Part shown: in pieces, positions 1-64,000 of the stretch | How the letters are laid out: every line of letters starts with the position of its first letter | Position numbering within the stretch: the stretch's first letter is position 1 | Virus record (IMG/VR): IMGVR_UViG_3300004369_000001 | Span: 43,784-107,783 of that record | Source: a virus | Strand: one strand, 5' to 3' | DNA length: 64,000 nucleotides | Program-made: the position numbers and the translations under genes | The notes under the pieces: model-generated | The model's input: only the letters and a program-made list of their open reading frames with translations | Databases searched by the model: none | What the model was told of the DNA's origin: nothing

Positions 1-245
1 TATTTTGCTCCACGATACCAACGATATATTGGTTGTCTCTCGAATTCGCAATTATCTACACAGGTAGCCTCTTCATCGCCAATGTAATGCACATTATCTC
101 TGCCAAGCGGCATCGACCCAGGACCCTCGTCGAGGAAGGAGAGAGTGTATTCTGACCCATCGTAGTCAAACATAGGTCTCTCATAATCTTCCCCATCGAT
201 CGGGTTTGGGAAACTGCGACCTGTTTCAAGAATAAAGGCGGGCAT
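1..245 (-). CDS. hypothetical protein, 3' end outside window
   Basis: The minus-strand reading frame opens with ATG at 243-245 and stays open to the left edge, giving at least 81 residues and starting MPAFILETGR. It is acidic and aromatic-rich, with two cysteines in a TCVDNCEF segment. I recognise no family. Its start lies 5 bp from the stop of the next upstream gene, so it belongs to the same transcription unit. The frame is clean and codon use looks like that of its neighbours, so I treat it as a real but truncated gene. Confidence 0.7.
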   Translation of the reverse strand, partial: MPAFILETGRSFPNPIDGEDYERPMFDYDGSEYTLSFLDEGPGSMPLGRDNVHYIGDEEATCVDNCEFERQPIYRWYRGAK

Positions 246-250
246 TCAAT

Positions 251-532
251 TTATTGAGCTTCCAGTTTATTTAGTCGCTCATACAGATCATCAAAGATCT
301 GTTTCATGTTGAGATATTCGTCCGCCCCTTGAGGTTTATACTGAATCATATCCGCCGAAGGCGGAGGGAGTTTCTGTAAAGCACCTTCACATATCGCCAC
401 TCGCTTGGATAGATTCTCAATTGCCTTGCCCACCTGTGTTAACAGATACGCTAACTGATCAGTATCACTCATATCTGGGGTGATGACAACCCCATCTGGG
501 GTGGAGGATGTGTTATAGTTGATAGGATTCAT
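251..532 (-). CDS. hypothetical protein (93 aa)
   Basis: A small soluble protein with no signal or membrane segment. The middle (about residues 28-50) and the C-terminus (about 75-92) look helical and could form short coiled coils. It is probably cotranscribed with the truncated gene 5 bp downstream. No known domain recognised; function unknown. Confidence 0.7.
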   Translation of the reverse strand: MNPINYNTSSTPDGVVITPDMSDTDQLAYLLTQVGKAIENLSKRVAICEGALQKLPPPSADMIQYKPQGADEYLNMKQIFDDLYERLNKLEAQ

Positions 533-572
533 AGATGCTCAACGCGGTTTTGGTTTTTCGCGGTTTTTGAAA

Positions 573-743
573 TTACTCAGATTCCTCAACCTTCTTAATG
601 CAGATCGACCCATCGATCTCCTCTGTGTATTCTAAAAGATCCCCTTCGACCCATCCAGTCTCGTCAAGTAACTCTTCGGGTAGGGTGATGAAACATTCTC
701 CATGCTCATCTTCTTCCACTGGGATTGTGTATCTTTTACTCAT
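573..743 (-). CDS. AbrB/SpoVT-like small DNA-binding protein
   Basis: A protein of about 56 residues beginning MSKRYTIPV. The pattern of short beta strands (RYTIPVEED, CFITLPEELL, then WVEGDLLEY and SICIKKVE) is that of the swapped-hairpin AbrB/SpoVT/MazE fold: a strand, the phrase 'LPEELLDETGW..GD', and a final strand. Family members act as DNA-binding dimers or as antitoxins. No partner toxin gene is beside it. An upstream ATG at 764 would add seven residues (MTGIAKP), but the domain begins at the internal ATG, so I prefer 743. It is the last recognisable gene before a 320-bp non-coding stretch, which suggests a regulatory role, but the target is unknown. Confidence 0.6.
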   Translation of the reverse strand: MSKRYTIPVEEDEHGECFITLPEELLDETGWVEGDLLEYTEEIDGSICIKKVEESE

Positions 744-764
744 AGGTTTTGCAATACCTGTCAT

Positions 765-1088
765 GTGTATGTAGACAAAACAATATTTGACAAAATTGCA
801 AATACTGTATGAGTGGGTTACTTACCCCTGAAGCGTGTTACAAGTGCCTTGTAGGCGATCCTGAGAGTCTCTGAGAGGGTTATTGAAATATATTCTATTT
901 GCTCTCTTGGCGTGACTCTGAGGGGAGTTTTTATACCCTCAAAATTTTTTTCAGAGGGGGGGACCCGTAGTTTCATTTTGATAATATGGGGAGATACATC
1001 GAGGTCGATGCTATACTTTTGTAGGTTAGGGACTTATGCGTTTTTAATATACACCATCACCCCCAAGAATACACTGCTCTCAGAGTAA
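765..1088. other. non-coding stretch with hairpins and a possible promoter
   Basis: No convincing reading frame. Visible items: a GAGGG/CCCTC hairpin (920-924 with 936-940) followed on the + strand by AAAA and seven T; a perfect CATCGA-GG-TCGATG palindrome at 997-1010; and on the minus strand a TATAAA box (+ tttata, 930-935), possibly the -10 of a promoter for the AbrB-like gene. The CTCTGAG motif recurs here and in neighbouring gaps. Interpretation is tentative. Confidence 0.4.
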
Positions 1089-1310
1089 CTAATAGTCCCC
1101 AACATGCACATCATAGCATAACCCTTCAGTGATGCAATAATCACAGAATTGTTGATACTGTGTGAGGTAATCATCAAGGTCCAGGTCTATTAACTGTTGT
1201 GCTAATTCGACTTGCTCTTGTGGTGGTAATTGTCCCTCATCGTATAGATCAAGGAGCGTCTCTAGACTATCAGGAATAGAGGCGATCTTGCTGCCGTAGG
1301 TGTCACTCAT
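1089..1310 (-). CDS. hypothetical acidic protein (73 aa)
   Basis: An acidic, mostly helical small protein with three cysteines near the C-terminus (FCDYC...GLCYD). Its ATG at 1310 overlaps the TGA of the upstream 55-residue gene (ATGA), so translation is probably coupled. I recognise no family. Confidence 0.65.
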   Translation of the reverse strand: MSDTYGSKIASIPDSLETLLDLYDEGQLPPQEQVELAQQLIDLDLDDYLTQYQQFCDYCITEGLCYDVHVGDY

Positions 1311-1474
1311 GCGCCTGAGAATTGCTTTGCATCATTGATAGCGAGTTGCTGTGATTTGAATGGACCATACTTAGGACAACCATCGTAATTGTATGCCCAA
1401 AAGTATTTCCCACTCTTCTCCCATACTCTTATATCAACAGGAGGAATTGTTTGGAGTTGGATAGTATTACTCAC
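1307..1474 (-). CDS. hypothetical protein with GTG start (55 aa)
   Basis: Too short for standard gene finding. It begins with GTG at 1474, overlapping the TGA of the upstream gene (GTGA), and ends with a TGA overlapping the next ATG. The sequence starts (M)SNTIQLQTIPP and contains a KYFWAYNYDG segment, giving a small mixed alpha/beta protein. The coupled overlaps at both ends are the main support. Function unknown. Confidence 0.6.
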   Translation of the reverse strand: MSNTIQLQTIPPVDIRVWEKSGKYFWAYNYDGCPKYGPFKSQQLAINDAKQFSGA

Positions 1475-1596
1475 GACCAGTCTCCTCTAATGTCCTCTGA
1501 GAATTCAGGTCCTTCACTATCATCATAGAGGTCTAGATCGTCCTCTGTTTCTTCACTCAGAAACTCGTCAATCCAATCGGTGTTAGGATCAATCAT
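1471..1596 (-). CDS. hypothetical very acidic peptide (41 aa)
   Basis: A short frame beginning MIDPNTDWID and rich in Asp/Glu. Its ATG overlaps the stop of the upstream 63-residue gene (ATGA) and its TGA overlaps the GTG of the next one. It is accepted because it fills the gap exactly between two coupled genes. Strongly acidic small phage proteins often bind host proteins or mimic DNA, but nothing in the sequence proves such a role here. Confidence 0.55.
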   Translation of the reverse strand: MIDPNTDWIDEFLSEETEDDLDLYDDSEGPEFSEDIRGDWS

Positions 1597-1784
1597 GACT
1601 CGTAGTCTCCCTGGGCGTAATCATCAACAGAATTCTTTCGTTGATACTTACCTGTGGAAAAGTCTGTGGAAAACTCATCATAATTGGTGGAGGATTTCTT
1701 ACTATTACCCCACTGTCTTTTCTCTCGAATACTCTTAGGTCTCCGAGAGTTGTAAGGATCATTGCGTTTGTAAGTGCGTCCCAT
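1593..1784 (-). CDS. hypothetical basic/polar protein (63 aa)
   Basis: The N-terminal half is rich in Arg, Lys and Asn (MGRTYKRNDP) and the C-terminal half is acidic and Ser/Tyr-rich, so it is probably unstructured. A duplicated FST unit is encoded by two TTTTCCACA 9-mers that are also part of the DnaA-box-like cluster described separately. It is the first gene after the 267-bp gap at 1785-2051, and its TGA overlaps the next ATG. Function unknown. Confidence 0.6.
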   Translation of the reverse strand: MGRTYKRNDPYNSRRPKSIREKRQWGNSKKSSTNYDEFSTDFSTGKYQRKNSVDDYAQGDYES

Positions 1785-2619
1785 TAGTTATGTTTAAGAG
1801 GGTTTGAGTGAGTTACAAATAAGAGGATAAGTCTTATCTGAGTTATTGTCAAGTGGTCTGTGAGGGTTTGTGTAGTGTCCTCTGAGATCTTGCGAGATCT
1901 GAGTTGATGTGTTACAGTCCGAGGTAACTAAAAGATCACACATTTCTCGGAGTATTTAACACAAACATATGTTTTTTAAGGTATTTAGTTTTCCACATGT
2001 TTTTCCACAGGTTATAAAGATATCTGTGGAAAACTACGCGGAGAGTATCATTTAGATGGGCACAAAGTTAACAGTGAGAGTGATACGATTAGGCGTAGCA
2101 TTGCCTTCATAACCATGTGTAATCATGCTTGGATAGATTATAACATCACCTTCTTCCATAGGTGTTGTTGCTTCCGTAAGATTATAGGGAGAGTAACCTT
2201 TAGATGGAAATTGCATGACTGGGTAATAGTTTGATGTGACATTACGTCTAAACTTTACAGGTGCATGTCCTTTCTCGTAGTTAATTAAAACGGTGGCAGA
2301 ATACAAACAATTAGAGTGCTCATGTGGTGCATACAATGCTCCTTCACCTGCCATCTCTAAGTATGCTTCACTGATGGCAAGATTGACATCATAATTGTAT
2401 GTCTGAGTATTGAAAAGATTAGCAATTTCGATTAACTGTTGGGACAGTAATGGGGATTGCTCAATACACTCATTGCGTGATCCAATTTGTTTTACATTAT
2501 GAGAGATTGACTCTCTTCCAGTTTCATCAACTAACTTAACTTTGTTGATGTAAGTGTAGATTTCATTTCGGAGGGCAGGATAATCTTTGAGAGCATATCG
2601 TCCTACAGGTTGTGGAAAA
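1653..2619. repeat. cluster of six TTTTCCACA (DnaA-box-like) 9-mers
   Basis: Exact copies of TTTTCCACA or its complement occur at 1653-1661, 1665-1673, 1989-1997, 2001-2009, 2025-2033 and 2611-2619. Elsewhere in the window I found only one further exact copy (near 16945). About 0.5 copies would be expected by chance in 64 kb over both strands. Three lie in the intergenic gap 1785-2051. The 9-mer is one base from the E. coli DnaA box TTATCCACA and, to my recollection, is the consensus reported for the Synechococcus chromosome origin. It may be a replication origin or a DnaA-binding array; this is inference. Confidence 0.6.
2001..2033. repeat. 10-bp inverted repeat around an AT-rich spacer
   Basis: TTTTCCACAG (2001-2010) is repeated in perfect inverted orientation (CTGTGGAAAA, 2024-2033) across a 13-bp AT-rich spacer, with an extra direct copy of TTTTCCACA at 1989-1997. 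The geometry suits a dimeric protein-binding site or an unwinding element. As RNA it could form a hairpin, but no T-tract follows, so a terminator is unlikely. Confidence 0.6.
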
Positions 2620-2675
2620 AGACCATAAATCTCCTGTGTTACTGTATCCTCTAGATTGTCAGATAAGTTAGTCAT
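2052..2675 (-). CDS. 2-oxoglutarate/Fe(II)-dependent oxygenase-like protein
   Basis: A 207-residue protein resembling the phage 2OG-Fe(II) oxygenase family (PF13759-like). The metal-binding pair sits in APHEHSNCLYSATVLINY (HxH, about residue 117). The distal His and 2OG-binding Arg sit in YPSMITHGYEGNATPNR near the C-terminus. Family members hydroxylate proteins or small molecules using O2 and 2-oxoglutarate; the substrate is unknown. One of several divergent oxygenases in this window, it lies just downstream of the small-protein cluster with a 26-bp gap to the next gene. The family assignment is firm by motif; the role is open. Confidence 0.8.
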   Translation of the reverse strand: MTNLSDNLEDTVTQEIYGLFPQPVGRYALKDYPALRNEIYTYINKVKLVDETGRESISHNVKQIGSRNECIEQSPLLSQQLIEIANLFNTQTYNYDVNLAISEAYLEMAGEGALYAPHEHSNCLYSATVLINYEKGHAPVKFRRNVTSNYYPVMQFPSKGYSPYNLTEATTPMEEGDVIIYPSMITHGYEGNATPNRITLTVNFVPI

Positions 2676-2701
2676 TTGGGGCGGAGTTGTGTAATACTAT
2701 T

Positions 2702-2914
2702 TTATACGAGCACATGGCGATAGTCAATAGTTTTGATGCACCAACCTGATGCACATGTGATCTCTTCAATTAGATCATCTTCATCATCTGCCTCCCAGAT
2801 TGTTGTAATATACTCTTCACGAAGTTTCTCCTCCGTGCGTCGTTGATTCCATCGTCCTCCATCATCAGAATCAAGAGAACAATCAAACTCAATGTCAGTA
2901 ACTTGGAATTGCAT
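2702..2914 (-). CDS. conserved cyanophage hypothetical protein (70 aa)
   Basis: Begins MQFQVTDIEFDCSLD and ends with a GWCIKTIDYRHVLV strand. From memory, proteins with this layout (MKFQVTxIEFD ... LIEEIT ... CIKxIDY) are common in T4-like cyanophages, but no function is assigned to them. It is soluble and acidic, with mixed strands and helices. It sits 5 bp from the next upstream small gene, in the same operon. Confidence 0.7.
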   Translation of the reverse strand: MQFQVTDIEFDCSLDSDDGGRWNQRRTEEKLREEYITTIWEADDEDDLIEEITCASGWCIKTIDYRHVLV

Positions 2915-2919
2915 TGTTG

Positions 2920-3093
2920 TTAAACAGTAGCAGGGGCGAGAGTAACAGTAACGCGGTGAAGATTTAATCCTGCGAGTTGCTCACCTACACGTTTGCAAAT
3001 TACATCAGTGGGATTCTTTAGGCGAGTCTTTTCATACCAAATTGTGCGACATTGATCGTAGGTTTCAACTTCAATACGAACGGTTTGAGTCAT
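2920..3093 (-). CDS. hypothetical protein (57 aa)
   Basis: A short frame starting MTQTVRIEVETYDQCRTIWY. Its ATG overlaps the TGA of the upstream membrane peptide gene (ATGA), and it ends 5 bp before the next gene. The alternating hydrophobic pattern suggests a small beta-rich fold. It fills the gap between neighbours without conflict. No family recognised. Confidence 0.6.
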   Translation of the reverse strand: MTQTVRIEVETYDQCRTIWYEKTRLKNPTDVICKRVGEQLAGLNLHRVTVTLAPATV

Positions 3094-3206
3094 TTTGCAG
3101 TGCGTTGAATGAGATCAGCAGTGAGATGAAGTGCTTCGCCTGTGTTATATCTTACACCAGGAAAGAGAAAGAAGGCAACAACAAAGATCAGACCAATAAG
3201 TTTCAT
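3090..3206 (-). CDS. small single-pass membrane peptide (38 aa)
   Basis: Begins MKLIGLIFVVAFFLFPG, a clear hydrophobic segment, followed by a short amphipathic tail ending DLIQRTAK. The TGA overlaps the next ATG. An in-frame ATG at 3248 would add 14 basic residues (MARRKYLTF...), so the true start is uncertain. Similar tiny membrane peptides recur in cyanophage early regions; their function is unknown. Confidence 0.55.
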   Translation of the reverse strand: MKLIGLIFVVAFFLFPGVRYNTGEALHLTADLIQRTAK

Positions 3207-3252
3207 TTTGTTGGGTGATTTGAAGGTCAGATACTTACGTCGTGCCATTCAA

Positions 3253-3678
3253 TCAGGCAGCAAGAGGAAGAGCAGACTCACCAAGATTCAGACCAGAATA
3301 AAATAACACAACCTCGAAGGATTGAGTGCTGTTGTTATACTGACGCACATACCAAACATGATCCTTTTGAAATACACCTTCGCCAGCGATTGCATTAGCG
3401 TCGCAGATAGCATTGAGGCGTGATTTGGTAGTGTTGGATTGCCAACCACCATCAAACAGTTGCACACAATCATCACTCACAGTGGCGATATGATTGCCGT
3501 GCAGATATACACGAGACACATTATCTTGCTCATCAAATTGCACAGAAGTGTTGCCAGATTGCCAGTTGATAGAATCAGCGATTGCCTGATTCATTTGCTT
3601 TTCAATCTTACGCATGGTTTTGGAGTTAGAGTGAATGTGGAAGGTGCGATCCCCCCCACGACATTGAATATAAGGCAT
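3253..3678 (-). CDS. hypothetical protein (141 aa)
   Basis: I place the start at the ATG at 3678 (MPYIQCRGGDRTFHIH). The frame is open for 30 more codons upstream, but that stretch overlaps the end of the next gene and contains a perfect TGTGCCA-GT-TGGCACA palindrome that looks regulatory. The protein is soluble with several WYVRQY/SGLNL beta strands. No family recognised. It leads the small-gene run down to 2702. Confidence 0.65.
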   Translation of the reverse strand: MPYIQCRGGDRTFHIHSNSKTMRKIEKQMNQAIADSINWQSGNTSVQFDEQDNVSRVYLHGNHIATVSDDCVQLFDGGWQSNTTKSRLNAICDANAIAGEGVFQKDHVWYVRQYNNSTQSFEVVLFYSGLNLGESALPLAA

Positions 3679-3710
3679 TTTGAGGGTCTGTGCCAGAAAA
3701 GTGGACACTG

Positions 3711-3726
3711 TGCCAACTGGCACAAT
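3711..3726. promoter_or_regulatory. perfect 16-bp palindrome, probable operator
   Basis: TGTGCCA-GT-TGGCACA is a perfect inverted repeat 33 bp upstream of the preferred ATG at 3678 and just inside the end of the upstream gene. The half-site TGTGCCA also recurs near the ends of the promoter-like repeats at 5.0, 6.7, 7.3 and 10.2 kb, so it may bind the same regulator. No clear -10 box follows. Confidence 0.45.
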
Positions 3727-3727
3727 T

Positions 3728-3892
3728 TTACTTTCTAAACCTCGCGCAAACATCATCATAGGATGCACCTACAGGGATTTGTTTGCAAAAACGCTCCATC
3801 TTACTGTCCTGCATTTTGTTGACTGAATCAATAGCGGAGACGCCAATCATGCCACCAATGACAATAACAAATGTACCGAGGAAGATTCTCAT
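3728..3892 (-). CDS. small membrane or exported protein (54 aa)
   Basis: Starts MRIFLGTFVIVIGGMIGVSA, a hydrophobic segment that could be a signal or anchor, followed by a charged tail with two cysteines (FCKQIP, DVCARF). The ATG at 3892 overlaps the TGA of the gene above. It is the first of three consecutive coupled membrane peptides. A similar trio is familiar from other T4-like cyanophages, but no function is known. Confidence 0.6.
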   Translation of the reverse strand: MRIFLGTFVIVIGGMIGVSAIDSVNKMQDSKMERFCKQIPVGASYDDVCARFRK

Positions 3893-4017
3893 TTGTTTAG
3901 TGGAGAATTGTAGAAACGGCGGAAAGCAGTGACAATAATAATGGCAGTGCTAATAACGCCAACGAGACCAAGAAAAGTCGTTGCATCGCCAGAGAAAGAA
4001 TAGGTGTCAGGTGTCAT
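3889..4017 (-). CDS. single-pass membrane peptide (42 aa)
   Basis: MTPDTYSFSG followed by a transmembrane stretch (FLGLVGVISTAIIIVTAF) and a short basic tail (RRFYNSPLNK), predicting N-out/C-in. It has ATGA overlaps with both neighbours. Function unknown; probably an inner-membrane peptide made early. Confidence 0.6.
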   Translation of the reverse strand: MTPDTYSFSGDATTFLGLVGVISTAIIIVTAFRRFYNSPLNK

Positions 4018-4100
4018 CGGTAGATTGCTTTGAAGAAGAATACAATGCCAGCAACTGTAATAATACCAGTTGCAATCAGTGAGAGATTAACTATATCCAT
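4014..4100 (-). CDS. tiny membrane peptide (28 aa)
   Basis: A 28-codon frame, MDIVNLSLIATG then IITVAGIVFFFKAIYR, almost entirely one transmembrane helix with a basic end. Its ATG overlaps the stop of the upstream gene and its TGA overlaps the next ATG. The coupled position between real genes is the main evidence that it is translated. Confidence 0.5.
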   Translation of the reverse strand: MDIVNLSLIATGIITVAGIVFFFKAIYR

Positions 4101-4444
4101 CAGGCAGAGATCAGAGATTCAAATGCATCACGATGTTGCTCTGCAAAGATAGCAACACATGGCGCGGTGTTGATATACTCAACGATGAAATCTTTGCACT
4201 CGGCAACAGTATCGAATCCCGCAATGCGCGGATAGACCCACGCAATAGATCCATCAGCAAGTACTTGACTACGACGTGCATTTACACGATAGTTTCCCTC
4301 ATCCTCAGAGTAATCTGCAGTGATAGTGAAAGCAGCGAGACGATTCTCACCCACCCAGATAGAATCTTCCTCAACCCAAATATCTTCACAATAGGCGACA
4401 GTATCCAGGCGCTTGGTGTAATCGATGGAGATGGCGTTGGTCAT
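4100..4444 (-). CDS. hypothetical protein (114 aa)
   Basis: Start chosen at the ATG at 4444 (MTNAISIDYTKRL). The extra 29 upstream codons run through promoter-like repeat copy A and end in the previous gene. The protein is soluble, with beta-strand-rich and helical parts (VAECKDFIVEYINT). The first gene behind copy A, it probably leads the transcript covering the three membrane peptides. No family recognised. Confidence 0.65.
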   Translation of the reverse strand: MTNAISIDYTKRLDTVAYCEDIWVEEDSIWVGENRLAAFTITADYSEDEGNYRVNARRSQVLADGSIAWVYPRIAGFDTVAECKDFIVEYINTAPCVAIFAEQHRDAFESLISA

Positions 4445-4525
4445 TCGTTTTGTTTGTTGTGAGAGTATATTTGCACAGATCGGGTGCCTGTGCTCATTTA
4501 GTGTGCAGGTTGTCTGACTGTCACA
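4445..4525 (-). promoter_or_regulatory. promoter-like repeat copy A
   Basis: Minus-strand order: CCTGCACAC, then the inverted repeat GCACAG-N9-CTGTGC (4473-4493), AAA, a TATACT -10 box, then a purine-rich leader (ACAACAAACAAAACGA) to the ATG. The core is identical to copies C and D. No consensus -35 is seen; the palindrome occupies that position, which suggests control by a bound regulator. Confidence 0.65.
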
Positions 4526-4733
4526 TGCCATTCAGAAAGTCTGCCATTGCCTCATTATATTCTTCTTCAGTGAAGAAAGTGCGACCATGAATAGTCTTAG
4601 GAAACTGCTGTTTTGCAGCAGGTCGGTAACACTCAGCGACGGTGAATCCCTTCTCTTGAATGTAATCGGTGTAAACGTTTTGCATTGCGTTGTTGTAATT
4701 AGAAAACCACTTTGCGTCGTATTTTGGCATCAT
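4521..4733 (-). CDS. hypothetical protein (70 aa)
   Basis: The start at 4733 (MMPKYDAKWFSNY) overlaps the TGA of the upstream gene as ATGA; the second ATG at 4730 is equally possible. The longer frame to 4772 would overlap the upstream gene and is not favoured. The sequence is aromatic-rich and helical, ending NEAMADFLNGM. Last gene before promoter copy A. No recognised family. Confidence 0.6.
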   Translation of the reverse strand: MMPKYDAKWFSNYNNAMQNVYTDYIQEKGFTVAECYRPAAKQQFPKTIHGRTFFTEEEYNEAMADFLNGM

Positions 4734-4990
4734 GCCGCTGCCTGCTCCCACACGTTGTAAAACATGTCCCAAGCGTAAGTATCAGCAACGAAGGTCTGAA
4801 TGTCACACTGATCGCATACCCAATCGTATGCCATATCTGCATCAGCGTTAGTATCAATCACGAAATCGTAGAGACCTTCGATTGCACTCTGAAAGTCCTT
4901 ATCCTCAGCGAGAGAGACAAAGAACTTGCCAGTTTCGTTGTCGATCATGATGCGCTTGCCAGTGATAGAGAAAGAAGGAGAGTGAGTCAT
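4730..4990 (-). CDS. hypothetical acidic protein (86 aa)
   Basis: Start chosen at the ATG at 4990 (MTHSPSFSITGKR), directly after a TATAAT-type promoter; the longer frame would start upstream of that promoter. The C-terminal half is acidic and aromatic (DMAYDWVCDQCD, YAWDMFYNVWE). The pattern FVIDTNADADMAYDWV suggests helical packing. No family recognised. It is coupled to the next gene by ATGA. Confidence 0.6.
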   Translation of the reverse strand: MTHSPSFSITGKRIMIDNETGKFFVSLAEDKDFQSAIEGLYDFVIDTNADADMAYDWVCDQCDIQTFVADTYAWDMFYNVWEQAAA

Positions 4991-5061
4991 TTGCTTTGTT
5001 TGGTGTCCTACCATTATAAGCACGGCATCGGGCGACCTGGGGGCATCAGTGTGCCAGTGCG
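4991..5061 (-). promoter_or_regulatory. promoter-like repeat copy B (diverged)
   Basis: A consensus TATAAT -10 box (minus strand, 5013-5018) is preceded by GGTCGCCCGATGCCGTGC, a diverged form of the ACCCGAT-CTGTGC core of copies A, C and D. A TTGACG and a TGGCACA half-site lie further upstream. The leader (ACACCAAACAAAGCAA) matches those of the other copies. Confidence 0.6.
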
Positions 5062-5313
5062 TCAACTGGCATCATTATGTTGAAAGTATGCTGCAATGAT
5101 TCGCTCATCATCCTCATTCAAATCATCGAATGGAAGAATACTCTTACACAGATCTTTCTTTGCATCATCAATACAATCATCCAGTTGATCGTAGAGATTA
5201 GTATAATCGAAATTGCGAGCGATATATTCTGCAATCAACGGCACATCATCCTCAGGGATATCATCAAAGTTGTCGAGAATGTAGTTGTTGATGTTGATTG
5301 TGAGTTTTGCCAT
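5062..5313 (-). CDS. hypothetical acidic protein (83 aa)
   Basis: MAKLTININNYILDNFDDIPEDD: very acidic and helical, with many Asp pairs. It ends just before promoter copy B. I see no known domain. The acidity suggests a host-protein-binding or DNA-mimic role, but this is speculation. Confidence 0.6.
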   Translation of the reverse strand: MAKLTININNYILDNFDDIPEDDVPLIAEYIARNFDYTNLYDQLDDCIDDAKKDLCKSILPFDDLNEDDERIIAAYFQHNDAS

Positions 5314-5348
5314 TATTCTAGTGAAAGAATGATTTGAAGTAATTTATA

Positions 5349-5600
5349 TCAGCAAGCGAGACACATTGCAGAGTTGAAGAGTTGCGGTTCGGTGTGCATA
5401 TCAGTCACAACATAACCATAACCCTCAACGCGAGAATCTACTTCACGTTGGAAATCTTTCTTGTTAATGTAACGCTTGGACTGTCGTGCATTGCAGAAAG
5501 TAACAATCTTCAGAATGTAGCGAGTGCTAATGTCACCATCGGCAAACTTGACGGGATAGAAGTCAACAACCATGTTGGCATCTTTGGAGGTGAGTTGCAT
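5349..5600 (-). CDS. hypothetical protein (83 aa)
   Basis: Starts MQLTSKDANMVVDFYPVKF, immediately downstream of promoter copy C with the leader GAAACGAGAGCAA. Mixed strands and basic stretches (KRYINKKDFQREVDSR) suggest a compact alpha/beta protein; it ends in two cysteines (MCLAC). No family recognised. Confidence 0.6.
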   Translation of the reverse strand: MQLTSKDANMVVDFYPVKFADGDISTRYILKIVTFCNARQSKRYINKKDFQREVDSRVEGYGYVVTDMHTEPQLFNSAMCLAC

Positions 5601-5692
5601 TTGCTCTCGTTTCTTTGACCTTGTTATATTTGCACAGATCGGGTGCCTGTGCCCATTTTGTGTGCAGGTTGTTGGATTGGCACACTACCCTA
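5601..5692 (-). promoter_or_regulatory. promoter-like repeat copy C
   Basis: The core inverted repeat GCACAG-N9-CTGTGC lies at 5632-5652. It is followed on the minus strand by AAA, a TATAAC -10 box and AAGGTCAAAG. It is preceded by CCTGCACAC and a TGTGCCAA half-site. The core is identical to copies A and D. It lies between the 57-residue gene and the gene starting at 5600. Confidence 0.65.
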
Positions 5693-5719
5693 GTTTGGGT
5701 GCTGCTGGTGGTATGCTGC

Positions 5720-5893
5720 TCAATCCCACGGGTCTCGTGCCTGAGATCCCTGTCCCTGTCTTGCCTCAAATCGCTCTTTTTCGATGATTCTAGCAAGCAC
5801 GACCTGATCATCCCGCCCGCACCTGAAACCATACAAAAAACCGATCTTATAACCCAAGGCGAGACCTATGACAGTGAAAGCAACACTTAGCAT
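5720..5893 (-). CDS. small membrane-anchored protein (57 aa)
   Basis: MLSVAFTVIGLALGYKIGFLYGFR forms an N-terminal membrane anchor. It is followed by a charged cytoplasmic tail (RCGRDDQVVLARIIEKERF) ending DPWD. Too short for routine gene finding, but it lies precisely between the gene ending at 5897 and promoter copy C. The remaining non-coding part, 5693-5719, shows nothing. Function unknown. Confidence 0.55.
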   Translation of the reverse strand: MLSVAFTVIGLALGYKIGFLYGFRCGRDDQVVLARIIEKERFEARQGQGSQARDPWD

Positions 5894-5896
5894 GAT

Positions 5897-6085
5897 TCAG
5901 TAAGATTGATCGAGTTTCTTGTGATCGTTGTTTGCGAGAGATAATTGCCTCTCAAACTCAATACGCAATGAGATAAGATGCCTCCTCAAGAAATCCTTGA
6001 ATGTTACATGTGGATCATCAATTTGCTTCTCAATCTCATCAATTTGTGCAAGAATTGTTTCTAATGTTTGTGATGTATCAGACAT
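5897..6085 (-). CDS. hypothetical coiled-coil protein (62 aa)
   Basis: MSDTSQTLETILAQIDEIEKQIDD has heptad-like spacing through most of its length, indicating a short coiled coil. It overlaps the upstream gene by 8 bp. Middle member of a run of four overlapping small genes (5897-6663). Function unknown. Confidence 0.6.
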   Translation of the reverse strand: MSDTSQTLETILAQIDEIEKQIDDPHVTFKDFLRRHLISLRIEFERQLSLANNDHKKLDQSY

Positions 6086-6278
6086 AGAGATTATTCATGA
6101 AAGTCCATTCATACTCGCTATCTTGAGGATCAACACCATCAACAATCCACTCTTCACATACAGCAATGGCATCCTCATTCTTTCCTTCCTTAACAAGATT
6201 AGTCAAGCGAAGGAAATAGGTTTCACCCATGTTTTCGATGCTGGTTTCCTTCTCGTTGATGTCGTAATCCATGATCAT
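6078..6278 (-). CDS. hypothetical acidic protein (66 aa)
   Basis: Begins MIMDYDINEKETSIENMGE and ends in WTFMNNLYV; helical and acidic. The ATG at 6278 overlaps the stop of the upstream gene (ATGA); a second ATG is two codons in. No family recognised. Transcription is probably from copy D. Confidence 0.6.
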   Translation of the reverse strand: MIMDYDINEKETSIENMGETYFLRLTNLVKEGKNEDAIAVCEEWIVDGVDPQDSEYEWTFMNNLYV

Positions 6279-6478
6279 TTAGAATGTTGAAGTCGAATGA
6301 TTTTTTGAAGCAAATCAGTGTGTGGAGTATTCTCAACGAGACCGCGAAGAATAGCGAGATCACACTTATTTAACTTTGTAATGAAGATATCTTCATCGAG
6401 ATCTTCATCTTGTAGAGTTAGATCTGGATTCTCCCAAAAGTCGATCCAGTCACTATCATTTGCTGCAGAAGTGATCAT
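6275..6478 (-). CDS. hypothetical acidic protein (67 aa)
   Basis: Start chosen at the ATG at 6478 (MITSAANDSDWID), which overlaps the upstream TGA as TGATG. An ATG at 6496 adds six residues but lies inside the upstream gene. It contains the acidic patch LTLQDEDLDEDIF, then a helical C-terminus (LLQKIIRLQHSK). Unknown function. Confidence 0.6.
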   Translation of the reverse strand: MITSAANDSDWIDFWENPDLTLQDEDLDEDIFITKLNKCDLAILRGLVENTPHTDLLQKIIRLQHSK

Positions 6479-6663
6479 CAGAAAGGATTGCTCCAACGCT
6501 CATATTGTGAGAGAGTGATATAACCCTCTTTGCACAGTTTATCAGTAAAGTCATTCCATTCAGTGCGCTTCCAAACTACATCATTCTTGAGTTTGGGATG
6601 TGCATTAGTGATGACTTTCCAGTTATACTTAAACTGCTGAAGTGCTTGTGCTTTGGTAGTCAT
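6478..6663 (-). CDS. hypothetical protein (61 aa)
   Basis: MTTKAQALQQFKYNWKVI: a basic, tryptophan-containing small protein and the first gene behind promoter copy D. It probably leads the transcript covering the four small genes down to 5897. No domain recognised. Confidence 0.6.
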   Translation of the reverse strand: MTTKAQALQQFKYNWKVITNAHPKLKNDVVWKRTEWNDFTDKLCKEGYITLSQYERWSNPF

Positions 6664-6745
6664 GTCGAATTGCTTTGACCTTGTTATATTTGCACAGATC
6701 GGGTGCCTGTGCTCATTTGGTGTGCAGGTTATTCAAGTGGCACAC
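6664..6745 (-). promoter_or_regulatory. promoter-like repeat copy D
   Basis: Core inverted repeat GCACAG-N9-CTGTGC at 6692-6712, followed on the minus strand by AAA, TATAAC and AAGGTCAAAGCAATTCGAC up to the ATG at 6663. The upstream flank (CCTGCACACC and TGTGCCACTTG) overlaps the last codons of the gene that ends at 6729. Best-matched partner of copy C over about 50 bp. Confidence 0.65.
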
Positions 6746-6971
6746 GACCATCCGTGATTAGATTCAGTAGAGTCTGTGCGCGTGATCGATGTAGATCATG
6801 GTATGCAATCGCACCCTCAATAGCAGACACTAACTCATCATAACATTGCCGAGGATTTGTATCATCGGAGTTGAGATAATCATCGATTGCCTCTTCAAGA
6901 CGTTGGCGACGTTGCTCAGAATACTTCTTATCCACTTCAGATTGCAGGTGGAAGGTGTAAGCGTCAGTCAT
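6729..6971 (-). CDS. hypothetical helical protein (80 aa)
   Basis: The start is the ATG at 6971 (MTDAYTFHLQSEVDKKY); a TTG two codons earlier is not needed. Almost all helical and Arg/Glu-rich (EQRRQRLEEAIDDYL), ending LITDGRVPLE. It lies 2 bp after the upstream gene. No recognised family. Confidence 0.6.
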   Translation of the reverse strand: MTDAYTFHLQSEVDKKYSEQRRQRLEEAIDDYLNSDDTNPRQCYDELVSAIEGAIAYHDLHRSRAQTLLNLITDGRVPLE

Positions 6972-6973
6972 AA

Positions 6974-7246
6974 TCAAACAAGTTGCAGTTGAGGGGCATT
7001 TGTAACTTTGAAAGTGTTACCATCAGTGCCGATGGAAACATTAGGGGGGAGAATGGAGTTGTTGTCAATAACCTCCCAAGTGTTGTCAGTCTCCTTGATG
7101 ACAGCGAAACCAAAGACACCAGCAGTAGGCATCATAAACAAACCGTGCTTTTCTGCCTGCCTAGCAGATGCAAACCCACGGGCAGTGATAGTCCAGGTGA
7201 TACCAGACTGATCACCACCGAAGTATGCACAAATGAAGTCAGTCAC
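6974..7246 (-). CDS. hypothetical protein, probable GTG start (90 aa)
   Basis: I choose the GTG at 7246, giving (M)TDFICAYFGGDQSGITW. The open frame extends to a GTG at 7285, but that start lies upstream of the -10 box (TACAAT) of promoter copy E and could not be on its transcript. The C-terminal half (FKVTNAPQLQLV) is beta-rich, with a GVFGFAVI core strand. No family recognised. Confidence 0.55.
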   Translation of the reverse strand: MTDFICAYFGGDQSGITWTITARGFASARQAEKHGLFMMPTAGVFGFAVIKETDNTWEVIDNNSILPPNVSIGTDGNTFKVTNAPQLQLV

Positions 7247-7333
7247 GTTGCTTTGTTTGTTTGTTACCTGAGTATTGTAGGGCACAGCGGGTCACTGGGC
7301 GCTTGGAGTGTGGAGGTTTGTAGAGTGGCACAA
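7247..7333 (-). promoter_or_regulatory. promoter-like repeat copy E
   Basis: Minus strand: TGTGCCACT half-site, CCTCCACAC, then ACCCG-CTGTGC followed by CCC and a TACAAT -10 box (7273-7278). The leader AACAAACAAACAAAGCAAC leads to a GTG start. The core matches copies A/C/D except that two bases (AT) are missing inside the palindrome. Confidence 0.55.
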
Positions 7334-7504
7334 TCAACGATAGAGGGGCGATCGATTGAGTTGATAACCCTCACGCAATGCATGTATGATTATATTATCA
7401 TACGAATGTGAGCGGAGAGGGATGTGTCGGTGCAACAAATAATCTTCACAATCTTCTGCTAATGCCTCTTTATCTTCGTGTGACATTGATTCGAGATCGA
7501 TCAT
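7334..7504 (-). CDS. hypothetical protein (56 aa)
   Basis: MIDLESMSHEDKEALAEDCED then a His/Arg-rich segment (YLLHRHIPLRSHSYD) and a helical end. It fills the stretch between the oxygenase gene at 7562 and promoter copy E. Below the usual length cut-off but with normal codon use. No function recognised. Confidence 0.55.
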   Translation of the reverse strand: MIDLESMSHEDKEALAEDCEDYLLHRHIPLRSHSYDNIIIHALREGYQLNRSPLYR

Positions 7505-7561
7505 TGGTTGTCTTCAAACAGAAACACAGTCTACTCTATGTATGGACTTCAGCACCGAAAC

Positions 7562-8095
7562 TTAAGGATGATTTCGGATTTCAGGTGGGACACAGATTAG
7601 TCCTAGAGTGAGTCTAACTCCTCTAGATGGTGGATTGCCCCAGTGATGCAAATGGGATGGAAATATCACCATTCTATTCTCTTTGAATGGTATCCTGTGC
7701 AGTGATTCAGTAGAATGATCTGCAAAGATCAAATCACCATCAATACCCTCCACCATGTAAACTACACTCATTGGACCAATCTCATCAGCATCAGTATGCT
7801 CTTCAGACAATAGTCCAACACTTTGAAAGTTTAACAGTGTGCGTTGCACTTTATATCCAGGCAACAGATCATCATCATGAGTAACATCAGCGTTGAGATA
7901 TTCAACAAACCAATCATACTCAGGACCAACCCATCTTCCATTGGATACCATCATCGTCCCGAAGAATCTGCTCTTTTGATAGTTACCATAGGGTGAGTTT
8001 GTGAAGCGCACAGGATACTCTAGAAGGCGCTGTGATGCCTCTGAAAGCATCCAGGTAGGGTATCTATCATCGATGACCTTAATTAGATCTTTCAC
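7562..8095 (-). CDS. 2-oxoglutarate/Fe(II)-dependent oxygenase-like protein
   Basis: 177 residues. The first metal pair is the HxD in LLSEEHTDADEIGPM (about residue 100). The distal His and 2OG-binding Arg are in FPSHLHHWGNPPSRGVRLTL near the C-terminus, with the usual VIFP strand before them. The spacing is that of the DSBH prolyl-hydroxylase-like phage oxygenases. The substrate is unknown. Its ATG is coupled to the small gene upstream. It is not closely similar to the oxygenase at 2052, so the two do not look like a recent duplication. Confidence 0.8.
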   Translation of the reverse strand: MKDLIKVIDDRYPTWMLSEASQRLLEYPVRFTNSPYGNYQKSRFFGTMMVSNGRWVGPEYDWFVEYLNADVTHDDDLLPGYKVQRTLLNFQSVGLLSEEHTDADEIGPMSVVYMVEGIDGDLIFADHSTESLHRIPFKENRMVIFPSHLHHWGNPPSRGVRLTLGLICVPPEIRNHP

Positions 8096-8280
8096 TTGAA
8101 TCCTCCTCCTTTTGTCTTAGCATCAAGCACCTCAACATGTGATAGATGTTGTGGGAAGTTCCACCATGCTCTCATCACATCTTCATAATCATCTAGAATC
8201 TTGACACTACCATCGACACACCATACTTTATAACGATGTCGATCATATGGAGCATCTGATGTGCGTGTGAAGTGTGTCAT
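8092..8280 (-). CDS. hypothetical protein (62 aa)
   Basis: MTHFTRTSDAPYDRHRYKVWCVDGSVKILDDYEDVMRAWW (in segments): one beta hairpin (YKVWCVDG, VKILDDYED) followed by a tryptophan-rich helix and a Gly-rich end. Overlaps both neighbours by four bases, a translationally coupled arrangement. No family recognised. Confidence 0.6.
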   Translation of the reverse strand: MTHFTRTSDAPYDRHRYKVWCVDGSVKILDDYEDVMRAWWNFPQHLSHVEVLDAKTKGGGFK

Positions 8281-8480
8281 TTGTTTTCTTCAATCAACCA
8301 ATTATCATCTTGTGGAGCATCAACCCAAAACCAATAATCTGGGTTGTCCCATGCACTAACGAAGATGCGATTGCCCTTCTTGTGCTCTACTCTCACTTGG
8401 TTTTTGTTATTCAGATAATTAGCAAGATCATTCCTTGCTTTTTCGCTGATAGGTATAACGGTGGCAGTATTTCTTAGCAT
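8277..8480 (-). CDS. hypothetical protein (67 aa)
   Basis: MLRNTATVIPISEKARNDLA: a helical N-terminus followed by strands (NRIFVSAWDNPDYWFWVD). Small soluble protein, coupled to genes on both sides. It could be a small beta-barrel, but I recognise no family. Confidence 0.6.
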   Translation of the reverse strand: MLRNTATVIPISEKARNDLANYLNNKNQVRVEHKKGNRIFVSAWDNPDYWFWVDAPQDDNWLIEENK

Positions 8481-8716
8481 GGTGGTGGCATTGCGGTGAA
8501 TGGTGTGGTGAGATCTTTATCAATCTCACTTCCTACTTTCTTTGCATTTATAGGAGAATGAATTGCTCCTGTTTTCTTCTTGATAAATCCCCACACAGTT
8601 TTAACTGGTTCAGTGGTATAAACGTAGGGATAGTGATGATGTAACCACACAACATCGTAAGTCTTGTTAAACTCAGCGACGCTGTAATGATACCCATCGG
8701 GTGCCTCATGAATCAT
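8474..8716 (-). CDS. hypothetical protein (80 aa)
   Basis: The start is the ATG at 8716 (MIHEAPDGYHYSV), overlapping the TGA of the methyltransferase gene as ATGA. Rich in Tyr, His and Trp (VVWLHHHYPYVYTT), with a basic middle (GFIKKKTGA). Being coupled to the methyltransferase, it might be an accessory protein, but nothing in its sequence shows this. Confidence 0.6.
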   Translation of the reverse strand: MIHEAPDGYHYSVAEFNKTYDVVWLHHHYPYVYTTEPVKTVWGFIKKKTGAIHSPINAKKVGSEIDKDLTTPFTAMPPPC

Positions 8717-9552
8717 GTGAGAATTGTCAATAGGTGAGGTTTGCAAAGTTTAGCACGTTTCTGTGCCATTTCACAGTAAGTTTGATCAATCTCAAAACCA
8801 ATAAACTTCCTGCCCTCTTCTATACACACCTGAGCAGTTGTGCCACTACCCATGAAAGGATCAAGCACCACATCATTCTTATCACTCCAGGTGATAATAT
8901 GACCTCTTGCTAACTCCTCAGGCATGGTTGCAGGGTGTTTGTATGACTCTTTGGATGATTGTCCAAACCCACCGCTATTCTTAATCTTCCAAATGTTGGT
9001 CCTTACACCATATTCTCTGATTTCTTTGCTCTTCTTGCCTGGGTCATGCATTGTCCCATCCTTGCGCCTGGTTTTAGCATTTCCGAAGGAAGTATAACCT
9101 GCCCATGCATTTTTCTTATCTTGGATAAGATTGATGGTCTTAGGTTTGCCCTTGGAGAGGATAAAACAATACTCAAAGATTTGAGTATATCTCACGCTAT
9201 TAGGACCAGAAGCAAATGCTGTGCCTGTCTTTTCATAGATCATAGTATCATGTAGACGGAGACCATGAGCATCCATAAAGTATAGGCACTGACGAAAACT
9301 ACTACCAGTTTCACTACCTTTTACCGTTGCGTCGTTGACATTCCACATGATAACACCGCCAGGTTTCAATACCCTGACGATGCTATCTGCTACCCTCTTG
9401 AATACCTCATGGTCCCACTTGCTGCTGTCATTGTATGTCCGCAGGTCATCGTAGGGAGGAGAGGTGATCACTAGATCCACACTCTCCTCATCCATGAGTT
9501 GCATCCCATCGATGCAATTCATCAGGTAAGTATCATTGAGCGAGAGTTTCAT
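8713..9552 (-). CDS. beta-class DNA methyltransferase
   Basis: About 279 residues from the ATG at 9552 (MKLSLNDTYLM). The catalytic motif IV is TSPPYDDLRTY near the N-terminus. The AdoMet-binding motif I is DPFMGSGTTAQVCIEEGR near the C-terminus. This IV-before-I order defines the beta class (N4-cytosine or N6-adenine methylation). TSPPY is frequent in N4-cytosine enzymes, but the base cannot be decided from sequence. The middle region (about 105-220) is the likely target-recognition part. Its start overlaps the end of a nuclease-like gene by 20 bp. It could modify phage DNA against host restriction or form a restriction-modification pair with its neighbour. Confidence 0.85.
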   Translation of the reverse strand: MKLSLNDTYLMNCIDGMQLMDEESVDLVITSPPYDDLRTYNDSSKWDHEVFKRVADSIVRVLKPGGVIMWNVNDATVKGSETGSSFRQCLYFMDAHGLRLHDTMIYEKTGTAFASGPNSVRYTQIFEYCFILSKGKPKTINLIQDKKNAWAGYTSFGNAKTRRKDGTMHDPGKKSKEIREYGVRTNIWKIKNSGGFGQSSKESYKHPATMPEELARGHIITWSDKNDVVLDPFMGSGTTAQVCIEEGRKFIGFEIDQTYCEMAQKRAKLCKPHLLTILT

Positions 9553-10138
9553 ATTCGGTGTGGATAAACTTGGTGGTGCTTCTGATTTTACCATAGATCA
9601 CAGTAATGCAAGCAGCATCATCTTTGTGGATCTGCAGTTTGCTGAAACCGTTGTTATTCTTGCCAGTCTTTGTAACGCTGTCAGTCCACCCAGTCGCCTC
9701 ATTAGTGGCGAGGGAGAGGTCAACAATAGCAGCGAAACAACGAGGGAAGATGTTACCAACCTGCTGCACTTTGCAGACAAAGACCTTATCAACCTTAGTC
9801 TTGCTGTGGTTGTTGCCAGTAGCGAAGGATGAAGTATCCTGACCCAGTGTCAGTTTATTCTCCAACTCTTCCTGCAACAGGATAGCATCATAACCAGTAG
9901 TCTCTTCGGTGATGTAATCAACTCCGAGATTCTTGGCAGCATCCTCTAGAGCAGGGTTGAAGATGTTGGCAAGCAGTTTAGTCTTGTCAACAGTATTCTC
10001 ACCAAAATACTCATCGAGATCGCCATAACGACCGCCAGAGATGATGCTGAGACCTTTAGAAAGACGCTGGGTGGTGAGGTTGAGAGCGGCAGGAATCAGG
10101 CGAAAGAGTTGATCAGCGAGTTGTGCGTTTGTTGCCAT
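9533..10138 (-). CDS. putative PD-(D/E)XK nuclease, restriction-enzyme-like
   Basis: A 201-residue protein translated just before the methyltransferase and overlapping it by 20 bp. Residues 84-95 read DAILLQEELENK, matching the metal-binding D-X8-E-X-K layout of PD-(D/E)XK nucleases such as PvuII (D-X9-E-L-K). The following FATGNNHSKTK and a beta strand with VFVCKVQQV resemble the region after the catalytic Lys in several type II enzymes. The family assignment is inferred from this one motif and from the context; it could also be an unrelated phage protein. It is the first gene downstream of promoter copy F. Confidence 0.5.
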   Translation of the reverse strand: MATNAQLADQLFRLIPAALNLTTQRLSKGLSIISGGRYGDLDEYFGENTVDKTKLLANIFNPALEDAAKNLGVDYITEETTGYDAILLQEELENKLTLGQDTSSFATGNNHSKTKVDKVFVCKVQQVGNIFPRCFAAIVDLSLATNEATGWTDSVTKTGKNNNGFSKLQIHKDDAACITVIYGKIRSTTKFIHTEYETLAQ

Positions 10139-10220
10139 TGATCGAATTGCTTTGACCTTACTAATATACAGACAAAATCACCGTGCGGTGCAAATAGTGG
10201 ACGGTTTGGCAACTGGCACA
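10139..10220 (-). promoter_or_regulatory. promoter-like repeat copy F
   Basis: Minus strand: TGTGCCAGTTG half-site, a CACCG-CA-CGGTG palindrome, TTTTGTCTG, a TATATT -10 box, then a leader (AGTAAGGTCAAAGCAATTCGATC) almost identical to that of copy D. The palindrome differs in sequence from copies A/C/D but holds the same position. It overlaps the last 43 bp of the gene ending at 10178. Confidence 0.5.
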
Positions 10221-10378
10221 TCATTCCAATGTCTGATCACTCCTGCAACAATGAAACAATTAGTGATGAAATAAGTGACAAATATAATAGACCGTATACT
10301 AGCAATGTTGTCTGCTTCTCGTTTATCATGGGATGCTTTTTCTCCGAGTGCTTTACACCACAGTCGCCATAGTTTCAT
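10178..10378 (-). CDS. small single-pass membrane protein (66 aa)
   Basis: MKLWRLWCKALGEKASHDKRE, then a hydrophobic helix (about residues 31-46, IIFVTYFITNCFIVAGV) followed by IRHW. Proteins with the same MKLWRLWCKALGEKAS beginning and one membrane helix are familiar from other marine T4-like cyanophages, without known function. It is coupled to the upstream gene by a four-base overlap. The final 15 residues run into promoter copy F. Confidence 0.65.
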   Translation of the reverse strand: MKLWRLWCKALGEKASHDKREADNIASIRSIIFVTYFITNCFIVAGVIRHWNDVPVAKPSTICTAR

Positions 10379-10605
10379 TCAAACTCTTCTACGATTGGAT
10401 GATAGGGTAAAACAGGAATTGGATGCTTTGTATCATAGTAACCCATCTTGTGCCAGTAGCAATCAAGCATCATCAATTCTTCAGTTGGATCTTTAATGTT
10501 ATATGCATCAATGTATGGGTAGTAGTCATCACATTGCCTTACAATAGCAGCAGGCACCTCAATAGGTTTCCAGTGCAGTGGTTCTTGAATAATAATGGGT
10601 ATCAT
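10375..10605 (-). CDS. hypothetical protein (76 aa)
   Basis: MIPIIIQEPLHWKPIEVP: Pro/Tyr-rich with an acidic middle (DPTEELMMLDCYWHKMGY). Four-base overlap with the helicase gene upstream, so it is probably made from the same message. No family recognised. Confidence 0.6.
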   Translation of the reverse strand: MIPIIIQEPLHWKPIEVPAAIVRQCDDYYPYIDAYNIKDPTEELMMLDCYWHKMGYYDTKHPIPVLPYHPIVEEFE

Positions 10606-11840
10606 ACGAGTGCAGTAGGAGGGACACCTTTGATGAAGATCTCATCAACAACGCGCTGCAGGCGCTTGACAACTTGAGCACCATAATTCTGATGCACAGG
10701 CACAGTCACGAAACCAGTGGGTTTGCGATAGTTAGCAAATGCACCAGGAGTGAGAGCACCAGATTGCAAATCTGCAGCGTCATCTTTATGTAGACGGATC
10801 ACACGTCCGATCGTTTGTGCCATCTCAACCACGTTAAGATTACGCAGCAGGATGCAATGAGTGAGACCAGGGACGTTGATACCTTCAGAGAGAATAGAGT
10901 AGTGGAAGATAACAAACTTGCGTCCATCTTCCTTACCCCATGCAGTCAACGTGTCGAAGAATACTTCACGATTGACCTTCTTATCGTTGACATATGCACC
11001 AAACTTAGAGGTAACATGGAGCACATCATAACCACGCTCTTTCAACTCTTGGAGGATAGAAGTGTGACCGATGATGTTACCGAGCACCTTGGAAGATGGC
11101 ACAGCAACCAACACTTTAGCAGCGTGAGTCTCGTCCAGATTGTCTAGCACATCTTGAATAGATTGCGAGTGATGCACATGTGCCTCATCCTTACTGATGC
11201 TCTTGTTGATAGTGAAGGGCACAATAGTGGGAGGGATGATGCTACCACCAGCAATCAATTCAGGTGCAGGCACACTACAAATAACGTTGCCATACACATC
11301 TGCGTTATTCATACCACGGCGGTCACGATGACTAATGCGAGGAGTAGCAGTAAAGAAGTAAGCAGAGGAAGCGATGTCACTAACACAAACAGTAGAAACA
11401 AAGAAAGACTTTGCAACACTGTTATGTGCTTCGTCAAAGTAAGCACAGTCAATAGTAATGCCAGAGTTAGCAACACGATGGAGAGAATGATAGGTGGTAA
11501 AGATAATGCAGGACTCACCTGCAGCGCGAGCAGTGTTAGCGAAGAGAGCAATGTTGTCGCTCTTGGTGCTGCTGTAGAAGTGAGTTTCACCACTATGAGC
11601 ATGACACACATGCACGTTGCTCTTATCAACAAACTGCATAAACTCATCGCAGAGTTGATTTGCGAGGAGAATACGAGGTGCGACAACTACAATAGTGGCA
11701 CCTTTCTGCAGTTTGTTGATAGCATCTTGAATCATAATGAAGGTCTTGCCACCACCAGTGGGGACAATGATCTGACCTTTGTTATATGATTCCATCGCCT
11801 CTAGAGCACGCTGCTGGTGAGGGCGAAGAGTGATGGGCAT
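10602..11840 (-). CDS. SF2 DEAH-box helicase
   Basis: 412 residues with ordered SF2 motifs: the Q-like LRPHQQRALEAM, Walker A VPTGGGKTF (about 27-35), Ia VVAPRILLANQL, II DEAH (about 140), III FFTATPR, then motif V EGINVPG and motif VI QTIGRVIRLHK. This is the RecG/UvsW/type III restriction-like group. It resembles T4 UvsW in architecture, but I do not equate the two. Likely role: remodelling branched or paired nucleic acids during replication or repair. It is transcribed from a TATAAT promoter directly behind a terminator. Confidence 0.85.
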   Translation of the reverse strand: MPITLRPHQQRALEAMESYNKGQIIVPTGGGKTFIMIQDAINKLQKGATIVVVAPRILLANQLCDEFMQFVDKSNVHVCHAHSGETHFYSSTKSDNIALFANTARAAGESCIIFTTYHSLHRVANSGITIDCAYFDEAHNSVAKSFFVSTVCVSDIASSAYFFTATPRISHRDRRGMNNADVYGNVICSVPAPELIAGGSIIPPTIVPFTINKSISKDEAHVHHSQSIQDVLDNLDETHAAKVLVAVPSSKVLGNIIGHTSILQELKERGYDVLHVTSKFGAYVNDKKVNREVFFDTLTAWGKEDGRKFVIFHYSILSEGINVPGLTHCILLRNLNVVEMAQTIGRVIRLHKDDAADLQSGALTPGAFANYRKPTGFVTVPVHQNYGAQVVKRLQRVVDEIFIKGVPPTALV

Positions 11841-11876
11841 GGAGTGCTGGGCGCTTGTCTCCAGATATTATACACG
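11841..11876 (-). promoter_or_regulatory. promoter upstream of helicase
   Basis: On the minus strand a GTGTATAATATC segment gives a consensus TATAAT -10 (about 11866-11871), placed immediately after the T-run of the terminator at 11877-11899. No clear -35. It probably restarts transcription for the helicase operon. Confidence 0.6.
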
Positions 11877-11899
11877 AAAAAGGGCACCCATAGGTGCCC
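11877..11899 (-). terminator. rho-independent terminator
   Basis: Minus strand: GGGCACC-TATG-GGTGCCC (7-bp perfect stem, 4-nt loop) followed by TTTTT. It sits 20 bp after the stop of the gene ending at 11920, so it ends the upstream operon. Confidence 0.85.
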
Positions 11900-11919
11900 T
11901 GTGCCAGTCTGTTGACTGT

Positions 11920-12249
11920 CTATCGTTTGTTTATATCAGGGAGCATATCATTCCCTGGGTGATCGTCAACAACTCCAGTATAGGATTTGCCATACTGTTT
12001 AATGGGTTCCATCTCTACATCTTCCCATTGATGAGGGTAGATAACAATGCAACACTTGTTGACTCTATCAAATGCATGTTCGTCTTCAGTCTCATCCTTG
12101 CTGATGCATAGAGTGACATACTCATCTCCTACAAACTCGATATTGCCCTCAAAACCATTGAAACGGGCGCGAGCACCCTTCACAAAATACTTCATAATGT
12201 TTCTCAATTCAATAGCAGGACTATTACCGATTAGGAGTGGTGTTGTCAT
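11920..12249 (-). CDS. hypothetical protein (109 aa)
   Basis: The ATG at 12249 overlaps the TGA of the preceding 52-residue gene (ATGA), supporting this start. An internal ATG at 12195 (MKYFVKGARARFNGFEG) begins the more conserved-looking part and is an alternative. The core has SH3-like beta strands (ARARFNGFEGNIEFVGDEYVTLC in segments). Similar small beta-barrel-like proteins occur in cyanophages with unknown function. Last gene before a strong terminator. Confidence 0.65.
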   Translation of the reverse strand: MTTPLLIGNSPAIELRNIMKYFVKGARARFNGFEGNIEFVGDEYVTLCISKDETEDEHAFDRVNKCCIVIYPHQWEDVEMEPIKQYGKSYTGVVDDHPGNDMLPDINKR

Positions 12250-12404
12250 TGATTAAGATGCAGTGTTTCTCGAATGTGTTTCAACAACTGCTCTTGTTTG
12301 GGTGATAAACCCCCGCTAGCGAGGTATTTATTACTGTAGAGAAAGAGCGATTGTTTGATGACCTTTTTCTCTTCGTCAGATAGGATTGCAGATTTTGCCC
12401 ACAT
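12246..12404 (-). CDS. hypothetical protein (52 aa)
   Basis: MWAKSAILSDEEKKVIKQSL: a short two-helix basic protein preceded by a GGGGG purine stretch that can act as a ribosome-binding site. Coupled by ATGA to the downstream gene. Its codon use and exact fit in the gap support it. No family recognised. Confidence 0.55.
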   Translation of the reverse strand: MWAKSAILSDEEKKVIKQSLFLYSNKYLASGGLSPKQEQLLKHIRETLHLNQ

Positions 12405-12436
12405 CGTATCCCCCAAGCATGGATACCCTATTTAGA

Positions 12437-13153
12437 TTAAGTTTCATAGTATTTTGTATAGTTTGTATCACTAATTAACTCTTCTACTCTACTAGGACTA
12501 AAACCAGGCACACCTTGATCATATTCTGTGTAGGGATGTAGTTGTTTAGATGCTGCATCTAGCAATTCATTCCTTTCATCGAGTGCCATAAACTTAAAGG
12601 CAAGCATATATCTATTCCACAAGAAGTATGGAGTAGGTGTGCGAGCACTGTGAGGTATTCTCCCATCAAAGATAACAACTCTGCCAGGTTTAGGACAGAC
12701 AGCATGAAGAATATCTAGATTGTGATCATAGAATATAGTTTCACCACCATAGTTAGGTATCCAAAACTCATTCATATACACAATCATTGTGACCTGATTG
12801 TCACACCAATGTGGTGCATCACAATGTATGCGTGGAGCATCACCAAACTTCAGCACATTCATATATGCACTGTAGAGATCTTTCCTGGGAGGTATTGGAC
12901 AGCGGAGAGATTCCAATCTATCTAACACATTCTCATAGAGAGGATTCAGACTGCATTGTGTGAAAGGTGTGGTGCCATGATGATCCACACTGTAGAAATC
13001 ATGGGTGTAATATGTGCCACGAAGATCTACCTCTTCTATATTAGTTTGAGGCAGATCCTGTCTACCATGCCAGTAGGGCAATTCAATAACTCTCTGGCAT
13101 ATCTCACTGTCTAGAATGTCAGTGTCAAATACTTGAATCAAGGGATGTTGCAT
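12437..13153 (-). CDS. prolyl-4-hydroxylase-like 2OG-Fe(II) oxygenase
   Basis: 238 residues. The HxD pair is in RIHCDAPHW (about residue 110). It is followed by TMIVYMNEFWIPNYGGETIF, the typical P4H strand with the GGET turn, then FDGRIPHSARTP (distal His) and the R-containing WNRYMLAFKF. This combination is typical of P4H/DSBH oxygenases that act on protein or sugar substrates. The last of five consecutive oxygenase-type genes, it overlaps its upstream neighbour by 16 bp. The substrate is unknown; the cassette lies next to the tail adhesins. Confidence 0.85.
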   Translation of the reverse strand: MQHPLIQVFDTDILDSEICQRVIELPYWHGRQDLPQTNIEEVDLRGTYYTHDFYSVDHHGTTPFTQCSLNPLYENVLDRLESLRCPIPPRKDLYSAYMNVLKFGDAPRIHCDAPHWCDNQVTMIVYMNEFWIPNYGGETIFYDHNLDILHAVCPKPGRVVIFDGRIPHSARTPTPYFLWNRYMLAFKFMALDERNELLDAASKQLHPYTEYDQGVPGFSPSRVEELISDTNYTKYYET

Positions 13154-13806
13154 GATACTAGAGCAGTAATATTCAATGTCATTACATAACGTGTGCCCTG
13201 TCCATTGTTAGGACCAGTGCGATGACGTAACCATCCAGGAAAGAATAGCACGTCATTTGTCTTAACTGGTATATCTATCCAGTTATCTTCGTTGGGCATT
13301 TCATACTCATCAGACACAGGTTCTGAGAGTTTGTATATATCAAATGGATTCTTGATCTGTAAGTTACCACTACCCTCAGGCACCTGTAGATAGGCAACCA
13401 CGGCAACCGTGACATTTTGATGATGATGCTCTAGTGTAGTTGCACCAGGAGGATGTCTATTGATCCACGATTCTGTGATGTTTCGATATACTCTCTTCAG
13501 TGACCATCTATCCCAAATGTCATCAACAACCATGGGGATATGATTGCCAGTAAAGTCTTCAAATACTTTCCATCCATGTGGAGGATCGTGCCTACATCTA
13601 CCAACAGATGATGTGCCGCCCTTCTCAAGTGCAGAGTTACGATATACACTCTGAGGATCATCAATGATGTCTAGATAATAATCAGTCTCTGGGATTATTT
13701 CATTCCAGATGTCAGTGAAATCATATTGTGACCTGAAGATGAATGGATAGGGATTAACGGATTGAATACCATTTCCTATCAACTGGTCGGGTAAAGGATT
13801 TCGCAT
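13138..13806 (-). CDS. 2OG-Fe(II) oxygenase-like protein (PF13759 type)
   Basis: 222 residues. HxH metal ligands in ATTLEHHHQNVTVAVVAYLQ (about 125-130), the substrate-strand phrase PEGSGNLQIKNP, and the distal His/Arg region FFPGWLRHRTGPNNGQGTRY. This is the same subfamily as 15049-15729 but only distantly similar. It overlaps the next upstream gene by 53 bp, an unusually long overlap that suggests compaction or a later true start. No later ATG gives a complete N-terminal part, so M1 is kept. Confidence 0.8.
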   Translation of the reverse strand: MRNPLPDQLIGNGIQSVNPYPFIFRSQYDFTDIWNEIIPETDYYLDIIDDPQSVYRNSALEKGGTSSVGRCRHDPPHGWKVFEDFTGNHIPMVVDDIWDRWSLKRVYRNITESWINRHPPGATTLEHHHQNVTVAVVAYLQVPEGSGNLQIKNPFDIYKLSEPVSDEYEMPNEDNWIDIPVKTNDVLFFPGWLRHRTGPNNGQGTRYVMTLNITALVSCNIP

Positions 13807-14476
13807 GATACAAATGATAGTGATGGACAGGAATACTTAAAGAGATTCTTTCTTCAGATGGTGATGCACAATGATAACATCTTGGTGGTATGTATAGAGC
13901 ATCTCCAGGTTTCAATATTACATCAATAGCAGGAGTGAATGAATCGTAGTTTACTGTTGGATCACCTGGGTCTGCTTGAATCACAAATGTTGCACGTCTT
14001 TCATTATATACACGCCAATGAGTTGTGCCCTTCAACTGCACAATAAAGTTACTAGGTAGATCCTCATGAATATAAAAACTATTACTCTTTCCAAGACCAC
14101 AATAGATCTGAAATTGTGAATCGCCAGGGAATATTGACTCCCATTCGCCCACCATTTCAGACCTACGTCTATCTCTGAATGAATAGTTGTTGATGATAAT
14201 TGTGTGCCCATCTCTCAGGGCATGAAACAATTCCTCTTTCTCTTCAAAATCATAATTAGACCAACTACGAGCATATTTGGGCGGATTGATCTTTTCAATT
14301 CTATGACGACTGACAACATCAATATCAAAGAATTGTGGGTTGTTTAAGCAATACTCAACATCACTCCATGTGCAAATAGAATTACACTCTTCCTGATCGA
14401 TTACACCCTCATAGTAGTGTGGGACATCATGATCCCAGTCTCTATCGTATAGTTTAATCGGCAATAATAACGTCAT
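13754..14476 (-). CDS. JmjC/cupin-like Fe(II) oxygenase
   Basis: 240 residues. FYIHEDLPSNFIVQLKGTTHW carries an HxD pair and the lysine/threonine strand of the JmjC/RoxA (ribosomal oxygenase) cupin fold. The distal region LKPGDALYIPPRCYHCASPS supplies the third His in the typical 'GD.LYIPP..H' phrase. JmjC-type enzymes hydroxylate protein side chains, for instance ribosomal His/Arg. It differs in fold from its PF13759-like neighbours, so the cassette contains at least two oxygenase lineages. Confidence 0.8.
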   Translation of the reverse strand: MTLLLPIKLYDRDWDHDVPHYYEGVIDQEECNSICTWSDVEYCLNNPQFFDIDVVSRHRIEKINPPKYARSWSNYDFEEKEELFHALRDGHTIIINNYSFRDRRRSEMVGEWESIFPGDSQFQIYCGLGKSNSFYIHEDLPSNFIVQLKGTTHWRVYNERRATFVIQADPGDPTVNYDSFTPAIDVILKPGDALYIPPRCYHCASPSEERISLSIPVHHYHLYHAKSFTRPVDRKWYSIR

Positions 14477-15110
14477 CAGGCATACCGTGGAAGTTGAAGT
14501 TTAATACAATTCTATACTGCGATTGCACAGGATTAGATGATCCGTGGTATCTATTACCATCAAACAATACAAACTTGTTTGCCTCTGGTTTATGTCTCTC
14601 ACATACAGTGTATTCTTGATTGAATGTATTGTATATTCGATCATTCAATTCTTTGGTTGGATCATCAACCTGATCAAATAACACTGTGTCACCATCAGCA
14701 TCATGGAAATAGAATAGTCCTGTGTGATGCTTAGTCTCGTGATCTGTGTGTGGTGTGTTGTAATCTTTGACATGATGACTATTATGCAGCATCGCAAGTC
14801 TCAGTCGAAAGATATTAAAACTACAACCAAGTCTGTCTTGAATGTGATCTACAATGGGAATGAATAGATCATAATATTGTGATACTGGTTCACTGTCATG
14901 ACACAGCACATGAGTCCAACCACATGATGTTTGATCGGTTGGACTCATCCCAAATAGATTTTGATCACCAAACTTATACTCATACCCACTGCCATATGTG
15001 ACATCATTGGGCAGGAAATACCAAGGGAATCCCCTGCTCGTCATCACATCATTCAGGCGATTCAGATACGCTTTGGGTAAAAGATTCGATAGACTTCTGG
15101 ATACTGCCAT
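14454..15110 (-). CDS. 2OG-Fe(II) oxygenase-like protein
   Basis: 218 residues with HxD in NTPHTDHETKHHTGLFYFHD (about 120). The distal His and Arg are in LFDGNRYHGSSNPVQSQYRI. The double 'DGDTVLFDQ' turn is typical of small phage DSBH oxygenases. It overlaps the upstream oxygenase gene by 62 bp; an internal ATG at 15044 (MTSRGFPWYF) would remove the overlap and cannot be excluded. Substrate unknown. Confidence 0.8.
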   Translation of the reverse strand: MAVSRSLSNLLPKAYLNRLNDVMTSRGFPWYFLPNDVTYGSGYEYKFGDQNLFGMSPTDQTSCGWTHVLCHDSEPVSQYYDLFIPIVDHIQDRLGCSFNIFRLRLAMLHNSHHVKDYNTPHTDHETKHHTGLFYFHDADGDTVLFDQVDDPTKELNDRIYNTFNQEYTVCERHKPEANKFVLFDGNRYHGSSNPVQSQYRIVLNFNFHGMPDDVIIAD

Positions 15111-15729
15111 AGTTAATATGTGTTGAATACAACGTCACATTGAAAGAGTAAGAGATTCTCTCCTCACTGCCTTTATTTGTCTCTACTTTGTGCAGTGTGT
15201 CTGCTGGGAAGATAAACAACTGATCAGGTTCGGGATCATATGCTGCTATCTCATTGTTTAATGGATTGGTGCCATGCACATAGTTATATGCTGTGCCCCA
15301 AGACTTAAACTTATGCAACTCATCAAATGGTCGGAGAAATGTGATACCACCAGACTTTGGGGGCACCTTAGCATAATAAACACCAGCAAACATTGCACCA
15401 GGATGTGAGTGGCAATGATTGAGATCTCCAGGTCCATTGATATTCAACCAACCATTAGTGATCAGCATGGCAAAATCTTTGAATCCAAGATCCTGACATG
15501 CTACATCCACTGCACTATAGATTACCTCAGATAATCCCTTCCATGGTTCTATGGTGTGAATCATTTCACTTCCCCAATCATTTGATTGGTATCCACCTTC
15601 ATTTGATGCTTGTCTACCAGACATTGCACCACGATGGTCAATAGCAAAGTCAACGAATTGTTGGGTGTCTAGTCCACAATCCTTCTGGTGCCAGATACCT
15701 CTGGGAAACCAGTAATCACATTTCAACAT
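15049..15729 (-). CDS. 2OG-Fe(II) oxygenase-like protein (PF13759 type)
   Basis: 226 residues. DLNHCHSHPGAMFAGVYYAK carries the HxHPG-type metal motif of PF13759. It is followed by PPKSGGITFLRP and a C-terminal PADTLHKVETN...ERISYSFNV with the distal His and the 2OG-binding Arg. This is the most canonical of the five cassette members. Starts 2 bp after the upstream 123-residue gene, within one operon. Confidence 0.85.
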   Translation of the reverse strand: MLKCDYWFPRGIWHQKDCGLDTQQFVDFAIDHRGAMSGRQASNEGGYQSNDWGSEMIHTIEPWKGLSEVIYSAVDVACQDLGFKDFAMLITNGWLNINGPGDLNHCHSHPGAMFAGVYYAKVPPKSGGITFLRPFDELHKFKSWGTAYNYVHGTNPLNNEIAAYDPEPDQLFIFPADTLHKVETNKGSEERISYSFNVTLYSTHINYGSIQKSIESFTQSVSESPE

Positions 15730-15731
15730 AA

Positions 15732-16103
15732 TTATTCAGCGAAAGTAAACTCTTTGTCGGTTACACTGGGATCCACATGGACACTATACAGATACAATGC
15801 TTCGATAGCACCCTGCAGTTTATTCAACTTATCTTTCTTCTCTTGCATACCCTCAAGGGACACACGAGTTACTGTAGATGAATAGGAAAGGTTATCCAAT
15901 GCCTCAGTGAGTTTCTTATACTCAGCGATAGTCTCTTCATACTGAGAAATAAGATCTGCTACCAGTTGATCATATGTCAACCTCACAGGATTGCCATTCT
16001 CATCACAGAAGATACCTAATCTCTCTTCTTTGCTGACACCTGCCAAATCATTGATGTCTACATTCTCAACTTCAGGCAGATTACTAAACGTTTGTGCTTC
16101 CAT
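15732..16103 (-). CDS. hypothetical coiled-coil protein (123 aa)
   Basis: MEAQTFSNLPEVENVDINDL opens a mostly helical protein. Residues 50-105 form a probable coiled coil (ISQYEETIAEYKKLTEALDN, then LEGMQEKKDKLNKLQGAIEA). It shares its stop/start region with the next gene upstream. Its place between oxygenase and halogenase genes suggests a small scaffold or adaptor in the same process, which is inference only. Confidence 0.65.
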   Translation of the reverse strand: MEAQTFSNLPEVENVDINDLAGVSKEERLGIFCDENGNPVRLTYDQLVADLISQYEETIAEYKKLTEALDNLSYSSTVTRVSLEGMQEKKDKLNKLQGAIEALYLYSVHVDPSVTDKEFTFAE

Positions 16104-16954
16104 TAGTTAAACCTCTCTAGATTCTTATTTAGTGAGTTGATCTTGGCATGGTCTTTAATACGCTCATCCAAGGTTGTGTTTTCGATGAATGATTTAGTCT
16201 TCAAATAATCCATCATCTGCTCGCATTTGTAGTCATGCTCATTAGCAGTCTCTACAACAATTTGAAACTCACTAGAGTCCAACCATTTGCGAGGAATAGG
16301 GATCCATTGGCACAATGGTGTGCCTGCTTTTACAATGTGATCACCCTCCATAGCGTGCCAGAAGAGTTGCACATTGATTTCATATGAATACTGTGGATCC
16401 ACTATACCATAAGGAGCACTAAATCGCATGTCTTCATGATATGCAACTGGAATCTGCAAGATAACAATATCAGGGTGTGCTTGCACTCTCCAGGGTGTCT
16501 CCAACTTCACAACTTGACCGAGGGTTGGCATACCTTTGTTGACAAGATCTCTCATCCCATCAGTCTGTCTCTCAATGTGTGACGTGACATACTTACCACC
16601 AACAAATAATTGTCTGGTGACCCACTGGAATGTGCCATCCTCTTTAGGACGAATAGCAAAATCTGCTGGGGCAGGGAGTATCCAACCACTGTCCATGATT
16701 GCAGTCAATGCAGGGCAAGTTGCGGCATGTTCTTTGATGCCATTGTCCTGCATCTTGAGGTTGTCGAATGTTTCTCTGAGTGCCATCACTGGGCACTCAC
16801 TACGCTTCTTTGCCTGATCTTTGACTACATCAACTCTCCACTTTCTCTTGAGTTTCTTAGAAGGATACAGAGGGAAAAACTCTGCAACACCAGCGTCCAT
16901 AGAATAGAATCTAATCCATGGTTTCTGAAACTTTGCTTTAATCTTTTTCCACAT
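16103..16954 (-). CDS. hypothetical protein in oxygenase/halogenase cassette (283 aa)
   Basis: MWKKIKAKFQKPWIRFYSMD starts a soluble protein with a central beta-rich part (VVKLETPWRVQAHPDIVILQ; FSAPYGIVDPQYSYEINVQL) and a C-terminal helical tail. The phrase AGTPLCQWIPIPRKW and the H/D residues nearby resemble bacterial proteins found next to oxygenases, but I cannot name the family with confidence. Its start overlaps the end of the halogenase-like gene by 17 bp, so it is translated with it. A substrate-binding or carrier function is possible. Confidence 0.6.
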   Translation of the reverse strand: MWKKIKAKFQKPWIRFYSMDAGVAEFFPLYPSKKLKRKWRVDVVKDQAKKRSECPVMALRETFDNLKMQDNGIKEHAATCPALTAIMDSGWILPAPADFAIRPKEDGTFQWVTRQLFVGGKYVTSHIERQTDGMRDLVNKGMPTLGQVVKLETPWRVQAHPDIVILQIPVAYHEDMRFSAPYGIVDPQYSYEINVQLFWHAMEGDHIVKAGTPLCQWIPIPRKWLDSSEFQIVVETANEHDYKCEQMMDYLKTKSFIENTTLDERIKDHAKINSLNKNLERFN

Positions 16955-18566
16955 AAATGTAGTCCCTCAAGTATTCGTAGTGTGTTGGAAGTTGTCTGAC
17001 TGCATTATATATTGCCTTGCGATCCTCTTGCCATTGTTTGTGGTAATCATTGATTGTTGACTTCCTGACAGGATACAAGTGGTGTGCCTCATAAACATTA
17101 AACTCGTTGATTGGCGAGAAATCCTGACCAGCAGCGATGTAGATTAGACCAGCAAACTTATCTTCACTCCAGAAGTTTTTCCTGAGTCCATCAAACAACT
17201 GATAGTATTCCAACCTAGATTGTAGCATACTATGCCAAGTAAGGGGATCTTCCTTAATCTGGAAGAGATCATTCTTACCTGCAAAGTCTACATTTGCACA
17301 GTCTCTCCAGTATTTCGTATCATCACGACCTGTGAGGACATAATGCATCGTAATGAAATTCTTCATGGACTCGATAGCATTATCCACAGTGTAGTTGTAT
17401 GAATCAACATCAATACGAGTGACCTGATTGCGTCTCATGAGAGTATCAATCAGATAAAGGATATTCTCATGAGTTGTCATCAAACCAGTAGATTCCAGTG
17501 GTTCTAAGAATCCATATGCAAGACCGATACCAACAACATTTTGCACCCACGCCTTCTTACGCTTACCATGTCTGATGTTGATCAGTTTATATTGGGCAGC
17601 ATCGGCAACCTTTGGACTATACCTCTTCGCAATATATTCAACAAACTCTTCATAAGCAATGTCTGGGTCAATATACTTCTTGCTGAATACATATCCAGTG
17701 CCAACTCTATCCCACAGTGGGATATTCCACACCCAACCACTAGACAATCCAACACAGTCAGTATAGAGATCCATCTGATTCTCTCTGTCTGTATAGTCAA
17801 CACGAGCAGCAAATGCTGTGTCATTAAACAGCACATCATTAAATGATACAAACTCAGATCCCATGATGCCTTCAAGCACCACAGATTTGAATCCTGTGCA
17901 GTCGATGAAGAGATCTGCCTTTACAACTTGAGCAGCACCTGTGCCATCATCAACAATCACAGATGAAAGTCTGCCGTCAGGTGTCTTCACACCACCAGAC
18001 ACAGTGCCATATACTCTGGTGATTGCATCTTTGCAATATTCTTTGTCTAGATACTCACCAAACTTCTCAGAGTCCATGTGATATGCAGTATCTTCAGAGA
18101 ATCTCCAAGATGGATGCTCATTGCACACATAATCGGAAGTAATCCGATTTTCCTCTGCCATAATGGTATTTGGATTGAAGAATCTAGCAAACTCTTCAGG
18201 TGGATAGTGTTGAGGGAATCTTGCCCTCAACTCAAAGAATGTCATGTAATCACTTCTATAATCAGAGTGATCAATTCTTCCGAATGGATACTGAAAACGC
18301 TCACCCTCTCCATCTCTGAAGTTTTGGAAAGCAATAGATGACTTGTAGGTTGCACTACAATATGGCATCCAATCTCTATCACTCAGACCCAGAAATCTGA
18401 AGAATCTGTTGATATGTCCAAGGGTAGATTCACCAACACCAATGATATTCCTATCTTTAGGTTCGATGATAGTAATATCTTTCTCAGGAAATGCACGCAG
18501 CAGGGCAGCAGCAGTCATCCATCCCGAAGATCCCCCACCAACAACACAGAATGAATCAATTCGCAT
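16938..18566 (-). CDS. flavin-dependent tryptophan-halogenase-like protein
   Basis: 542 residues, about the normal length of tryptophan halogenases (PF04820). FAD-binding GGGSSGWMTAA (about 10-20), the GVGES motif (43-47), the lysine matching the catalytic Lys in SATYK (K75), the halogenase signature WVWNIP (278-283) that blocks monooxygenation, and EPLEST with the catalytic Glu (E358) are all present. Family enzymes use FADH2, O2 and chloride/bromide to halogenate aromatic rings. Every key motif is intact, so activity is plausible. Substrate unknown. Overlaps its paralogue upstream by 11 bp. Confidence 0.9.
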   Translation of the reverse strand: MRIDSFCVVGGGSSGWMTAAALLRAFPEKDITIIEPKDRNIIGVGESTLGHINRFFRFLGLSDRDWMPYCSATYKSSIAFQNFRDGEGERFQYPFGRIDHSDYRSDYMTFFELRARFPQHYPPEEFARFFNPNTIMAEENRITSDYVCNEHPSWRFSEDTAYHMDSEKFGEYLDKEYCKDAITRVYGTVSGGVKTPDGRLSSVIVDDGTGAAQVVKADLFIDCTGFKSVVLEGIMGSEFVSFNDVLFNDTAFAARVDYTDRENQMDLYTDCVGLSSGWVWNIPLWDRVGTGYVFSKKYIDPDIAYEEFVEYIAKRYSPKVADAAQYKLINIRHGKRKKAWVQNVVGIGLAYGFLEPLESTGLMTTHENILYLIDTLMRRNQVTRIDVDSYNYTVDNAIESMKNFITMHYVLTGRDDTKYWRDCANVDFAGKNDLFQIKEDPLTWHSMLQSRLEYYQLFDGLRKNFWSEDKFAGLIYIAAGQDFSPINEFNVYEAHHLYPVRKSTINDYHKQWQEDRKAIYNAVRQLPTHYEYLRDYIYVEKD

Positions 18567-20067
18567 ACAATGTCCTCAAGTAATAATGATACGGCACTTC
18601 ACAATATCTATCCAAATCCCAATGGTCGTAATTCCAACTAGGACTCCAACTATTCAAGTGTGAACCTTCTGGAATTGGACCATAAAACATAATTTCTTTT
18701 TCAATTACTTCATTGAATGGATTCCATCCATGTCCCGCCATAACAGACATCAGTGAGTCACCAGTAAATCCATTGTTGAAGTTTAATTTACCAGAAAAGT
18801 TGAAAGACTCCTCCTGAAGAAGGACAGAAGCAGACTCAAGCATACCTTGCTGAGGATATTTAATGTTGGATACTGCTTGCCAATAACGTGTATCATTGCG
18901 TTGTGTCATACTATAATGCAATGCAACGAAAGATGCAAATCCATCAAATGCAAAGTTGACTTGTTTGTTGAATGTGTCACGCATATATTGTGTGACAACA
19001 TCTCTACCCTGTATCTGTCGGACAAATCTGAGCAAAAACTCATGCACAGATAGTAATCCATTTGACTCTAGTGGTTCTATAAAACCAGCAGACAATCCGA
19101 TGGACAAAACATTATTCCACCAGATTTCTTTCTTTCGTCCAACTTTGAATTTAAGGTTTCTAAGCAGGACCAATTCGTCATGCTCATCACCGAGGTGTTG
19201 TTGAAACTCTTCACGAGCATCATCGTCTGAAATGTATTTGTCCGAATAAACATAACCTGTCCCGATTCTACTCCAAGTTGGCACTCTCCACACCCATCCA
19301 GAGGATAGTGCTGTGCATTGAGTATACGGCACCATCTCAGATGCCTTGTCTTTGTATTGCAAACGTGTCACCCATGCAGAGTTATTGGGTAACCAGTCGG
19401 AGTAATCTACCCACTCAGATTGACTCAAAAGAGATTTGAATCCTGTGCAATCAATGTATAAATCACCATCATCATATCGTTTGCTGCCAATCATCAGGGA
19501 CTGCACATACTTGTCCTCACCATACACAACACCATTTACATCAGCAAGTATGTGAGTGACTTTATCTTTGCAGTAATGATCTCTCAGATAATGAGCAAAT
19601 TTGACAGCATCAAAATGAAACCCAGTGTTGTGCCTGAGTGAAAAATATGGGGCATTTATGGGCAGAATTGATCTTTCGGCACATTCTGCCGCCACGAAAT
19701 AATCCCTGGCAAACTTATCATTCTTCCACCCTTTCTTGTATGCATTCCAAAACCATACGTCTGGTGCTGGTGCATCATATCTGGGGGATCCAAAAGGATA
19801 CTGCCAAGGATCATCCTTATCTTTGTGGAAGTTAGAAAACCTGACGCTAATCTTATACGTTGCGTCACAATGAGGCATCCAGTCCTCATCTGTGAGACCA
19901 AGATAGTGTATCCATGGTCTAAAATACTGAGTCGTAGACTCACCTACACCAACTGAAGGCACGTTGGGGGACTCTACGACTACAATATCAGATTGTGGAA
20001 ATGCTTTCACCAGTGTGGCAGCAGTCATCCAACCAGATGATCCACCACCAATAATATAAAATTTCAT
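18556..20067 (-). CDS. flavin-dependent tryptophan-halogenase-like protein (paralogue)
   Basis: 503 residues with the same motif set: GGGSSGWMTAA (7-17), GVGES (40-44), K72 in ATYK, WVWRVP (258-263) and EPLES with E334. The whole protein aligns with the next gene but at clearly low identity, so the two are old paralogues, probably with different substrates. An FAD reductase would be required and is not seen here; the host must supply it. Located directly downstream of the tail-fibre genes (3 bp from the gene at 20071). Confidence 0.9.
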   Translation of the reverse strand: MKFYIIGGGSSGWMTAATLVKAFPQSDIVVVESPNVPSVGVGESTTQYFRPWIHYLGLTDEDWMPHCDATYKISVRFSNFHKDKDDPWQYPFGSPRYDAPAPDVWFWNAYKKGWKNDKFARDYFVAAECAERSILPINAPYFSLRHNTGFHFDAVKFAHYLRDHYCKDKVTHILADVNGVVYGEDKYVQSLMIGSKRYDDGDLYIDCTGFKSLLSQSEWVDYSDWLPNNSAWVTRLQYKDKASEMVPYTQCTALSSGWVWRVPTWSRIGTGYVYSDKYISDDDAREEFQQHLGDEHDELVLLRNLKFKVGRKKEIWWNNVLSIGLSAGFIEPLESNGLLSVHEFLLRFVRQIQGRDVVTQYMRDTFNKQVNFAFDGFASFVALHYSMTQRNDTRYWQAVSNIKYPQQGMLESASVLLQEESFNFSGKLNFNNGFTGDSLMSVMAGHGWNPFNEVIEKEIMFYGPIPEGSHLNSWSPSWNYDHWDLDRYCEVPYHYYLRTLYAN

Positions 20068-20070
20068 AGA

Positions 20071-20478
20071 TTATTCAGGAAATGGTTCCCATGCTTTACG
20101 ACCAGGGACTTGGACTTTGCGAATGTCCTCTACATACTCGGGAGCAGTAGATGGAGCAGGAGTTGTTGCTTTGACGTTTGTTATATGATCTCTGAAGCGA
20201 GTGCCACCATCGAGTTGATCCTTAAAGATCATATCGAGTTGCTCACCCATACTACCATAAGCAATCATTCTTTGCACAGTAAGTGCTGCCTGTTGATCCT
20301 CCAATTCGTCCCTATCATACACCACACCATTGATCATAACAGACTGGTTAGTAGTGTCATCAGGGACATCACACCATTTCATGTTGGCGTCAGCACCTTC
20401 ATAAATTTGAAATTCATCACCTGCGTCGCAGATGTCGGTGATAATACCAGAATCACCTTGTACAATTGCTCTTTTCAT
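20071..20478 (-). CDS. hypothetical protein between fibre and halogenase genes (135 aa)
   Basis: MKRAIVQGDSGIITDICDAG opens an acidic protein with a beta-rich N-terminal half (FQIYEGADANMKWCDVPDD) and a Pro-rich C-terminus (ATTPAPSTAPEY). The beginning and the position after the adhesin genes suggest a virion or fibre-associated protein (a tail-fibre assembly-like role is possible). A late-type GATAAATA box lies 26 bp upstream of its ATG. No family confidently recognised. Confidence 0.6.
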   Translation of the reverse strand: MKRAIVQGDSGIITDICDAGDEFQIYEGADANMKWCDVPDDTTNQSVMINGVVYDRDELEDQQAALTVQRMIAYGSMGEQLDMIFKDQLDGGTRFRDHITNVKATTPAPSTAPEYVEDIRKVQVPGRKAWEPFPE

Positions 20479-20503
20479 TGGGAAACAATAACTCCTTCGT
20501 TGT

Positions 20504-20511
20504 TATTTATC
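20504..20511 (-). promoter_or_regulatory. late-type promoter box GATAAATA
   Basis: GATAAATA on the minus strand, 26 bp upstream of the ATG at 20478 and inside the end of the adhesin gene. It matches the T4-like late -10 consensus TATAAATA in seven of eight positions. Confidence 0.55.
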
Positions 20512-21319
20512 AACCATAATACTCATGGACCACAACAACACCTTGGCGACCAGAGGCACCTCTATCGCTGTGCTGAGATCCATTGCCACCTGCACCCCAT
20601 GCCGAGTGACCTTCGTGTCTATGTGAATAATTACCTTGTCTATGTGAGGACGGTTGAGATCCTCCATAATAAGATCTACCGCCAGAGTGGTTGCCATAGG
20701 AGTGGTGAGATCCGTGACCATTGCCACCACCACCGTGGACATTCAGGTTTCCACCTGATCCATTACCACCATAACCTCCAGAGTGCTGTTGGGAGCAGTT
20801 AGCGCCAACACCACCAGAGGCAGACAGATAACCACCAAAACTAGATGCGTTGCCATTGCCACCACATCCTGAGTAGTTTGTGCCACCACCAGGATTACCC
20901 ACAGTAACAGAAACGGATGAGATGTTAGTAACATCTAAAACACGCTGAGACATACCACCAGCGCCACCAGATTCAGTATACCCAGATCCACCACCGCCAG
21001 CACCAACAACGGTGATCATAATGGATTTAACATCTGAGGGTCTATTCCAGGTGCCATTACTTGTCCAGACCTGCATCGATCTGAATCCAGATGTGGAAGC
21101 AACATTACCCCAGGAAAGATTCGTGCCATTTGTCTGCAGGTATTTTCCTGCCTGACCACTCATACTTGGAATAATATACTTGGAAGTGCCAGTAATTGTG
21201 CCGTTAATGGTCAAGTCGCCACAGGTCAATGATGCCTCTGCGGTGATGCCACCAGTGGTTAATGTAAATCCAGAGATACCAGCGAGGTCTCTAACTTGGG
21301 TTACTCGTATAGTGCTCAT
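20510..21319 (-). CDS. glycine-rich tail-fibre adhesin-like protein (copy 1)
   Basis: 269 residues. The N-terminus (about 1-90) has short beta repeats (AGISGFTLTTGGITAEAS, LTINGTITGTS) typical of fibre attachment regions. Residues 100-250 are glycine-rich, with blocks such as VGAGGGGSGYTESGGAGG and GCGGNGNASSFGGY. It ends in a conserved VVVVHEYYG. The design resembles the glycine-rich motif adhesins (gp38 of T2-like phages), in which Gly-rich loops carry receptor-binding tips. It shares nearly identical segments with the next gene. Likely a receptor-binding tip protein. Confidence 0.75.
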   Translation of the reverse strand: MSTIRVTQVRDLAGISGFTLTTGGITAEASLTCGDLTINGTITGTSKYIIPSMSGQAGKYLQTNGTNLSWGNVASTSGFRSMQVWTSNGTWNRPSDVKSIMITVVGAGGGGSGYTESGGAGGMSQRVLDVTNISSVSVTVGNPGGGTNYSGCGGNGNASSFGGYLSASGGVGANCSQQHSGGYGGNGSGGNLNVHGGGGNGHGSHHSYGNHSGGRSYYGGSQPSSHRQGNYSHRHEGHSAWGAGGNGSQHSDRGASGRQGVVVVHEYYG

Positions 21320-22905
21320 CTAAAATACAACTCCACCCTTGCAGATCTATTTATTCCACTGCGGTTTTGGCAGCAATTGATTCTATCACCAGCACTGTAG
21401 TTACCGAAGTTACTACTCATACCAATACCACCTGACACGTCGTCAGAGTTCATGTCTGCTTCAGGATAACCACCACTGCCACCACCGTTTTCATTCCATC
21501 CAAATCCCCAACGTGTGCGTGCCCACCCACCATTGTTTCTATAGTTGAAACCATAGAATCTAACGTGCGATTGACCAGAGAAGTTACTGATACCACAGAA
21601 TTCATTGGCATTAGTCTTGTAGAATCTATCAACCTGATTCCAGAAGTTGATGGGATAGATTCTACCACCACGTCCATATCCTGTGTTGAAGTCAGTCTCA
21701 AACCATGTCCAACCACGATTACTACTAGGGACGCAACCTCCGCTGCCAATATCAGGCCAAATCGCCATAATGTCCTTGGCAGCGAATCTATTCATGACCT
21801 CAAATTTGGCATCACCATCATTGGTATTGTACTGATTTTCGTTGAGGACGTTATCAGTTGTCCAGTAATTTGCTCCCCATTGGAATGTGGTGCCTCTGGT
21901 CGCTTTCATACCCATCATCCAACCACCACCCAACCAGCGATCATCCATCAAGCAATAGATTTGTCTGGTGCGACCACCATCCAGGGCGATCCAGTAAACA
22001 CCATCAGATGCACCAGGATTTCTTCTCTTAATTTCTTGAGCAGAAGTGGCAGCAGTTGCTTGAGTTGTGCCGTAAGTGGTATCAGCAGCAGATGGTCTAC
22101 CATAAAACTCATGGACCACAACAACACCTTGGCGACCAGAGGCACCACGGTTACTATGCTGAGATCCGTTACCACCAGCACCCCATGCCGAGTGACCTTC
22201 ATGTCTGTGGGAGTAATTACTGTTGCTGTGGGATGACGGTTGACTTCCCCCGTAGTAACTTGCGCCACCAGCGTGGTTTCCATAACTGTGGTGGGAACCA
22301 TGTGCATTCCCGCCTCCACCGTAGACGTTTAGTGTACCACCAATACCTTCTCCCCCTAATCCACCTTCGTGTTGCTGAATACAATTAGATCCGCCTCCAC
22401 CAGCGCCACTACAATAGGATCCGAAAGATGACGTGTTACCGTTACCACCACACCCAGCATAATTATTGCCACCACCAGGATTACCAACAGTAACACTAAC
22501 TGAAGTAACATTGGAGACATCAATAACTCTTTGTGCCATTCCACCAGCACCACCTGATTCACAGTATCCTGATCCACCACCGCCAGCGCCAACAACTGTG
22601 ACCATGATTGACGTGCAATCGTTAGGTCTATTCCAGGTGCCATTACTTGTCCAGACCTGCATCGATCTAATACCAGACACACCTGCCTGATCGACCCACG
22701 CCATCGATGTGCCATCTGTTTGAAGAAGTCTTCCTGCATTACCACCCTGTTTGGGGATAATGTGATTGGACTCTCCGATAATAGCACCATTCAGGATAAG
22801 GTTACCAACCACAAGAGGCAGCGTTGCAGTGATGCCACCGTTAGAAAGTTGGAAACCACCTGTATCGGTGAGGTCGCTAATTGAAGATACTTTGAGTAGA
22901 CTCAT
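21316..22905 (-). CDS. glycine-rich adhesin with fibrinogen-like C-terminal domain (copy 2)
   Basis: 529 residues. Residues 1-270 parallel copies 1 and 3: beta repeats, then Gly-rich blocks AGGGGSGYCESGGAGG and GCGGNGNTSSFGSYC, ending VVVVHEFYG. After a short linker, residues 285-529 resemble a fibrinogen C-terminal-like (FReD) domain: SDGVYWIALDGG (start), RQIYCLMDDRWLGGGWMM, and many Trp/Gly/Asn residues including WTWFETDFNTG. Such domains bind sugars or acetylated groups, so this copy may recognise a glycan receptor. Its stop overlaps the start of copy 1. Confidence 0.75.
   Translation of the reverse strand: MSLLKVSSISDLTDTGGFQLSNGGITATLPLVVGNLILNGAIIGESNHIIPKQGGNAGRLLQTDGTSMAWVDQAGVSGIRSMQVWTSNGTWNRPNDCTSIMVTVVGAGGGGSGYCESGGAGGMAQRVIDVSNVTSVSVTVGNPGGGNNYAGCGGNGNTSSFGSYCSGAGGGGSNCIQQHEGGLGGEGIGGTLNVYGGGGNAHGSHHSYGNHAGGASYYGGSQPSSHSNSNYSHRHEGHSAWGAGGNGSQHSNRGASGRQGVVVVHEFYGRPSAADTTYGTTQATAATSAQEIKRRNPGASDGVYWIALDGGRTRQIYCLMDDRWLGGGWMMGMKATRGTTFQWGANYWTTDNVLNENQYNTNDGDAKFEVMNRFAAKDIMAIWPDIGSGGCVPSSNRGWTWFETDFNTGYGRGGRIYPINFWNQVDRFYKTNANEFCGISNFSGQSHVRFYGFNYRNNGGWARTRWGFGWNENGGGSGGYPEADMNSDDVSGGIGMSSNFGNYSAGDRINCCQNRSGINRSARVELYFR
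21348..21355 (-). promoter_or_regulatory. late-type promoter box AATAAATA
   Basis: AATAAATA on the minus strand, 29 bp before the ATG of adhesin copy 1 at 21319. One mismatch to TATAAATA. Confidence 0.55.
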
Positions 22906-22925
22906 GGTGTTTCAGATCCTAGATT

Positions 22926-22933
22926 TATTTATT
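22926..22933 (-). promoter_or_regulatory. late-type promoter box AATAAATA
   Basis: AATAAATA on the minus strand, 21 bp upstream of the ATG at 22905, overlapping the last codons of adhesin copy 3. Confidence 0.55.
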
Positions 22934-23741
22934 AACCCCAGTATTCGTGGATAACCACGATACCTTCACGACCTCTAGCGCCTCTATTACTATGGCGAGA
23001 TCCGTTACCACCAGCACCCCAAGCAGCGTGCAATTCATGTCTGTGTGACCAGTTAACTTGGTTGTGACCTGCGGGTTGTCCACCACCATAATAACTAACG
23101 CCAGAAGCATAGTTACCATAACTATGGTGCGATCCGTGACCATTACCACCGCCACCATGGACATTTAGAGATCCACCAGATCCATTGCCACCGTAACCTC
23201 CAGCGTGCTGCTGAGAGCAGTTAGCACCAACACCACCAGAGGCACTGCAATAAGATCCAAAAGAGGAAGTGTTTCCGTTACCACCACAACCAGAATAGTT
23301 GTTACCACCACCAGGAGAACCAACAGTAACGGAAACAGATGCGATGTTAGTAACATCAACCTGTCGTTGGGACATGCCGCCAGCACCGCCTGCTTCGCAG
23401 TAACCTGACCCACCCCCACCTGCGCCAACACATGTGACCATGATGTTTTTACATCCAAATGGTCTAGTCCATGTGCCATTAGCAGTAAATACCTGCATTG
23501 ATCGGATTCCTGCTCTGGTGCTCAATGGTGACCAGACAGGATTAGTGCCATCGGTGCTTAAAAATGCACCACCTTGACCTGCTTGAGGTGGCACAATATA
23601 AGAAGATGACCCAGTAATAGTGCCATTGACAACTAGATCGTTAACGGTCAAAGTACCACTCACACTCACTGTGGAGTTACTAACTGTAAAACCTACAGAT
23701 CCTGATGGGTCTTGAATTTGATTAACTCTAAGTAGTGCCAT
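22932..23741 (-). CDS. glycine-rich tail-fibre adhesin-like protein (copy 3)
   Basis: 269 residues, the same length as copy 1. N-terminal beta repeats (DPSGSVGFTVSNSTVSVSG, VVNGTITGSS), a GIRSMQVFTANGTWTRP segment shared with the others, then Gly-rich blocks and a conserved VVIHEYWG end. It shares fewer identical nucleotides with copies 1 and 2 than they share with each other. Cysteines at matching positions (YCEAGG, SGCGGNG) may form disulphides or stack in the Gly-rich fold. Probable receptor-binding component. Confidence 0.75.
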   Translation of the reverse strand: MALLRVNQIQDPSGSVGFTVSNSTVSVSGTLTVNDLVVNGTITGSSSYIVPPQAGQGGAFLSTDGTNPVWSPLSTRAGIRSMQVFTANGTWTRPFGCKNIMVTCVGAGGGGSGYCEAGGAGGMSQRQVDVTNIASVSVTVGSPGGGNNYSGCGGNGNTSSFGSYCSASGGVGANCSQQHAGGYGGNGSGGSLNVHGGGGNGHGSHHSYGNYASGVSYYGGGQPAGHNQVNWSHRHELHAAWGAGGNGSRHSNRGARGREGIVVIHEYWG

Positions 23742-23742
23742 A

Positions 23743-24078
23743 TCAGTCTAAGTAAGGATCCAGTGCCTTGTAGAATGCTCCGTTAGTATTTAGCGTGCCA
23801 TCTTTTATGTCTTGGAAGAGAGCATCCAACAGTGCAGTGTTGCTAGGTCTATTAGCAGAAGGAGTATATTCTAGGTCTTTGATTGCTTCCATGATAACTT
23901 CTGGAGAGTATGCTTCTCCATCGGAAAATCTGATATCAAAGATATTGCTATTCACCAAGACATAATCACGCCCAGGATATACCTTAGCGATTGCTTGTGT
24001 AATTACACCTTCATCATCAGGTGTAACGTTTCCTGAGCGAAGACGCTCAAATAATTTTCTCCAAGTATTCTCGATCAC
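23743..24078 (-). CDS. hypothetical fibre-cluster protein (111 aa)
   Basis: MIENTWRKLFERLRSGNVTP: a helical, soluble protein ending KALDPYLD. It sits between fibre genes and overlaps the upstream one by four bases. No domain recognised. It may be a minor structural or assembly protein of the fibre. Confidence 0.6.
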   Translation of the reverse strand: MIENTWRKLFERLRSGNVTPDDEGVITQAIAKVYPGRDYVLVNSNIFDIRFSDGEAYSPEVIMEAIKDLEYTPSANRPSNTALLDALFQDIKDGTLNTNGAFYKALDPYLD

Positions 24079-24974
24079 GATCTAACCTCCATAGCGATCA
24101 ATGTGCTGATGCTTCTCATATCATTACCAGCTCTATCGTTAATATAAAGATTGCGATTACTACCACTCCAAGAAGAAGAGGCACCAACAGTATATGTAAC
24201 CGAGTTGGTTGTGCCTGGGACATCCATATATTGAAGAGTATTGCAATACATGTAGTCGTCACCATCATAACCAGAATATGTGGTGGCAACAGATCCATTA
24301 CTGATATTGCTGTTGCCATTCAAACCAGCGGTCAGGACATTACCATCACGGAAGAAACCAAATGAGCAGACGTGACGAGCAGATGAATTGACCATTGCCA
24401 ACAACACAATCTTAGAGTTAGTGTGCGTGGGGGCAATAGAGACTTCTAGGTCAGGAATCTGTGACAATTCTTGTGCGTTGATCAGATAACGATTAGGGGG
24501 TGTCATAGACATACGAAGTTGGACAACTTCACCCTCTCTAAGGTCATTTTCTTCACCACCAACAATAAACCAAGAGGCATTAGGTTCGATGGTTACAGTA
24601 AAACCTTGCTGCACTTCAACAGGTCCAGCAGTAAAACCGTTTCTAAACTCCTCACCACCATTGGCAATAGGACCAACGGTAATATTTTCATTGATGAAGT
24701 TGGCATTGGTGCGGATAATCGAATCTTCACCAACTGAAGGACCACCGCCACCGACATCATCCCACCCAGGCACACCTGCCTTGGCATCCTGAAGATATAT
24801 CTGTGCCATATCTTCATCGGTATTATAGACAATCGTGCCGTAAGCAGGAGTGCCTAAACCTTGAATAGCAACCTCTGTCAATGGGGGCAGATTGATCTGT
24901 TCCGTTACCGAGAGTGCTGTTATAATTGCTCTGGTAGCGGCATCAATCTGATTACCGTTGATTTTTGTAGACAT
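24075..24974 (-). CDS. tail fibre-like virion protein (299 aa)
   Basis: The N-terminus (MSTKINGNQIDAATRAIITA) is the short helix/attachment type seen in cyanophage fibres. It is followed by a GTPAYGTIVYNTDEDMAQIY repeat strand. The C-terminal 150 residues (SIAPTHTNSKIVLLAMVNSS, FGFFRDGNVL, YMDVPGTTNSVTYTVGASS) match a common phage fibre tip domain with a jelly-roll-like pattern, ending LIAMEVRS. Probable receptor-binding fibre part. A CTAAATAC late-type box lies just upstream. Confidence 0.7.
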   Translation of the reverse strand: MSTKINGNQIDAATRAIITALSVTEQINLPPLTEVAIQGLGTPAYGTIVYNTDEDMAQIYLQDAKAGVPGWDDVGGGGPSVGEDSIIRTNANFINENITVGPIANGGEEFRNGFTAGPVEVQQGFTVTIEPNASWFIVGGEENDLREGEVVQLRMSMTPPNRYLINAQELSQIPDLEVSIAPTHTNSKIVLLAMVNSSARHVCSFGFFRDGNVLTAGLNGNSNISNGSVATTYSGYDGDDYMYCNTLQYMDVPGTTNSVTYTVGASSSWSGSNRNLYINDRAGNDMRSISTLIAMEVRS

Positions 24975-24997
24975 TTATACCCTCAGTCTAGTAGTAT

Positions 24998-27900
24998 TTA
25001 GATGACCAATTCTCTAACATGCACAGTATCCCCTGTTTGAGGAATTGTGCCGATGGAGAAGTCAACAGAGTTACCGACAACTTGATAATCAACTCCAGGC
25101 GTTTGGCAAACACCATTCAAGAATACAAGCAGTGAATATGCACTGTGACCAGAAGAGATAGCAAATGCTGAGGTTGCACCGTCGCCTGCATAGGTTGTCC
25201 CATTGTTAGCGTTAGCAATACCCGTCGCCAAAGAGTATTTATCTACAGCACCATACTTACCTGTAACTTCCAGATCGCCCTCAACGTGGAGGTTACCACC
25301 AATCTTCATTCTATTTGTTGCATCTGGTGCAATACCAATACCATAATGTGTCACACCACTATATCTATTAGATGTGATAGCAGTGGTGTCACTGAGACCA
25401 AACTTATACCAGACGTTGTTGTCATAAATCCAACCCAGTGCTTGACCAGGGGCCCAGTCAATGTTATAGCACATGTCGCCTGTGTTAAAGGCAAGACCTG
25501 CCTCAAGATCGGGAAGACCATTACCATCTTCCTCAGCAAGGAAGGTCTTCCTCAAAACAGTGCCATCATCGTTAGAGTATGTAAACTCTAGGGACTGAAT
25601 CTCATTCTGTGATGTAATCTTCTTCTGGAAGGTTACAGGACCAGAGAATACAGATTCCAACTGGTTAGATGCACCACCAATAACAGTCAGTTTGTCGGTA
25701 AGCACCAACTCAGAGAAAGTTTCAATGGTTGTGTCTTCTTCACCCAACACATTCAATTGTGCAATATCTTCGTTAGTGATCTGACCTGTAACTGGGTTGA
25801 TAACTTGGTTACCAACAAACAACTCACCGTCAGAGTTAACACCAGAATAGTATGCCACACCTGCTGCTTCTTTGAGTGACTGAGACAATCTAACTTGCTC
25901 AGGACTCAACACTTCCACCTGTGTAGAGGGGAATGCAGTTGAGTAGTTACCAGGACCGAAACCAAGATATTCAAACGTGTGACCAGATGCTCTGAGAATG
26001 GAGTATCTTCTCAACTCAATGAGCAAGGGTTGGACACTACCATCAGAGTTAAGTTTCAGAGGAATCTTACGCTCTTCAGCATCACCCAGACGTGCAGTAA
26101 CTGAGATACCATTCAGCACGTTAGATGCAGTGGTATAACCAAGGTTGTTTTGACTCTCTTGCAGGAAATACTGTGCTGTCTCCTTAGTAATAGACAACTG
26201 AGTATTGATATTGGGAGTGGGTTGTGCTCCATCAGTTGTCTTCACAAGACCTAAAGTCTCGTTATCTGCAATAGAGATAGATGCTGCAGGGTCTGCAACA
26301 GGGTTGTCTCTGTCAAATGCAGGATAAAGGTCAACAGTTTGCTGAGAGAATTCAAAGTCATCAAAGTTGGTTGTGGTCGGAGTTACCGAAGCATTCAACA
26401 ATGTCAGATAATAGATACCATCAGCAACACCACGCTCAAACACTTGATATGTTTCAACAGCGTAAACGTAGTATGTCCTAGTATATGCAGGAGAGTTGGT
26501 TTCAGAAGATCTCGGTTGAATCACGAAACCCGTGATGGGCACTCTGGGCACAGGGAATGCATCCTTGTCCAGCACATAACGATAACGATAGATTCTGTCA
26601 ACCAAGTTACGAGCATCGGGCACACGACGGATAAATGTTGTCGGTGTGAATCCAAGATTCTGATAGATGCTATTGGACTGCAGTGTGGTGTAAATGGTAT
26701 TAGCAGTGCTTTCTACTTGGATATACCAGTTACCAACAGCAGAGTCCCACTTGAGAGGTGATTCATCATCACCAGCAGCGGTGCCTGTAACTGTAGGACC
26801 AGTGGGTGTAATGTTTGCGTAGTGTACAGTTGGTTCGGTTGCACCAGAGGCAATCAACTGCACATAGATTCTATCAGGACTGTTGATATCATCCTGCCTA
26901 GCACCAATAGTGTAACCCTGAATCTTTGTGGGAGGTCTACCAGTCTCTACAGAATAACCATACAAGTAGAGTTTTGTTGGGTCTGCTGCAGCACGAGTCT
27001 TGTTAATGTCAATCGTGATCCAGTTGATAGCGATCTCATCGATATCATCGAGAGATTTTGGTGGAATAACGTGTGTGAATTGTCCTGCTTTATCTTTGGT
27101 GAATGCTGCTGCCTTAAATCCTTTAGATCTAAGTGATGTGTTACCAAAGTTAGAGTTGGAGTTAGTAATTGAAAGGTCACCACCACTCTCTGAGAAGAAG
27201 TGATCACCAAATCCCACAGCAAACACAGACACAACCTGAATGAATGCGTCATTCGATGCTTTAATGTGTGCGTGTCTCCATCCTTTGCGATACTTCGCTA
27301 GACCGTTAATGTGAGCACCAGATCCTGCTGCTTGTGCTTCATATTGCTCAGTCGTTGGGTTGTATACAACGAATGCTCTGTCATCTTTTTGTAGTGAAAT
27401 GCCAGTAAACTGTGCAACCACCATCGATTTGAAACCAGTTGCTTCAGCACCATCAGCGTGCATACCATTGATACCCCACACCGATCTAAGTGAGAGGTTG
27501 AATGCATATGGAGATGCAGAGTCAACTGTATCAATCTCAACCTTCACCAGGATATTACTACCGATAGCATTACCTGAGGGCTCAGATGACATCTGATAGG
27601 TAAATTGGTTACCTTGTGCTGAGGTTACGAAGAATGACCCGTTATATAGTAACTGATCCTGATCAGTAGGACCAGTGACGCCAGAAATATTAACTGCCAC
27701 ACCCACCGAGAAACCGTGATTCTTGGGGTTACCCAATTCATCAACGGTAAATGCCGTTGCCGTCTGACCATTTCTAATAATCTGAGAAACAGCAAATTCG
27801 TCCGAAATCGGACCCACAATTCTGTTTTCCTCAACTCTCGCCTGCAATTGGTCTTGAGAGATGATACCAGAGGAGTCAGGAATTGTAGCGTATGCTTTAG

Positions 27901-28570
27901 AGATCTTCTGGTAATACAGGTTAAGATCTTCTGTATTAGCGAAGGTGAAGCAAGTTAGTTTGTGGTGAGAGAAATTTGGGGCAATTTGGGACAAATCGTC
28001 ACGGTAGTAGACCCCATTAGTGTCACCATCAAAGAAAGAAAACTGCCAGAAGTATGTTGCACCAGTGACCTTAAAGATGGATGTAGGTCCAGGTTCATTG
28101 GCAGCAGTAATACCCAAACTACCCTGCACTGTTGGGTATGGGACATACTTAGGCACAACTTTTGTGCGTCTTAGGTCAGATCCAACAACGGAGCAACCTC
28201 TAGGACAGATAACACCACCCCCAACTGAGTTAAATTTATATAACTCGTTGGAAGCAGAGGTGATATCGAAGTTAGTATTTTCGTTAAATGGTTGAATCTG
28301 GTTGTAATCAGCAAGACCAGGACGGTTGTCGATTACATATTCAGATGGATACAAATAAATCGAGAAGGCGTCAAATTCGTCGTTTGACAGACCCACTCGA
28401 TACGAAAATCTAGAGACTTCAAGAAAGGCACGCTGCAACGTCTTAAACGGACGCAATGCCGAGTTACCTCGGTTATCATATGCGTCCGATGCATCGAAGT
28501 CATCAGGGTTGACGTAGATAATACGTCCCGTCCTAGACGTGATGATATTCTTAAGACGAGTAAGTGCCAT
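24998..28570 (-). CDS. large virion structural protein, fibre/baseplate type (1190 aa)
   Basis: The N-terminus (MALTRLKNIITSRTGRIIYV, then NPDDFDASDAYDNRGNSALR) is the conserved start of a large cyanophage virion protein. Residues 80-200 resemble right-handed beta-helix material (GGGVICPRGCSVVGSD). The middle has repeated Ig-like/beta segments. The C-terminal 200 residues look like fibre material (RMKIGGNLHVEGDLEVTGKY) with a terminal domain GATSAFAISSGHSAYSLLVF. Probably a tail-fibre or baseplate-attached fibre protein; exact T4 counterpart unclear. Confidence 0.7.
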   Translation of the reverse strand: MALTRLKNIITSRTGRIIYVNPDDFDASDAYDNRGNSALRPFKTLQRAFLEVSRFSYRVGLSNDEFDAFSIYLYPSEYVIDNRPGLADYNQIQPFNENTNFDITSASNELYKFNSVGGGVICPRGCSVVGSDLRRTKVVPKYVPYPTVQGSLGITAANEPGPTSIFKVTGATYFWQFSFFDGDTNGVYYRDDLSQIAPNFSHHKLTCFTFANTEDLNLYYQKISKAYATIPDSSGIISQDQLQARVEENRIVGPISDEFAVSQIIRNGQTATAFTVDELGNPKNHGFSVGVAVNISGVTGPTDQDQLLYNGSFFVTSAQGNQFTYQMSSEPSGNAIGSNILVKVEIDTVDSASPYAFNLSLRSVWGINGMHADGAEATGFKSMVVAQFTGISLQKDDRAFVVYNPTTEQYEAQAAGSGAHINGLAKYRKGWRHAHIKASNDAFIQVVSVFAVGFGDHFFSESGGDLSITNSNSNFGNTSLRSKGFKAAAFTKDKAGQFTHVIPPKSLDDIDEIAINWITIDINKTRAAADPTKLYLYGYSVETGRPPTKIQGYTIGARQDDINSPDRIYVQLIASGATEPTVHYANITPTGPTVTGTAAGDDESPLKWDSAVGNWYIQVESTANTIYTTLQSNSIYQNLGFTPTTFIRRVPDARNLVDRIYRYRYVLDKDAFPVPRVPITGFVIQPRSSETNSPAYTRTYYVYAVETYQVFERGVADGIYYLTLLNASVTPTTTNFDDFEFSQQTVDLYPAFDRDNPVADPAASISIADNETLGLVKTTDGAQPTPNINTQLSITKETAQYFLQESQNNLGYTTASNVLNGISVTARLGDAEERKIPLKLNSDGSVQPLLIELRRYSILRASGHTFEYLGFGPGNYSTAFPSTQVEVLSPEQVRLSQSLKEAAGVAYYSGVNSDGELFVGNQVINPVTGQITNEDIAQLNVLGEEDTTIETFSELVLTDKLTVIGGASNQLESVFSGPVTFQKKITSQNEIQSLEFTYSNDDGTVLRKTFLAEEDGNGLPDLEAGLAFNTGDMCYNIDWAPGQALGWIYDNNVWYKFGLSDTTAITSNRYSGVTHYGIGIAPDATNRMKIGGNLHVEGDLEVTGKYGAVDKYSLATGIANANNGTTYAGDGATSAFAISSGHSAYSLLVFLNGVCQTPGVDYQVVGNSVDFSIGTIPQTGDTVHVRELVI

Positions 28571-28614
28571 TACTTGTTATCCTTGTATATGGTTATTTAG
28601 GTTATCAGTTGACG

Positions 28615-30795
28615 TTAGGGGACAGCAGCACCAGCGCCGTCATCAACTGCTGCCTTAGTCATGTTGATCACATCATAGTCATCACTCGAAGACTCAAAAC
28701 CATTCAACACAAAAGAAGTATTAGCATTACTAGAATATACCAAAAGATTTTGACCAGGACCAACTACAACGCCAGAGACCTTAGCTGTTGTTGTGGCGGC
28801 AATGTCCTCATCATAATACATCCAATCAGAAGCAGAATAAACATCAGTCGTATCTGCTTGAAGACCCGTGGAGATAGTAGCAACGTCAAGGGTCAGATTG
28901 GCAGCGCCACCACCACCGAGCAGAGAATCCAGGATAGTGATAGTATCGGCAGCAACGTGATTCTTACCACCGTCAAGGATGGTTACAGTTGCAGCACCAG
29001 ATCCATCAACAACAACCTCAAGGGACTGGTTAATGCCACTACCAGAGGAAGTGCCAGAAACAATGTATGTGCCAGCACTGCGGGAAGCATCTGCTCCACC
29101 AATATTGGTGATGGTGAGGATCTTACCGTCAACAACTTCAACGAAAGATCTCGTGCCGTTAATTCTTGTCGGGGAGTCATAGAATTGATCACCCACAGAG
29201 AATGAGGGGGATCCAGTGTCCGTAGAGACCTTCAGATGTTGTGCTACAGGATCCCATTCATGGACATAACCGTAAGCACCAGGATTAACACCATTTGCCT
29301 GAATTGTCTGAGTAACACCACCAATGGTAAATGTATCAGCAGTTGCGAGTGGTTCCCCACCAATGTTGTAGATGTAGATTCTACTGTAAGTTGGTTGAAG
29401 TTGGACGTTAGCAGTCAAACCGATACCATCAGTTTGCTCAGCATAGATGTTGAGCAGGTTAGAAGTCTGGTCGGTAATTGAAATCTCAACGATACCATTT
29501 GTGCCACCAGATCCAGTCTTAGTAACACCGATAGTATATTCTGTGCCAGTGCCATTAGCACCCTCTTGATCATCATCAGAGAATCTCAAATCATACCCAG
29601 TGTTAGACGCATGTGCCTGGTCGAAGATATAAGTCCTATCTACGTCCAAAGAGCGAGTCTGGGTGAAAACGTGATCATCAGCAACTGTAGATGTCTCAGA
29701 GAAAATAAACTTAGTGTCGATAGTCTGAGAGGCAGTAGCACTGAAGGAGATCACAGCAGCAGCACCGCTGGAGAAAGTCAAACCTTCATCTACACTAAAG
29801 AAGTTGAGAAGATACTGACCATTGTTTGTCAGAAGAGTTACGGTTTGACCGTTGTTGTGGTTAACATCGGACGTGCCGTAAGATCCACGAGTAACAGTCA
29901 GATCATTACCAGCAACACCAACAATCTCCATAATCTCGTTATCAACCAGGATGAAACCACCTGTAACGAAACCAGTAGAGTCTGTGAGTGTCAGAGTTGT
30001 ATCACCTGCAGGGTAGGTAGCACCTTCGTTGATTGTGCTGACAGTAGCAGAGGCAGACCATGCAGTAGACAGACGACCAGCAGGAATTGCTACAGCAGTT
30101 GTGCCAAGAGCACCACGAGTCACCGTGAGTGTATTGGTTGTGAGGTTAATACCAGAAGAATCAATACTGATAACTTCATCAGTGTTTGACAATTCCTGAG
30201 GGTCTCCAATGGTCAGATACATACCATCGGCAAGACCAGTATTGCGGTCAACTTGGACAGAAGTCGCAGAGTTAGAAACGTCGGGAATGTTGACATAAGC
30301 ACCAGATCCCTGAGTTGCTAGACCGCCTCTAAACTTAGCAACCAAACCAGAAGTATCGCCAGTGATGGTGTCACCGTCTTCCTCCAAACCAGAGAGACTA
30401 TCCTGAGCATAAGAGATCTGAATGATCTCTTCTACCTTGGCGTAGAAAATAACATCTTCTGTGGGTTTGTATACATCAAGCAGGGTAGCAGTAGCACCAG
30501 CAGTTGTTGTGATGTTTGTGCCAGGAATAGCAGAAGCATCTTGGAAACCAGGATTCAAATCCAGGTAATAAGATGTGACTGGGTTGCCCTTTGCGAATGC
30601 ATAGTTACTTGCGTTGAGACCGTCTAGGTGCAAAACCTGATCGTAATCTCGCAATGCCACTCTAAAGGTGCCAGCAGATCCATTTTGATTACAGACGCTT
30701 ACGACAGCGGAAGCAGTGTCTTCAATCGCTGCCCTATAGAGCAAAGTATTTGTAGTTGCCGCTGGATTTACAGCAGCGAGTCTTCCTGCTACCAT
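28615..30795 (-). CDS. virion structural protein with internal beta repeats (726 aa)
   Basis: Starts MVAGRLAAVNPAATTNTLLY and is beta-rich throughout. At least two copies of a repeat around LTVTRGALGTTAVAIPAG and LTVTRGSYGTSDVNHNNG are visible (about residues 215-310), preceded by phrases such as DEVISIDSSGIN and NEIMEIVGVAGND. Such repeats are typical of baseplate and fibre spikes. Little hydrophobic or enzymatic signal. Position between the 1190- and 446-residue genes supports a structural role. Confidence 0.7.
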   Translation of the reverse strand: MVAGRLAAVNPAATTNTLLYRAAIEDTASAVVSVCNQNGSAGTFRVALRDYDQVLHLDGLNASNYAFAKGNPVTSYYLDLNPGFQDASAIPGTNITTTAGATATLLDVYKPTEDVIFYAKVEEIIQISYAQDSLSGLEEDGDTITGDTSGLVAKFRGGLATQGSGAYVNIPDVSNSATSVQVDRNTGLADGMYLTIGDPQELSNTDEVISIDSSGINLTTNTLTVTRGALGTTAVAIPAGRLSTAWSASATVSTINEGATYPAGDTTLTLTDSTGFVTGGFILVDNEIMEIVGVAGNDLTVTRGSYGTSDVNHNNGQTVTLLTNNGQYLLNFFSVDEGLTFSSGAAAVISFSATASQTIDTKFIFSETSTVADDHVFTQTRSLDVDRTYIFDQAHASNTGYDLRFSDDDQEGANGTGTEYTIGVTKTGSGGTNGIVEISITDQTSNLLNIYAEQTDGIGLTANVQLQPTYSRIYIYNIGGEPLATADTFTIGGVTQTIQANGVNPGAYGYVHEWDPVAQHLKVSTDTGSPSFSVGDQFYDSPTRINGTRSFVEVVDGKILTITNIGGADASRSAGTYIVSGTSSGSGINQSLEVVVDGSGAATVTILDGGKNHVAADTITILDSLLGGGGAANLTLDVATISTGLQADTTDVYSASDWMYYDEDIAATTTAKVSGVVVGPGQNLLVYSSNANTSFVLNGFESSSDDYDVINMTKAAVDDGAGAAVP

Positions 30796-30802
30796 TTTTT
30801 AA

Positions 30803-32143
30803 TTACCATCCTGACTGAAAGTATGCTTGAAGTCTGAGTCGTCCGCCAAGGACAGGTGCCGAGATCGGACCACCGAAACTAATACCCACGTCAGAGATGT
30901 TGTTGGTAGACAACAACGTAGCATCTGCGTTGGGGAATTGAATGGTAACTGAGTTATCAATGTTTGATGCATCGATATTGATGATACCATTCAAGTCAAG
31001 TGGATTGTTGATTTTGAAATTCTCAACAGTCTTATTGACTAGAGTTTGAGTTTTTAACTCAGTCACCAGAATGCTGGTGCCTGATGTATTTAGGGGGAAT
31101 GCTGGATCGTTGTTTGGGAAACCAAAGTTATATGTTTGGTTATCCTCAATGTTGGAAAGATCAAACTGAATCTTTCTACCAATACCCAAAGCAGGATCTG
31201 TGTCAGCAAACACTGCACCTTGATAAATTTTGTTGCTAAGAGTTTGAGAGGACTCAGTGCCAACAACCTCAACGTTGAGGTCGGGGAAAACAACCTGCCT
31301 ATCAATAGTTAGGTTGGAAGAGTCAAAGATAACTCTAGCAGTGGGATTCTCAGGATCACCAGAAGGTGTGTTGGAGAATGTGGGGTTAACCATATTCTTG
31401 TTAAACACATTCTGATCGGTGATGTCATCGAGTAGTGTCGATTGAGTCACTGTAGCACCGAAATCGGGCAAGCGATAGATGTGAGTGCCAGGAGATTCCC
31501 AAGCGTCACATTCCAGTTTAGCGACCTTATCAGTTGATGTGGATCCAGTGATAGACAATTCACTATCTTTGATAATGATTGTTTTGTTGGTCAGAGTTTG
31601 GAATGTGTCATTAGCAACGAACGTTGTGGACGTGTTTGCTCCCACGTCGGGAAGATCAAAACGCTTGGTGCCAGATTGTGCTGAAATTGTATCTACGTTA
31701 AAGAATGCTCTCTTCGCAGGGTTTTGGTCACCAGTCAGATAAAACTCAACGTCTTTCAGTTGTGTGACACCTTGGACAGTGAAATAACCACTACCCTGAG
31801 GTGTGATCTGCACATTACTGTTAGCAGAAGCACTGTCAATTGCTTGGACATTCAGAGTTGAAGATCCGTCAGTGTTAGAGATTCTACTATTGTAGAGAGT
31901 TGCACTACCAAAAGTAATACCGATCTCATTAACTGCAGACTGATAGAGACCAGTGTCTCGGTCAAGGTCAAAACAAAGTCCAGGAGATGAAGCAGATCCT
32001 GCACTCACACCTCTGTGAAGTTGATTAACCTTTGCCTTGCGGTTTGGTTGCAGAGGGTCAGAAATGACCACTGGAAGAATAGATTCTCCAGTTACCTCTG
32101 CATCAGTAATCGCACTAAGTTGAGATATTCTCTTTGTTGCCAC
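30803..32143 (-). CDS. tail fibre-like virion structural protein (446 aa)
   Basis: MATKRISQLSAITDAEVTGE is a conserved cyanophage beginning for structural proteins that carry a DPLQPNRKAKVNQL attachment segment. The rest is made of repeated LTNKTI / LVNKTV / LSNKI strand units typical of phage fibre shafts. A perfect TATAAATA late box lies 26 bp upstream of the ATG. Ends RLRLQAYFQSGW. Probably a fibre or fibre-connector protein. Confidence 0.7.
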   Translation of the reverse strand: MATKRISQLSAITDAEVTGESILPVVISDPLQPNRKAKVNQLHRGVSAGSASSPGLCFDLDRDTGLYQSAVNEIGITFGSATLYNSRISNTDGSSTLNVQAIDSASANSNVQITPQGSGYFTVQGVTQLKDVEFYLTGDQNPAKRAFFNVDTISAQSGTKRFDLPDVGANTSTTFVANDTFQTLTNKTIIIKDSELSITGSTSTDKVAKLECDAWESPGTHIYRLPDFGATVTQSTLLDDITDQNVFNKNMVNPTFSNTPSGDPENPTARVIFDSSNLTIDRQVVFPDLNVEVVGTESSQTLSNKIYQGAVFADTDPALGIGRKIQFDLSNIEDNQTYNFGFPNNDPAFPLNTSGTSILVTELKTQTLVNKTVENFKINNPLDLNGIINIDASNIDNSVTIQFPNADATLLSTNNISDVGISFGGPISAPVLGGRLRLQAYFQSGW

Positions 32144-32168
32144 AGCACAACCGCATCAGTTACAGTTT

Positions 32169-32176
32169 TATTTATA
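32169..32176 (-). promoter_or_regulatory. late promoter TATAAATA
   Basis: Perfect TATAAATA (minus strand), 26 bp before the start at 32143, in the gap after the lysozyme-like gene. Matches the T4-like late promoter recognised by gp55/gp33-type factors; gp33 itself is encoded in this window. Confidence 0.75.
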
Positions 32177-32187
32177 CCCCTTAGGAT

Positions 32188-32790
32188 CTATGCAAAGACC
32201 ATTCGTTGTGTATACTTGTGAGCAAAATAGGTGCGGTTTCCATGGATACCCCAACCCAACCAAGGATATGACTGGTTGATATACCACTCGACAGAATTGC
32301 CAGCAGTTTTCATCTTGGGTTCGATGCCAATCCACTGTTGCTCATTGACAAGATAACGTAGTTGTGTTTCAAGGGTAGAAGGATCGCCACCATACTTCAT
32401 GGCGAATTTACCAAGACCCACATAACGTTGGGTAGTTGTCCATTGGATTAAACCATATCCACCACGAAGACAATTGGGATAAGTAACTCTTGCACCACCT
32501 TCACAGATGTTAGGGTGGAAATTACTTTCCGCTTTGATATTGCCCATAAGAGATGCCAGGGCATTTCTATCAGAAATACCACGCTTCTGGAAAAAGGACA
32601 GTGTAGTTTTTTCGTTGCTATTGCAACCAGGACACTTCCACGTTTTTGCTACAGGAGCAGGTTTTGGTGCGGGAGCAACCTTTGGTGCCTCAGACACTTT
32701 GGGCGGGGCTTTGATCTCGCTGATGCTGGGGTAAGCACAAGCGGGAAGTCCTACGGCAAGCGTCGGAAGGATCATCAGTTGTTTAAGCAT
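32188..32790 (-). CDS. secreted tail-lysozyme-like muramidase (200 aa)
   Basis: The N-terminus (MLKQLMILPTLAVGLPACAY) looks like a signal sequence; LPAC is lipobox-like but not canonical. A Pro/Ala/Lys linker (about 25-48) and a KCPGC pair follow. The catalytic part (about 60-200) matches the phage tail lysozyme type (Phage_lysozyme2-like): LSFFQKRGISDRNALASLMG, IKAESNFHPN with the probable catalytic Glu, and GGYGLIQWT. It would cleave peptidoglycan in the periplasm. It may be the endolysin or a virion enzyme; no holin gene is adjacent. Confidence 0.75.
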   Translation of the reverse strand: MLKQLMILPTLAVGLPACAYPSISEIKAPPKVSEAPKVAPAPKPAPVAKTWKCPGCNSNEKTTLSFFQKRGISDRNALASLMGNIKAESNFHPNICEGGARVTYPNCLRGGYGLIQWTTTQRYVGLGKFAMKYGGDPSTLETQLRYLVNEQQWIGIEPKMKTAGNSVEWYINQSYPWLGWGIHGNRTYFAHKYTQRMVFA

Positions 32791-32887
32791 TTAGTTAAAT
32801 AGAAATCGACATCCACCAACAGACGAGAGATGACTCGTTGGGTAGCACGAAGTATATATCATACTCGATACCTATTTCCTTGTCAAG

Positions 32888-32959
32888 CTCCCCCTCCAGG
32901 ATTCGAACCTGGGACCCAACGATTAACAGTCGTTTGCACTACCGCTGTGCTAAGGAGGA
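32888..32959 (-). tRNA. tRNA-Asn (GTT)
   Basis: A 72-nt cloverleaf on the minus strand: acceptor TCCTCCT/AGGGGGA, anticodon loop with GTT in CTGTTAA, T-loop GGTTCGAATCC. CCA is not encoded. First of three tRNA genes in about 240 bp. Confidence 0.92.
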
Positions 32960-32965
32960 ATGGGA

Positions 32966-33052
32966 CGGAGAGTTAGGGATTTGAACCCTAGATGAGGTTG
33001 CCCCCATACAGCATTTCCAGTGCTGCTCCTTAAACCACTCGGACAACTCTCC
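32966..33052 (-). tRNA. tRNA-Ser (GGA)
   Basis: An 87-nt cloverleaf with the long variable arm expected for tRNA-Ser. Acceptor GGAGAGT/ACTCTCC; anticodon loop CTGGAAA (GGA); T-arm GGGTTCAAATCCC. Six bases from tRNA-Asn. Confidence 0.92.
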
Positions 33053-33054
33053 AA

Positions 33055-33128
33055 AGCCTAATGTCGGACTTGAACCGACGACCTACGGTTTACAAAACCG
33101 TTGCTCTATCCAGCTGAGCTAATCAGGC
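33055..33128 (-). tRNA. tRNA-Thr (TGT)
   Basis: A 74-nt cloverleaf: acceptor GCCTGAT/ATTAGGC, D-arm AGCTCAGCTGGATAGAGC, anticodon loop TTTGTAA (TGT), T-arm CGGTTCAAGTCCG. Its first ten bases overlap the end of the CDS that stops at 33119. Confidence 0.92.
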
Positions 33129-33388
33129 ACTTCTTCAAAATTTTCTATCATGTCTTCCATCGGGAAGAGTAGTGGATGACACTCTTCAGCGACCAAGTAG
33201 TAGGACATACGATAGAGGTCTTCCAGAGTATATGACGTAGTTGTGGCTGCGTCAAGCTGGACTTCTGGATCGTCTTGAATGATTTTGGGTAACTCATCGA
33301 AGGTGTAAGGGATTCCACATATCTTGTAGAGTTTAACAATCCCTACCTCTTCGATGATTGCATAATTGCTCGTTACCCTTATCTTCAT
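33119..33388 (-). CDS. hypothetical protein overlapping tRNA-Thr (89 aa)
   Basis: MKIRVTSNYAIIEEVGIVKL starts a small alpha/beta protein with an acidic C-terminus (DMIENFEEVPD). The stop codon lies inside the 5' acceptor region of tRNA-Thr, so tRNA processing would cut the message at its end. It directly follows the Phd-like gene, so it could be its partner. It has no feature of a known toxin family. Confidence 0.6.
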   Translation of the reverse strand: MKIRVTSNYAIIEEVGIVKLYKICGIPYTFDELPKIIQDDPEVQLDAATTTSYTLEDLYRMSYYLVAEECHPLLFPMEDMIENFEEVPD

Positions 33389-33643
33389 TTAGAAATCCCT
33401 CGTCATCTCTGCTAGCGACTCTGCGACATAAGCACCAACAGCAGCAGGATCAGGAGTGAATTCTTCAGGATCTGGAATATTGACTCCAGGATCTAACTGA
33501 GTATAACCCATAACTGGGGTCATGATAACTGCTTTACCGTTGTCGGTGATTATCTTAATAGTGTGACCTTTTTCAACCAATTTAATAGCGAAATCAAAGT
33601 TATCTTCGATTTCTTCTACCGTCAGTGTAATAATAGTGCTCAT
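33389..33643 (-). CDS. Phd/YefM antitoxin-like protein (84 aa)
   Basis: The N-terminal half (MSTIITLTVEEIEDNFDFAI, then KLVEKGHTIKIITDNGKAVI) has the pattern of Phd/YefM antitoxins: a strand, a helix with 'NFDFAIKLVEKG', then 'I.I..NGK.V..'. The C-terminal half (PDPEEFTPDPAAVGAYVAES) is disordered or helical, as in the toxin-binding tail of that family. No toxin-like gene is adjacent. Phages sometimes carry such proteins to neutralise host toxins or as regulators. The assignment is by pattern only. Confidence 0.5.
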   Translation of the reverse strand: MSTIITLTVEEIEDNFDFAIKLVEKGHTIKIITDNGKAVIMTPVMGYTQLDPGVNIPDPEEFTPDPAAVGAYVAESLAEMTRDF

Positions 33644-33825
33644 GGGATGTAAGTAATCATGTCATCTGGGACGTATCCTTTGATGTTACTGATGGTTTCG
33701 TGAAAACCTTCGGCACCATCTTGGTCCCACTTATATTTAACAACGTCTTCGTATCCTTCTTCGTCAACGATAGTAAATTGTCTTGCCGAGAATTTTACGA
33801 AGATGTGCGAAATGGCGTCTGACAT
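33640..33825 (-). CDS. hypothetical protein (61 aa)
   Basis: The start is the ATG at 33825 (MSDAISHIFVKFSARQF), preceded by a strong GAGAGG ribosome-binding site. Translation from the frame's ATG at 33852 would skip that site. A small beta-rich acidic protein ending DDMITYIP. Four-base overlap with the Phd-like gene. Confidence 0.6.
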   Translation of the reverse strand: MSDAISHIFVKFSARQFTIVDEEGYEDVVKYKWDQDGAEGFHETISNIKGYVPDDMITYIP

Positions 33826-33855
33826 GGGGACCTCTCTCAACCCCCACATCATACA

Positions 33856-36453
33856 TCAATTCAGGAGCAGTGGCAACCCATAGACCTGATGAGGACCAGC
33901 GGAGCAACCTGTTGCCATGAATCCAGTGCCCACACCGTAGGATGCAAGACCTGTGGAAACTTGGTTAATGATAGCACCACCAGCAGAGTTTACAATCTCA
34001 GCAATACCACCAGTAGCGGTGTTGATGAATGTAAAGTGTGCCCCAGTTGTGCCTAGGACGATATCTGCCATACCACCAACGTTGGTATTCGCAAAGGAAA
34101 TACGCATTTGAATGGGTGGTGTTGTGGCAGGAATGGGCACATCTGTTGTCAGGTCAATAATAGATCCATTAACAATATTAAAGATGCCACTTACAGGAGG
34201 TGGAATCAGAGATGGGAAGATATTGATCAGATTCAAGTGACCAGACTTCACAATAGATGTGATCCAGTTTGCTTCCATATCGATCTCACCGTCTGCAACC
34301 AGATCGATGACGTTACCTTCAATTTTTGTAACCTGAGAGCAAATGTTTGTGTTTCTGACAGCAGTGACGTTTACATTGGCACCTTGAATCTTAACGTCAC
34401 CAGTATATCCAATGGTGTGGTCACCATGTTTCAGAGCAGCACTACCCTGCTCCTTATCATCTTTCTTACCTTGTGAGAGTTGAGATCCACCAGGACGACG
34501 ACCCCACTTGTCAGCACCAGGCTCTCTAGGAATCGGAGGATAGAAACCATACTTCTCTGCCAATGTAATAGACTCAACAGAGTTTTCAAGGTTGGCAGCG
34601 TTGTTGGATCCGCTGTTAGTTGCGCCCTGTGCGCTGTCTGCAGATGCAGTTGGTGCCCCTTCTTTAGAGGATCCAGCTGCTTCTGTTTGTGGACCATTAC
34701 TTGTATTTTCGTTATATGCACCAATAACTTCAAGGTGCATGTTACCCATAACTTTGAGGTGGAAATCACCCTCAATAGTCATAGTCTTGTTGCCCTTAAC
34801 AGTTTCACAACAATCCTTACCAATGATTCTAGTATCGTTGTTGGGGACGTTTTTATGGACGTTACCAATAGAGTCTTCAATTGTGGAGACTGCACCAGGA
34901 CCACTCACAATACGCTTCTCTTTTCCTGGCGTAGCATCTTCGATGATGCTCGTGCCATTCAAAAATGTTTGTGTGGCTTGTCTATATGGATCGAGATTAG
35001 TAAATAGATCTTGGAAATAACCAGCACCAGACCCAGAAGCGTTTCGATATTGATCTAGGTTACGATATCCTGCAGATGCTAACGTTGTGCCTAAATCTCC
35101 ACAAGTTGTAGTGCCTACAAGTGGATACCAACCTTTCACCCTCGTGTTTTTAACAGGTCGATCACATAACTTACCGAAGATCGCTTTCAAGATTGCCAGA
35201 ATAATACCCAGCAGAGATCCCCAATCCAACTTGGAGAAGTCAACAGAAAGGATCTTACCAAGATTACTAATAGCAGATCCAAGACTCTGAGCAACCTCAA
35301 CAGCGGATATAACTGTGTTGATAATATCTGCCGTTTGGGCTAGAGCATTTTGCACACCCTGCAAGATTCTATCGGTGATACCCGCCACTCTATCCATGAC
35401 ACCAGCAAGCACGTCAGCAATTTTATCAACAATAGCGTTTGCTAACTGGTTTGCAAAGTTTGCCACATCTGATATTGCACCCTGCACAATACCTAACCAA
35501 GCGGGGTGAGGGACGCAGAAGATATCAAGAATTTCGCCCAGGAAACTCAGAATTGTTGTAATAACAATCAGAGGCACAAAGGAAGAAATTGCCTTTACAA
35601 TGATGTTGACAGCCTTAACAATAATCTCTGCCAAGGCATTCTTTAGGGGAGCAAGAATACCAGAAATTCCACCGTAAATGAAATTCATGATTTTACTCAA
35701 GCGATCCAAGACAGGATCACCAAGCACCTTCTTACCAGTGATCAATGAAATATAATTTCCATCTCTACCCTTGGCGAGCATGGTGGTCAGATTTGCCAAC
35801 TCTGTAAGCATACGCTTCAGGTCAGTTAGGAATCCCTCACCTGCAGGACCCCTAACACCATCAGCGACACCCTGCCTCTCAGAGGGGACCACCTGGGGGT
35901 TGGATGTTGCATCTCCCTTATTGGCAAGGGCAGCAGCTGCTTCACCTAGAGCACCCCTCGATTCGTCTTTTTTCAATCCAGGACCATCTGGAGCAGCAAC
36001 TACCTTAGGAGCAGTGTTTCCACCTTGGACTTTCTGTCCAGTAAGGGTCGCAGCAGCAGGAGGAGAGTCTGCATCTGCATTTGCTTGAGTGGGATCTGCA
36101 GCAAAAGTATCACTTTTAAGATCAACATCTTTAGTTGTGTGATAGGCACCCATGACCATGGGAATCTGCCCTTGCTCACCATCCATAAAGAAGCCAACAA
36201 CCATGGCACCTTCTTGGAGGTTGGACATGGTGCCAACTTGTTTGACCTGTGCTTTATCAGTAGGGACTAAACAGTTTGCCCAAGGCAGTGCTTCTGTTGG
36301 TAGTTTCTTTAGGTAATTCTCTTTGTCATTACCACCAGTATTCCAACCATAGATACGCACCTTGACACGACCAAGTTGAAGAGGATCTTTGTTGTCCTCA
36401 ACCTCTCCAATCCACCATACAAATCCATCAGATCCTGAATAGTCAGCTGCCAT
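33856..36453 (-). CDS. gp5: gp5-like baseplate hub/spike protein (865 aa)
   Basis: The N-terminal OB-fold (about 10-110; VWWIGEVEDNKDPLQLGRVK, then EGAMVVGFFMDGEQGQIPMV) is that of T4 gp5/VgrG-type spike proteins. The central part (about 240-420) is a long hydrophobic, alanine-rich region; the C-terminal third has beta-helix-like strands (DHTIGYTGDVKIQGANVNVT). No lysozyme domain is visible between the OB-fold and the helix, unlike T4 gp5. It forms the membrane-puncturing spike beneath the gp27 hub. A late box lies upstream. Confidence 0.8.
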   Translation of the reverse strand: MAADYSGSDGFVWWIGEVEDNKDPLQLGRVKVRIYGWNTGGNDKENYLKKLPTEALPWANCLVPTDKAQVKQVGTMSNLQEGAMVVGFFMDGEQGQIPMVMGAYHTTKDVDLKSDTFAADPTQANADADSPPAAATLTGQKVQGGNTAPKVVAAPDGPGLKKDESRGALGEAAAALANKGDATSNPQVVPSERQGVADGVRGPAGEGFLTDLKRMLTELANLTTMLAKGRDGNYISLITGKKVLGDPVLDRLSKIMNFIYGGISGILAPLKNALAEIIVKAVNIIVKAISSFVPLIVITTILSFLGEILDIFCVPHPAWLGIVQGAISDVANFANQLANAIVDKIADVLAGVMDRVAGITDRILQGVQNALAQTADIINTVISAVEVAQSLGSAISNLGKILSVDFSKLDWGSLLGIILAILKAIFGKLCDRPVKNTRVKGWYPLVGTTTCGDLGTTLASAGYRNLDQYRNASGSGAGYFQDLFTNLDPYRQATQTFLNGTSIIEDATPGKEKRIVSGPGAVSTIEDSIGNVHKNVPNNDTRIIGKDCCETVKGNKTMTIEGDFHLKVMGNMHLEVIGAYNENTSNGPQTEAAGSSKEGAPTASADSAQGATNSGSNNAANLENSVESITLAEKYGFYPPIPREPGADKWGRRPGGSQLSQGKKDDKEQGSAALKHGDHTIGYTGDVKIQGANVNVTAVRNTNICSQVTKIEGNVIDLVADGEIDMEANWITSIVKSGHLNLINIFPSLIPPPVSGIFNIVNGSIIDLTTDVPIPATTPPIQMRISFANTNVGGMADIVLGTTGAHFTFINTATGGIAEIVNSAGGAIINQVSTGLASYGVGTGFMATGCSAGPHQVYGLPLLLN

Positions 36454-36475
36454 TATTTAACTTGTATCTACGAAT

Positions 36476-36934
36476 TTATTTATTCACTTTCTTGAAGTGA
36501 TACTCACCCTGGTGATCAGGGGTGCCCCAAATGAGTTTTCCAGTCTTATCTCTTCCGTTATCCAAAGCCCAATAATCTTCACCGTTAAAACGGGCAACAC
36601 TGGTCACAAGGATCTTATTGTGCATACACGGTCCCTCAGTCTCACCCCACCAAGTCCCACCATCCATTCTTACAAACAAGTAAGGACACCCCTCACGATC
36701 TTTAATTAAGTCGTAGGTGTGAATCTTTACGATGTCTTTATGGATGTGATGCCAAGTGTGCCTGGCATGACGATATGGATTGTGCGCCCCTTGATAGTCA
36801 TACCAAGACTTAGAAGTAAATACTTTCCCTTCTTCTTCTATCTCGAAGAGTAAATTTATATGAGGCCAAAGAGAAGGATTGGAATATGCCTGCTTTGTAT
36901 TTTTATAGTGTCCTATAAGCTGTTCTTCAAACAT
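36476..36934 (-). CDS. cpeT: CpeT-like phycobiliprotein lyase
   Basis: 152 residues, typical for cyanophage CpeT (PF06206). Recognisable parts: LIGHYKNTKQAYSNPSLWPH at the start, the strand SWYDYQGAHNPYRHARHTWH, the GCPYLFVRMDGGTWWGETEG turn, and the terminal RDKTGKLIWGTPDHQGEYHF. CpeT/CpcT proteins attach bilins to phycoerythrin/phycocyanin; phage copies are thought to modulate host light harvesting. It sits between the gp5-like gene and a CP12-like gene, an unusual location within tail genes. Confidence 0.8.
   Translation of the reverse strand: MFEEQLIGHYKNTKQAYSNPSLWPHINLLFEIEEEGKVFTSKSWYDYQGAHNPYRHARHTWHHIHKDIVKIHTYDLIKDREGCPYLFVRMDGGTWWGETEGPCMHNKILVTSVARFNGEDYWALDNGRDKTGKLIWGTPDHQGEYHFKKVNK
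36477..36484 (-). promoter_or_regulatory. late-type promoter box AATAAATA
   Basis: Minus-strand AATAAATA, 24 bp before the gp5-like ATG at 36453 and inside the end of the cpeT-like gene. Confidence 0.55.
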
Positions 36935-36985
36935 TCTCTGAAAACCGACAAGCTCATTCTAATTATTATTGAGGATGTTGTCAAG

Positions 36986-37198
36986 TCAATCGTCGTAGAC
37001 TAGACACTCAGGCGAGCTTGGGTTGTTGTCACAATACAATTCCAGAGAAGTGGGATCGTGATGATCCTCAGGATGATTCTCATGATACGACTCAAGATCT
37101 TCCAATTCAGATTCCAGATGGCGGCGACGTTGAGCAGAGATAGTAGGATTAGAGAGCTCCTCTTTGTCTGCCTCTATATGCTTTTCAATCGATTCCAT
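36986..37198 (-). CDS. cp12: CP12-like Calvin-cycle regulator
   Basis: 70 residues. The C-terminal end, TSLELYCDNNPSSPECLVYD, carries the C-X8-C pair and the terminal VYDD that in CP12 binds GAPDH and helps form the GAPDH-PRK-CP12 complex. The N-terminal cysteine pair of full CP12 is missing; it is replaced by a charged helix with RRRHLESELEDLESY. Cyanophage CP12 homologues are thought to inhibit the host Calvin cycle and redirect NADPH. Reading this one as CP12-like is well supported by its C-terminus only. Confidence 0.7.
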   Translation of the reverse strand: MESIEKHIEADKEELSNPTISAQRRRHLESELEDLESYHENHPEDHHDPTSLELYCDNNPSSPECLVYDD

Positions 37199-37228
37199 TT
37201 TATGTTTACAGTAATACTTAAGTATTTA

Positions 37229-38635
37229 TTACTTTGCTTTCCTAATCGAATCTTTTGTTAGATACAGAGTTGTGATCATCCCTTGCTTTCTGAAAGCGTG
37301 GTGAAGGCTTGCAATTAAGTATTTTCCAGAGTAGACTCTATCTTCAACAACTTGACCATCCTCGGATTTAGATTCAGGGATACTAACCTCAATGATCTGT
37401 CCGACCGTTAGCATAGTATTTCCTGGCACTACAATCGTTAGTTGGATAGAGTTAAGCAAGGCATATCTTGCCGATGCATATGAAGCGACTTGAATAGTAT
37501 CGATGTGCTCTGTCGTGCCTCCATTGGCGTTACCACCTCCCTTAGGCATGTGGTTAAGTGACGGCATCACCCTAAACTTATATCTTGTCGCTGGTTGTGT
37601 ATCTGGATTGGTAAACTTAGTGCCTGGGAATGGTGGCTCAGTATCAATAGTGTTTGCTTTTTTGAAGGTTTTCTCGAATGTGGGCTCCATATTCTTAATC
37701 TTCACATTCGCTGTGCTATTGCCAGATCCACTCCCTCCACTTGGAAGGAATGATTGACCTTGAGCAGCAATAGAAATACCCAACACTGATGTCTTGTAGA
37801 GACCAGAGCGTAACTTCTCCAGATGATTTGTCTTGTCTGGATATGTTGCTGACTGAATCTTGTAAAACTCGTCAATGGGGTCGTTAGTCTCAACAGATTG
37901 CTGTGAGTATGTAAACTTCCTTCCACTCACTCCTTGGCTGCACAGGGCATCAATAGACTTGAAATGGAATCCATCTTTGTTTTCGTAGAAGAGGAATCCA
38001 GACTGTGCTTCAGATACCTTACCACCAGCAGATCCACCTTTTCTGACAACTTTGTCGGAGCAGTATACGATAGCATCGATGGGTCTCCAATTTGGACTGT
38101 AGAAACAGATCTGGGAATGTGCCTCAAAGTTTTCACTTTTGACCTTGCTCCCTCCCTTGAGGACATCTTTGGCAACGTATTTGGGAAAATGCTCTTTATT
38201 TTTGTGCTTCTCACAAGGACCAAAGGCACCAAAGATTCTTCTTGCCTCATTCAAGAATTGCTCATGAGATACACAATGAAGGATATACACAACTGCTCTT
38301 TCATTCTTAACAAAACTTCCAACCTTAAACAGTCGGAAGATGACTTCAAGGGGCTCGTCATTAGAGCTCTCTGATGTTAGTTTTACCTTTACGACTTCTT
38401 TACCACGCAGACTCTTATATAAGTCGATAGCATCAACTATAGTGATATCACATCTTAAGAATGGTGCATCAATCGATTCGTAGTAGTTAATTTCTGCTAC
38501 AAGCTCTCGAATATCAATAGCATTCTTACCACTCGATCTTTGTTTTGGATTGAGGGGTGCTTCCCAATCCATTTCCGCTCCGAGAGTGATGCTGCATTCG
38601 TTTAATGCTATTTGTTTTGCTTTACGACTTGCCAT
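37229..38635 (-). CDS. gp27: gp27-like baseplate hub protein (468 aa)
   Basis: The N-terminal part (SGKNAIDIRELVAEINYYES, then FLRCDITIVDAIDLYKSLRG) and the FYSPNWRPIDAIVYCSDKVV segment match the layout of T4 gp27-type hub proteins and related tail hubs. Gene order (hub, then tape-measure-like genes upstream, gp5 downstream with two auxiliary genes between) agrees. It would form the trimeric hub ring. A late-type box lies 35 bp upstream. The assignment rests on position and partial motif likeness. Confidence 0.65.
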   Translation of the reverse strand: MASRKAKQIALNECSITLGAEMDWEAPLNPKQRSSGKNAIDIRELVAEINYYESIDAPFLRCDITIVDAIDLYKSLRGKEVVKVKLTSESSNDEPLEVIFRLFKVGSFVKNERAVVYILHCVSHEQFLNEARRIFGAFGPCEKHKNKEHFPKYVAKDVLKGGSKVKSENFEAHSQICFYSPNWRPIDAIVYCSDKVVRKGGSAGGKVSEAQSGFLFYENKDGFHFKSIDALCSQGVSGRKFTYSQQSVETNDPIDEFYKIQSATYPDKTNHLEKLRSGLYKTSVLGISIAAQGQSFLPSGGSGSGNSTANVKIKNMEPTFEKTFKKANTIDTEPPFPGTKFTNPDTQPATRYKFRVMPSLNHMPKGGGNANGGTTEHIDTIQVASYASARYALLNSIQLTIVVPGNTMLTVGQIIEVSIPESKSEDGQVVEDRVYSGKYLIASLHHAFRKQGMITTLYLTKDSIRKAK

Positions 38636-41600
38636 TACTTAATCGTTGCGGTGAAATTCATATCGGGGTTATTTATTACAAAGGGGTTAAACTTAGAAAC
38701 TTGGAATGGATCTGCTTCTAAATTCTTATTCAATGGGGGTGTAACAATAAAGTTGGTATCATCACCCTCAGCAGGGATCTCGAATGGGATGTTGTTTCCT
38801 GATCCAGCCATCTTGCGAGGGTCAAATGCATTCTCCATGGCATCCATGTATTCCTTATCCTGTGCAATCGTATTCATTGTATCTGCACTTTCTTGGAGAA
38901 TTGCGGAAGTGATTGCTTCTCCCTTCCCTTGCTTCATTGCCTCACTAAACTTCTTCAATGCCTCTTCCAGTGCCTTTCCATGGTCTTGCTTCTCAGAAGT
39001 TTCTGCACTAGAAGTAGAGTCACTGCTGTCAGTAGTTGGCGCTGCCAACTTGCTGGGATCTGGGGCAGATCCAGACGGATGCAGTCCATCAGTTGTAGTG
39101 AAAGATCCACCGAATCCTGCCCCACCCGCAGCTGCAAGTGCTTTCAGTTTGTTGTTGATTTCTTCACTCTTGAAATCTGGGTAACCTTTAGATGCAGCAT
39201 CACTAGAAACACCACCAAGGATAACTTGCTTTGCACCTGCTTGCTTGAGCATTGTAAGTTGCCTTTCAATGCTGTCATATGGGACATTTGTGTATGCATT
39301 GGTGGCACCAGAAGACAGGAATACTGTCTTCCCAGCAATGTCAGATTTTCTTCTGCTGATCATCTGAAGCACTTGTCCAGGTTGTGCTCCAACCATGGTC
39401 TCACCATTGGGTTTGCTCACAAGTTGCTGGTTGGATCCATTGTGACCAGCAAACCCAGAGGCAATACTATCGCCAATGAAAAAGTCATACTCACCACCTT
39501 CAGCATACCGTGGGAGGAGATTCCATTTAACTGTTGTGGGTTGATACTGTCCACCAGCAGCGAAGGGTAGGGCATACCCACCTTTTGCTGCTTCCTTCAT
39601 TCTCCTGCCAGTAAGACCCTTGTTATTGCGAGTTGCTGGGGTGTTAAATGGGACAACGAATGCGCTACCACCTGACGCTCTGCCAGGATATCCAACCCAC
39701 TCAAGTCCATGTCCAATAAAGGAAGTCGATTTACCACCGTCAAGAGATACTGGGTAACCTGACATAGGACCATTGATCCACCCACCTTTGGCAAATCCAC
39801 CAAGAGATTGTGGCACTTGTCCACCTTCGGCAAACCAAGTTGAAGGATTCCAAAACTTGAATGCTTTGTCAGATTCTGCAGTAGGACCTTTACTTCTTTC
39901 AGCGAGGTGTCCGACAAGTTTTCCCATTAAACCTAGGACAGACTCTTTGCCTCCAGCAAGAATCTCATTTACTTTACCAATACCATCTTCTTGCCTTTCC
40001 TGGTCCTTACCAGACTGTGCAGCATCTTCAGCACCTTTTTCACTACCACCCAGACCAAGCATACTCAGGGGTATACCAAATGCCGAAGCAATGGGGTTGA
40101 GAAGATTCCCCAACATCTGCTTAATTGGTGCAGGTAGGAATTTAGCAAATGTCCTAGATACCTTTCCAATAGCAGATACAATACCCAAACCGATTGCTTT
40201 CAGTGGCAATCTCATCAATTCACCTAAAGCGGCGACTTTAGTGATGAGTTGTCTCTGAATGGATTGTGGGTCGAATGGATTGATATTAGGAAGATTAAAT
40301 CCATTCGCTGCGCTCTCTCCACCCTCAGCCATCTGTGGGACCACCACAGGGGTCACTACAGGACCCCCTGACGCCCTCTTTGTGGTGGTCTCCTTCTTAG
40401 GTTTTTTATCTCCACCAGCACCAGAGAAGAAGTTAAGAATCCATGTCAATGCTTTGAGTAGACCAATCAAAGGTAGGAATGCTGCAGTGCCGAAGAATCC
40501 TGCGATCTTCTTCAGAAGAGGCATATGTGGTTCGATGAAGTCTAAGATCTTCGTCATCACATTGCCAAGGGCAGTGAAGAATTCATGTGTTGCGTCTTTG
40601 ATCGGTTTGAAGACTGCATTAAACAGATCTCCAACCATTCCAAAGAATTCTTTGATTGGATCGATGATAGGCGCAAGCATCTCGCCAATAGGACCACCAA
40701 TGGCACCGCCAACAAAAGCACCAGCAGCACCAGCAATAGGTGCTAGAGCACCCAGTCCAGCAGCATTCGCCAAACCTTCACCAGCAGCATAACCAGCAGC
40801 ACCGCCTACAGCAGATCCTGCCAAACTTGCCTTACTCTGGTCCTCACCACCAAACATAGCGGCAGATGCAAGACCTATGCCACCACCAACAACTGCTGCC
40901 CTGCCAAATTTATTGCCCATAATCTTTCCAGGCAGGCTCTTCAACTTGGAAGCAATCTTGCTCCCTTTCATGATATTGACAAATGACTTGGCAAGATTCT
41001 TGACAACCCACATCACCCCATCGACTGCTAGTTTGGGGTTTTTCAATACTGCCATGGCAGCAAATAGTGGTGCCGCACTCAGGACAAACTGAACGGCACC
41101 GAAGAATCCTGAAATACTCAGGGGATTCTCTAAGAATTTAACTAGACCATCAAGGGCAGATCCAACCAGAAACTCAGTAATCTTATATGCAAATTTTGCA
41201 ATAGAGAGTAAACCTTTAGCAAGTTTCTTTACCTTGTCTGGGTTTTTGATCATCCAGTCAAGGACGGCAAACTTAATAAACCCTCCCAACAACCACTTGG
41301 CAACACCTGCCAAAAGACCAAACAAACCTCCGAAAGTTTTTGCAACGCCAACTGCAAATCCTTCCATGAGTTTCTTCATGGGACCTTCTTTAATAACAGA
41401 GTCAGAATCTCTCTTCGATCTCTGCAGTTTTTTCTTTCTATCTGTTTCGTCTCTCTTCTGCTGTAGTTTCTCCTCAGCGTCTCTCTTAGCGTTGTATTTG
41501 GTTAGTGCTGCTTGATTTTGAATCTGAATCTGAGTTGATTTCTTCATCTCAGTTAGCACACCTTCCATTGCAATAGCAATAGAATTTAAGGTGCCACCTA

Positions 41601-41733
41601 AACTATTAACAGCAGAAATCGTTGACTTCAGACCACTAGAAGTTTCGGTTGACGCCTCAGTGTCAATCCCCTTGAATGAAACCATCTTGTAAAGTGCTGG
41701 TTTCGTGACTCGTATTGTCGGTCTTTCTGCCAT
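38635..41733 (-). CDS. tape-measure-like protein with SGNH hydrolase domain (1032 aa)
   Basis: The N-terminal 120 residues form a coiled coil (KYNAKRDAEEKLQQKRDETD). A long Gly/Ala-rich hydrophobic middle (about 130-440) follows, with FAYKITEFLVGSALDGLVKF resembling the next gene. Residues 750-890 form an SGNH/GDSL hydrolase domain: IGDSIASG with the nucleophile Ser, SSGATNAY with the oxyanion Gly/Asn, and DGLHPSG with the Asp-His pair. SGNH enzymes are often esterases that remove acetyl groups from glycans. Probably a second tape-measure/hub protein carrying an enzyme. Stop and start overlap the next gene. Confidence 0.7.
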   Translation of the reverse strand: MAERPTIRVTKPALYKMVSFKGIDTEASTETSSGLKSTISAVNSLGGTLNSIAIAMEGVLTEMKKSTQIQIQNQAALTKYNAKRDAEEKLQQKRDETDRKKKLQRSKRDSDSVIKEGPMKKLMEGFAVGVAKTFGGLFGLLAGVAKWLLGGFIKFAVLDWMIKNPDKVKKLAKGLLSIAKFAYKITEFLVGSALDGLVKFLENPLSISGFFGAVQFVLSAAPLFAAMAVLKNPKLAVDGVMWVVKNLAKSFVNIMKGSKIASKLKSLPGKIMGNKFGRAAVVGGGIGLASAAMFGGEDQSKASLAGSAVGGAAGYAAGEGLANAAGLGALAPIAGAAGAFVGGAIGGPIGEMLAPIIDPIKEFFGMVGDLFNAVFKPIKDATHEFFTALGNVMTKILDFIEPHMPLLKKIAGFFGTAAFLPLIGLLKALTWILNFFSGAGGDKKPKKETTTKRASGGPVVTPVVVPQMAEGGESAANGFNLPNINPFDPQSIQRQLITKVAALGELMRLPLKAIGLGIVSAIGKVSRTFAKFLPAPIKQMLGNLLNPIASAFGIPLSMLGLGGSEKGAEDAAQSGKDQERQEDGIGKVNEILAGGKESVLGLMGKLVGHLAERSKGPTAESDKAFKFWNPSTWFAEGGQVPQSLGGFAKGGWINGPMSGYPVSLDGGKSTSFIGHGLEWVGYPGRASGGSAFVVPFNTPATRNNKGLTGRRMKEAAKGGYALPFAAGGQYQPTTVKWNLLPRYAEGGEYDFFIGDSIASGFAGHNGSNQQLVSKPNGETMVGAQPGQVLQMISRRKSDIAGKTVFLSSGATNAYTNVPYDSIERQLTMLKQAGAKQVILGGVSSDAASKGYPDFKSEEINNKLKALAAAGGAGFGGSFTTTDGLHPSGSAPDPSKLAAPTTDSSDSTSSAETSEKQDHGKALEEALKKFSEAMKQGKGEAITSAILQESADTMNTIAQDKEYMDAMENAFDPRKMAGSGNNIPFEIPAEGDDTNFIVTPPLNKNLEADPFQVSKFNPFVINNPDMNFTATIK

Positions 41734-44700
41734 TATCTATGCAGTCCTGGTGTTGTCGGAGTCATAATCTGTTTGGTCTGTTTTCCTCCCGACGATTGGG
41801 GTTGCTGACCACTACCATTATTTATCGGCACAGGCACGAGGGTAGGTCTAGTGCTCTTAGCACGCGCACGCTCACGCTCCTTCCTTTCAGCTTCTGATTT
41901 TTGCAATGCTTCTGCTTGCTTAGATTTAACATCACTCGCAGATCCAGCAGTCACTTCAGGATTTGCTTTTGCTGGAGATGTTTTAGGTCCTTCGCCCTTT
42001 CCCTTATCTAGCGGTGGTGCCTTACCAGACTTCATCGCTTCGCTAAATTTAGCAAGAGCCTCATTGAGAGTAGCGATTCTACTCTCAATAGTATCTGGTT
42101 TTTCTGGCTCTTCATCAACGCCCCCACCGCCCCCACCACTATTGTCACCAGCAGGAGTTGAGCTTCCTTCTTTCATTGTATCTGGATCGTATGTAGCGCC
42201 AAGTTGAGCAGCAGCAAATGCTCTATGGTCACTTGGAGATGCATCCAAGTGGACATGCACAGATCCTGATGGCTTATTACCCTGTAATCCAATTACAGTC
42301 ATAGCATCAACCATCTGTCCAACACTTGTCTTGATCGCATCAAAGTGGTGGAACTGCATTCTTTCCTTGCCATTTGAAGAAATAATGACAGTATTGTGGG
42401 ATCCACCTGCATGGGTTACTTTACCGCTTACGCCAGCAACAATTGGAGTGCCTCTATCCAGACCTTGATTGCCGAAGTCCCTGACTGCAACATAATCTCT
42501 CGGAACAATAGGAGGACCACCCAATCTATGATTGTTGTATGAATGTGTATCGGGTTTATTGTGGTGAAGTGGGTAACTATTAAATGGTGTTTGTGGCGTC
42601 AGACGCACATCAGCTACAGATCCATTGGTGGCGAGTAGACCACCTGCAGCAAAAAATTTCCTCGGTTTGTCAGTTGTGCGCTTCGCATCTATATCTTGCT
42701 GTATCTTTTCATATACCTTTATATCGCTGGGCTCTCCCATGCCAAAACGACCGCTTCTTCTTATCCTACCGCCAGCTGCAGCAAACTGGATTTTTCTCAC
42801 CAATTCTCTTTCAGCAGCAGTTGCTTTATCACTAGGTCCAACCCAAGGAGAAATCCCTCTCTCCTTAATGAGTTGGATCGCCATCTTATCTTGAACTGTG
42901 TTATTAAATTTCATGTCATCGGTGACACCAGCGCGGGCAGCCACTCCTGGGAGTGTATTTCCAACAAACTGATATCTACCAACGGCGTGTAATTTTCCAG
43001 ACGACTGCCACTGCGCCCAAGTTTGTTTTGGAGTCTGTTCTGCCTGTCTTTGTTTTATCTCACCGACAGTCATATCGGTAAGTGGTGTCTTTGAAGGATT
43101 CCAAGGTGCATCCATAATGTTGCCAGAGAAACCAAGCACTCCACGCCCGTTATTGCTACCACCCTGGTTGACAGCATTATATCCAGCAGCACCAGACTCA
43201 TATTTGGCAAGCACCCCTAGTGCTGCTCTTTCATCATCAGTTATTTCTGCGCTGAAGTCAGTCGGACCTGCTGTTGAAGGTCCACTTGGTCCACTTTGAT
43301 TATTGCCTGCACTGCGTCTACCACCACCACTTTTCTGATTTGCTGCAGCCTCAACTGCCTTCTTAAGCAATCCGACCAGAGAGTTGCCACTACCACCGAG
43401 AATATTTCGAGTTGATTCGTATTTACTATCCTCCTTGGATTTAATATCCTTCGTGCCACCGAGATCACCAGATCTCGCAAGTGTGCCCAGTGCTGTGCCA
43501 CCTGCTGCAGCAGGAGCAGCGGATCCAAATACTGATTGTATCCTAGCAATATCCTGAGCAATTACTTTAGAAACATCGGGAGCAACAAATCCAAAAGCAT
43601 TAACGCCAGCAAGAATGGCAGATGTCAGTCCATTTCCAACAAGATCAAACGTTGCCAGTGGGTTTGCCATACCCATCATCATCGGGTTGCCGAGAGGACC
43701 ACCCATCATCATCTTGGGTGTGACTATATCTGGGACAACAACCTTACCACCACCAGCAAACTGCTCAACATTTGGTTTCTGCTGTGCTGCTTTCTGGTTT
43801 GCTGCTTGTTTTAGATCAACACCATCACCAGGATTCTTACCTCTAATTACATCCCAAGCAAATCCAATCGGATTCATGGCAAATTTGACAATATTCTTAA
43901 TCAAGTTGAATTGGAAAGACATTATCTTGAAGATCGTCTTAACTCCTTCGCCAATAACGAATCCCACAAACTTCATGATGGGACCGACGAATTCCATTAC
44001 GAATCCGACGACCTTACCTATCGCACCAAAGAATGCACTGAAGAAAGGTCCAACCTCTTTCAGAAGGGGATCAAAGACTGCCTTGAAGATTTCCATCCCC
44101 ATGCCAAACCAACGCTTGATCGGTCCAAAAATAGGCTCGATCAGGGGTCCAATCTGACCACCAATAAACTCACCCAGGAAGTCACCGATGAATCCTCCCA
44201 CCATAGGAGCAAACGGACCCAGGAAGGGGGTCAGAAACGCTGTGCCCAGTGCTGCGCCAGCAATGCCACCAACTGCCTTACCGACGCCAGCACCGACCGC
44301 AGTGCCCTTCTCCTCGCCCTCACGGTCGCCTTCCATGATGCGTCCAACACCACCCACAACGGACATACCCGCTGATAGCAGTCCAGCACCACCACCTAAC
44401 TTCGCACTTACCTTACTACCAAAACCCTTAACTTTGTTTAATCCACGTCCCATCACGCCAGGCTTTTGTGCCCTACGCATGGCTTCATACTCTTGCTTAG
44501 AGTAGAATTTACCAGTTTCCTTATCGAAATATCCGCCTCTAGTCCTTTCCTGCTGATCGGTAACCTGATTCTCTGTCTCCTTGACTGCAGAGAATGCACC
44601 GATAATAAACTTGATATCTGTAAGGATTCTCCAGGGTCCAGTTAGGTATCTAAGGACCAGAAGACCTCCTGTTAGTTGTAAGAAACCAAATACAAATCGA

Positions 44701-45323
44701 AGTCCACGCTTGACTCCATTCTCCTTGATTCCCTTGGCACTATGGTCACCAAACATGTTGGTGAGTCCGTTCATAACAGCGAACACACCAAACTTGGTAA
44801 TCTTGTAGGCAAACTTACCAATGGCAACAAATAGTCGGATTACCTTTACTATCTTATCTGCGTTTTTCTCTATGTAATCTAGGGCACCAAATGCTAGGAA
44901 GGCACCAAAGATTGCACTGAAGAATCCTGCAATCTTTTCTAGGAATGTCTTGACAGGTTTTAACTCCTTCTTTTTATCCTCAACCTTCCCAGCATCTTTC
45001 TTGCCGCGATCAACTGCTAACTTAGCAGATGCATCCCTTCTGAGTTTCTGAGTATTCTTATTTTCTTCCTTCGCAAGTTTAGACTTGAGTAACTTTTTAT
45101 TCTTTACCCTATTCTTGTCAGTCTCGATTGCTTGATTATGAGTTGTATTCAGGAATTCATTTTGAAACTTGAGCAACTCATACATGCTCTCAATACTTTT
45201 ACCAATACCTGTGGCCGTGCCTCCAATGCGATTCACAGACAACCGAAGGGCATTAAAATTTTGCCCTGTTTTGGTGACAGCCTTAAACGGTTTAACTTTT
45301 AGGTATGACCTGATTATTGCCAT
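41733..45323 (-). CDS. tape-measure-like protein with lysozyme and M23-like domains (1196 aa)
   Basis: It opens with MAIIRSYLKVKPFKAV and a coiled-coil region, then long hydrophobic Gly/Ala-rich segments (about 130-450), one with IGKFAYKITKFGVFAVMNGL like the paralogue downstream. Residues 700-830 form a lysozyme-like domain (LAKYESGAAGYNAVNQGG with the catalytic Glu near 707; VGRYQFVGNTLPG near 782). Residues 945-1030 look like an M23-type peptidase fold (GTPIVAGVSGKVTHAGG; SVHVHLD). The C-terminus is charged and disordered. It replaces the missing gp5 lysozyme. Probably the gp29-type tape measure, translated directly after the gp26/gp51 pair. Confidence 0.7.
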   Translation of the reverse strand: MAIIRSYLKVKPFKAVTKTGQNFNALRLSVNRIGGTATGIGKSIESMYELLKFQNEFLNTTHNQAIETDKNRVKNKKLLKSKLAKEENKNTQKLRRDASAKLAVDRGKKDAGKVEDKKKELKPVKTFLEKIAGFFSAIFGAFLAFGALDYIEKNADKIVKVIRLFVAIGKFAYKITKFGVFAVMNGLTNMFGDHSAKGIKENGVKRGLRFVFGFLQLTGGLLVLRYLTGPWRILTDIKFIIGAFSAVKETENQVTDQQERTRGGYFDKETGKFYSKQEYEAMRRAQKPGVMGRGLNKVKGFGSKVSAKLGGGAGLLSAGMSVVGGVGRIMEGDREGEEKGTAVGAGVGKAVGGIAGAALGTAFLTPFLGPFAPMVGGFIGDFLGEFIGGQIGPLIEPIFGPIKRWFGMGMEIFKAVFDPLLKEVGPFFSAFFGAIGKVVGFVMEFVGPIMKFVGFVIGEGVKTIFKIMSFQFNLIKNIVKFAMNPIGFAWDVIRGKNPGDGVDLKQAANQKAAQQKPNVEQFAGGGKVVVPDIVTPKMMMGGPLGNPMMMGMANPLATFDLVGNGLTSAILAGVNAFGFVAPDVSKVIAQDIARIQSVFGSAAPAAAGGTALGTLARSGDLGGTKDIKSKEDSKYESTRNILGGSGNSLVGLLKKAVEAAANQKSGGGRRSAGNNQSGPSGPSTAGPTDFSAEITDDERAALGVLAKYESGAAGYNAVNQGGSNNGRGVLGFSGNIMDAPWNPSKTPLTDMTVGEIKQRQAEQTPKQTWAQWQSSGKLHAVGRYQFVGNTLPGVAARAGVTDDMKFNNTVQDKMAIQLIKERGISPWVGPSDKATAAERELVRKIQFAAAGGRIRRSGRFGMGEPSDIKVYEKIQQDIDAKRTTDKPRKFFAAGGLLATNGSVADVRLTPQTPFNSYPLHHNKPDTHSYNNHRLGGPPIVPRDYVAVRDFGNQGLDRGTPIVAGVSGKVTHAGGSHNTVIISSNGKERMQFHHFDAIKTSVGQMVDAMTVIGLQGNKPSGSVHVHLDASPSDHRAFAAAQLGATYDPDTMKEGSSTPAGDNSGGGGGGVDEEPEKPDTIESRIATLNEALAKFSEAMKSGKAPPLDKGKGEGPKTSPAKANPEVTAGSASDVKSKQAEALQKSEAERKERERARAKSTRPTLVPVPINNGSGQQPQSSGGKQTKQIMTPTTPGLHR

Positions 45324-45526
45324 TAGAGTGAGATTCGGTTGCTATTCTTTTCGCTATTACGACGACGCTCTTCTTCTTGTAGGAAAGCAAGGAGAAGATT
45401 CACATACACATCTCTTTCCCAAGGTATCATATCCTCCAATTCTGTTAGAGAATACTTATGGTGCTGCATCAGGGCAAAATTAGTCTTGTAGTAATTCTCA
45501 AGATTATCATGCAGCAGTGCTATGCG
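45323..45526 (-). CDS. gp51-like C-terminal extension in the -1 frame
   Basis: An open -1 frame of 67 residues continues gp26: RIALLHDNLENYYKTNFALM, then a helical part with TELEDMIPWERDVYVNLLL and an acidic/basic end. The part before its first ATG (45469) reads as protein-like sequence (LHDNLENYY) and lacks a start of its own. This suggests it is made as a gp26 fusion of 302 residues by -1 frameshifting. Separate translation of 48 residues from 45469 remains possible. It overlaps the next ATG (TAATG). Confidence 0.6.
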   Translation of the reverse strand, partial: RIALLHDNLENYYKTNFALMQHHKYSLTELEDMIPWERDVYVNLLLAFLQEEERRRNSEKNSNRISL

Positions 45527-46230
45527 AAAAAAGACGCCAATCCCTCAAACACAATCTCATTATCTTTTTTGGTCTTGGGATTTCTCACAGTCATTTCATA
45601 TCTCAGTTTAGGCATAGTCTCAAAGAAGTTTTGGACCTTAGCAAACTGATCAGAATTCAGAGACTCCAAGAAATCAATTGCTTCCTTTTTGGTGAAGCTG
45701 TCATAAGTCTCATCTTCATCAAATGCTTGGGCAATACAACCTGCCGCAAGCTCAAAGATGTCATCAATACGAACATCGCCTTCTGTCATATTCTGATTGA
45801 CGAATACATCCAGCGAAGGATACTTCATGATCACGCCAACTTTCTTGTCAAACATGATCTTAGTGTCATGGCCCTCAGGAACATCAATCTCAACGTCTTG
45901 CAGGGGAATCTGCACTTCAACCTGAGTTACTTCATCATCTGGGCAAGTGACCTTAAATTCACTCACTTCACCAACTGCTTTACCACGAATTCTGAGGAAG
46001 ATGTATTCCACTTCAAAAGTGGCAAGTCCCTCAACCTCATTCTCTTTAAGGTTTGTGCAGTTTTTAATGATAGTTTTGACCGCCTTGATCATCTCCTTCT
46101 CATTCTTGGATTCCATAGCAAGATAGAGGAGTTTCTCTTCCTTCACGAGGAAGGGGCGATATGTAAGTTTTCTCCCTGTAAGGGGCATCACCAAGTCATA
46201 CTCGGGCAATGCAAGTTTAGGCAAAGGCAT
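45520..46230 (-). CDS. gp26: gp26-like baseplate hub assembly protein (236 aa)
   Basis: MPLPKLALPEYDLVMPLTGR (with KLTYRPFLVKEEKLL) is the characteristic start of the T4 gp26-type baseplate protein (PF12322). In T4, gp26 and gp51 act early in hub assembly with the tape measure gp29. The last codons are GCG TCT TTT TTC GCA TAG, with a slippery heptamer T-TTT-TTC three codons before the stop. A CTAAATA late-type box lies at 46255-46261. Family assignment good; its assembly role is by homology. Confidence 0.8.
   Translation of the reverse strand: MPLPKLALPEYDLVMPLTGRKLTYRPFLVKEEKLLYLAMESKNEKEMIKAVKTIIKNCTNLKENEVEGLATFEVEYIFLRIRGKAVGEVSEFKVTCPDDEVTQVEVQIPLQDVEIDVPEGHDTKIMFDKKVGVIMKYPSLDVFVNQNMTEGDVRIDDIFELAAGCIAQAFDEDETYDSFTKKEAIDFLESLNSDQFAKVQNFFETMPKLRYEMTVRNPKTKKDNEIVFEGLASFFA
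45526..45532 (-). promoter_or_regulatory. putative -1 frameshift site T-TTT-TTC
   Basis: In the gp26 frame the sequence reads TCT TTT TTC GCA TAG, so the heptamer T TTT TTC is exactly in phase for tandem slippage into TTT TTT and the -1 frame is open for 67 more codons. It lies directly upstream of the tape-measure-like gene, as in lambda G/GT-type tail assembly chaperones. No downstream stem-loop was tested. Confidence 0.6.
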
Positions 46231-46257
46231 AATAAGTCACCATTATCTTAATTCTAT

Positions 46258-47052
46258 TTAGATACCAACAGCGGTAACGTCTGTCAGTTGTGGGTCGATC
46301 TGGAGTGCTCCCAATACATTGGCACTCTCCATGGAAAGCTCTCGGTCCTTCTCATTACCACTAAACATCTTCCTACCGTTGACAGTATCAAAACGATATC
46401 TCTCATAATAGAAAGAAATATCCAGTTTCAATAAGTCAGTGGGACCATTATTAAGGGATAGAGAAGACATATCGAAAGGAAATGCGCCATATAGCGTCCA
46501 AGCACCTGTGACGCCATTTAAGCGACTTCTATAAGTTTTACCATTCTTTCTACTTACACCAACATAGTTGGATGCCACTTCCCACTTGATGATTTTGATA
46601 GTTGTGACATACTCTCGGTAGAAGTTGACTCTATTTTCGGCGTCAGATGCAGCGAAATTCATCCAACGCTCAAAAAACTTCCTGTGCCAATAATCTTGAG
46701 TCACAAGGAAAGAGATTTGCATTTCCGAGAAACTCGTATCTGTGGCAAATCTACGCATCGCACCAACATCTCTAACAGATCCAACTGTCAGTCTTCTTCC
46801 AGGGACAGTAACAGAATCTGCAAAATAGTTGATATAGTCGTAATAGTCTTTCTGAGATACCTCTAATGACCTACTTGCCGTTTCCTTATTGATACCATCC
46901 AATGCTTGACCGAATCTTCCGCCAGCAGAATACATTGCAGGAGGAGGATCGATGACGATCTCAAATAGGTTAGATCTAGAGGGAGTCTTATCACCTGAAC
47001 CTATTAGATCGGCAAATTTACCGAAATCATTTGGATTGAGAATAGCAGACAT
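46258..47052 (-). CDS. gp54: gp54/gp19-like baseplate-tail tube protein (264 aa)
   Basis: The central region (SVTVPGRRLTVGSVRDVGAM; FSEMQISFLVTQDYWHRKFF) matches the tail-tube fold of T4 gp19-like proteins. A longer N-terminal part and the position next to the gp26-type gene suggest the tube initiator gp54 rather than the main tube protein. It probably forms the first tube ring on the hub. A CATAAATA box lies about 155 bp upstream, inside the next gene. Confidence 0.6.
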   Translation of the reverse strand: MSAILNPNDFGKFADLIGSGDKTPSRSNLFEIVIDPPPAMYSAGGRFGQALDGINKETASRSLEVSQKDYYDYINYFADSVTVPGRRLTVGSVRDVGAMRRFATDTSFSEMQISFLVTQDYWHRKFFERWMNFAASDAENRVNFYREYVTTIKIIKWEVASNYVGVSRKNGKTYRSRLNGVTGAWTLYGAFPFDMSSLSLNNGPTDLLKLDISFYYERYRFDTVNGRKMFSGNEKDRELSMESANVLGALQIDPQLTDVTAVGI

Positions 47053-47534
47053 TACGTCAATCGGCTCCAGATTACACTGCTTGGGACTGGCATGGTCAGT
47101 CCAATGGTCGGTTTCCTTAAGACAAATTGCTCAAGGGGTAGTGGCACATAATCTTCAAAGTCACTCGTCTTAAACTCGTATATTCCACTAGCATTAGACA
47201 TAAAGTATTTATGATGGCAACGCTTAGGGTAGTAGCGTGTAGCAGTCTGATACCACAAATCACCTACATCCTTTCTTCTGGATGGTCTCAGGTAGTGAAT
47301 ATTGCCACCTTCAAACGTGCCGTTACTCTCACTTGCCTTAACAATAATCATCAGTGGATTGGTGTCATAGAAGGGCAAATCTGGGGTTGCCGCTCCATAA
47401 TTAAACATCAGAATCTTTCCAGGAGTAAACTGACCATCGAAAGGGGTGGCACCAAATCTTACCTGATTGCGATACCAGTCTTTTGACTTTCTCTTTCCTC
47501 CAGCGAGGTCTTTTACGTCCTTAAATAGGGTCAT
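47052..47534 (-). CDS. hub-associated hypothetical protein (160 aa)
   Basis: MTLFKDVKDLAGGKRKSKDW is a start seen in a protein that accompanies gp4/tube genes in T4-like marine phages. Recognisable phrases are FYDTNPLMIIVKASESNGTF and GGNIHYLRPSRRKDVGDLWY, with a His-rich spot (YPKRCHHKYF). Probably a tail or head completion component. No precise T4 counterpart assigned. Confidence 0.6.
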   Translation of the reverse strand: MTLFKDVKDLAGGKRKSKDWYRNQVRFGATPFDGQFTPGKILMFNYGAATPDLPFYDTNPLMIIVKASESNGTFEGGNIHYLRPSRRKDVGDLWYQTATRYYPKRCHHKYFMSNASGIYEFKTSDFEDYVPLPLEQFVLRKPTIGLTMPVPSSVIWSRLT

Positions 47535-47965
47535 ACCTTTAACTCTTTTTCTGTGAGGATCACAAAACTCATTTTACGATCTGCACAATATTCTCTTGCT
47601 GCCTTCCATTTCGCATCATTGACAGCATAGGTCTTGACTTCTGTTAGATATTTCTTTGTTACTCTTTTTTGCTTTTTGGGGGGATGAGTCTGCGACTTTG
47701 GTTTAACTTCGATAATGAGCTTCGTAGACCTTCCGTCCCTGGTCCTTGCTCTAACATAGAAGTCTGGAAAATAACGATGAACCCTACCGTCAACAGGACT
47801 AATGTAGGGGATGATAATCTCTTCACTGCCCCACTCCAAGACATTTTCATTTTTGTCGCACCAAACCATGAATTTTCTCTCCCACAAACTTCTATAAATA
47901 ATATTTGTAGGATCACCCTTATATTTTGTTGGATTTGAAGGTCTGTATCGTCCTGAGTAACTCAT
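47531..47965 (-). CDS. gp4: gp4-like head completion nuclease-fold protein (144 aa)
   Basis: Start at the ATG at 47965 (MSYSGRYRPSNPTKYKGD), which matches T4 gp4. The frame opens further, to 48103, but that part would lie inside gp48. Core phrases: NIIYRSLWERKFMVWCDKNE, SEEIIIPYISPVDGRVHRYF, FPDFYVRARTRDG and KLIIEVKPKSQTHPP, with the D...E-V-K nuclease-type motif. T4 gp4 completes the head by attaching to the portal and sealing DNA. It is transcribed divergently from gp48, with 3 bp between the start codons. Confidence 0.85.
   Translation of the reverse strand: MSYSGRYRPSNPTKYKGDPTNIIYRSLWERKFMVWCDKNENVLEWGSEEIIIPYISPVDGRVHRYFPDFYVRARTRDGRSTKLIIEVKPKSQTHPPKKQKRVTKKYLTEVKTYAVNDAKWKAAREYCADRKMSFVILTEKELKV
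47893..47900 (+). promoter_or_regulatory. late promoter TATAAATA for gp48-gp53
   Basis: Perfect TATAAATA on the + strand inside the gp4 coding region, 68 bp before the gp48 ATG at 47969. It is the only late-type box in + orientation near the only + strand operon. Confidence 0.75.
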
Positions 47966-47968
47966 TAG

Positions 47969-49003
47969 ATGTCTCTCCTTATCTTTCCTAGAGCTAAACC
48001 ATATGGTGCTACGCAATCTGAGTTGAGAGGCAAGATCTCTAGACAAGAGGCGTATCCCACTACTGTTATCGATTATTTGAAGATTGACATCTACGATAGT
48101 CAAGCAAATAACCCGTATAACAATATTGGGGCTAAGGACGATGGTACTATTGCGAGGACAATTTATTTATACTTGCCAAACAAGCTTGCTGAGCAGTATA
48201 GCACAAATTACACCAACCAGAAACTAGGTGCTGTAGGTGCTAAGGCAATTGGTATGGTGAATGGTGAAGGTGACTTCACTGAGCAGATTAAAGGTGCTGC
48301 ACAATCAGGTAAGGCACAACTCGGATTCAAAATGGGATCTGATGCTATTAACACAGTTGTTAGTCTTACAGGCGGATCTTCAAATCTAAGCGCAAACAGT
48401 CTGTCTGCTTTGACTCAGAAAAGAGTTTTCAATCCCTATGAAGAGACTACATTTGAAGGGATGAATTTCAGGACACATAACTTCAACATGAAACTTGTGC
48501 CCAAAGATGGTGCTGACGTTGCAGTGATTCAAGAGATCATTCAGACACTCAGACTGGCAATGCTCCCTGGTAAGGGTGGCGATACTGGCACTTGGTTGAC
48601 TATTCCTGACTTCTTTAGACTGTCCATCGTTAGATATAGCGATGATGGTGGAAAGGAGAAGATCAGCAAACCCAAAGGTAACGCAGCAGGGTTGTCTAAC
48701 CTGTTTAAGTTTCCCAAGAAAATGGTCCTTAAGGACATGTCGATTGATTATTCACCTGATGGAAACTATGCAAGCTTGATGAGTCATTTTGGCGATAAAA
48801 CAGCAGATTACGGTCCTGTGTCTTATCAGATCGGTCTAACATTTGCCGAAACAGGTCTGCTCACCAAGAATGACTACGATCCAAACTTTGAATATAACAG
48901 TGATGGTGAGTGGAATTTTGATCAACTCAAAATTGGTGATGATGATAAAGAAGGTGAAGATAATGCGGAAACAACAGAAACTGGAACGGGGGCATCTGAG
49001 TAA
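47969..49003 (+). CDS. gp48: gp48-like baseplate tail-tube protein (344 aa)
   Basis: MSLLIFPRAKPYGATQSELR begins a protein with the length (T4 gp48: about 364) and the order of the T4 tail tube cap/initiator gp48. Phrases ARTIYLYLPNKLAEQYSTNY and TFEGMNFRTHNFNMKLVPKD are typical of the family and carry a tube-like fold. It probably caps the baseplate and starts the tube together with gp54. The first + strand gene of a two-gene operon with gp53; its stop overlaps the gp53 start. Confidence 0.8.
   Translation: MSLLIFPRAKPYGATQSELRGKISRQEAYPTTVIDYLKIDIYDSQANNPYNNIGAKDDGTIARTIYLYLPNKLAEQYSTNYTNQKLGAVGAKAIGMVNGEGDFTEQIKGAAQSGKAQLGFKMGSDAINTVVSLTGGSSNLSANSLSALTQKRVFNPYEETTFEGMNFRTHNFNMKLVPKDGADVAVIQEIIQTLRLAMLPGKGGDTGTWLTIPDFFRLSIVRYSDDGGKEKISKPKGNAAGLSNLFKFPKKMVLKDMSIDYSPDGNYASLMSHFGDKTADYGPVSYQIGLTFAETGLLTKNDYDPNFEYNSDGEWNFDQLKIGDDDKEGEDNAETTETGTGASE
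48164..48171 (-). promoter_or_regulatory. late promoter TATAAATA for gp4 operon
   Basis: Perfect TATAAATA on the minus strand inside the gp48 coding region, about 200 bp before the gp4 start. It would drive gp4 and the genes downstream of it, antisense to the start of gp48. Confidence 0.65.
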
Positions 49004-49920
49004 TGAGCAAATATTTTACATATCTCCCAGAGGTTAATATTCGCAAAACTGGGTTTAGGAATGATAGCACTAGCCCATACTACAGAGCAAAAAATCTTTT
49101 CAGAAGGATCAAAATCAGAGATAACCTCACTGACATTATCCTCGGTTTCGAGAAGTATTACATCAAAAACGGCGAAAGACCAGATCAACTGAGTCAGAAG
49201 TTTTATGGCACAACTCAGTATGACTGGGTTATTCTGTTGTGCAATAATATCATCAATATCTACCAAGATTGGCCAGTTACAGAAACTGAGTTATACGAGA
49301 TTGTCAAGAGAAAGTATGGTTTTACCTCTGATGACCAATTGGGTGGTGTGCATCATTATGTGACTCAAGAAGTCAGACATAGCAATGGTATGGTTTTAGT
49401 GCCTGCAGATTTGGAGGTGTCCGATACCTTCACATATACCAGATCTGACGGCACAGTCGTTCCTAGAAACCAGTTAATAAGACCCATTTCATACTACGAG
49501 CATGAAATGTTTGAGAATGAGAGAAAACGTATGGTTTACATTCTCAAGCGTGATTACCTAAATGACTTCAAAGAGGAATTCTTCCAACTCACGCAATATC
49601 TGCCGAGTGATGAAGTTGACGAAGAAACTGGTGTGAAGACGACATTCCAAGTTGTCGAAGAAAACTTCACAGCGCAGAAAGAGGTATATACCTCGGATAT
49701 TGGAAAAACGCCAAGTATCGACTTCCTCGCAGATCAGCAATTTACCAATAGAGTCTATAATAGTAGCACTGGAGAGGCAGTTACTGGATTTACTGACGCT
49801 TCCTCTACACTGGATCCCTTCTCAGCCTCTGGATCGTTTACTCTCACATCTACTGATGCTGCCACCAATCAGTCTGCAAGTAGTGTGGGCAATACTCAAA
49901 CGAATACTAACGGATACTGA
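49003..49920 (+). CDS. gp53: gp53-like baseplate wedge protein (305 aa)
   Basis: The N-terminus (MSKYFTYLPEVNIRKTGFRN) and the LysM-like segment GFEKYYIKNGERPDQLSQKF, then YGTTQYDWVILLCNNIINIY, match T4 gp53, which binds the wedge. The C-terminal 80 residues (after about 225) are Ser/Thr/Ala-rich and probably disordered. It is followed by a bidirectional terminator. Confidence 0.85.
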   Translation: MSKYFTYLPEVNIRKTGFRNDSTSPYYRAKNLFRRIKIRDNLTDIILGFEKYYIKNGERPDQLSQKFYGTTQYDWVILLCNNIINIYQDWPVTETELYEIVKRKYGFTSDDQLGGVHHYVTQEVRHSNGMVLVPADLEVSDTFTYTRSDGTVVPRNQLIRPISYYEHEMFENERKRMVYILKRDYLNDFKEEFFQLTQYLPSDEVDEETGVKTTFQVVEENFTAQKEVYTSDIGKTPSIDFLADQQFTNRVYNSSTGEAVTGFTDASSTLDPFSASGSFTLTSTDAATNQSASSVGNTQTNTNGY

Positions 49921-49942
49921 TTTTCTAAAAAACCCTGGGGGC

Positions 49943-49980
49943 AAAAAAATACCCCGCGTTTTTTAGCGGGGTATTTGTAA
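49943..49980. terminator. bidirectional rho-independent terminator
   Basis: ATACCCCGC (49949-49957) pairs perfectly with GCGGGGTAT (49966-49974) across an 8-nt loop. On the minus strand the stem is followed by a run of seven T; on the + strand by a short TTTGT. It separates convergent gp53 (+) and the His-rich secreted gene (minus). Confidence 0.85.
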
Positions 49981-49999
49981 TCGAAAAGTCATTTTTGTT

Positions 50000-50350
50000 T
50001 TACCACCCACAAGGAATTCTAACCTTGTCTCGGTATACCCTGACGTAACCTGGGGTATGACTGTTGCCTGGGATGTATTCTTCACGATACTCCTGCCTGT
50101 AGCAGACCCTTTCAGGTCTTGGGCGTGAGTAATGATGATGGTGGTGATGATGGTCCTCAGTGAAAGGTTCCCAAAACTCTTTCCAGGTTACTGCTTGAGC
50201 AGGAGATGCAAACCCAACTAGCACCACCGAAGCAGCAAGTAGTTTTGCCTTGAGAGCAGCACGACGCTTCTTCGCTTGGCGCAGCGCCTGAGGTTTCAGG
50301 GTGCGCTTTGCTTCTTTCTTAGAATGGTGTTGCCAGTTGGGTGTTGTCAT
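50000..50350 (-). CDS. His-rich exported protein (116 aa)
   Basis: A basic N-terminal extension, then a hydrophobic segment (LLAASVVLVGFASPAQA) ending in an AQA signal-peptidase-type site at about residue 53, then a short mature part with a run of seven His (residues 67-73), CYRQEYREEYIPG and a C-terminal IPCGW. It is probably exported to the periplasm, where the His run could bind metal. The long basic N-region is unusual for a signal peptide. The stop of gp32 overlaps its start. Confidence 0.65.
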   Translation of the reverse strand: MTTPNWQHHSKKEAKRTLKPQALRQAKKRRAALKAKLLAASVVLVGFASPAQAVTWKEFWEPFTEDHHHHHHHYSRPRPERVCYRQEYREEYIPGNSHTPGYVRVYRDKVRIPCGW

Positions 50351-51246
50351 CAGTCGTCCTCAGCGAGTCGCTCGAAGTATGAGAGGTCCACATCATCGGA
50401 CTCCTCTTTGAAAGATTCTACACGAGTGCCAAACCCTTTAGTAGGGGGCGGTGTGACAGTTTCTTCTTCGTCCTCGAAAGACTCATCAAGGACGTTGCCA
50501 ACACGAGGGGACTGCTTCAGCACTTCACTCAGACGCTTTTCCAATTGCTCATAGGTCTTGAATTGATCTTGAGAATTGAATGCCTTCAGAGAGTAGGAGC
50601 GACGCCAGATCTCTTCCAGTTGATCGTCATCGAAGTTGCCGAGAGTAGACGGGTTGGCGAAACTAGACTTATCATAATTCCAGTATCCAGCAACCTTACA
50701 GATCTTCAGTCGGAAGTCTGCACCCTGCCAAAGATCGAAGGGGTTGATGGGGGTCTCATCTTCAAACTCAGGTTGTGCTGCAGTGCGAATCTTATCATAG
50801 ATACGCTTACCATATTTATACAGGAAGACTTTTCCTTCATTCTCAGGATTCATCTCGTCCTTAACAACATAAATGTTGCTGTAGTAGGACAGTTTACGCT
50901 TCTGTTTCCGAGCGGTCTCCTTGTCTACATCGCTGCCACTATTCCACAACTCTCGGTTGAGGTCGGACACGGGGTCCTTCTGATTCAAAGTGGTCAGAGA
51001 GTTTTCAATATACCATCCACCAGGACCTTGGAAAGCGTGACTCCACACCTGCACCCAGGGGAAGTCCTCACCATCAGGCTCGGGGAGGAAGCGAATGACT
51101 GCGTAACCGTTACCACTCTTATCCAAGGTGGGTTTCCAGAAACGCTCGTCTACGTTAGCACCAGCGGGTTTAGAAAGTTTCTCAATCTCTTTGGTCAGTT
51201 TGGCGAAGGAAGATCCAGAAGACTTCTTCAGTGCTGCAAAAGACAT
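50350..51246 (-). CDS. gp32: gp32-like single-stranded DNA-binding protein (298 aa)
   Basis: The start is the ATG at 51246 (MSFAALKKSSGSSF), preceded by a GGAG site. An upstream in-frame extension of 15 codons is rejected for lack of a site. Core phrases: NGYAVIRFLPEPDGEDFPWV, GPGGWYIENSLTTL, and KLSYYSNIYVVKDEMNPENE (YxxNIYV-type DNA-binding strands). An acidic tail (SFEDEEETVTPPP ... DDVDLSYFERLAEDD) follows, as in T4 gp32. It coats ssDNA during replication. The zinc site of T4 gp32 is not visible. Confidence 0.9.
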   Translation of the reverse strand: MSFAALKKSSGSSFAKLTKEIEKLSKPAGANVDERFWKPTLDKSGNGYAVIRFLPEPDGEDFPWVQVWSHAFQGPGGWYIENSLTTLNQKDPVSDLNRELWNSGSDVDKETARKQKRKLSYYSNIYVVKDEMNPENEGKVFLYKYGKRIYDKIRTAAQPEFEDETPINPFDLWQGADFRLKICKVAGYWNYDKSSFANPSTLGNFDDDQLEEIWRRSYSLKAFNSQDQFKTYEQLEKRLSEVLKQSPRVGNVLDESFEDEEETVTPPPTKGFGTRVESFKEESDDVDLSYFERLAEDD

Positions 51247-51319
51247 GTTTGTATTCTCCGTATTTAATGTGTGTGGTCTGTGTGCCACCATGTAATGATG
51301 GCATAGTATTTAGGCGTTG
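51247..51319 (-). promoter_or_regulatory. gp32 leader with promoter boxes and hairpin
   Basis: Minus strand: TTGACA (possible -35), CTAAATAC (late-type box), then a GCCATCA-N5-TGGTGGC hairpin (51284-51302) between these boxes and the gp32 site. T4 gp32 is autoregulated through structure in its leader. Here only the hairpin is seen; its role is inference. Confidence 0.4.
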
Positions 51320-51670
51320 TCAAGTGGTTGATTTCAATTCCCGACGCCACTCCTGAAGTTTGTCCTCCATCATCTGAAGGATCTGCATGAGATTCATTCC
51401 GCCAGAATAGATCTCAGACATCTTGTCCACTCGATCCTTGACGAAGGACACTTCTTCTTGTGTCCCTGGCTCGTGGGAAGCAAGGGCAAGACGAGCATAG
51501 AAGACTTTCTGCTTGGCAATCAACTCAAGAGTCTTCTCAATATGATCCAATTTTTGTTGGGGGTTGAAGTCTTTAAGACCTGCAGACATCTTGAGCAGAT
51601 CTGTGTAGGTAGTCTGGATGTCTTCCATCTCTTTTGCTACCTGCTCTGTCTGGAAAAAACTGTCACTCAC
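51320..51670 (-). CDS. DUF1825-like protein (116 aa)
   Basis: MSDSFFQTEQVAKEMEDIQT and the following helical pattern (FNPQQKLDHIEKTLELIAKQ; FYARLALASHEPG; MNLMQILQMMEDKL) resemble the cyanobacterial DUF1825 family, whose function is unknown. Cyanophages carry homologues near gp32/gp33, as here. The upstream gp33 gene overlaps its start by four bases. Assignment moderate. Confidence 0.65.
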   Translation of the reverse strand: MSDSFFQTEQVAKEMEDIQTTYTDLLKMSAGLKDFNPQQKLDHIEKTLELIAKQKVFYARLALASHEPGTQEEVSFVKDRVDKMSEIYSGGMNLMQILQMMEDKLQEWRRELKSTT

Positions 51671-51912
51671 AATGGTAACACTCCTCTACTTGTTCGTTTT
51701 ACATAATTGAGTTTTTGTGCATCCCATTTGAGTTTGTCCTTCAGAGGACGAGAGATTAGTTTGTTAACGATCTCAATTTCAATCTCATATTCCTCACAAA
51801 TTGTGGTGACTGCCTCAATGTAATTCAACAGACCACCACTATCTTTCACCAACTCTTCAACTAATGATGTAAATTTGCCTTGTGTCATAAATTCCTTTTC
51901 AAGTTCATCCAT
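51667..51912 (-). CDS. gp33: gp33-like late transcription coactivator (81 aa)
   Basis: A small protein with the helical core GLLNYIEAVTTICEEYEIEI (similar to the 'YLEATTxFLEE' core of T4 gp33). It ends in a hydrophobic tail GVLPL, which corresponds to the sliding-clamp-binding end LDFLL of T4 gp33. Gp33 bridges the host polymerase and the clamp (gp45) at late promoters, consistent with the TATAAATA boxes in this window. Confidence 0.75.
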   Translation of the reverse strand: MDELEKEFMTQGKFTSLVEELVKDSGGLLNYIEAVTTICEEYEIEIEIVNKLISRPLKDKLKWDAQKLNYVKRTSRGVLPL

Positions 51913-52537
51913 TGGGCAGGACCTCCAGTCTCATTCTAGAGACTCCACCAGATTCTATCAGACCTGACGGAAAAGCGTTAGCAGCAATGGTCATTCTAGG
52001 CATACTTGTTGTGTTTGGTTGTGCATAATGCCTAATTGTGGGTGGAAATACTATAAACTTTCCAGGCTCAGTAGGCTCCTCATGTGTGAGGTGATATTTG
52101 AAGTCAGTATAGTCACCGAAGGGACTAATATTCGTTGCCGAGTAGTAAGGATTGGGATACAACCACACCGTCTTGTCTTGTGGCTCTCCTGTTGCATAGT
52201 AATTGCTAGACAGGAAGCAGTTGGGGTGGGTGTGGTCAAAGAAATAGTCACCAGGATCATTCTTGTTTGCCCAAGATGAAACCAGAGTCATTTTCTCTGC
52301 ATGTGGTGCTATGTCTTGTCGGACTTCCTCTAGGCATTCATTGATCCAATCAAATAGATCTTTGAATTGAGGAAGGGTGTGCATGTCTTGGCCCTTTGCA
52401 TTTTGTTTGATGCCACCCCAGATATAATTTGTATCGTTGCGAATCCATTCCAACTTGGACATTTCATCGGCAACATATTCTACATCACCAGGATAGTAGA
52501 ATCTATAGAAGGGTATACCTAGGAATGTATCTTTCAT
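51905..52537 (-). CDS. 2OG-Fe(II) oxygenase-like protein
   Basis: 210 residues. The metal pair is in FFDHTHPNCFLSSNYYATG (HxHPN type). It is followed by a PTEPGKFIVFPPTIRHYAQP strand with the distal His and MPRMTIAANAFP with the Arg. Related to the PF13759-like proteins in the left part of the window. It lies between gp33 and an exonuclease gene with short overlaps, so it is part of the DNA-metabolism operon. Substrate unknown. Confidence 0.8.
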   Translation of the reverse strand: MKDTFLGIPFYRFYYPGDVEYVADEMSKLEWIRNDTNYIWGGIKQNAKGQDMHTLPQFKDLFDWINECLEEVRQDIAPHAEKMTLVSSWANKNDPGDYFFDHTHPNCFLSSNYYATGEPQDKTVWLYPNPYYSATNISPFGDYTDFKYHLTHEEPTEPGKFIVFPPTIRHYAQPNTTSMPRMTIAANAFPSGLIESGGVSRMRLEVLPNG

Positions 52538-53223
52538 AGGGACTTAACATACTCACGATACTCCTTGATGTAATCAATCAAGGTGTTTACATAATCTTCT
52601 TTGTTATATCGTTGCTCAACCTGCATCTCTCCGCTTTCAGAAACAGAGATAGTGACAAGTTTATCAACCTCTAAACCAGTATGCTCATAATACATGTATG
52701 CATATGCTGAGCACTGGACGAAATAATTCTCTAGGTATTTAGTCTTCTTCAATTCCTTGGTAGTCTTGAAGTCAATTACAGCAAGCTCACCATCAAACTC
52801 AGCAAGACAGTCAACACGACCAGCAAGACCGAGAGCAGCAGAGTGAAGAGGGGACTCAATAAGGTGAATGTTATTGATCCGATCAAGATCCTTACGAGCA
52901 GCCCTGAAAAGGTAGTTGGTAAGACCTTGACCTTCCTCAGGTTTAAGTGATTTCTTATACATCTCCGTATACTGATTACGAAGATAAGACTCAACTAAAT
53001 TGTGGAATTTCGTGCCTCTCCAAGAAGATGCCATTCGGATCTTCTCTGCTTCAGTGTATCCAACACGTTTTTGCCAGGCAAGGATGCCTGCCTTGGACTG
53101 ATGTCCAATAACTGTGGTGACAGAAGGCACCCAGGTGCCGTCAAGTTTATAGAAACGACCCTGAGTGAGTGTCCTAGATTCTAATTCAGGGATTTCACAA
53201 GGGGGACCAACATAATCAAACAT
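52534..53223 (-). CDS. PD-(D/E)XK exonuclease
   Basis: 229 residues. GLAGRVDCLAEFDGELAVID followed by FKTTKE gives the D...(D/E)-X-K core (GRVD, IDFKTT), and YFVQCSAYAYMYYEHTG matches the QxxxY motif of the RecB-type/Cas4-like nucleases. Cyanophage homologues resemble mitochondrial genome maintenance exonuclease 1 and are annotated as phage exonucleases. Probably degrades host DNA or trims ends in recombination. Overlaps both neighbours or nearly so. Confidence 0.85.
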   Translation of the reverse strand: MFDYVGPPCEIPELESRTLTQGRFYKLDGTWVPSVTTVIGHQSKAGILAWQKRVGYTEAEKIRMASSWRGTKFHNLVESYLRNQYTEMYKKSLKPEEGQGLTNYLFRAARKDLDRINNIHLIESPLHSAALGLAGRVDCLAEFDGELAVIDFKTTKELKKTKYLENYFVQCSAYAYMYYEHTGLEVDKLVTISVSESGEMQVEQRYNKEDYVNTLIDYIKEYREYVKSL

Positions 53224-53229
53224 AATGAA

Positions 53230-53982
53230 TCAATAACCTAGACTGATTTTACTTACCAGATACTCTTTGACAAGTCCAGATCTAACAATGTCATCAATAC
53301 CAAACTCAGTGCAGGTAAAGGAGGGCATATTCTTTAGGATCTTCATGAAGTCTAGGACTCCATCTTTCTCCCAATTTTTAACCAAGTCAGACTGGAAATA
53401 GTCTCCAGAGAAAATGATGCGACAGTTTTCACCAACCCTAGTGATCATTGAGTCAAGCTCGTGGAAGTTGAGGTTGGAAAACTCGTCAACAATAATGATG
53501 CAATCATCCATAGTAACACCACGGACGAATGAGGTGGACCAGAAAGAGATAGTTTCCTGTGCTCTCAGATTTGCATACAATGCTTCAAACGAATTCTCGT
53601 CTGGCATCTGGAACATATATTTTACCATATTCTTGTAGGGAATTTGGTAAAGGTTGGACTTATCTTCATGGTCTCCAGGAAGGAAACCAATCTCTCTGGT
53701 AGGGACAAGAGATCTAATCATATAGACCTTCTCATAGGGAGAAGCAGGATTTAGACACTCTTGCAGTGCAAGGTACAAACTAATAAAGGTCTTACCAGTG
53801 CCAGCGGCACCATGTAAGACCAAGTTTTGTCCTTTGGCAAAGGCGTCCCAAACAACTCTCTGATTATCTGTGAGAGGTTCGATGGTCTTGAGATGCTCCA
53901 GGTTGATTGGTTTCTTCCTTCGCATCTGCTTCGCAGTCATACCATTCTTGAATTCTGGTATGGTGTTCTTTGCTCTTGGCAT
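53230..53982 (-). CDS. phoH: PhoH-like ATPase (250 aa)
   Basis: Walker A GAAGTGKTF (about 57-66), Walker B IIIVDEFSNLN, a sensor-like FSGDYFQ, and the pattern KVYMIRSLVPTREIGFLPGD are characteristic of PhoH. PhoH-type proteins are RNA-helicase-like ATPases common in marine phages. Phosphate control is known for the host gene but is not demonstrated for phage copies. Adjacent to exonuclease and thyX. Confidence 0.85.
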   Translation of the reverse strand: MPRAKNTIPEFKNGMTAKQMRRKKPINLEHLKTIEPLTDNQRVVWDAFAKGQNLVLHGAAGTGKTFISLYLALQECLNPASPYEKVYMIRSLVPTREIGFLPGDHEDKSNLYQIPYKNMVKYMFQMPDENSFEALYANLRAQETISFWSTSFVRGVTMDDCIIIVDEFSNLNFHELDSMITRVGENCRIIFSGDYFQSDLVKNWEKDGVLDFMKILKNMPSFTCTEFGIDDIVRSGLVKEYLVSKISLGY

Positions 53983-54212
53983 TAGGTGTAATTACTAAGG
54001 TTTGCTCGTGGGTGCTCAGATTGGATCTTTTGCATCACCTCTTTGAATCCATCAGACTGTTTGGGTTTGCCGTAGGTAGTGCCTCCGACTCCCTCCATCC
54101 AGTCACGATCCCAGTCAGGATTTTCCTCCCTCCAGGTTGAGTATTCTTTCATGGTCATTGAGAGAGTTTGTTTCTCTCCTGTGACCTTATTTATCACGGG
54201 GTATGTAGGCAT
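53982..54212 (-). CDS. conserved cyanophage hypothetical protein (76 aa)
   Basis: MPTYPVINKVTGEKQTLSMT, then MKEYSTWREENPDWDRDWME and a disordered C-terminus (about residues 45-76). The start and W/D pattern resemble proteins annotated as FmdB-like in other cyanophages, but the zinc ribbon cysteines are absent. It lies between thyX and phoH. The start could be the Met one codon upstream (54215). Confidence 0.65.
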   Translation of the reverse strand: MPTYPVINKVTGEKQTLSMTMKEYSTWREENPDWDRDWMEGVGGTTYGKPKQSDGFKEVMQKIQSEHPRANLSNYT

Positions 54213-54934
54213 CATTCAATAAGGATAGAGGGTTGATCGAAGCACTCTTCATTGCACTTGCAGTCTACACAATCCCAGTCAAGTGCCTTGGCAGTGATAG
54301 GAAACTTGCAGATGAAATGTTGTTTGCACAGGGTAGCAATGTCCATGTGCTCTTTTTGTGTGCCATGGGCAGACCGAAGGTCGATGTAATGAATCCATGA
54401 CCGCACAGAGCCAGTCATGTAAATCTTGGTGGGCGTTGCCAAGGGAAGCACAAAGCGAGCACATTCCTTTGCCACCCCCGCCCGAAGCAATTCGTTGTAG
54501 AGGTCCATACCTTCAGCAAAATACTGATAGATACGACCGTGGAAGAATGCTTTATCCTCAGGAGAGATATCGTCAATAGAATTCTGTCGATTCTTAGTGT
54601 CCTGTGACCTCAGATCAGGGACAGGGATGTGATTGGACAGAAGATTGGTGTCAGCATAACGCTGAGAGAACTCTTGATATGTGAAGGATCTATGACGAAG
54701 TATTTGAGCTGCGATGCCCCTGGTAGTGTTAATCTCAAGGGTCATATGCGCCTGCTCAAAGACGCTCCAGTGCCCATGTTTGATGCAATATGCAAGGAGA
54801 CCAGCAACGTTAGGGTTTTCCTGGTTGCTGGGGTTACTCACACGAGCAACATACCCCATGGTCTTCTCTGCATCTGGAGTAGCAGACACAAAGCAGACCT
54901 TAGGGGTAGCAATTTCAATAACAGGTTTAGTCAT
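54212..54934 (-). CDS. thyX: flavin-dependent thymidylate synthase ThyX
   Basis: 240 residues with the signature RHRSFTYQEFSQRY (RHR-X7-S). Also present are HWSVFEQAHMTLEINTTRGI, and LPLATPTKIYMTGSVRSWIH near the active site. ThyX makes dTMP from dUMP using FAD, NADPH and methylene-THF. Phage copies supply thymidine for replication. A C-terminal CVDCKCNEEC cluster is present. Its ATG overlaps the upstream membrane gene. Confidence 0.93.
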   Translation of the reverse strand: MTKPVIEIATPKVCFVSATPDAEKTMGYVARVSNPSNQENPNVAGLLAYCIKHGHWSVFEQAHMTLEINTTRGIAAQILRHRSFTYQEFSQRYADTNLLSNHIPVPDLRSQDTKNRQNSIDDISPEDKAFFHGRIYQYFAEGMDLYNELLRAGVAKECARFVLPLATPTKIYMTGSVRSWIHYIDLRSAHGTQKEHMDIATLCKQHFICKFPITAKALDWDCVDCKCNEECFDQPSILIE

Positions 54935-55205
54935 TACGATTAAAGAGGATTGAGGACATTACAACAAGACCAAACGCTTTGAGGTAACCGATAGTTGCCA
55001 GACCAAACAGTCCAGGCATCAACCAATTCCAGATTAGCATAAGAATCACAGGACTAACAAAGAGTCTAGTGAGAGTGGCAACAACTTTCTTGCCCATCTC
55101 AATCTTCTCTTTCTCCTCTAGTTGTTTGATGAGATCTTCTGAATCAGGGAGTGAGATGGTTTGTCCCTCTTCCCTGGGTCTCCTAGGGTCGAAGTAGACA
55201 CTCAT
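54927..55205 (-). CDS. small membrane protein (92 aa)
   Basis: The soluble N-terminal half (MSVYFDPRRPREEGQTISLP, then DLIKQLEEKEKIEMGKK) is followed by two hydrophobic segments (about 50-65 and 68-86; SPVILMLIWNWLMPG; GYLKAFGLVVMSSILF). Familiar from other T4-like cyanophages in the same place, next to ThyX, but with no assigned role. Confidence 0.65.
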   Translation of the reverse strand: MSVYFDPRRPREEGQTISLPDSEDLIKQLEEKEKIEMGKKVVATLTRLFVSPVILMLIWNWLMPGLFGLATIGYLKAFGLVVMSSILFNRND

Positions 55206-55645
55206 GCACCACGACCTCCCCAGATGATATCAGGGAATGCTTCATCAACAACTGCCTTGGTGATCCTATAACGCTTACTAAGGGACTTATTGATTGCCTT
55301 AACCAAGACCTGTGCCTCTTCATGGTGAAGACCTTCCAATGTCTGAATAAACATCGACTCAATCTTCATCTGAGGGAGATGATCCGCCCCACCCTTAAAG
55401 TAATAGTAAAACTTACTTGCTTGGGTCTCAAGGACAGTATGCTCTGTCCCCTGGGGTGCATCATTAGGTTTGTAAGGCACATCCTCACCAAGAGGGACTC
55501 TCGGTTTCAGGCTGTCATCATAATTCATAATGAAGATAGTCCTCAGAGCACTACTATTGTTGTCTCTGAGGATCTTGATCTTCTCTTGTTTTGTTTTTGC
55601 ATTGTGTGCTTTTTGTAGCACTTCAGAGATCATAAGTTTCATCAA
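55202..55645 (-). CDS. conserved cyanophage protein, DUF6433-like (147 aa)
   Basis: MKLMISEVLQKAHNAKTKQE with the phrases KILRDNNSSALRTIFIMNYD, VPYKPNDAPQGTEHT and ITKAVVDEAFPDIIWGGRG follows a pattern I recall from the cyanophage/marine T4-like family DUF6433. Function unknown. It is in the same operon as the DNA-metabolism genes. The first two codons are both ATG. Confidence 0.7.
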   Translation of the reverse strand: MMKLMISEVLQKAHNAKTKQEKIKILRDNNSSALRTIFIMNYDDSLKPRVPLGEDVPYKPNDAPQGTEHTVLETQASKFYYYFKGGADHLPQMKIESMFIQTLEGLHHEEAQVLVKAINKSLSKRYRITKAVVDEAFPDIIWGGRGA

Positions 55646-55872
55646 TCATCCTCGTCATCAAATACATCGTTATCGATACGCAGGTAAAGAAGTTGCTGGT
55701 CTGTTAACTCTCCATCCTCATACATTTCGGGGTGCATCTTAATTGCTGCGTAGTCCGCCTTGGCGATCCAAACATCAAAAACATCCTTTAGATTCCAAGA
55801 TACTAAGAATCCAATAAAGAAACTTCCAATCGTGAGGAAGAAGGCAATATAAAGAAAGGATAAGTCCTGCAT
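55642..55872 (-). CDS. membrane-anchored acidic protein (76 aa)
   Basis: Start at the ATG at 55872 (MQDLSFLYIAFFLTIG), which begins the membrane helix. Nine basic codons further upstream are possible but would precede the hydrophobic start. After the helix (SFFIGFLVSWNLK) comes an acidic cytoplasmic part ending DNDVFDDEDD. Function unknown. Confidence 0.6.
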   Translation of the reverse strand: MQDLSFLYIAFFLTIGSFFIGFLVSWNLKDVFDVWIAKADYAAIKMHPEMYEDGELTDQQLLYLRIDNDVFDDEDD

Positions 55873-55902
55873 ACGTTGCCCCCTAAATTCTCTAGTCAAT
55901 AA

Positions 55903-56286
55903 CTATTTAGTCTTCCTTCGGGAAGTTGTTTTATTTTTCGTCCCAGGTTTGCGTCCAGGCTTTCGCTCGGCAGCATACTTCCAGGAGTCTTCCAGCATAC
56001 CATAAAAGTATGTCTTTAACTTCTTGGCCTGCTGTTTCGTTAGATGTGCGTAGGCTTCCTTGAGAAATTTATCCTTCCCTTTGGTATATGTTTCCAGGTC
56101 CATGACCAACTCACTTAACCTGGCTGCCGTGGGGGATTCGATAAACTCTTGTGTATCACGCCGAGTCCACTTACCCAGTTTCAAGTAGTCGTACATCTTA
56201 AAGATGTATCGGTCATCAGCAAACGCAGAGTCGATCGCTCGATCAACCAACTCATACAATTCATGGGTGTTAATTTGACTCATCAC
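55903..56286 (-). CDS. conserved cyanophage protein with basic tail (127 aa)
   Basis: MMSQINTHELYELVDRAIDS, a helical core with IFKMYDYLKLGKWTRRDTQE, then a very basic C-terminal tail (RKPGRKPGTKNKTTSRRKTK, AT-hook-like GRKPG). The tail suggests nucleic-acid binding. Position next to glutaredoxin suggests a DNA metabolism role, but no family is recognised with confidence. Confidence 0.6.
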   Translation of the reverse strand: MMSQINTHELYELVDRAIDSAFADDRYIFKMYDYLKLGKWTRRDTQEFIESPTAARLSELVMDLETYTKGKDKFLKEAYAHLTKQQAKKLKTYFYGMLEDSWKYAAERKPGRKPGTKNKTTSRRKTK

Positions 56287-56534
56287 AGATACTTGTTTTC
56301 CCTCAGAAATTTAACAGCTTCGGTGCATCCACCGACTTTTCTACCACCAACAATAACTTGTGGGAATGTAGCACGCTGACCAAACTCAGCGTAGAATTGA
56401 TCCCTAGTAAAGTTTGTGTTGAGCACATACTCAGCAAAGGACCAACCATTCATATTATACACCTCTTTGATCTTGGTGCAATATGGACAACCTGGGCGAG
56501 TGTAAATTGCTGTGTGCGATGGGGTTTTAGACAC
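56283..56534 (-). CDS. nrdC: glutaredoxin
   Basis: 83 residues with the CPYC active site (residues 16-19, in TRPGCPYCTKIKEVY), the cis-Pro segment RATFPQVIVGG, and a GGCTEAVKFL helix. T4-like phages use it to reduce ribonucleotide reductase. Its stop overlaps the next ATG. A CTAAATAC late-type box and the terminator of the upstream transcript lie just before it. Confidence 0.9.
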   Translation of the reverse strand: MSKTPSHTAIYTRPGCPYCTKIKEVYNMNGWSFAEYVLNTNFTRDQFYAEFGQRATFPQVIVGGRKVGGCTEAVKFLRENKYL

Positions 56535-56549
56535 GTTTACCTCCAGAAA

Positions 56550-56573
56550 TAAAAAAAGGGGTCCTAAGACCCC
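56550..56573 (-). terminator. rho-independent terminator
   Basis: Minus strand: GGGGTC-TTAG-GACCCC (6-bp perfect stem) followed by TTTTTTT. It ends the transcript of the exported beta-barrel-like gene 23 bp after its stop. Confidence 0.85.
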
Positions 56574-56596
56574 AGTATTTAGTTGGTTATATTATA

Positions 56597-56968
56597 TCAG
56601 AAGCTATACTTCAGACCAGCCTTAGTGCCGTAGCTACGGTCAACACCAGCAACGCCCGAGCCCTTGAAGGACACTTCGCCGTAAGCGGAGAGGGAGTCGG
56701 TCAGACCCACGCCCAGACCAGCCTTGCCAGAGGGCACGGTGTCGGTAGCACCGTTGTCAGGAGCAACGATGGTAGCGCCAGCTTGGACATACCAGGAAGC
56801 AGACTCGCCCAGAGCACCCTCGTAACCCACATGGGTGTCGATGTCAGTGCCACTGTAGTTGCTACCAGTAAAACCAGAGTTAGCTTCCACGTTGACATAG
56901 GGACCTGCGAAAGCAGCGCCAGCAAACAGGGGGGCAGCAGCAGCTGCAGCAATGAAAGATTTGATCAT
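56597..56968 (-). CDS. exported outer-membrane beta-barrel-like protein (123 aa)
   Basis: The signal peptide MIKSFIAAAAAAPLFAGAAF is cleaved near AFAG. The mature part has about eight alternating strands (YVNVEANSGFTGSNY; HVGYEGALGESASWYVQAG; YGEVSFKG) and ends in Phe (KYSF), the typical end of outer-membrane proteins. It is more GC-rich than its neighbours and single-gene transcribed: its own promoter, structured leader, good GAGGA site and terminator. Such a protein could alter the host outer membrane or its porins during infection. Similar small exported proteins occur in cyanophages; their function is not known to me. Confidence 0.75.
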   Translation of the reverse strand: MIKSFIAAAAAAPLFAGAAFAGPYVNVEANSGFTGSNYSGTDIDTHVGYEGALGESASWYVQAGATIVAPDNGATDTVPSGKAGLGVGLTDSLSAYGEVSFKGSGVAGVDRSYGTKAGLKYSF

Positions 56969-57060
56969 TTGAATTTCCTCGTTAAGTTTCTTGCGGAATG
57001 GTTACCCGCAGATGGTGGGTCGGATCGACTTCCCGACCGCTTGTGTATTGTAGCACAGAT
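56969..57060 (-). promoter_or_regulatory. promoter and hairpin-rich leader of the beta-barrel gene
   Basis: A TACAAT -10 box (minus strand, 57047-57052) sits beside GATCTGTGC, the same half of the core element seen in promoter copies A/C/D. The leader holds two stem-loops: GGTCGG...CCGACC (57018-57038) and TGCGG...CCGCA (56992-57010), both with 9-nt loops, then GAGGA and ATG. It looks like a stabilised, strongly expressed message. Confidence 0.6.
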
Positions 57061-57114
57061 CCGAGTAGTTGAGGGATCATCAGTGTTACATAATATATAT
57101 GAAGTTTTACAACT

Positions 57115-58257
57115 TCACATTAAACCCATTTGGAGTTGCCACATACAGGTGATCCCGAAGATCTCTGTATGGTCAGGAGCATAAAAGAAATCTTTGTCAG
57201 AGCACTCAGGAGACTTTCTGTTGCGAGACCAGACGGAATATGCTTTATTGATAACTGCTGGTGAATTCCACCAGCGATCAGCAACTCTCTGACGGGAGTA
57301 AGTGGATACATCAGTCCAAAATGGCGAAGCATATTGCGATCCAAATTGATAATGGAAAGCAAGGGCATCCAAATATGCTTCAACTGCACGGCGGTATGTT
57401 AGATTCGCATTCATCTTTGACACTTCACTACGAGATCCATGCCAGAGATACTGGATGATTCTTTTAGCAAAGAAGTCATAATGAAATAGAGACAGTGCCT
57501 GCAGTGGCTCAAAGAAAAGCAAAGCGTTTCCATTGAGTGCCAGTTTGTCTGAGACAATCATACTTGGGGAGTATGATGGTGTCCAGTTTAGCACCTTTGC
57601 ATCTTCTTGACAATAGGTCAGAGCGATGGTTTCAGATAGGTGCTCCCTCCTATAGAGGAATCCACTACGACAAATACCCAGGTTTGGAAATGGTAGTGTA
57701 AACTTCCATCCATTCTCATGGGCAAGGTGATTGGTATACTGAGGGTCTAAGGCATCAGGATCCAATTCCTCTGTGTAGTATACCACAGAATTAACTGTGG
57801 GGAGCTTGATGGGAATACGAAACTTCTCATCAAACCCAGCACATGATATCACAAAGTCATATGATTCGTAAAGGACTTCGGGACTTCTGACGGGTTGGGA
57901 AATGAAACGGACACCCTTCTCTTCTAGTTTCTCACACAGGAATGGGTTGAGATCCTTTGTGAAGAAGTGAATAGCATCTGAGAAGATGAAGTCATGAGTA
58001 AAGACTTCACCACTCTTACCCCAACCATCAAACTCAATACCATATTTCATCGATGCAAGACCCAGATCACAGAGATCTTTCCTTGTATATCCAAGAGTCT
58101 TCTCAATGAGATCTGGAAATTGTGGCGTTGTAGATTCACCCACAGGTAACTGGGGTATGCTTGGATCGTAATAAACGTCCACTTGAATTCCATAGGCAAG
58201 AAGATTCATCGTCGTGATTAAACCAGACGATCCTCTGCCAATCACAGCGACTTTCAT
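57115..58257 (-). CDS. halogenase-family flavoprotein, atypical (380 aa)
   Basis: 380 residues, shorter than the other two halogenase-like genes. The FAD loop GRGSSGLITT (about 7-16), the PVGESTTPQ motif, and a Lys in SMKYGIEF (K71) are kept. The halogenase signature WxWxIP is replaced by GWKFTLP, and the catalytic Glu motif EPLES by EPLQA. It may therefore be a monooxygenase-like or regulatory relative rather than a halogenase. It ends MWQLQMGLM and overlaps the upstream gene by four bases. Function unknown. Confidence 0.75.
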   Translation of the reverse strand: MKVAVIGRGSSGLITTMNLLAYGIQVDVYYDPSIPQLPVGESTTPQFPDLIEKTLGYTRKDLCDLGLASMKYGIEFDGWGKSGEVFTHDFIFSDAIHFFTKDLNPFLCEKLEEKGVRFISQPVRSPEVLYESYDFVISCAGFDEKFRIPIKLPTVNSVVYYTEELDPDALDPQYTNHLAHENGWKFTLPFPNLGICRSGFLYRREHLSETIALTYCQEDAKVLNWTPSYSPSMIVSDKLALNGNALLFFEPLQALSLFHYDFFAKRIIQYLWHGSRSEVSKMNANLTYRRAVEAYLDALAFHYQFGSQYASPFWTDVSTYSRQRVADRWWNSPAVINKAYSVWSRNRKSPECSDKDFFYAPDHTEIFGITCMWQLQMGLM

Positions 58258-58637
58258 TCTTCTGCCTGCAAATACTCTCGAATTGCCTGCATGTCTTCCG
58301 TTGCCATCTCGATAGGAGACGGAGGTGCATTCTCCTCTACCTCCTGATCAGTCAACTCCTGACGCTTATCGAGAATCTGATTCTCAACATTCGCCCAGAA
58401 TTCTTCTCCCTTGGGTTTGTAGTCAAGGTTTTTAATTGTAGCAACGTTGCTGCTCCAATACTTCTTCATCTTCTTGAGCATCTTGGCACGACCCTTTGGG
58501 TCATCCTTGTATTGCTCAATGACTCTACGAAGCATTTTTAATTCTTTAGAAGACTTTTCAAGACTCCTCTCTGCCCAATCAGCATGACGCTTTGCCTGGC
58601 TAGTTGGGATAATAGATTCACCGAAACCTTCACTCAT
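58254..58637 (-). CDS. hypothetical helical protein (127 aa)
   Basis: MSEGFGESIIPTSQAKRHAD followed by a coiled-coil-like helix (SLEKSSKELKMLRRVIEQYK), and an acidic, Pro-rich C-terminus (EENAPPSPIEMATEDMQAIR). Between the 1282-residue virion-type gene and the flavoprotein gene, overlapping both by four bases. Unknown function. Confidence 0.6.
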   Translation of the reverse strand: MSEGFGESIIPTSQAKRHADWAERSLEKSSKELKMLRRVIEQYKDDPKGRAKMLKKMKKYWSSNVATIKNLDYKPKGEEFWANVENQILDKRQELTDQEVEENAPPSPIEMATEDMQAIREYLQAEE

Positions 58638-61600
58638 GATACATCGCTCACTCTTACTTTGAAATGGATATGATTTTTGGGATCTGTCCTACGAAGATAC
58701 CATACCATAGATTGTTTGTTGTGGGACTCTTGATATAATGCATCCCTTACTGGACTCTTGCCAGTGTCCTGATATTTATCTTGATACTCATAGGAGATAC
58801 CAACTTCTTGAGGGATTTTGTATGTTGTGTTAACTCCATATGTGTTTGGTTTGTGGTGCTTCGGATGGAATGGGGAGAAGATGTCATCTGCTACCTGGGA
58901 TGGAGTGCCTTGGTCTGCCCACTTACGTTGTTTCTTTTCGTAATCAATTGGCCATTTAAGATCAAACTCCTGACCCTCCGAGTAACCATAACCGTTATTC
59001 AGGACTTCAAGCAACTCTACTATAGCATAGAAGTTGCTCCTGCGGTATGCCTTACCAAAGGTTGTCAGAGAAGCACCAGTTGAGTATGGATAGAAAGTAA
59101 TACCCACACGAATCTTTGCAGTCCTAGTGAAGTCAATCTTATCCTTTGCATCATCATCGACTAAGTAATAGTCTTGGATGAAGTATCCAGGCTCATAGAA
59201 TTCAAACGTATTGTTTTGACTGATGCCATCATACAAATCATCTAGAATCTCACTGTTGGTTGTGGAGTTTCCATAGCGAGTGGCAGACTCATCCCACCAG
59301 ACAGTTGCATTGTCAGAGAATCTAGCAAGTCTGGCGTAGTTGTAAGGGGTTTCGATGTGATTCTTAGTATTACTTCCAGCAAGGTTGGGGTCTACCTTGT
59401 GTCTACCAGTCTTACCATCCTTAAACAAGTCTGATGTTGTCAACTTATTAAAGTGCTGCCTGACATCTCCAGAGTCAATACCAAATGAGTCTAGGTAAGC
59501 ACCATATCTGCTACCAGTGGTGTAATTCCAACCTCTATTCATCCCATTCATTCTCTGGGACCATGTGAGTTTGGATGCATACTCGTTGTCAGTGTCAACC
59601 AACGCACCATTCTCATACATCTTATACATCTCAGTGAGATTCCAAACAATATCACCACCATTCTTACCATCTTCACCAGTCAATACTGCCAGTTGCATAT
59701 CCATACCTCTGACCTGACCATCTATCGGGAGAGCATCCTTATTACCCAATTGATATGGAATGGGATATGAATCACTATCGCCAGCGGTTGTCATCAACCT
59801 GACGGTTATCGCACCCTCAAACAGTTGAGTCGCCTCATCAAAGATTGACATCTTGGGACTGACCGATCCAGCAAAAGGACCCTGAGTGATACTCACCACC
59901 TCTAATGTAATTGTATCTCCCGTACTAACTGAGAAGTCAGCGATTCCTGGGTGCATCTTGGATCCAATCTCTGGCCATTCTTCCATGACAATCTGTTGGT
60001 CCCAAACCACACTGCCACCGATCGTTAATCTAAACCTAGCAGTAATGCAGTCCCCTGCAATGCCACCAACAACTCCACCCATACTTCTGATGCTGAATTT
60101 GCCACTGGAAATAGCATCAATGGTCTGTGACCTATTCATTTCAAAGGTATATGACCCATTGCATTTACCACATTCGATCTTCATCTCAGTGGCATCAGGA
60201 TCAACACTGAAGACCTCTGGTCCACATTCCGATCTTGTCACTTGAATGTCTTGGAATTGACGATCGAAGAGACGCTGGTCGCATTCAGATTTATTTCTAA
60301 TGGGGACTTTGATTGGTGAGGGAGCAGGATCCCTCCAGACATAGCACTGAATGCCTTCATACTTATATGTTTGACCATGCCAGTTGAGCTCATGCCAAAA
60401 CTTCATGTCATCGAAGTCGTTGTCACCACCAATAAGATCTTCCCAATACTGGAAGTTGTTACCGACCCACTTACTAAACTGTCGGCTACCACCCCTAGAA
60501 GAATCCTTGGGATTCAGTCTGTGGTCTGAGAAGAAGACATAGTTACTCTGAGCAGAGCTAATTCCTGATGCTCTCCACCCATCAGACAATGCACTGAAAG
60601 ATATGACCTGACCTGTGCTGAGACTATTCTGGTTTCCTCCATTAGGAATCAAGAAGAATCCCAACTCATGTCTCTTGTATTGATTCAGGATACTAGCACT
60701 GATCCTAAACTTTTTCATGCCAGTGGACGTTGTTGCTCTAGGCTCAATGATCGCACCCCACACAGGGTTACCCATGGGCTCAGCAATGTATACACCCATA
60801 GCATTCTGATACCCAGCACCACCTCTCTCCAACACAGCCTTGATCTGCAATGCATCGTGGATATCAGTGGGGATATGGTAGTAGTTTTTCTTAGATGCCT
60901 TTGTGGGAGGCTCCTGAAATACCTGAGCGTCGATACTATATTTGTGGTTGTTGTCAGTGCCGCTCGATCCTCTCCAGTAACGGTGGAGTGGGTTTGCTTT
61001 CTCACCCTTCTCCAGGTAAGGAATCATCTTAACACTGTCATCGTATGCGTATCCTAGGATCTCAATGAATCCCATCCCGCCACGATCCATAGTCGCCCTT
61101 TCACCCTGACCAGGACCATCGGGTTGACCTGGGTTGGTGGTGAGGAATGTGTCTTGCCACTCAGAAGAGTAAAACTTATAGACAGGGACTGATCCAGGAG
61201 TTGCTTTCTTATGAAGATAGAAGGCAGGATCGTTGCTAGTCATAACATATCCTGCAGGAGCAGATGCAGAGGTGCCGTAGGAGTGGTCGGATCCAGCACC
61301 AGATCCCTCGGTGACCATCAACGTGATGGTTACATTCTTCTTATCACCATTGAAAGTAAAGTCTTGCTCAGTGCCAACAGAAGGAAGAGTGCCTGTAAAG
61401 TATGCCCACCAATCAGTATCCCATTCACCATCATCATCCCATGGATCGGCTACGATAGTCACCGAGGCACCACCAAAACTAAAGGTCTGTGTCCTCTGAC
61501 TACCATTATTCCAAATTCTATCACCCCCTTCGCCTTCCAATTTAGATCCATCCCAGGATCCATCAGCGTTGGTGGTGCATTGCATTGAATCGTTAATGCC

Positions 61601-62482
61601 GTCGCCATCTGGTTGGAATGACAGCATCGGCACTGATCCACCCTTCTTGTATTCATAGATGGCAACACGCTCAGGGAAGCAGTTTGCAATACAAATCTCT
61701 GTCACGTTACCATTGTATCCCTGAGGATAGAAGGTAAGACAATCTTGAGCAGGGGGTTTCCATGCTCCATCTTTATACGGCTCAAACAAACAGTCGAGAG
61801 TATTCTTAACGCATCTCTCCCATTCAGTGTTTGGTGTATGTCTATCGGGACAATATAATATCTCGCCAGTTACAGTGTGTCTCCAGTTTCCATCACCCAA
61901 ATCTTCAACCTGCCCTTCGGTCTTGAGTCGCTCAACCTCAGCACAGTCATCACCTGCACCGATAGTCGGAGGTGCTGGGACTGGAAAGGGAAACGAAATC
62001 TTCCATGGAAATGGGAAGCAATCATACCCAGAAGTCGGTCCACAATCCTTACAGAAAGGGAGGTCTGGGAAGAAATCGCAAATAAAATTAAGTGGTTCAG
62101 GGTCTAGGGTAGCGGTAGGGACCGTAGGGATGTCCTCTGGATCCACAGAGAGGGGTGCTGAGGGGGGATAGCAACGGTCTACCAGTGCCCTCACAACGCT
62201 CCTAGGATCCAATTCCTCCTCTTGCTCGGGAGGAGTGTATGGGATCGGTTTTACGGGGTTTGGCGAGTCCAGTGCATTGGGTTTGAGAGGTGGCGGCAGG
62301 GGACTATAGCACCTATCACCAGGGAGAGGTGGCGTATTGGGGTCCTGCACGTTACTCCCCTGTGTAGACAGAGGAATAGGCTCATACGGACGAATCGTGA
62401 TTGGGTTTTGAGAATCTAACTGGTTAGGTTGGTTAGAGACTATCTCACCATCACCATAACACCTCTCAGGATAATGACTCAT
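58634..62482 (-). CDS. large virion-type protein with DUF4114-like domain (1282 aa)
   Basis: The Pro-rich N-terminal 170 residues (NPITIRPYEPIPLS; PPLPGDRCYSPLPPPL) are followed by Cys-containing beta segments. Residues about 600-700 carry FFLIPNGG ... EDLIGGDNDFDDMKFW, the typical signature of DUF4114 (G-rich, Ca-binding-like 'EDL.GG.D.DF.D'). The C-terminal half (DSYPIPYQLGNKDALPID) is beta-rich, with a peptide- and carbohydrate-like ending KNHIHFKVRVSDVS. Very large and probably part of the virion or secreted; cyanophage-typical size. A late-type box lies about 26 bp upstream. Confidence 0.7.
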   Translation of the reverse strand: MSHYPERCYGDGEIVSNQPNQLDSQNPITIRPYEPIPLSTQGSNVQDPNTPPLPGDRCYSPLPPPLKPNALDSPNPVKPIPYTPPEQEEELDPRSVVRALVDRCYPPSAPLSVDPEDIPTVPTATLDPEPLNFICDFFPDLPFCKDCGPTSGYDCFPFPWKISFPFPVPAPPTIGAGDDCAEVERLKTEGQVEDLGDGNWRHTVTGEILYCPDRHTPNTEWERCVKNTLDCLFEPYKDGAWKPPAQDCLTFYPQGYNGNVTEICIANCFPERVAIYEYKKGGSVPMLSFQPDGDGINDSMQCTTNADGSWDGSKLEGEGGDRIWNNGSQRTQTFSFGGASVTIVADPWDDDGEWDTDWWAYFTGTLPSVGTEQDFTFNGDKKNVTITLMVTEGSGAGSDHSYGTSASAPAGYVMTSNDPAFYLHKKATPGSVPVYKFYSSEWQDTFLTTNPGQPDGPGQGERATMDRGGMGFIEILGYAYDDSVKMIPYLEKGEKANPLHRYWRGSSGTDNNHKYSIDAQVFQEPPTKASKKNYYHIPTDIHDALQIKAVLERGGAGYQNAMGVYIAEPMGNPVWGAIIEPRATTSTGMKKFRISASILNQYKRHELGFFLIPNGGNQNSLSTGQVISFSALSDGWRASGISSAQSNYVFFSDHRLNPKDSSRGGSRQFSKWVGNNFQYWEDLIGGDNDFDDMKFWHELNWHGQTYKYEGIQCYVWRDPAPSPIKVPIRNKSECDQRLFDRQFQDIQVTRSECGPEVFSVDPDATEMKIECGKCNGSYTFEMNRSQTIDAISSGKFSIRSMGGVVGGIAGDCITARFRLTIGGSVVWDQQIVMEEWPEIGSKMHPGIADFSVSTGDTITLEVVSITQGPFAGSVSPKMSIFDEATQLFEGAITVRLMTTAGDSDSYPIPYQLGNKDALPIDGQVRGMDMQLAVLTGEDGKNGGDIVWNLTEMYKMYENGALVDTDNEYASKLTWSQRMNGMNRGWNYTTGSRYGAYLDSFGIDSGDVRQHFNKLTTSDLFKDGKTGRHKVDPNLAGSNTKNHIETPYNYARLARFSDNATVWWDESATRYGNSTTNSEILDDLYDGISQNNTFEFYEPGYFIQDYYLVDDDAKDKIDFTRTAKIRVGITFYPYSTGASLTTFGKAYRRSNFYAIVELLEVLNNGYGYSEGQEFDLKWPIDYEKKQRKWADQGTPSQVADDIFSPFHPKHHKPNTYGVNTTYKIPQEVGISYEYQDKYQDTGKSPVRDALYQESHNKQSMVWYLRRTDPKNHIHFKVRVSDVS

Positions 62483-62508
62483 TAGAAGTGGACTTGCCTA
62501 CGAGTTAT

Positions 62509-62694
62509 TTAGTTGCACTCACCCTTCTTGATGAATTTCTTTCGGCAATCCTTGACTTCCTTCATCTCCCCCTTGATCATCTGATATGCGTCTTCAGGTG
62601 AGATCTTCTTTGCCATCTCCATAGCAGTGATCATCTCCACACGAGTGCCGAAATGCTTCAGTGCTTCTTCAAAACAGTTTAGTGATTCGTACAT
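62509..62694 (-). CDS. conserved cyanophage helical protein (61 aa)
   Basis: MYESLNCFEEALKHFGTRVE, then MITAMEMAKKISPEDAYQMI: a short two-helix protein with a basic end (RKKFIKKGECN). A closely similar small protein is familiar from other cyanophages. Function unknown. Confidence 0.7.
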   Translation of the reverse strand: MYESLNCFEEALKHFGTRVEMITAMEMAKKISPEDAYQMIKGEMKEVKDCRKKFIKKGECN

Positions 62695-62695
62695 G

Positions 62696-63364
62696 TCATT
62701 TAATGTAATTGTTTTCCTTTAGCCACTGCTTGGTCAGTGGGGTTGGGGGATACTTCTCCCACATGTTACCCGCAGCACACGCTTCAAGCGCCTTCTGGGT
62801 CATCCCAGCGGTCTTTCCTGCCCAGGTTGCCTCTGCCTCCCATGGCACTGCTGACGCTGGATAGGTACGCTCTGCCACTTCACGCCAGAAAGCAGGCACA
62901 TCCTCTTCAGGATGGATGATAGCGATCAAATTATTCTTAATGGTGCCTGCCATGCAGTCTTGTGCAGCGTGCCATCCCTCGTGTCTCATTACTGACATGA
63001 GTGTAGAAGGACGGTTCATGTAATCCTTATTCAGAAAGAAGTTATTACTGACGGTATGATAGACACCACGATGTCCAGGTGGGAAATACTTATTGTCAGC
63101 AAGAAATACTTTGGTGCCAATCTGATTGAGTGACGAGAGCATAAGATTAAACTCTTCAGTCACTGGCATGAATGCATCAACCTTGTTGTAGGTAGATGAC
63201 ACATCCAACATACTAAAGACTTCATCAACACCATCAGTGCATTCCCGCAGGATCATACAACCCATTGCGTCATAGGTATTGTATCCTTTAATCTTTTCCT
63301 CCTTTGCTGACCCCGCCAAAGGTGTCAACATTAGGAGGCTCAATGCGATAATTAGACGTTTCAT
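62696..63364 (-). CDS. secreted HExxH metalloprotease-like protein (222 aa)
   Basis: Signal peptide MKRLIIALSLLMLTPLAGSA. The zinc-binding HEGWH (in VMRHEGWHAAQDCMAGT, about residue 135) plus a later Glu region (VPWEAEATWAGK) form a gluzincin-like layout. It would act in the periplasm or outside. Cysteine pairs (MGCMILREC; QDC; EACAAG) may form disulphides. Its first 77 bp overlap the end of the upstream gene. Proteolytic activity is inferred. Confidence 0.65.
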   Translation of the reverse strand: MKRLIIALSLLMLTPLAGSAKEEKIKGYNTYDAMGCMILRECTDGVDEVFSMLDVSSTYNKVDAFMPVTEEFNLMLSSLNQIGTKVFLADNKYFPPGHRGVYHTVSNNFFLNKDYMNRPSTLMSVMRHEGWHAAQDCMAGTIKNNLIAIIHPEEDVPAFWREVAERTYPASAVPWEAEATWAGKTAGMTQKALEACAAGNMWEKYPPTPLTKQWLKENNYIK

Positions 63365-63545
63365 TTAGGTAATCCTTTTCAGTTTGATAGGGATGCTTTT
63401 TACCTGACCAGATCTCATATCCTTCTACGAGATCTGGGATCAACCACTGGTCCACCCGATAGCAATACTTCCAGTTGGCAGGTTGAATACAATTCATCAC
63501 GACAACTTGGAAGAAGGCAGTTAGGTGGATCCAGAAGGATAGCAT
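63288..63545 (-). CDS. hypothetical protein with N-terminal membrane segment (85 aa)
   Basis: MLSFWIHLTAFFQVVVMNCI is a membrane or signal segment, followed by CYRVDQWLIPDLVEGYEIWS and a polar tail (SNYRIEPPNVDTFGGVSKG). The ATG overlaps the stop of the upstream gene as TAATG. The 77-bp overlap with the downstream signal-peptide gene is long; either the true end is the stop here or the overlap is real. I keep it with moderate confidence. Confidence 0.55.
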   Translation of the reverse strand: MLSFWIHLTAFFQVVVMNCIQPANWKYCYRVDQWLIPDLVEGYEIWSGKKHPYQTEKDYLNETSNYRIEPPNVDTFGGVSKGGKD

Positions 63546-63709
63546 TATATGTTTTCCTCTTGTTGATGTTGGTCAAGTATTCTCTGGGCAGCAGATGTGA
63601 TGACATCAATAAAGTCTTGCTCAGTCCAGTCATTAAAGACTCTCTCTACAGGATCATTCTTATCCCAAGTGATAGTGAGTGTTCCATCCTCTTCTTCTTT
63701 AACTTCCAT
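63545..63709 (-). CDS. hypothetical acidic protein (54 aa)
   Basis: MEVKEEEDGTLTITWDKNDP, then VERVFNDWTEQDFIDVITSA: a small acidic protein with a strand-then-helix layout, similar to small proteins common in cyanophages. Its TAA overlaps the next ATG. A GATAAATA box directly abuts its ATG, so that box cannot be its own promoter; it may serve downstream genes. Confidence 0.6.
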   Translation of the reverse strand: MEVKEEEDGTLTITWDKNDPVERVFNDWTEQDFIDVITSAAQRILDQHQQEENI

Positions 63710-63752
63710 TATTTATCAGTCAGCAAGGTGGTCAGCGCAAGTAAGTATATCA

Positions 63753-63782
63753 CAAAAAAAAAGATCCCGAAGGATCCTTTAC
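63753..63782 (-). terminator. rho-independent terminator after psbA and the small gene
   Basis: Minus strand: AAAGGATCC-TTCG-GGATCTTT stem (one G-T pair, UUCG tetraloop) followed by a long T-run. It ends the psbA transcript two bases after the 36-codon gene. Confidence 0.85.
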
Positions 63783-63783
63783 T

Positions 63784-63894
63784 TTACTTTGGTTTTTTCT
63801 TTTTGTCAACCTCAGAGGGAGGTTTCCAATCCTTAGGTGGGCGATACAAGTTGGGGAAAGTATCTTGGATAATCTCCATCAACTTGTAAGGCAT
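63784..63894 (-). CDS. small gene between psbA and its terminator (36 aa)
   Basis: MPYKLMEIIQDTFPNLYRPP, then KDWKPPSEVDKKKKPK: a short basic protein starting 7 bp after the psbA stop, directly before the terminator, so it is cotranscribed with psbA. Below the usual cut-off. It may be a real microprotein or a chance frame in the 3' trailer. No family recognised. Confidence 0.45.
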   Translation of the reverse strand: MPYKLMEIIQDTFPNLYRPPKDWKPPSEVDKKKKPK

Positions 63895-63901
63895 TTGCTT
63901 A

Positions 63902-64000
63902 TCAACCAATGGAAGGAGCAGTCAGAGCAACAGGAGTTGCGCTAGCAGCAGCAAGGTCGAGAGGGAAGTTGTGAGCATTACGCTCATGCATTACCTCGAA
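63902..64000 (-). CDS. psbA: photosystem II D1 protein, C-terminal end (partial)
   Basis: The last 32 codons read [20 protein letters not shown] followed by [12 protein letters not shown] and stop. This is the D1 C-terminus with the His/Glu/Asp ligands of the manganese cluster region and the processed C-terminal extension after Ala. The rest lies beyond the right edge. Phage psbA keeps photosynthesis active during infection. Diagnostic for a cyanophage. Confidence 0.97.

Follow-up and report, generated by a model that had tools for sequence, protein, structure and literature searches.

Gene organization at the gp26-like junction

The window analyzed here, a 64,000-nucleotide stretch of IMG/VR virus record IMGVR_UViG_3300004369_000001, comes from a virus whose kin are marine cyanobacterial phages. 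A gp26-like gene on the minus strand (46230-45520) encodes a 236-amino-acid protein that matched Pfam family PF12322 (E value, 3e-66; 223.7 bits, with a curated cut-off of 24.5) and positions 5 to 232 of the PHROG profile phrog_150 (E value, 4e-70), and it is the candidate short form of a tail assembly chaperone (TAC-N, or G-like). The 3' end of the gene reads GAG GGA TTG GCG TCT TTT TTC GCA TAG, with TCT at 45534-45532, TTT at 45531-45529, TTC at 45528-45526, GCA at 45525-45523, and the stop codon TAG at 45522-45520. The heptamer T-TTT-TTC (45532-45526, minus strand) is in the X-XXY-YYZ phase, one codon ahead of the stop, and a Shine-Dalgarno (SD)-like element, GAGGGA (45546-45541, minus strand), precedes it.

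From its entry codon, CGC (45526-45524), the −1 frame has 67 sense codons and then a TAA (45325-45323), and the tape-measure-like gene starts with an ATG (45323-45321) overlapping this stop. The placement of the heptamer and the length of the open −1 frame given in the initial annotation were thus confirmed to the base. The earliest ATG in this frame is at 45469 (codon 20), inside the conserved region, and no GTG or TTG precedes it. The sequence TTTTTTC occurs twice on the minus strand of the 64 kb and five times on the other strand; from this density, our own arithmetic gives a probability of about 1e-4 that one falls in phase no more than 5 codons away from the end of a particular gene.

The −1 extension (45526-45323, minus strand; TAC-C, or T-like, the "gp51" tail) matched phrog_634, "baseplate hub assembly catalyst" (E value, 1.6e-29). 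It also matched phrog_150 positions 237 to 276, a direct continuation of the gp26 match, which indicates that the family profiles already include the joined form. Joining the gp26-like protein to the extension gives a predicted long form of 302 amino acids, with the junction-spanning peptide ...GLASFFRIALLHDNLENYYK. The 107,783-base source record, possibly a fragment, contains one PF12322 copy.

The pair sits between a tail-tube-fold gene upstream (tail tube or gp54-like; 47052-46258, minus strand; phrog_45; E value, 2.6e-41) and a gene for a tape-measure-like protein of 1196 amino acids directly downstream (45323-41733, minus strand), which matched phrog_90 (E value, 5e-85), phrog_794, tail length tape measure (E value, 5e-8), and PF01551, an M23 peptidase domain. 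The latter is one of two long tape-measure-like open reading frames in tandem on the minus strand (38635-41733 and 41733-45323; 1032 and 1196 amino acids), which have phrog_1200, phrog_5867, phrog_2588, and phrog_17500 in common, as if duplicated; the M23 domain is present in one of the two.

The only Foldseek matches in the PDB with a probability near 0.5 for a structural model of the gp26-like protein (pLDDT, 84) were chains of 2ob9, the tail assembly chaperone of HK97 (probabilities of 0.57, with an E value of 0.63, and 0.51; E values of 0.6 to 0.8, not significant), a likeness that is suggestive only. A Foldseek search of the PDB with a model of T4-type gp51 (pLDDT, 87.5) gave no meaningful match, and no real match was found in a profile search against PDB sequences.

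Conservation of the slippery heptamer

In order to compare the junction across relatives, the −1 frame was used as a tblastn query and matched 544 phage records; in the records compared, the start of these matches coincides with the final bases of the gp26 match. In close IMG/VR relatives together with P-SSM2 and P-TIM40, TTTTTTCG was in phase at 40/40 distinct junctions. A broader set comprised 65 representatives less than 90% identical to each other. One of these, the Desulfovibrio 7757 junction, was mis-framed in the automatic set (by eye, it reads GAT TTT TTC ATC TAG) and was left out of the counts, leaving 64. A Phe-Phe pair is present near the gp26 end in 63 of the 64 representatives, and N-N-T TTT TTY was found in phase in all 63 of these. 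The T-TTT-TTY motif is intact down to approximately 20 to 30% identity, in Vibrio, Aeromonas, Sinorhizobium, Stenotrophomonas, and Pseudomonas phages, and the codon before TTT TTY (AGT, GAT, TCT, GCT, AAT, or ACT) ends in T every time.

Under gp26 codon usage, in which TTT accounts for 65% of Phe codons and third-position T for 35 to 77% depending on the residue, the joint probability of the heptamer codons is approximately 10^-27, a figure exaggerated by shared ancestry, since the calculation treats the phages as independent; the other statistics across relatives likewise count kindred sequences as independent. The initial annotation had proposed a comparison with other cyanophages for a conserved heptamer, a preserved −1 frame, and the absence of an early ATG. 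As to the last of these, the first 10 codons of the −1 frame lack ATG, GTG, and TTG in 13 relatives, and many other relatives have an ATG at codons 1 to 3 after the stop, so that for those relatives the absence of a start codon is no argument.

Coding selection ahead of the first ATG

Among 19 window-like representatives, codons 1 to 17 of the −1 frame after the zero-frame stop had a pN/pS of 0.088, compared to approximately 1.6 in the other two frames over the same codons. These codons lie ahead of the window's first ATG and are therefore probably translated from upstream. The earlier impression that the −1 frame is protein-like before 45469 was borne out by this result, and entry of the tail from gp26 is supported by the tests of conservation, codon choice, selection, and RNA structure.

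Candidate stimulatory elements

A Glu-Gly pair lies at a fixed spacing from the heptamer, with GAGGG 8 to 10 nucleotides 5' of it and GAGGGN ending 8 nucleotides before it. The Glu codon at this position is GAG in 48 of 52 relatives, compared to 34% of gp26 Glu codons (P = 1.2e-18) and 9 of 40 at other Glu-Gly pairs. This codon bias suggests that GAGGGA in the window is a stimulator of the dnaX type.

RNA folding was scanned across relatives in 70-nucleotide windows at 40-nucleotide steps from −600 to +600 around the heptamer. Structure was detected only immediately 3' of the heptamer, where the mean z score was −2.74 and 65% of relatives fell below −2; mean z scores at the remaining 30 offsets were between −1.03 and +0.32. 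In the window, a predicted stem-loop (45516-45462, minus strand; outer stem, 45516-45509 with 45469-45462) starts 9 nucleotides 3' of the heptamer, with a z score of −2.24 over 106 nucleotides. A single conserved RNA fold was rejected, as alifold gave no consensus across relatives. Stems vary by lineage, and thus it is the presence of structure that is kept, not its shape. These patterns suggest a three-part frameshift signal consisting of GAGGG, T-TTT-TTY, and a variable downstream stem.

T4 gp26 and gp51

Both T4 gp26 (208 amino acids; E value, 8.8e-64) and T4 gp51 (249 amino acids; E value, 3.9e-52) belong to PF12322, and both also match phrog_150. Only gp51 reaches the tail, matching phrog_150 to position 280 and phrog_634 with an E value of 1.2e-23. 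When the virtual frameshift product of the 63 relatives was compared to the T4-type gp51 family with hhalign, the alignment (probability, 99.0; E value, 2.8e-18) ran end to end, columns 13 to 282 against 7 to 246, and crossed the junction without a gap. Judged from these profile matches, T4 gp26 and gp51 are paralogues within PF12322, and gp51 is the long form, consisting of a gp26-like domain plus the tail, co-linear with the long form predicted for the window. The initial annotation treated gp26 and gp51 as separate hub proteins, so that a fusion would link two systems. This idea was rejected because the two T4 proteins are paralogous and gp51 is already fused.

T4 differs from the window in having separate genes 26 and 51, encoded on opposite strands, and in lacking the heptamer where gene 26 ends. 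The heptamer was found at none of nine complete T4-type gene 26 ends, which read GAG/GAA TTC TTT or similar. There are two PF12322 copies in T4 and one each in S-CRM01, D491s, Aeh1, and P-SSM2, which suggests that duplication and frameshifting are alternatives. A review of the T4 tail (PMC3004832) lists gp26 and gp51 as hub assembly chaperones and describes gp51 as essential, needed for assembly, not present in the final particle, and of unknown function.

Proposed mechanism and alternative explanations

The most probable explanation, to which we assign a probability of about 0.93, is that programmed −1 slippage at T-TTT-TTC yields a short gp26-like protein and a 302-amino-acid long chaperone, in the manner of lambda G/GT. 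The reading draws on the sequence and phase of the heptamer, its conservation, coding selection, codon choice, the peak of RNA structure, and the homology to T4 gp51; from these we infer slippage itself, its frequency, and chaperone action. The majority of ribosomes would end at the TAG and produce the short protein. A minority, aided by the upstream GAGGG and the downstream RNA stem, would pause on the heptamer and shift back one base, producing the long form with its gp51-like tail. By analogy to lambda gpG and gpGT, the product of the adjacent downstream tape-measure gene would become coated with many copies of the short form and few of the long form, and the gp51-like tail of the long form would recruit the tube.

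The main competing explanation is that the tail is a separate small gp51 with its own start codon, translated by termination-reinitiation at the gp26 stop. This is how many cyanophage records in GenBank annotate it, as a gene of its own, and in the many relatives with an ATG within 3 codons of the stop, reinitiation would be possible by sequence. The TAATG overlaps in Vibrio K475 and K413, which do not have the heptamer, point in the same direction. However, the first possible start codon (ATG, GTG, or TTG) of this frame in the window is codon 20 (45469), which already lies within the conserved region, and the codons ahead of that position are under strong purifying selection. A separate gene would also leave the heptamer and its codon choices unexplained, in T4 gp51 the native protein already joins the tail to a gp26-like domain, and GAGGG appears to lie too far from the early ATGs to serve them as a normal ribosome-binding site. 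We therefore consider a separate gp51 improbable.

It is less probable still that the long form arises from transcriptional rather than ribosomal slippage. In favor of this reading, a run of six Ts is present at the site in all frameshifters, but six Ts is short for efficient slippage by RNA polymerase, and the phase-specific heptamer, GAGGG at a dnaX-like spacing, and the RNA stem all point to the ribosome. A chance heptamer beside an unrelated conserved small gene, with no functional frameshift, can be given almost no weight: retention in 63 of 63 very divergent phages makes a chance origin untenable, and there are three independent signal components. Programmed ribosomal frameshifting thus best accounts for the junction.

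Relationship to known frameshift systems

In Escherichia coli dnaX, an SD-like element lies approximately 10 nucleotides from the slippery heptamer and a stem lies downstream. The spacing of GAGGG and the downstream stem in the window resemble this −1 cassette. The dnaX system differs from the one predicted for the window in its product, its heptamer (A-AAA-AAG), and its efficiency.

In T4-like phages, the tail assembly chaperone genes are reportedly genes 26 and 51. The likeness to lambda G/GT (Xu, Hendrix & Duda), in which a short protein and its −1 extension are encoded just ahead of the tape measure, was proposed in the initial annotation and is supported by the gene order and by coding selection on the extension. 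In lambda, an N-terminal domain is common to the short and long forms (PMC5009743). Lambda has another slippery heptamer, and sequence homology to it was not detected in the present analysis; the heptamer of the window is one codon before the stop, unlike that of G/GT. A 2016 review of recoding (PMC5009743) described G-T frameshifting as a conserved feature of long-tailed phages "except T4". According to two citing papers (PMC10885494 and PMC12846349), Vladimirov, Gautam & Davidson (2022; Virology 566:9-15) identified tail assembly chaperone genes in T4-like phages, and the TAC-N genes of these phages have poly-T slippery sites or are instead present as one short and one long gene. The discovery at the family level is therefore not new, and the uncultivated cyanophage of the window is apparently not among the phages described in the 2022 study. 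The locus is very probably a clean example of a known T4-like frameshifted chaperone pair and not a new type of system.

With the general idea already published, the gain lies in confirmation, in the anatomy of the signal, and in candidates for experiments. Possible additions are the three-part signal, the "missing" gp51 of Aeh1, and a third arrangement in Vibrio phages. Under the frameshift reading, hundreds of cyanophage records would need reannotation, as they list "gp51" as a small "baseplate hub assembly catalyst" of its own or leave it unannotated. The reading also suggests a role, open to experiment, for gp26 and gp51 of the T4 hub, which have long been obscure.

Exceptions and database annotation

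Vibrio K475 and K413, with gp26 proteins approximately 23 to 24% identical and one PF12322 copy per genome, keep the −1 frame without the heptamer and have an ATG overlapping the stop: CTT TTT GCG TAATG in K475 (L090, 2190-2410) and CTT TTC AAG TAATG in K413 (L198, 1480-1740). The initial annotation had regarded related phages with the heptamer destroyed and both frames intact as evidence against a frameshift, and these two junctions have precisely that form, but only in distant phages where another start has arisen. They may rely on stop-start coupling or, in K475, on slippage on the shorter T run. Scans of viral contigs with the Vibrio D491s and K475 queries found nothing.

A tentative idea, to which we give somewhat less than even odds, is that T4-like phages use three interchangeable routes to a short and a long product: the three-part frameshift signal, as in the window; duplication, as in T4; and the heptamer-free TAATG of the K413/K475 type, in which the tail would be separate. 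If so, a separate tail polypeptide in K413/K475-type phages would mean that covalent fusion is not required.

Sullivan et al. (2010; PMC3037559) reported that gp51 of cyanophages and marine vibriophages lacks approximately 200 N-terminal residues and that Aeh1 is missing gp51, and the frameshift reading accounts for both observations. Aeromonas phage Aeh1 has an unannotated tail in the −1 frame after gp26, behind GAT TTT TTC GAC TGA (L215, 1836-2001; NC_005260.1, 118835-119000; phrog_634 E value, 7e-17).

Several other records showed irregularities. In S-RSM4 (L201, 1427-2310), the tape-measure-like gene after gp51 is labelled as a 2OG-Fe(II) oxygenase family member, an apparent misannotation. 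The public records of S-WAM1 (L204, 918-1505) and ACG-2014d (L095, 1507-1695) clip the start of gp26 or omit the conserved −1 tail. A T4-type gene 51 (L213, 2836-2860) is split in two frames at approximately residue 113 to 120, as a result of either a sequencing error or a second recoding or pseudogene event.
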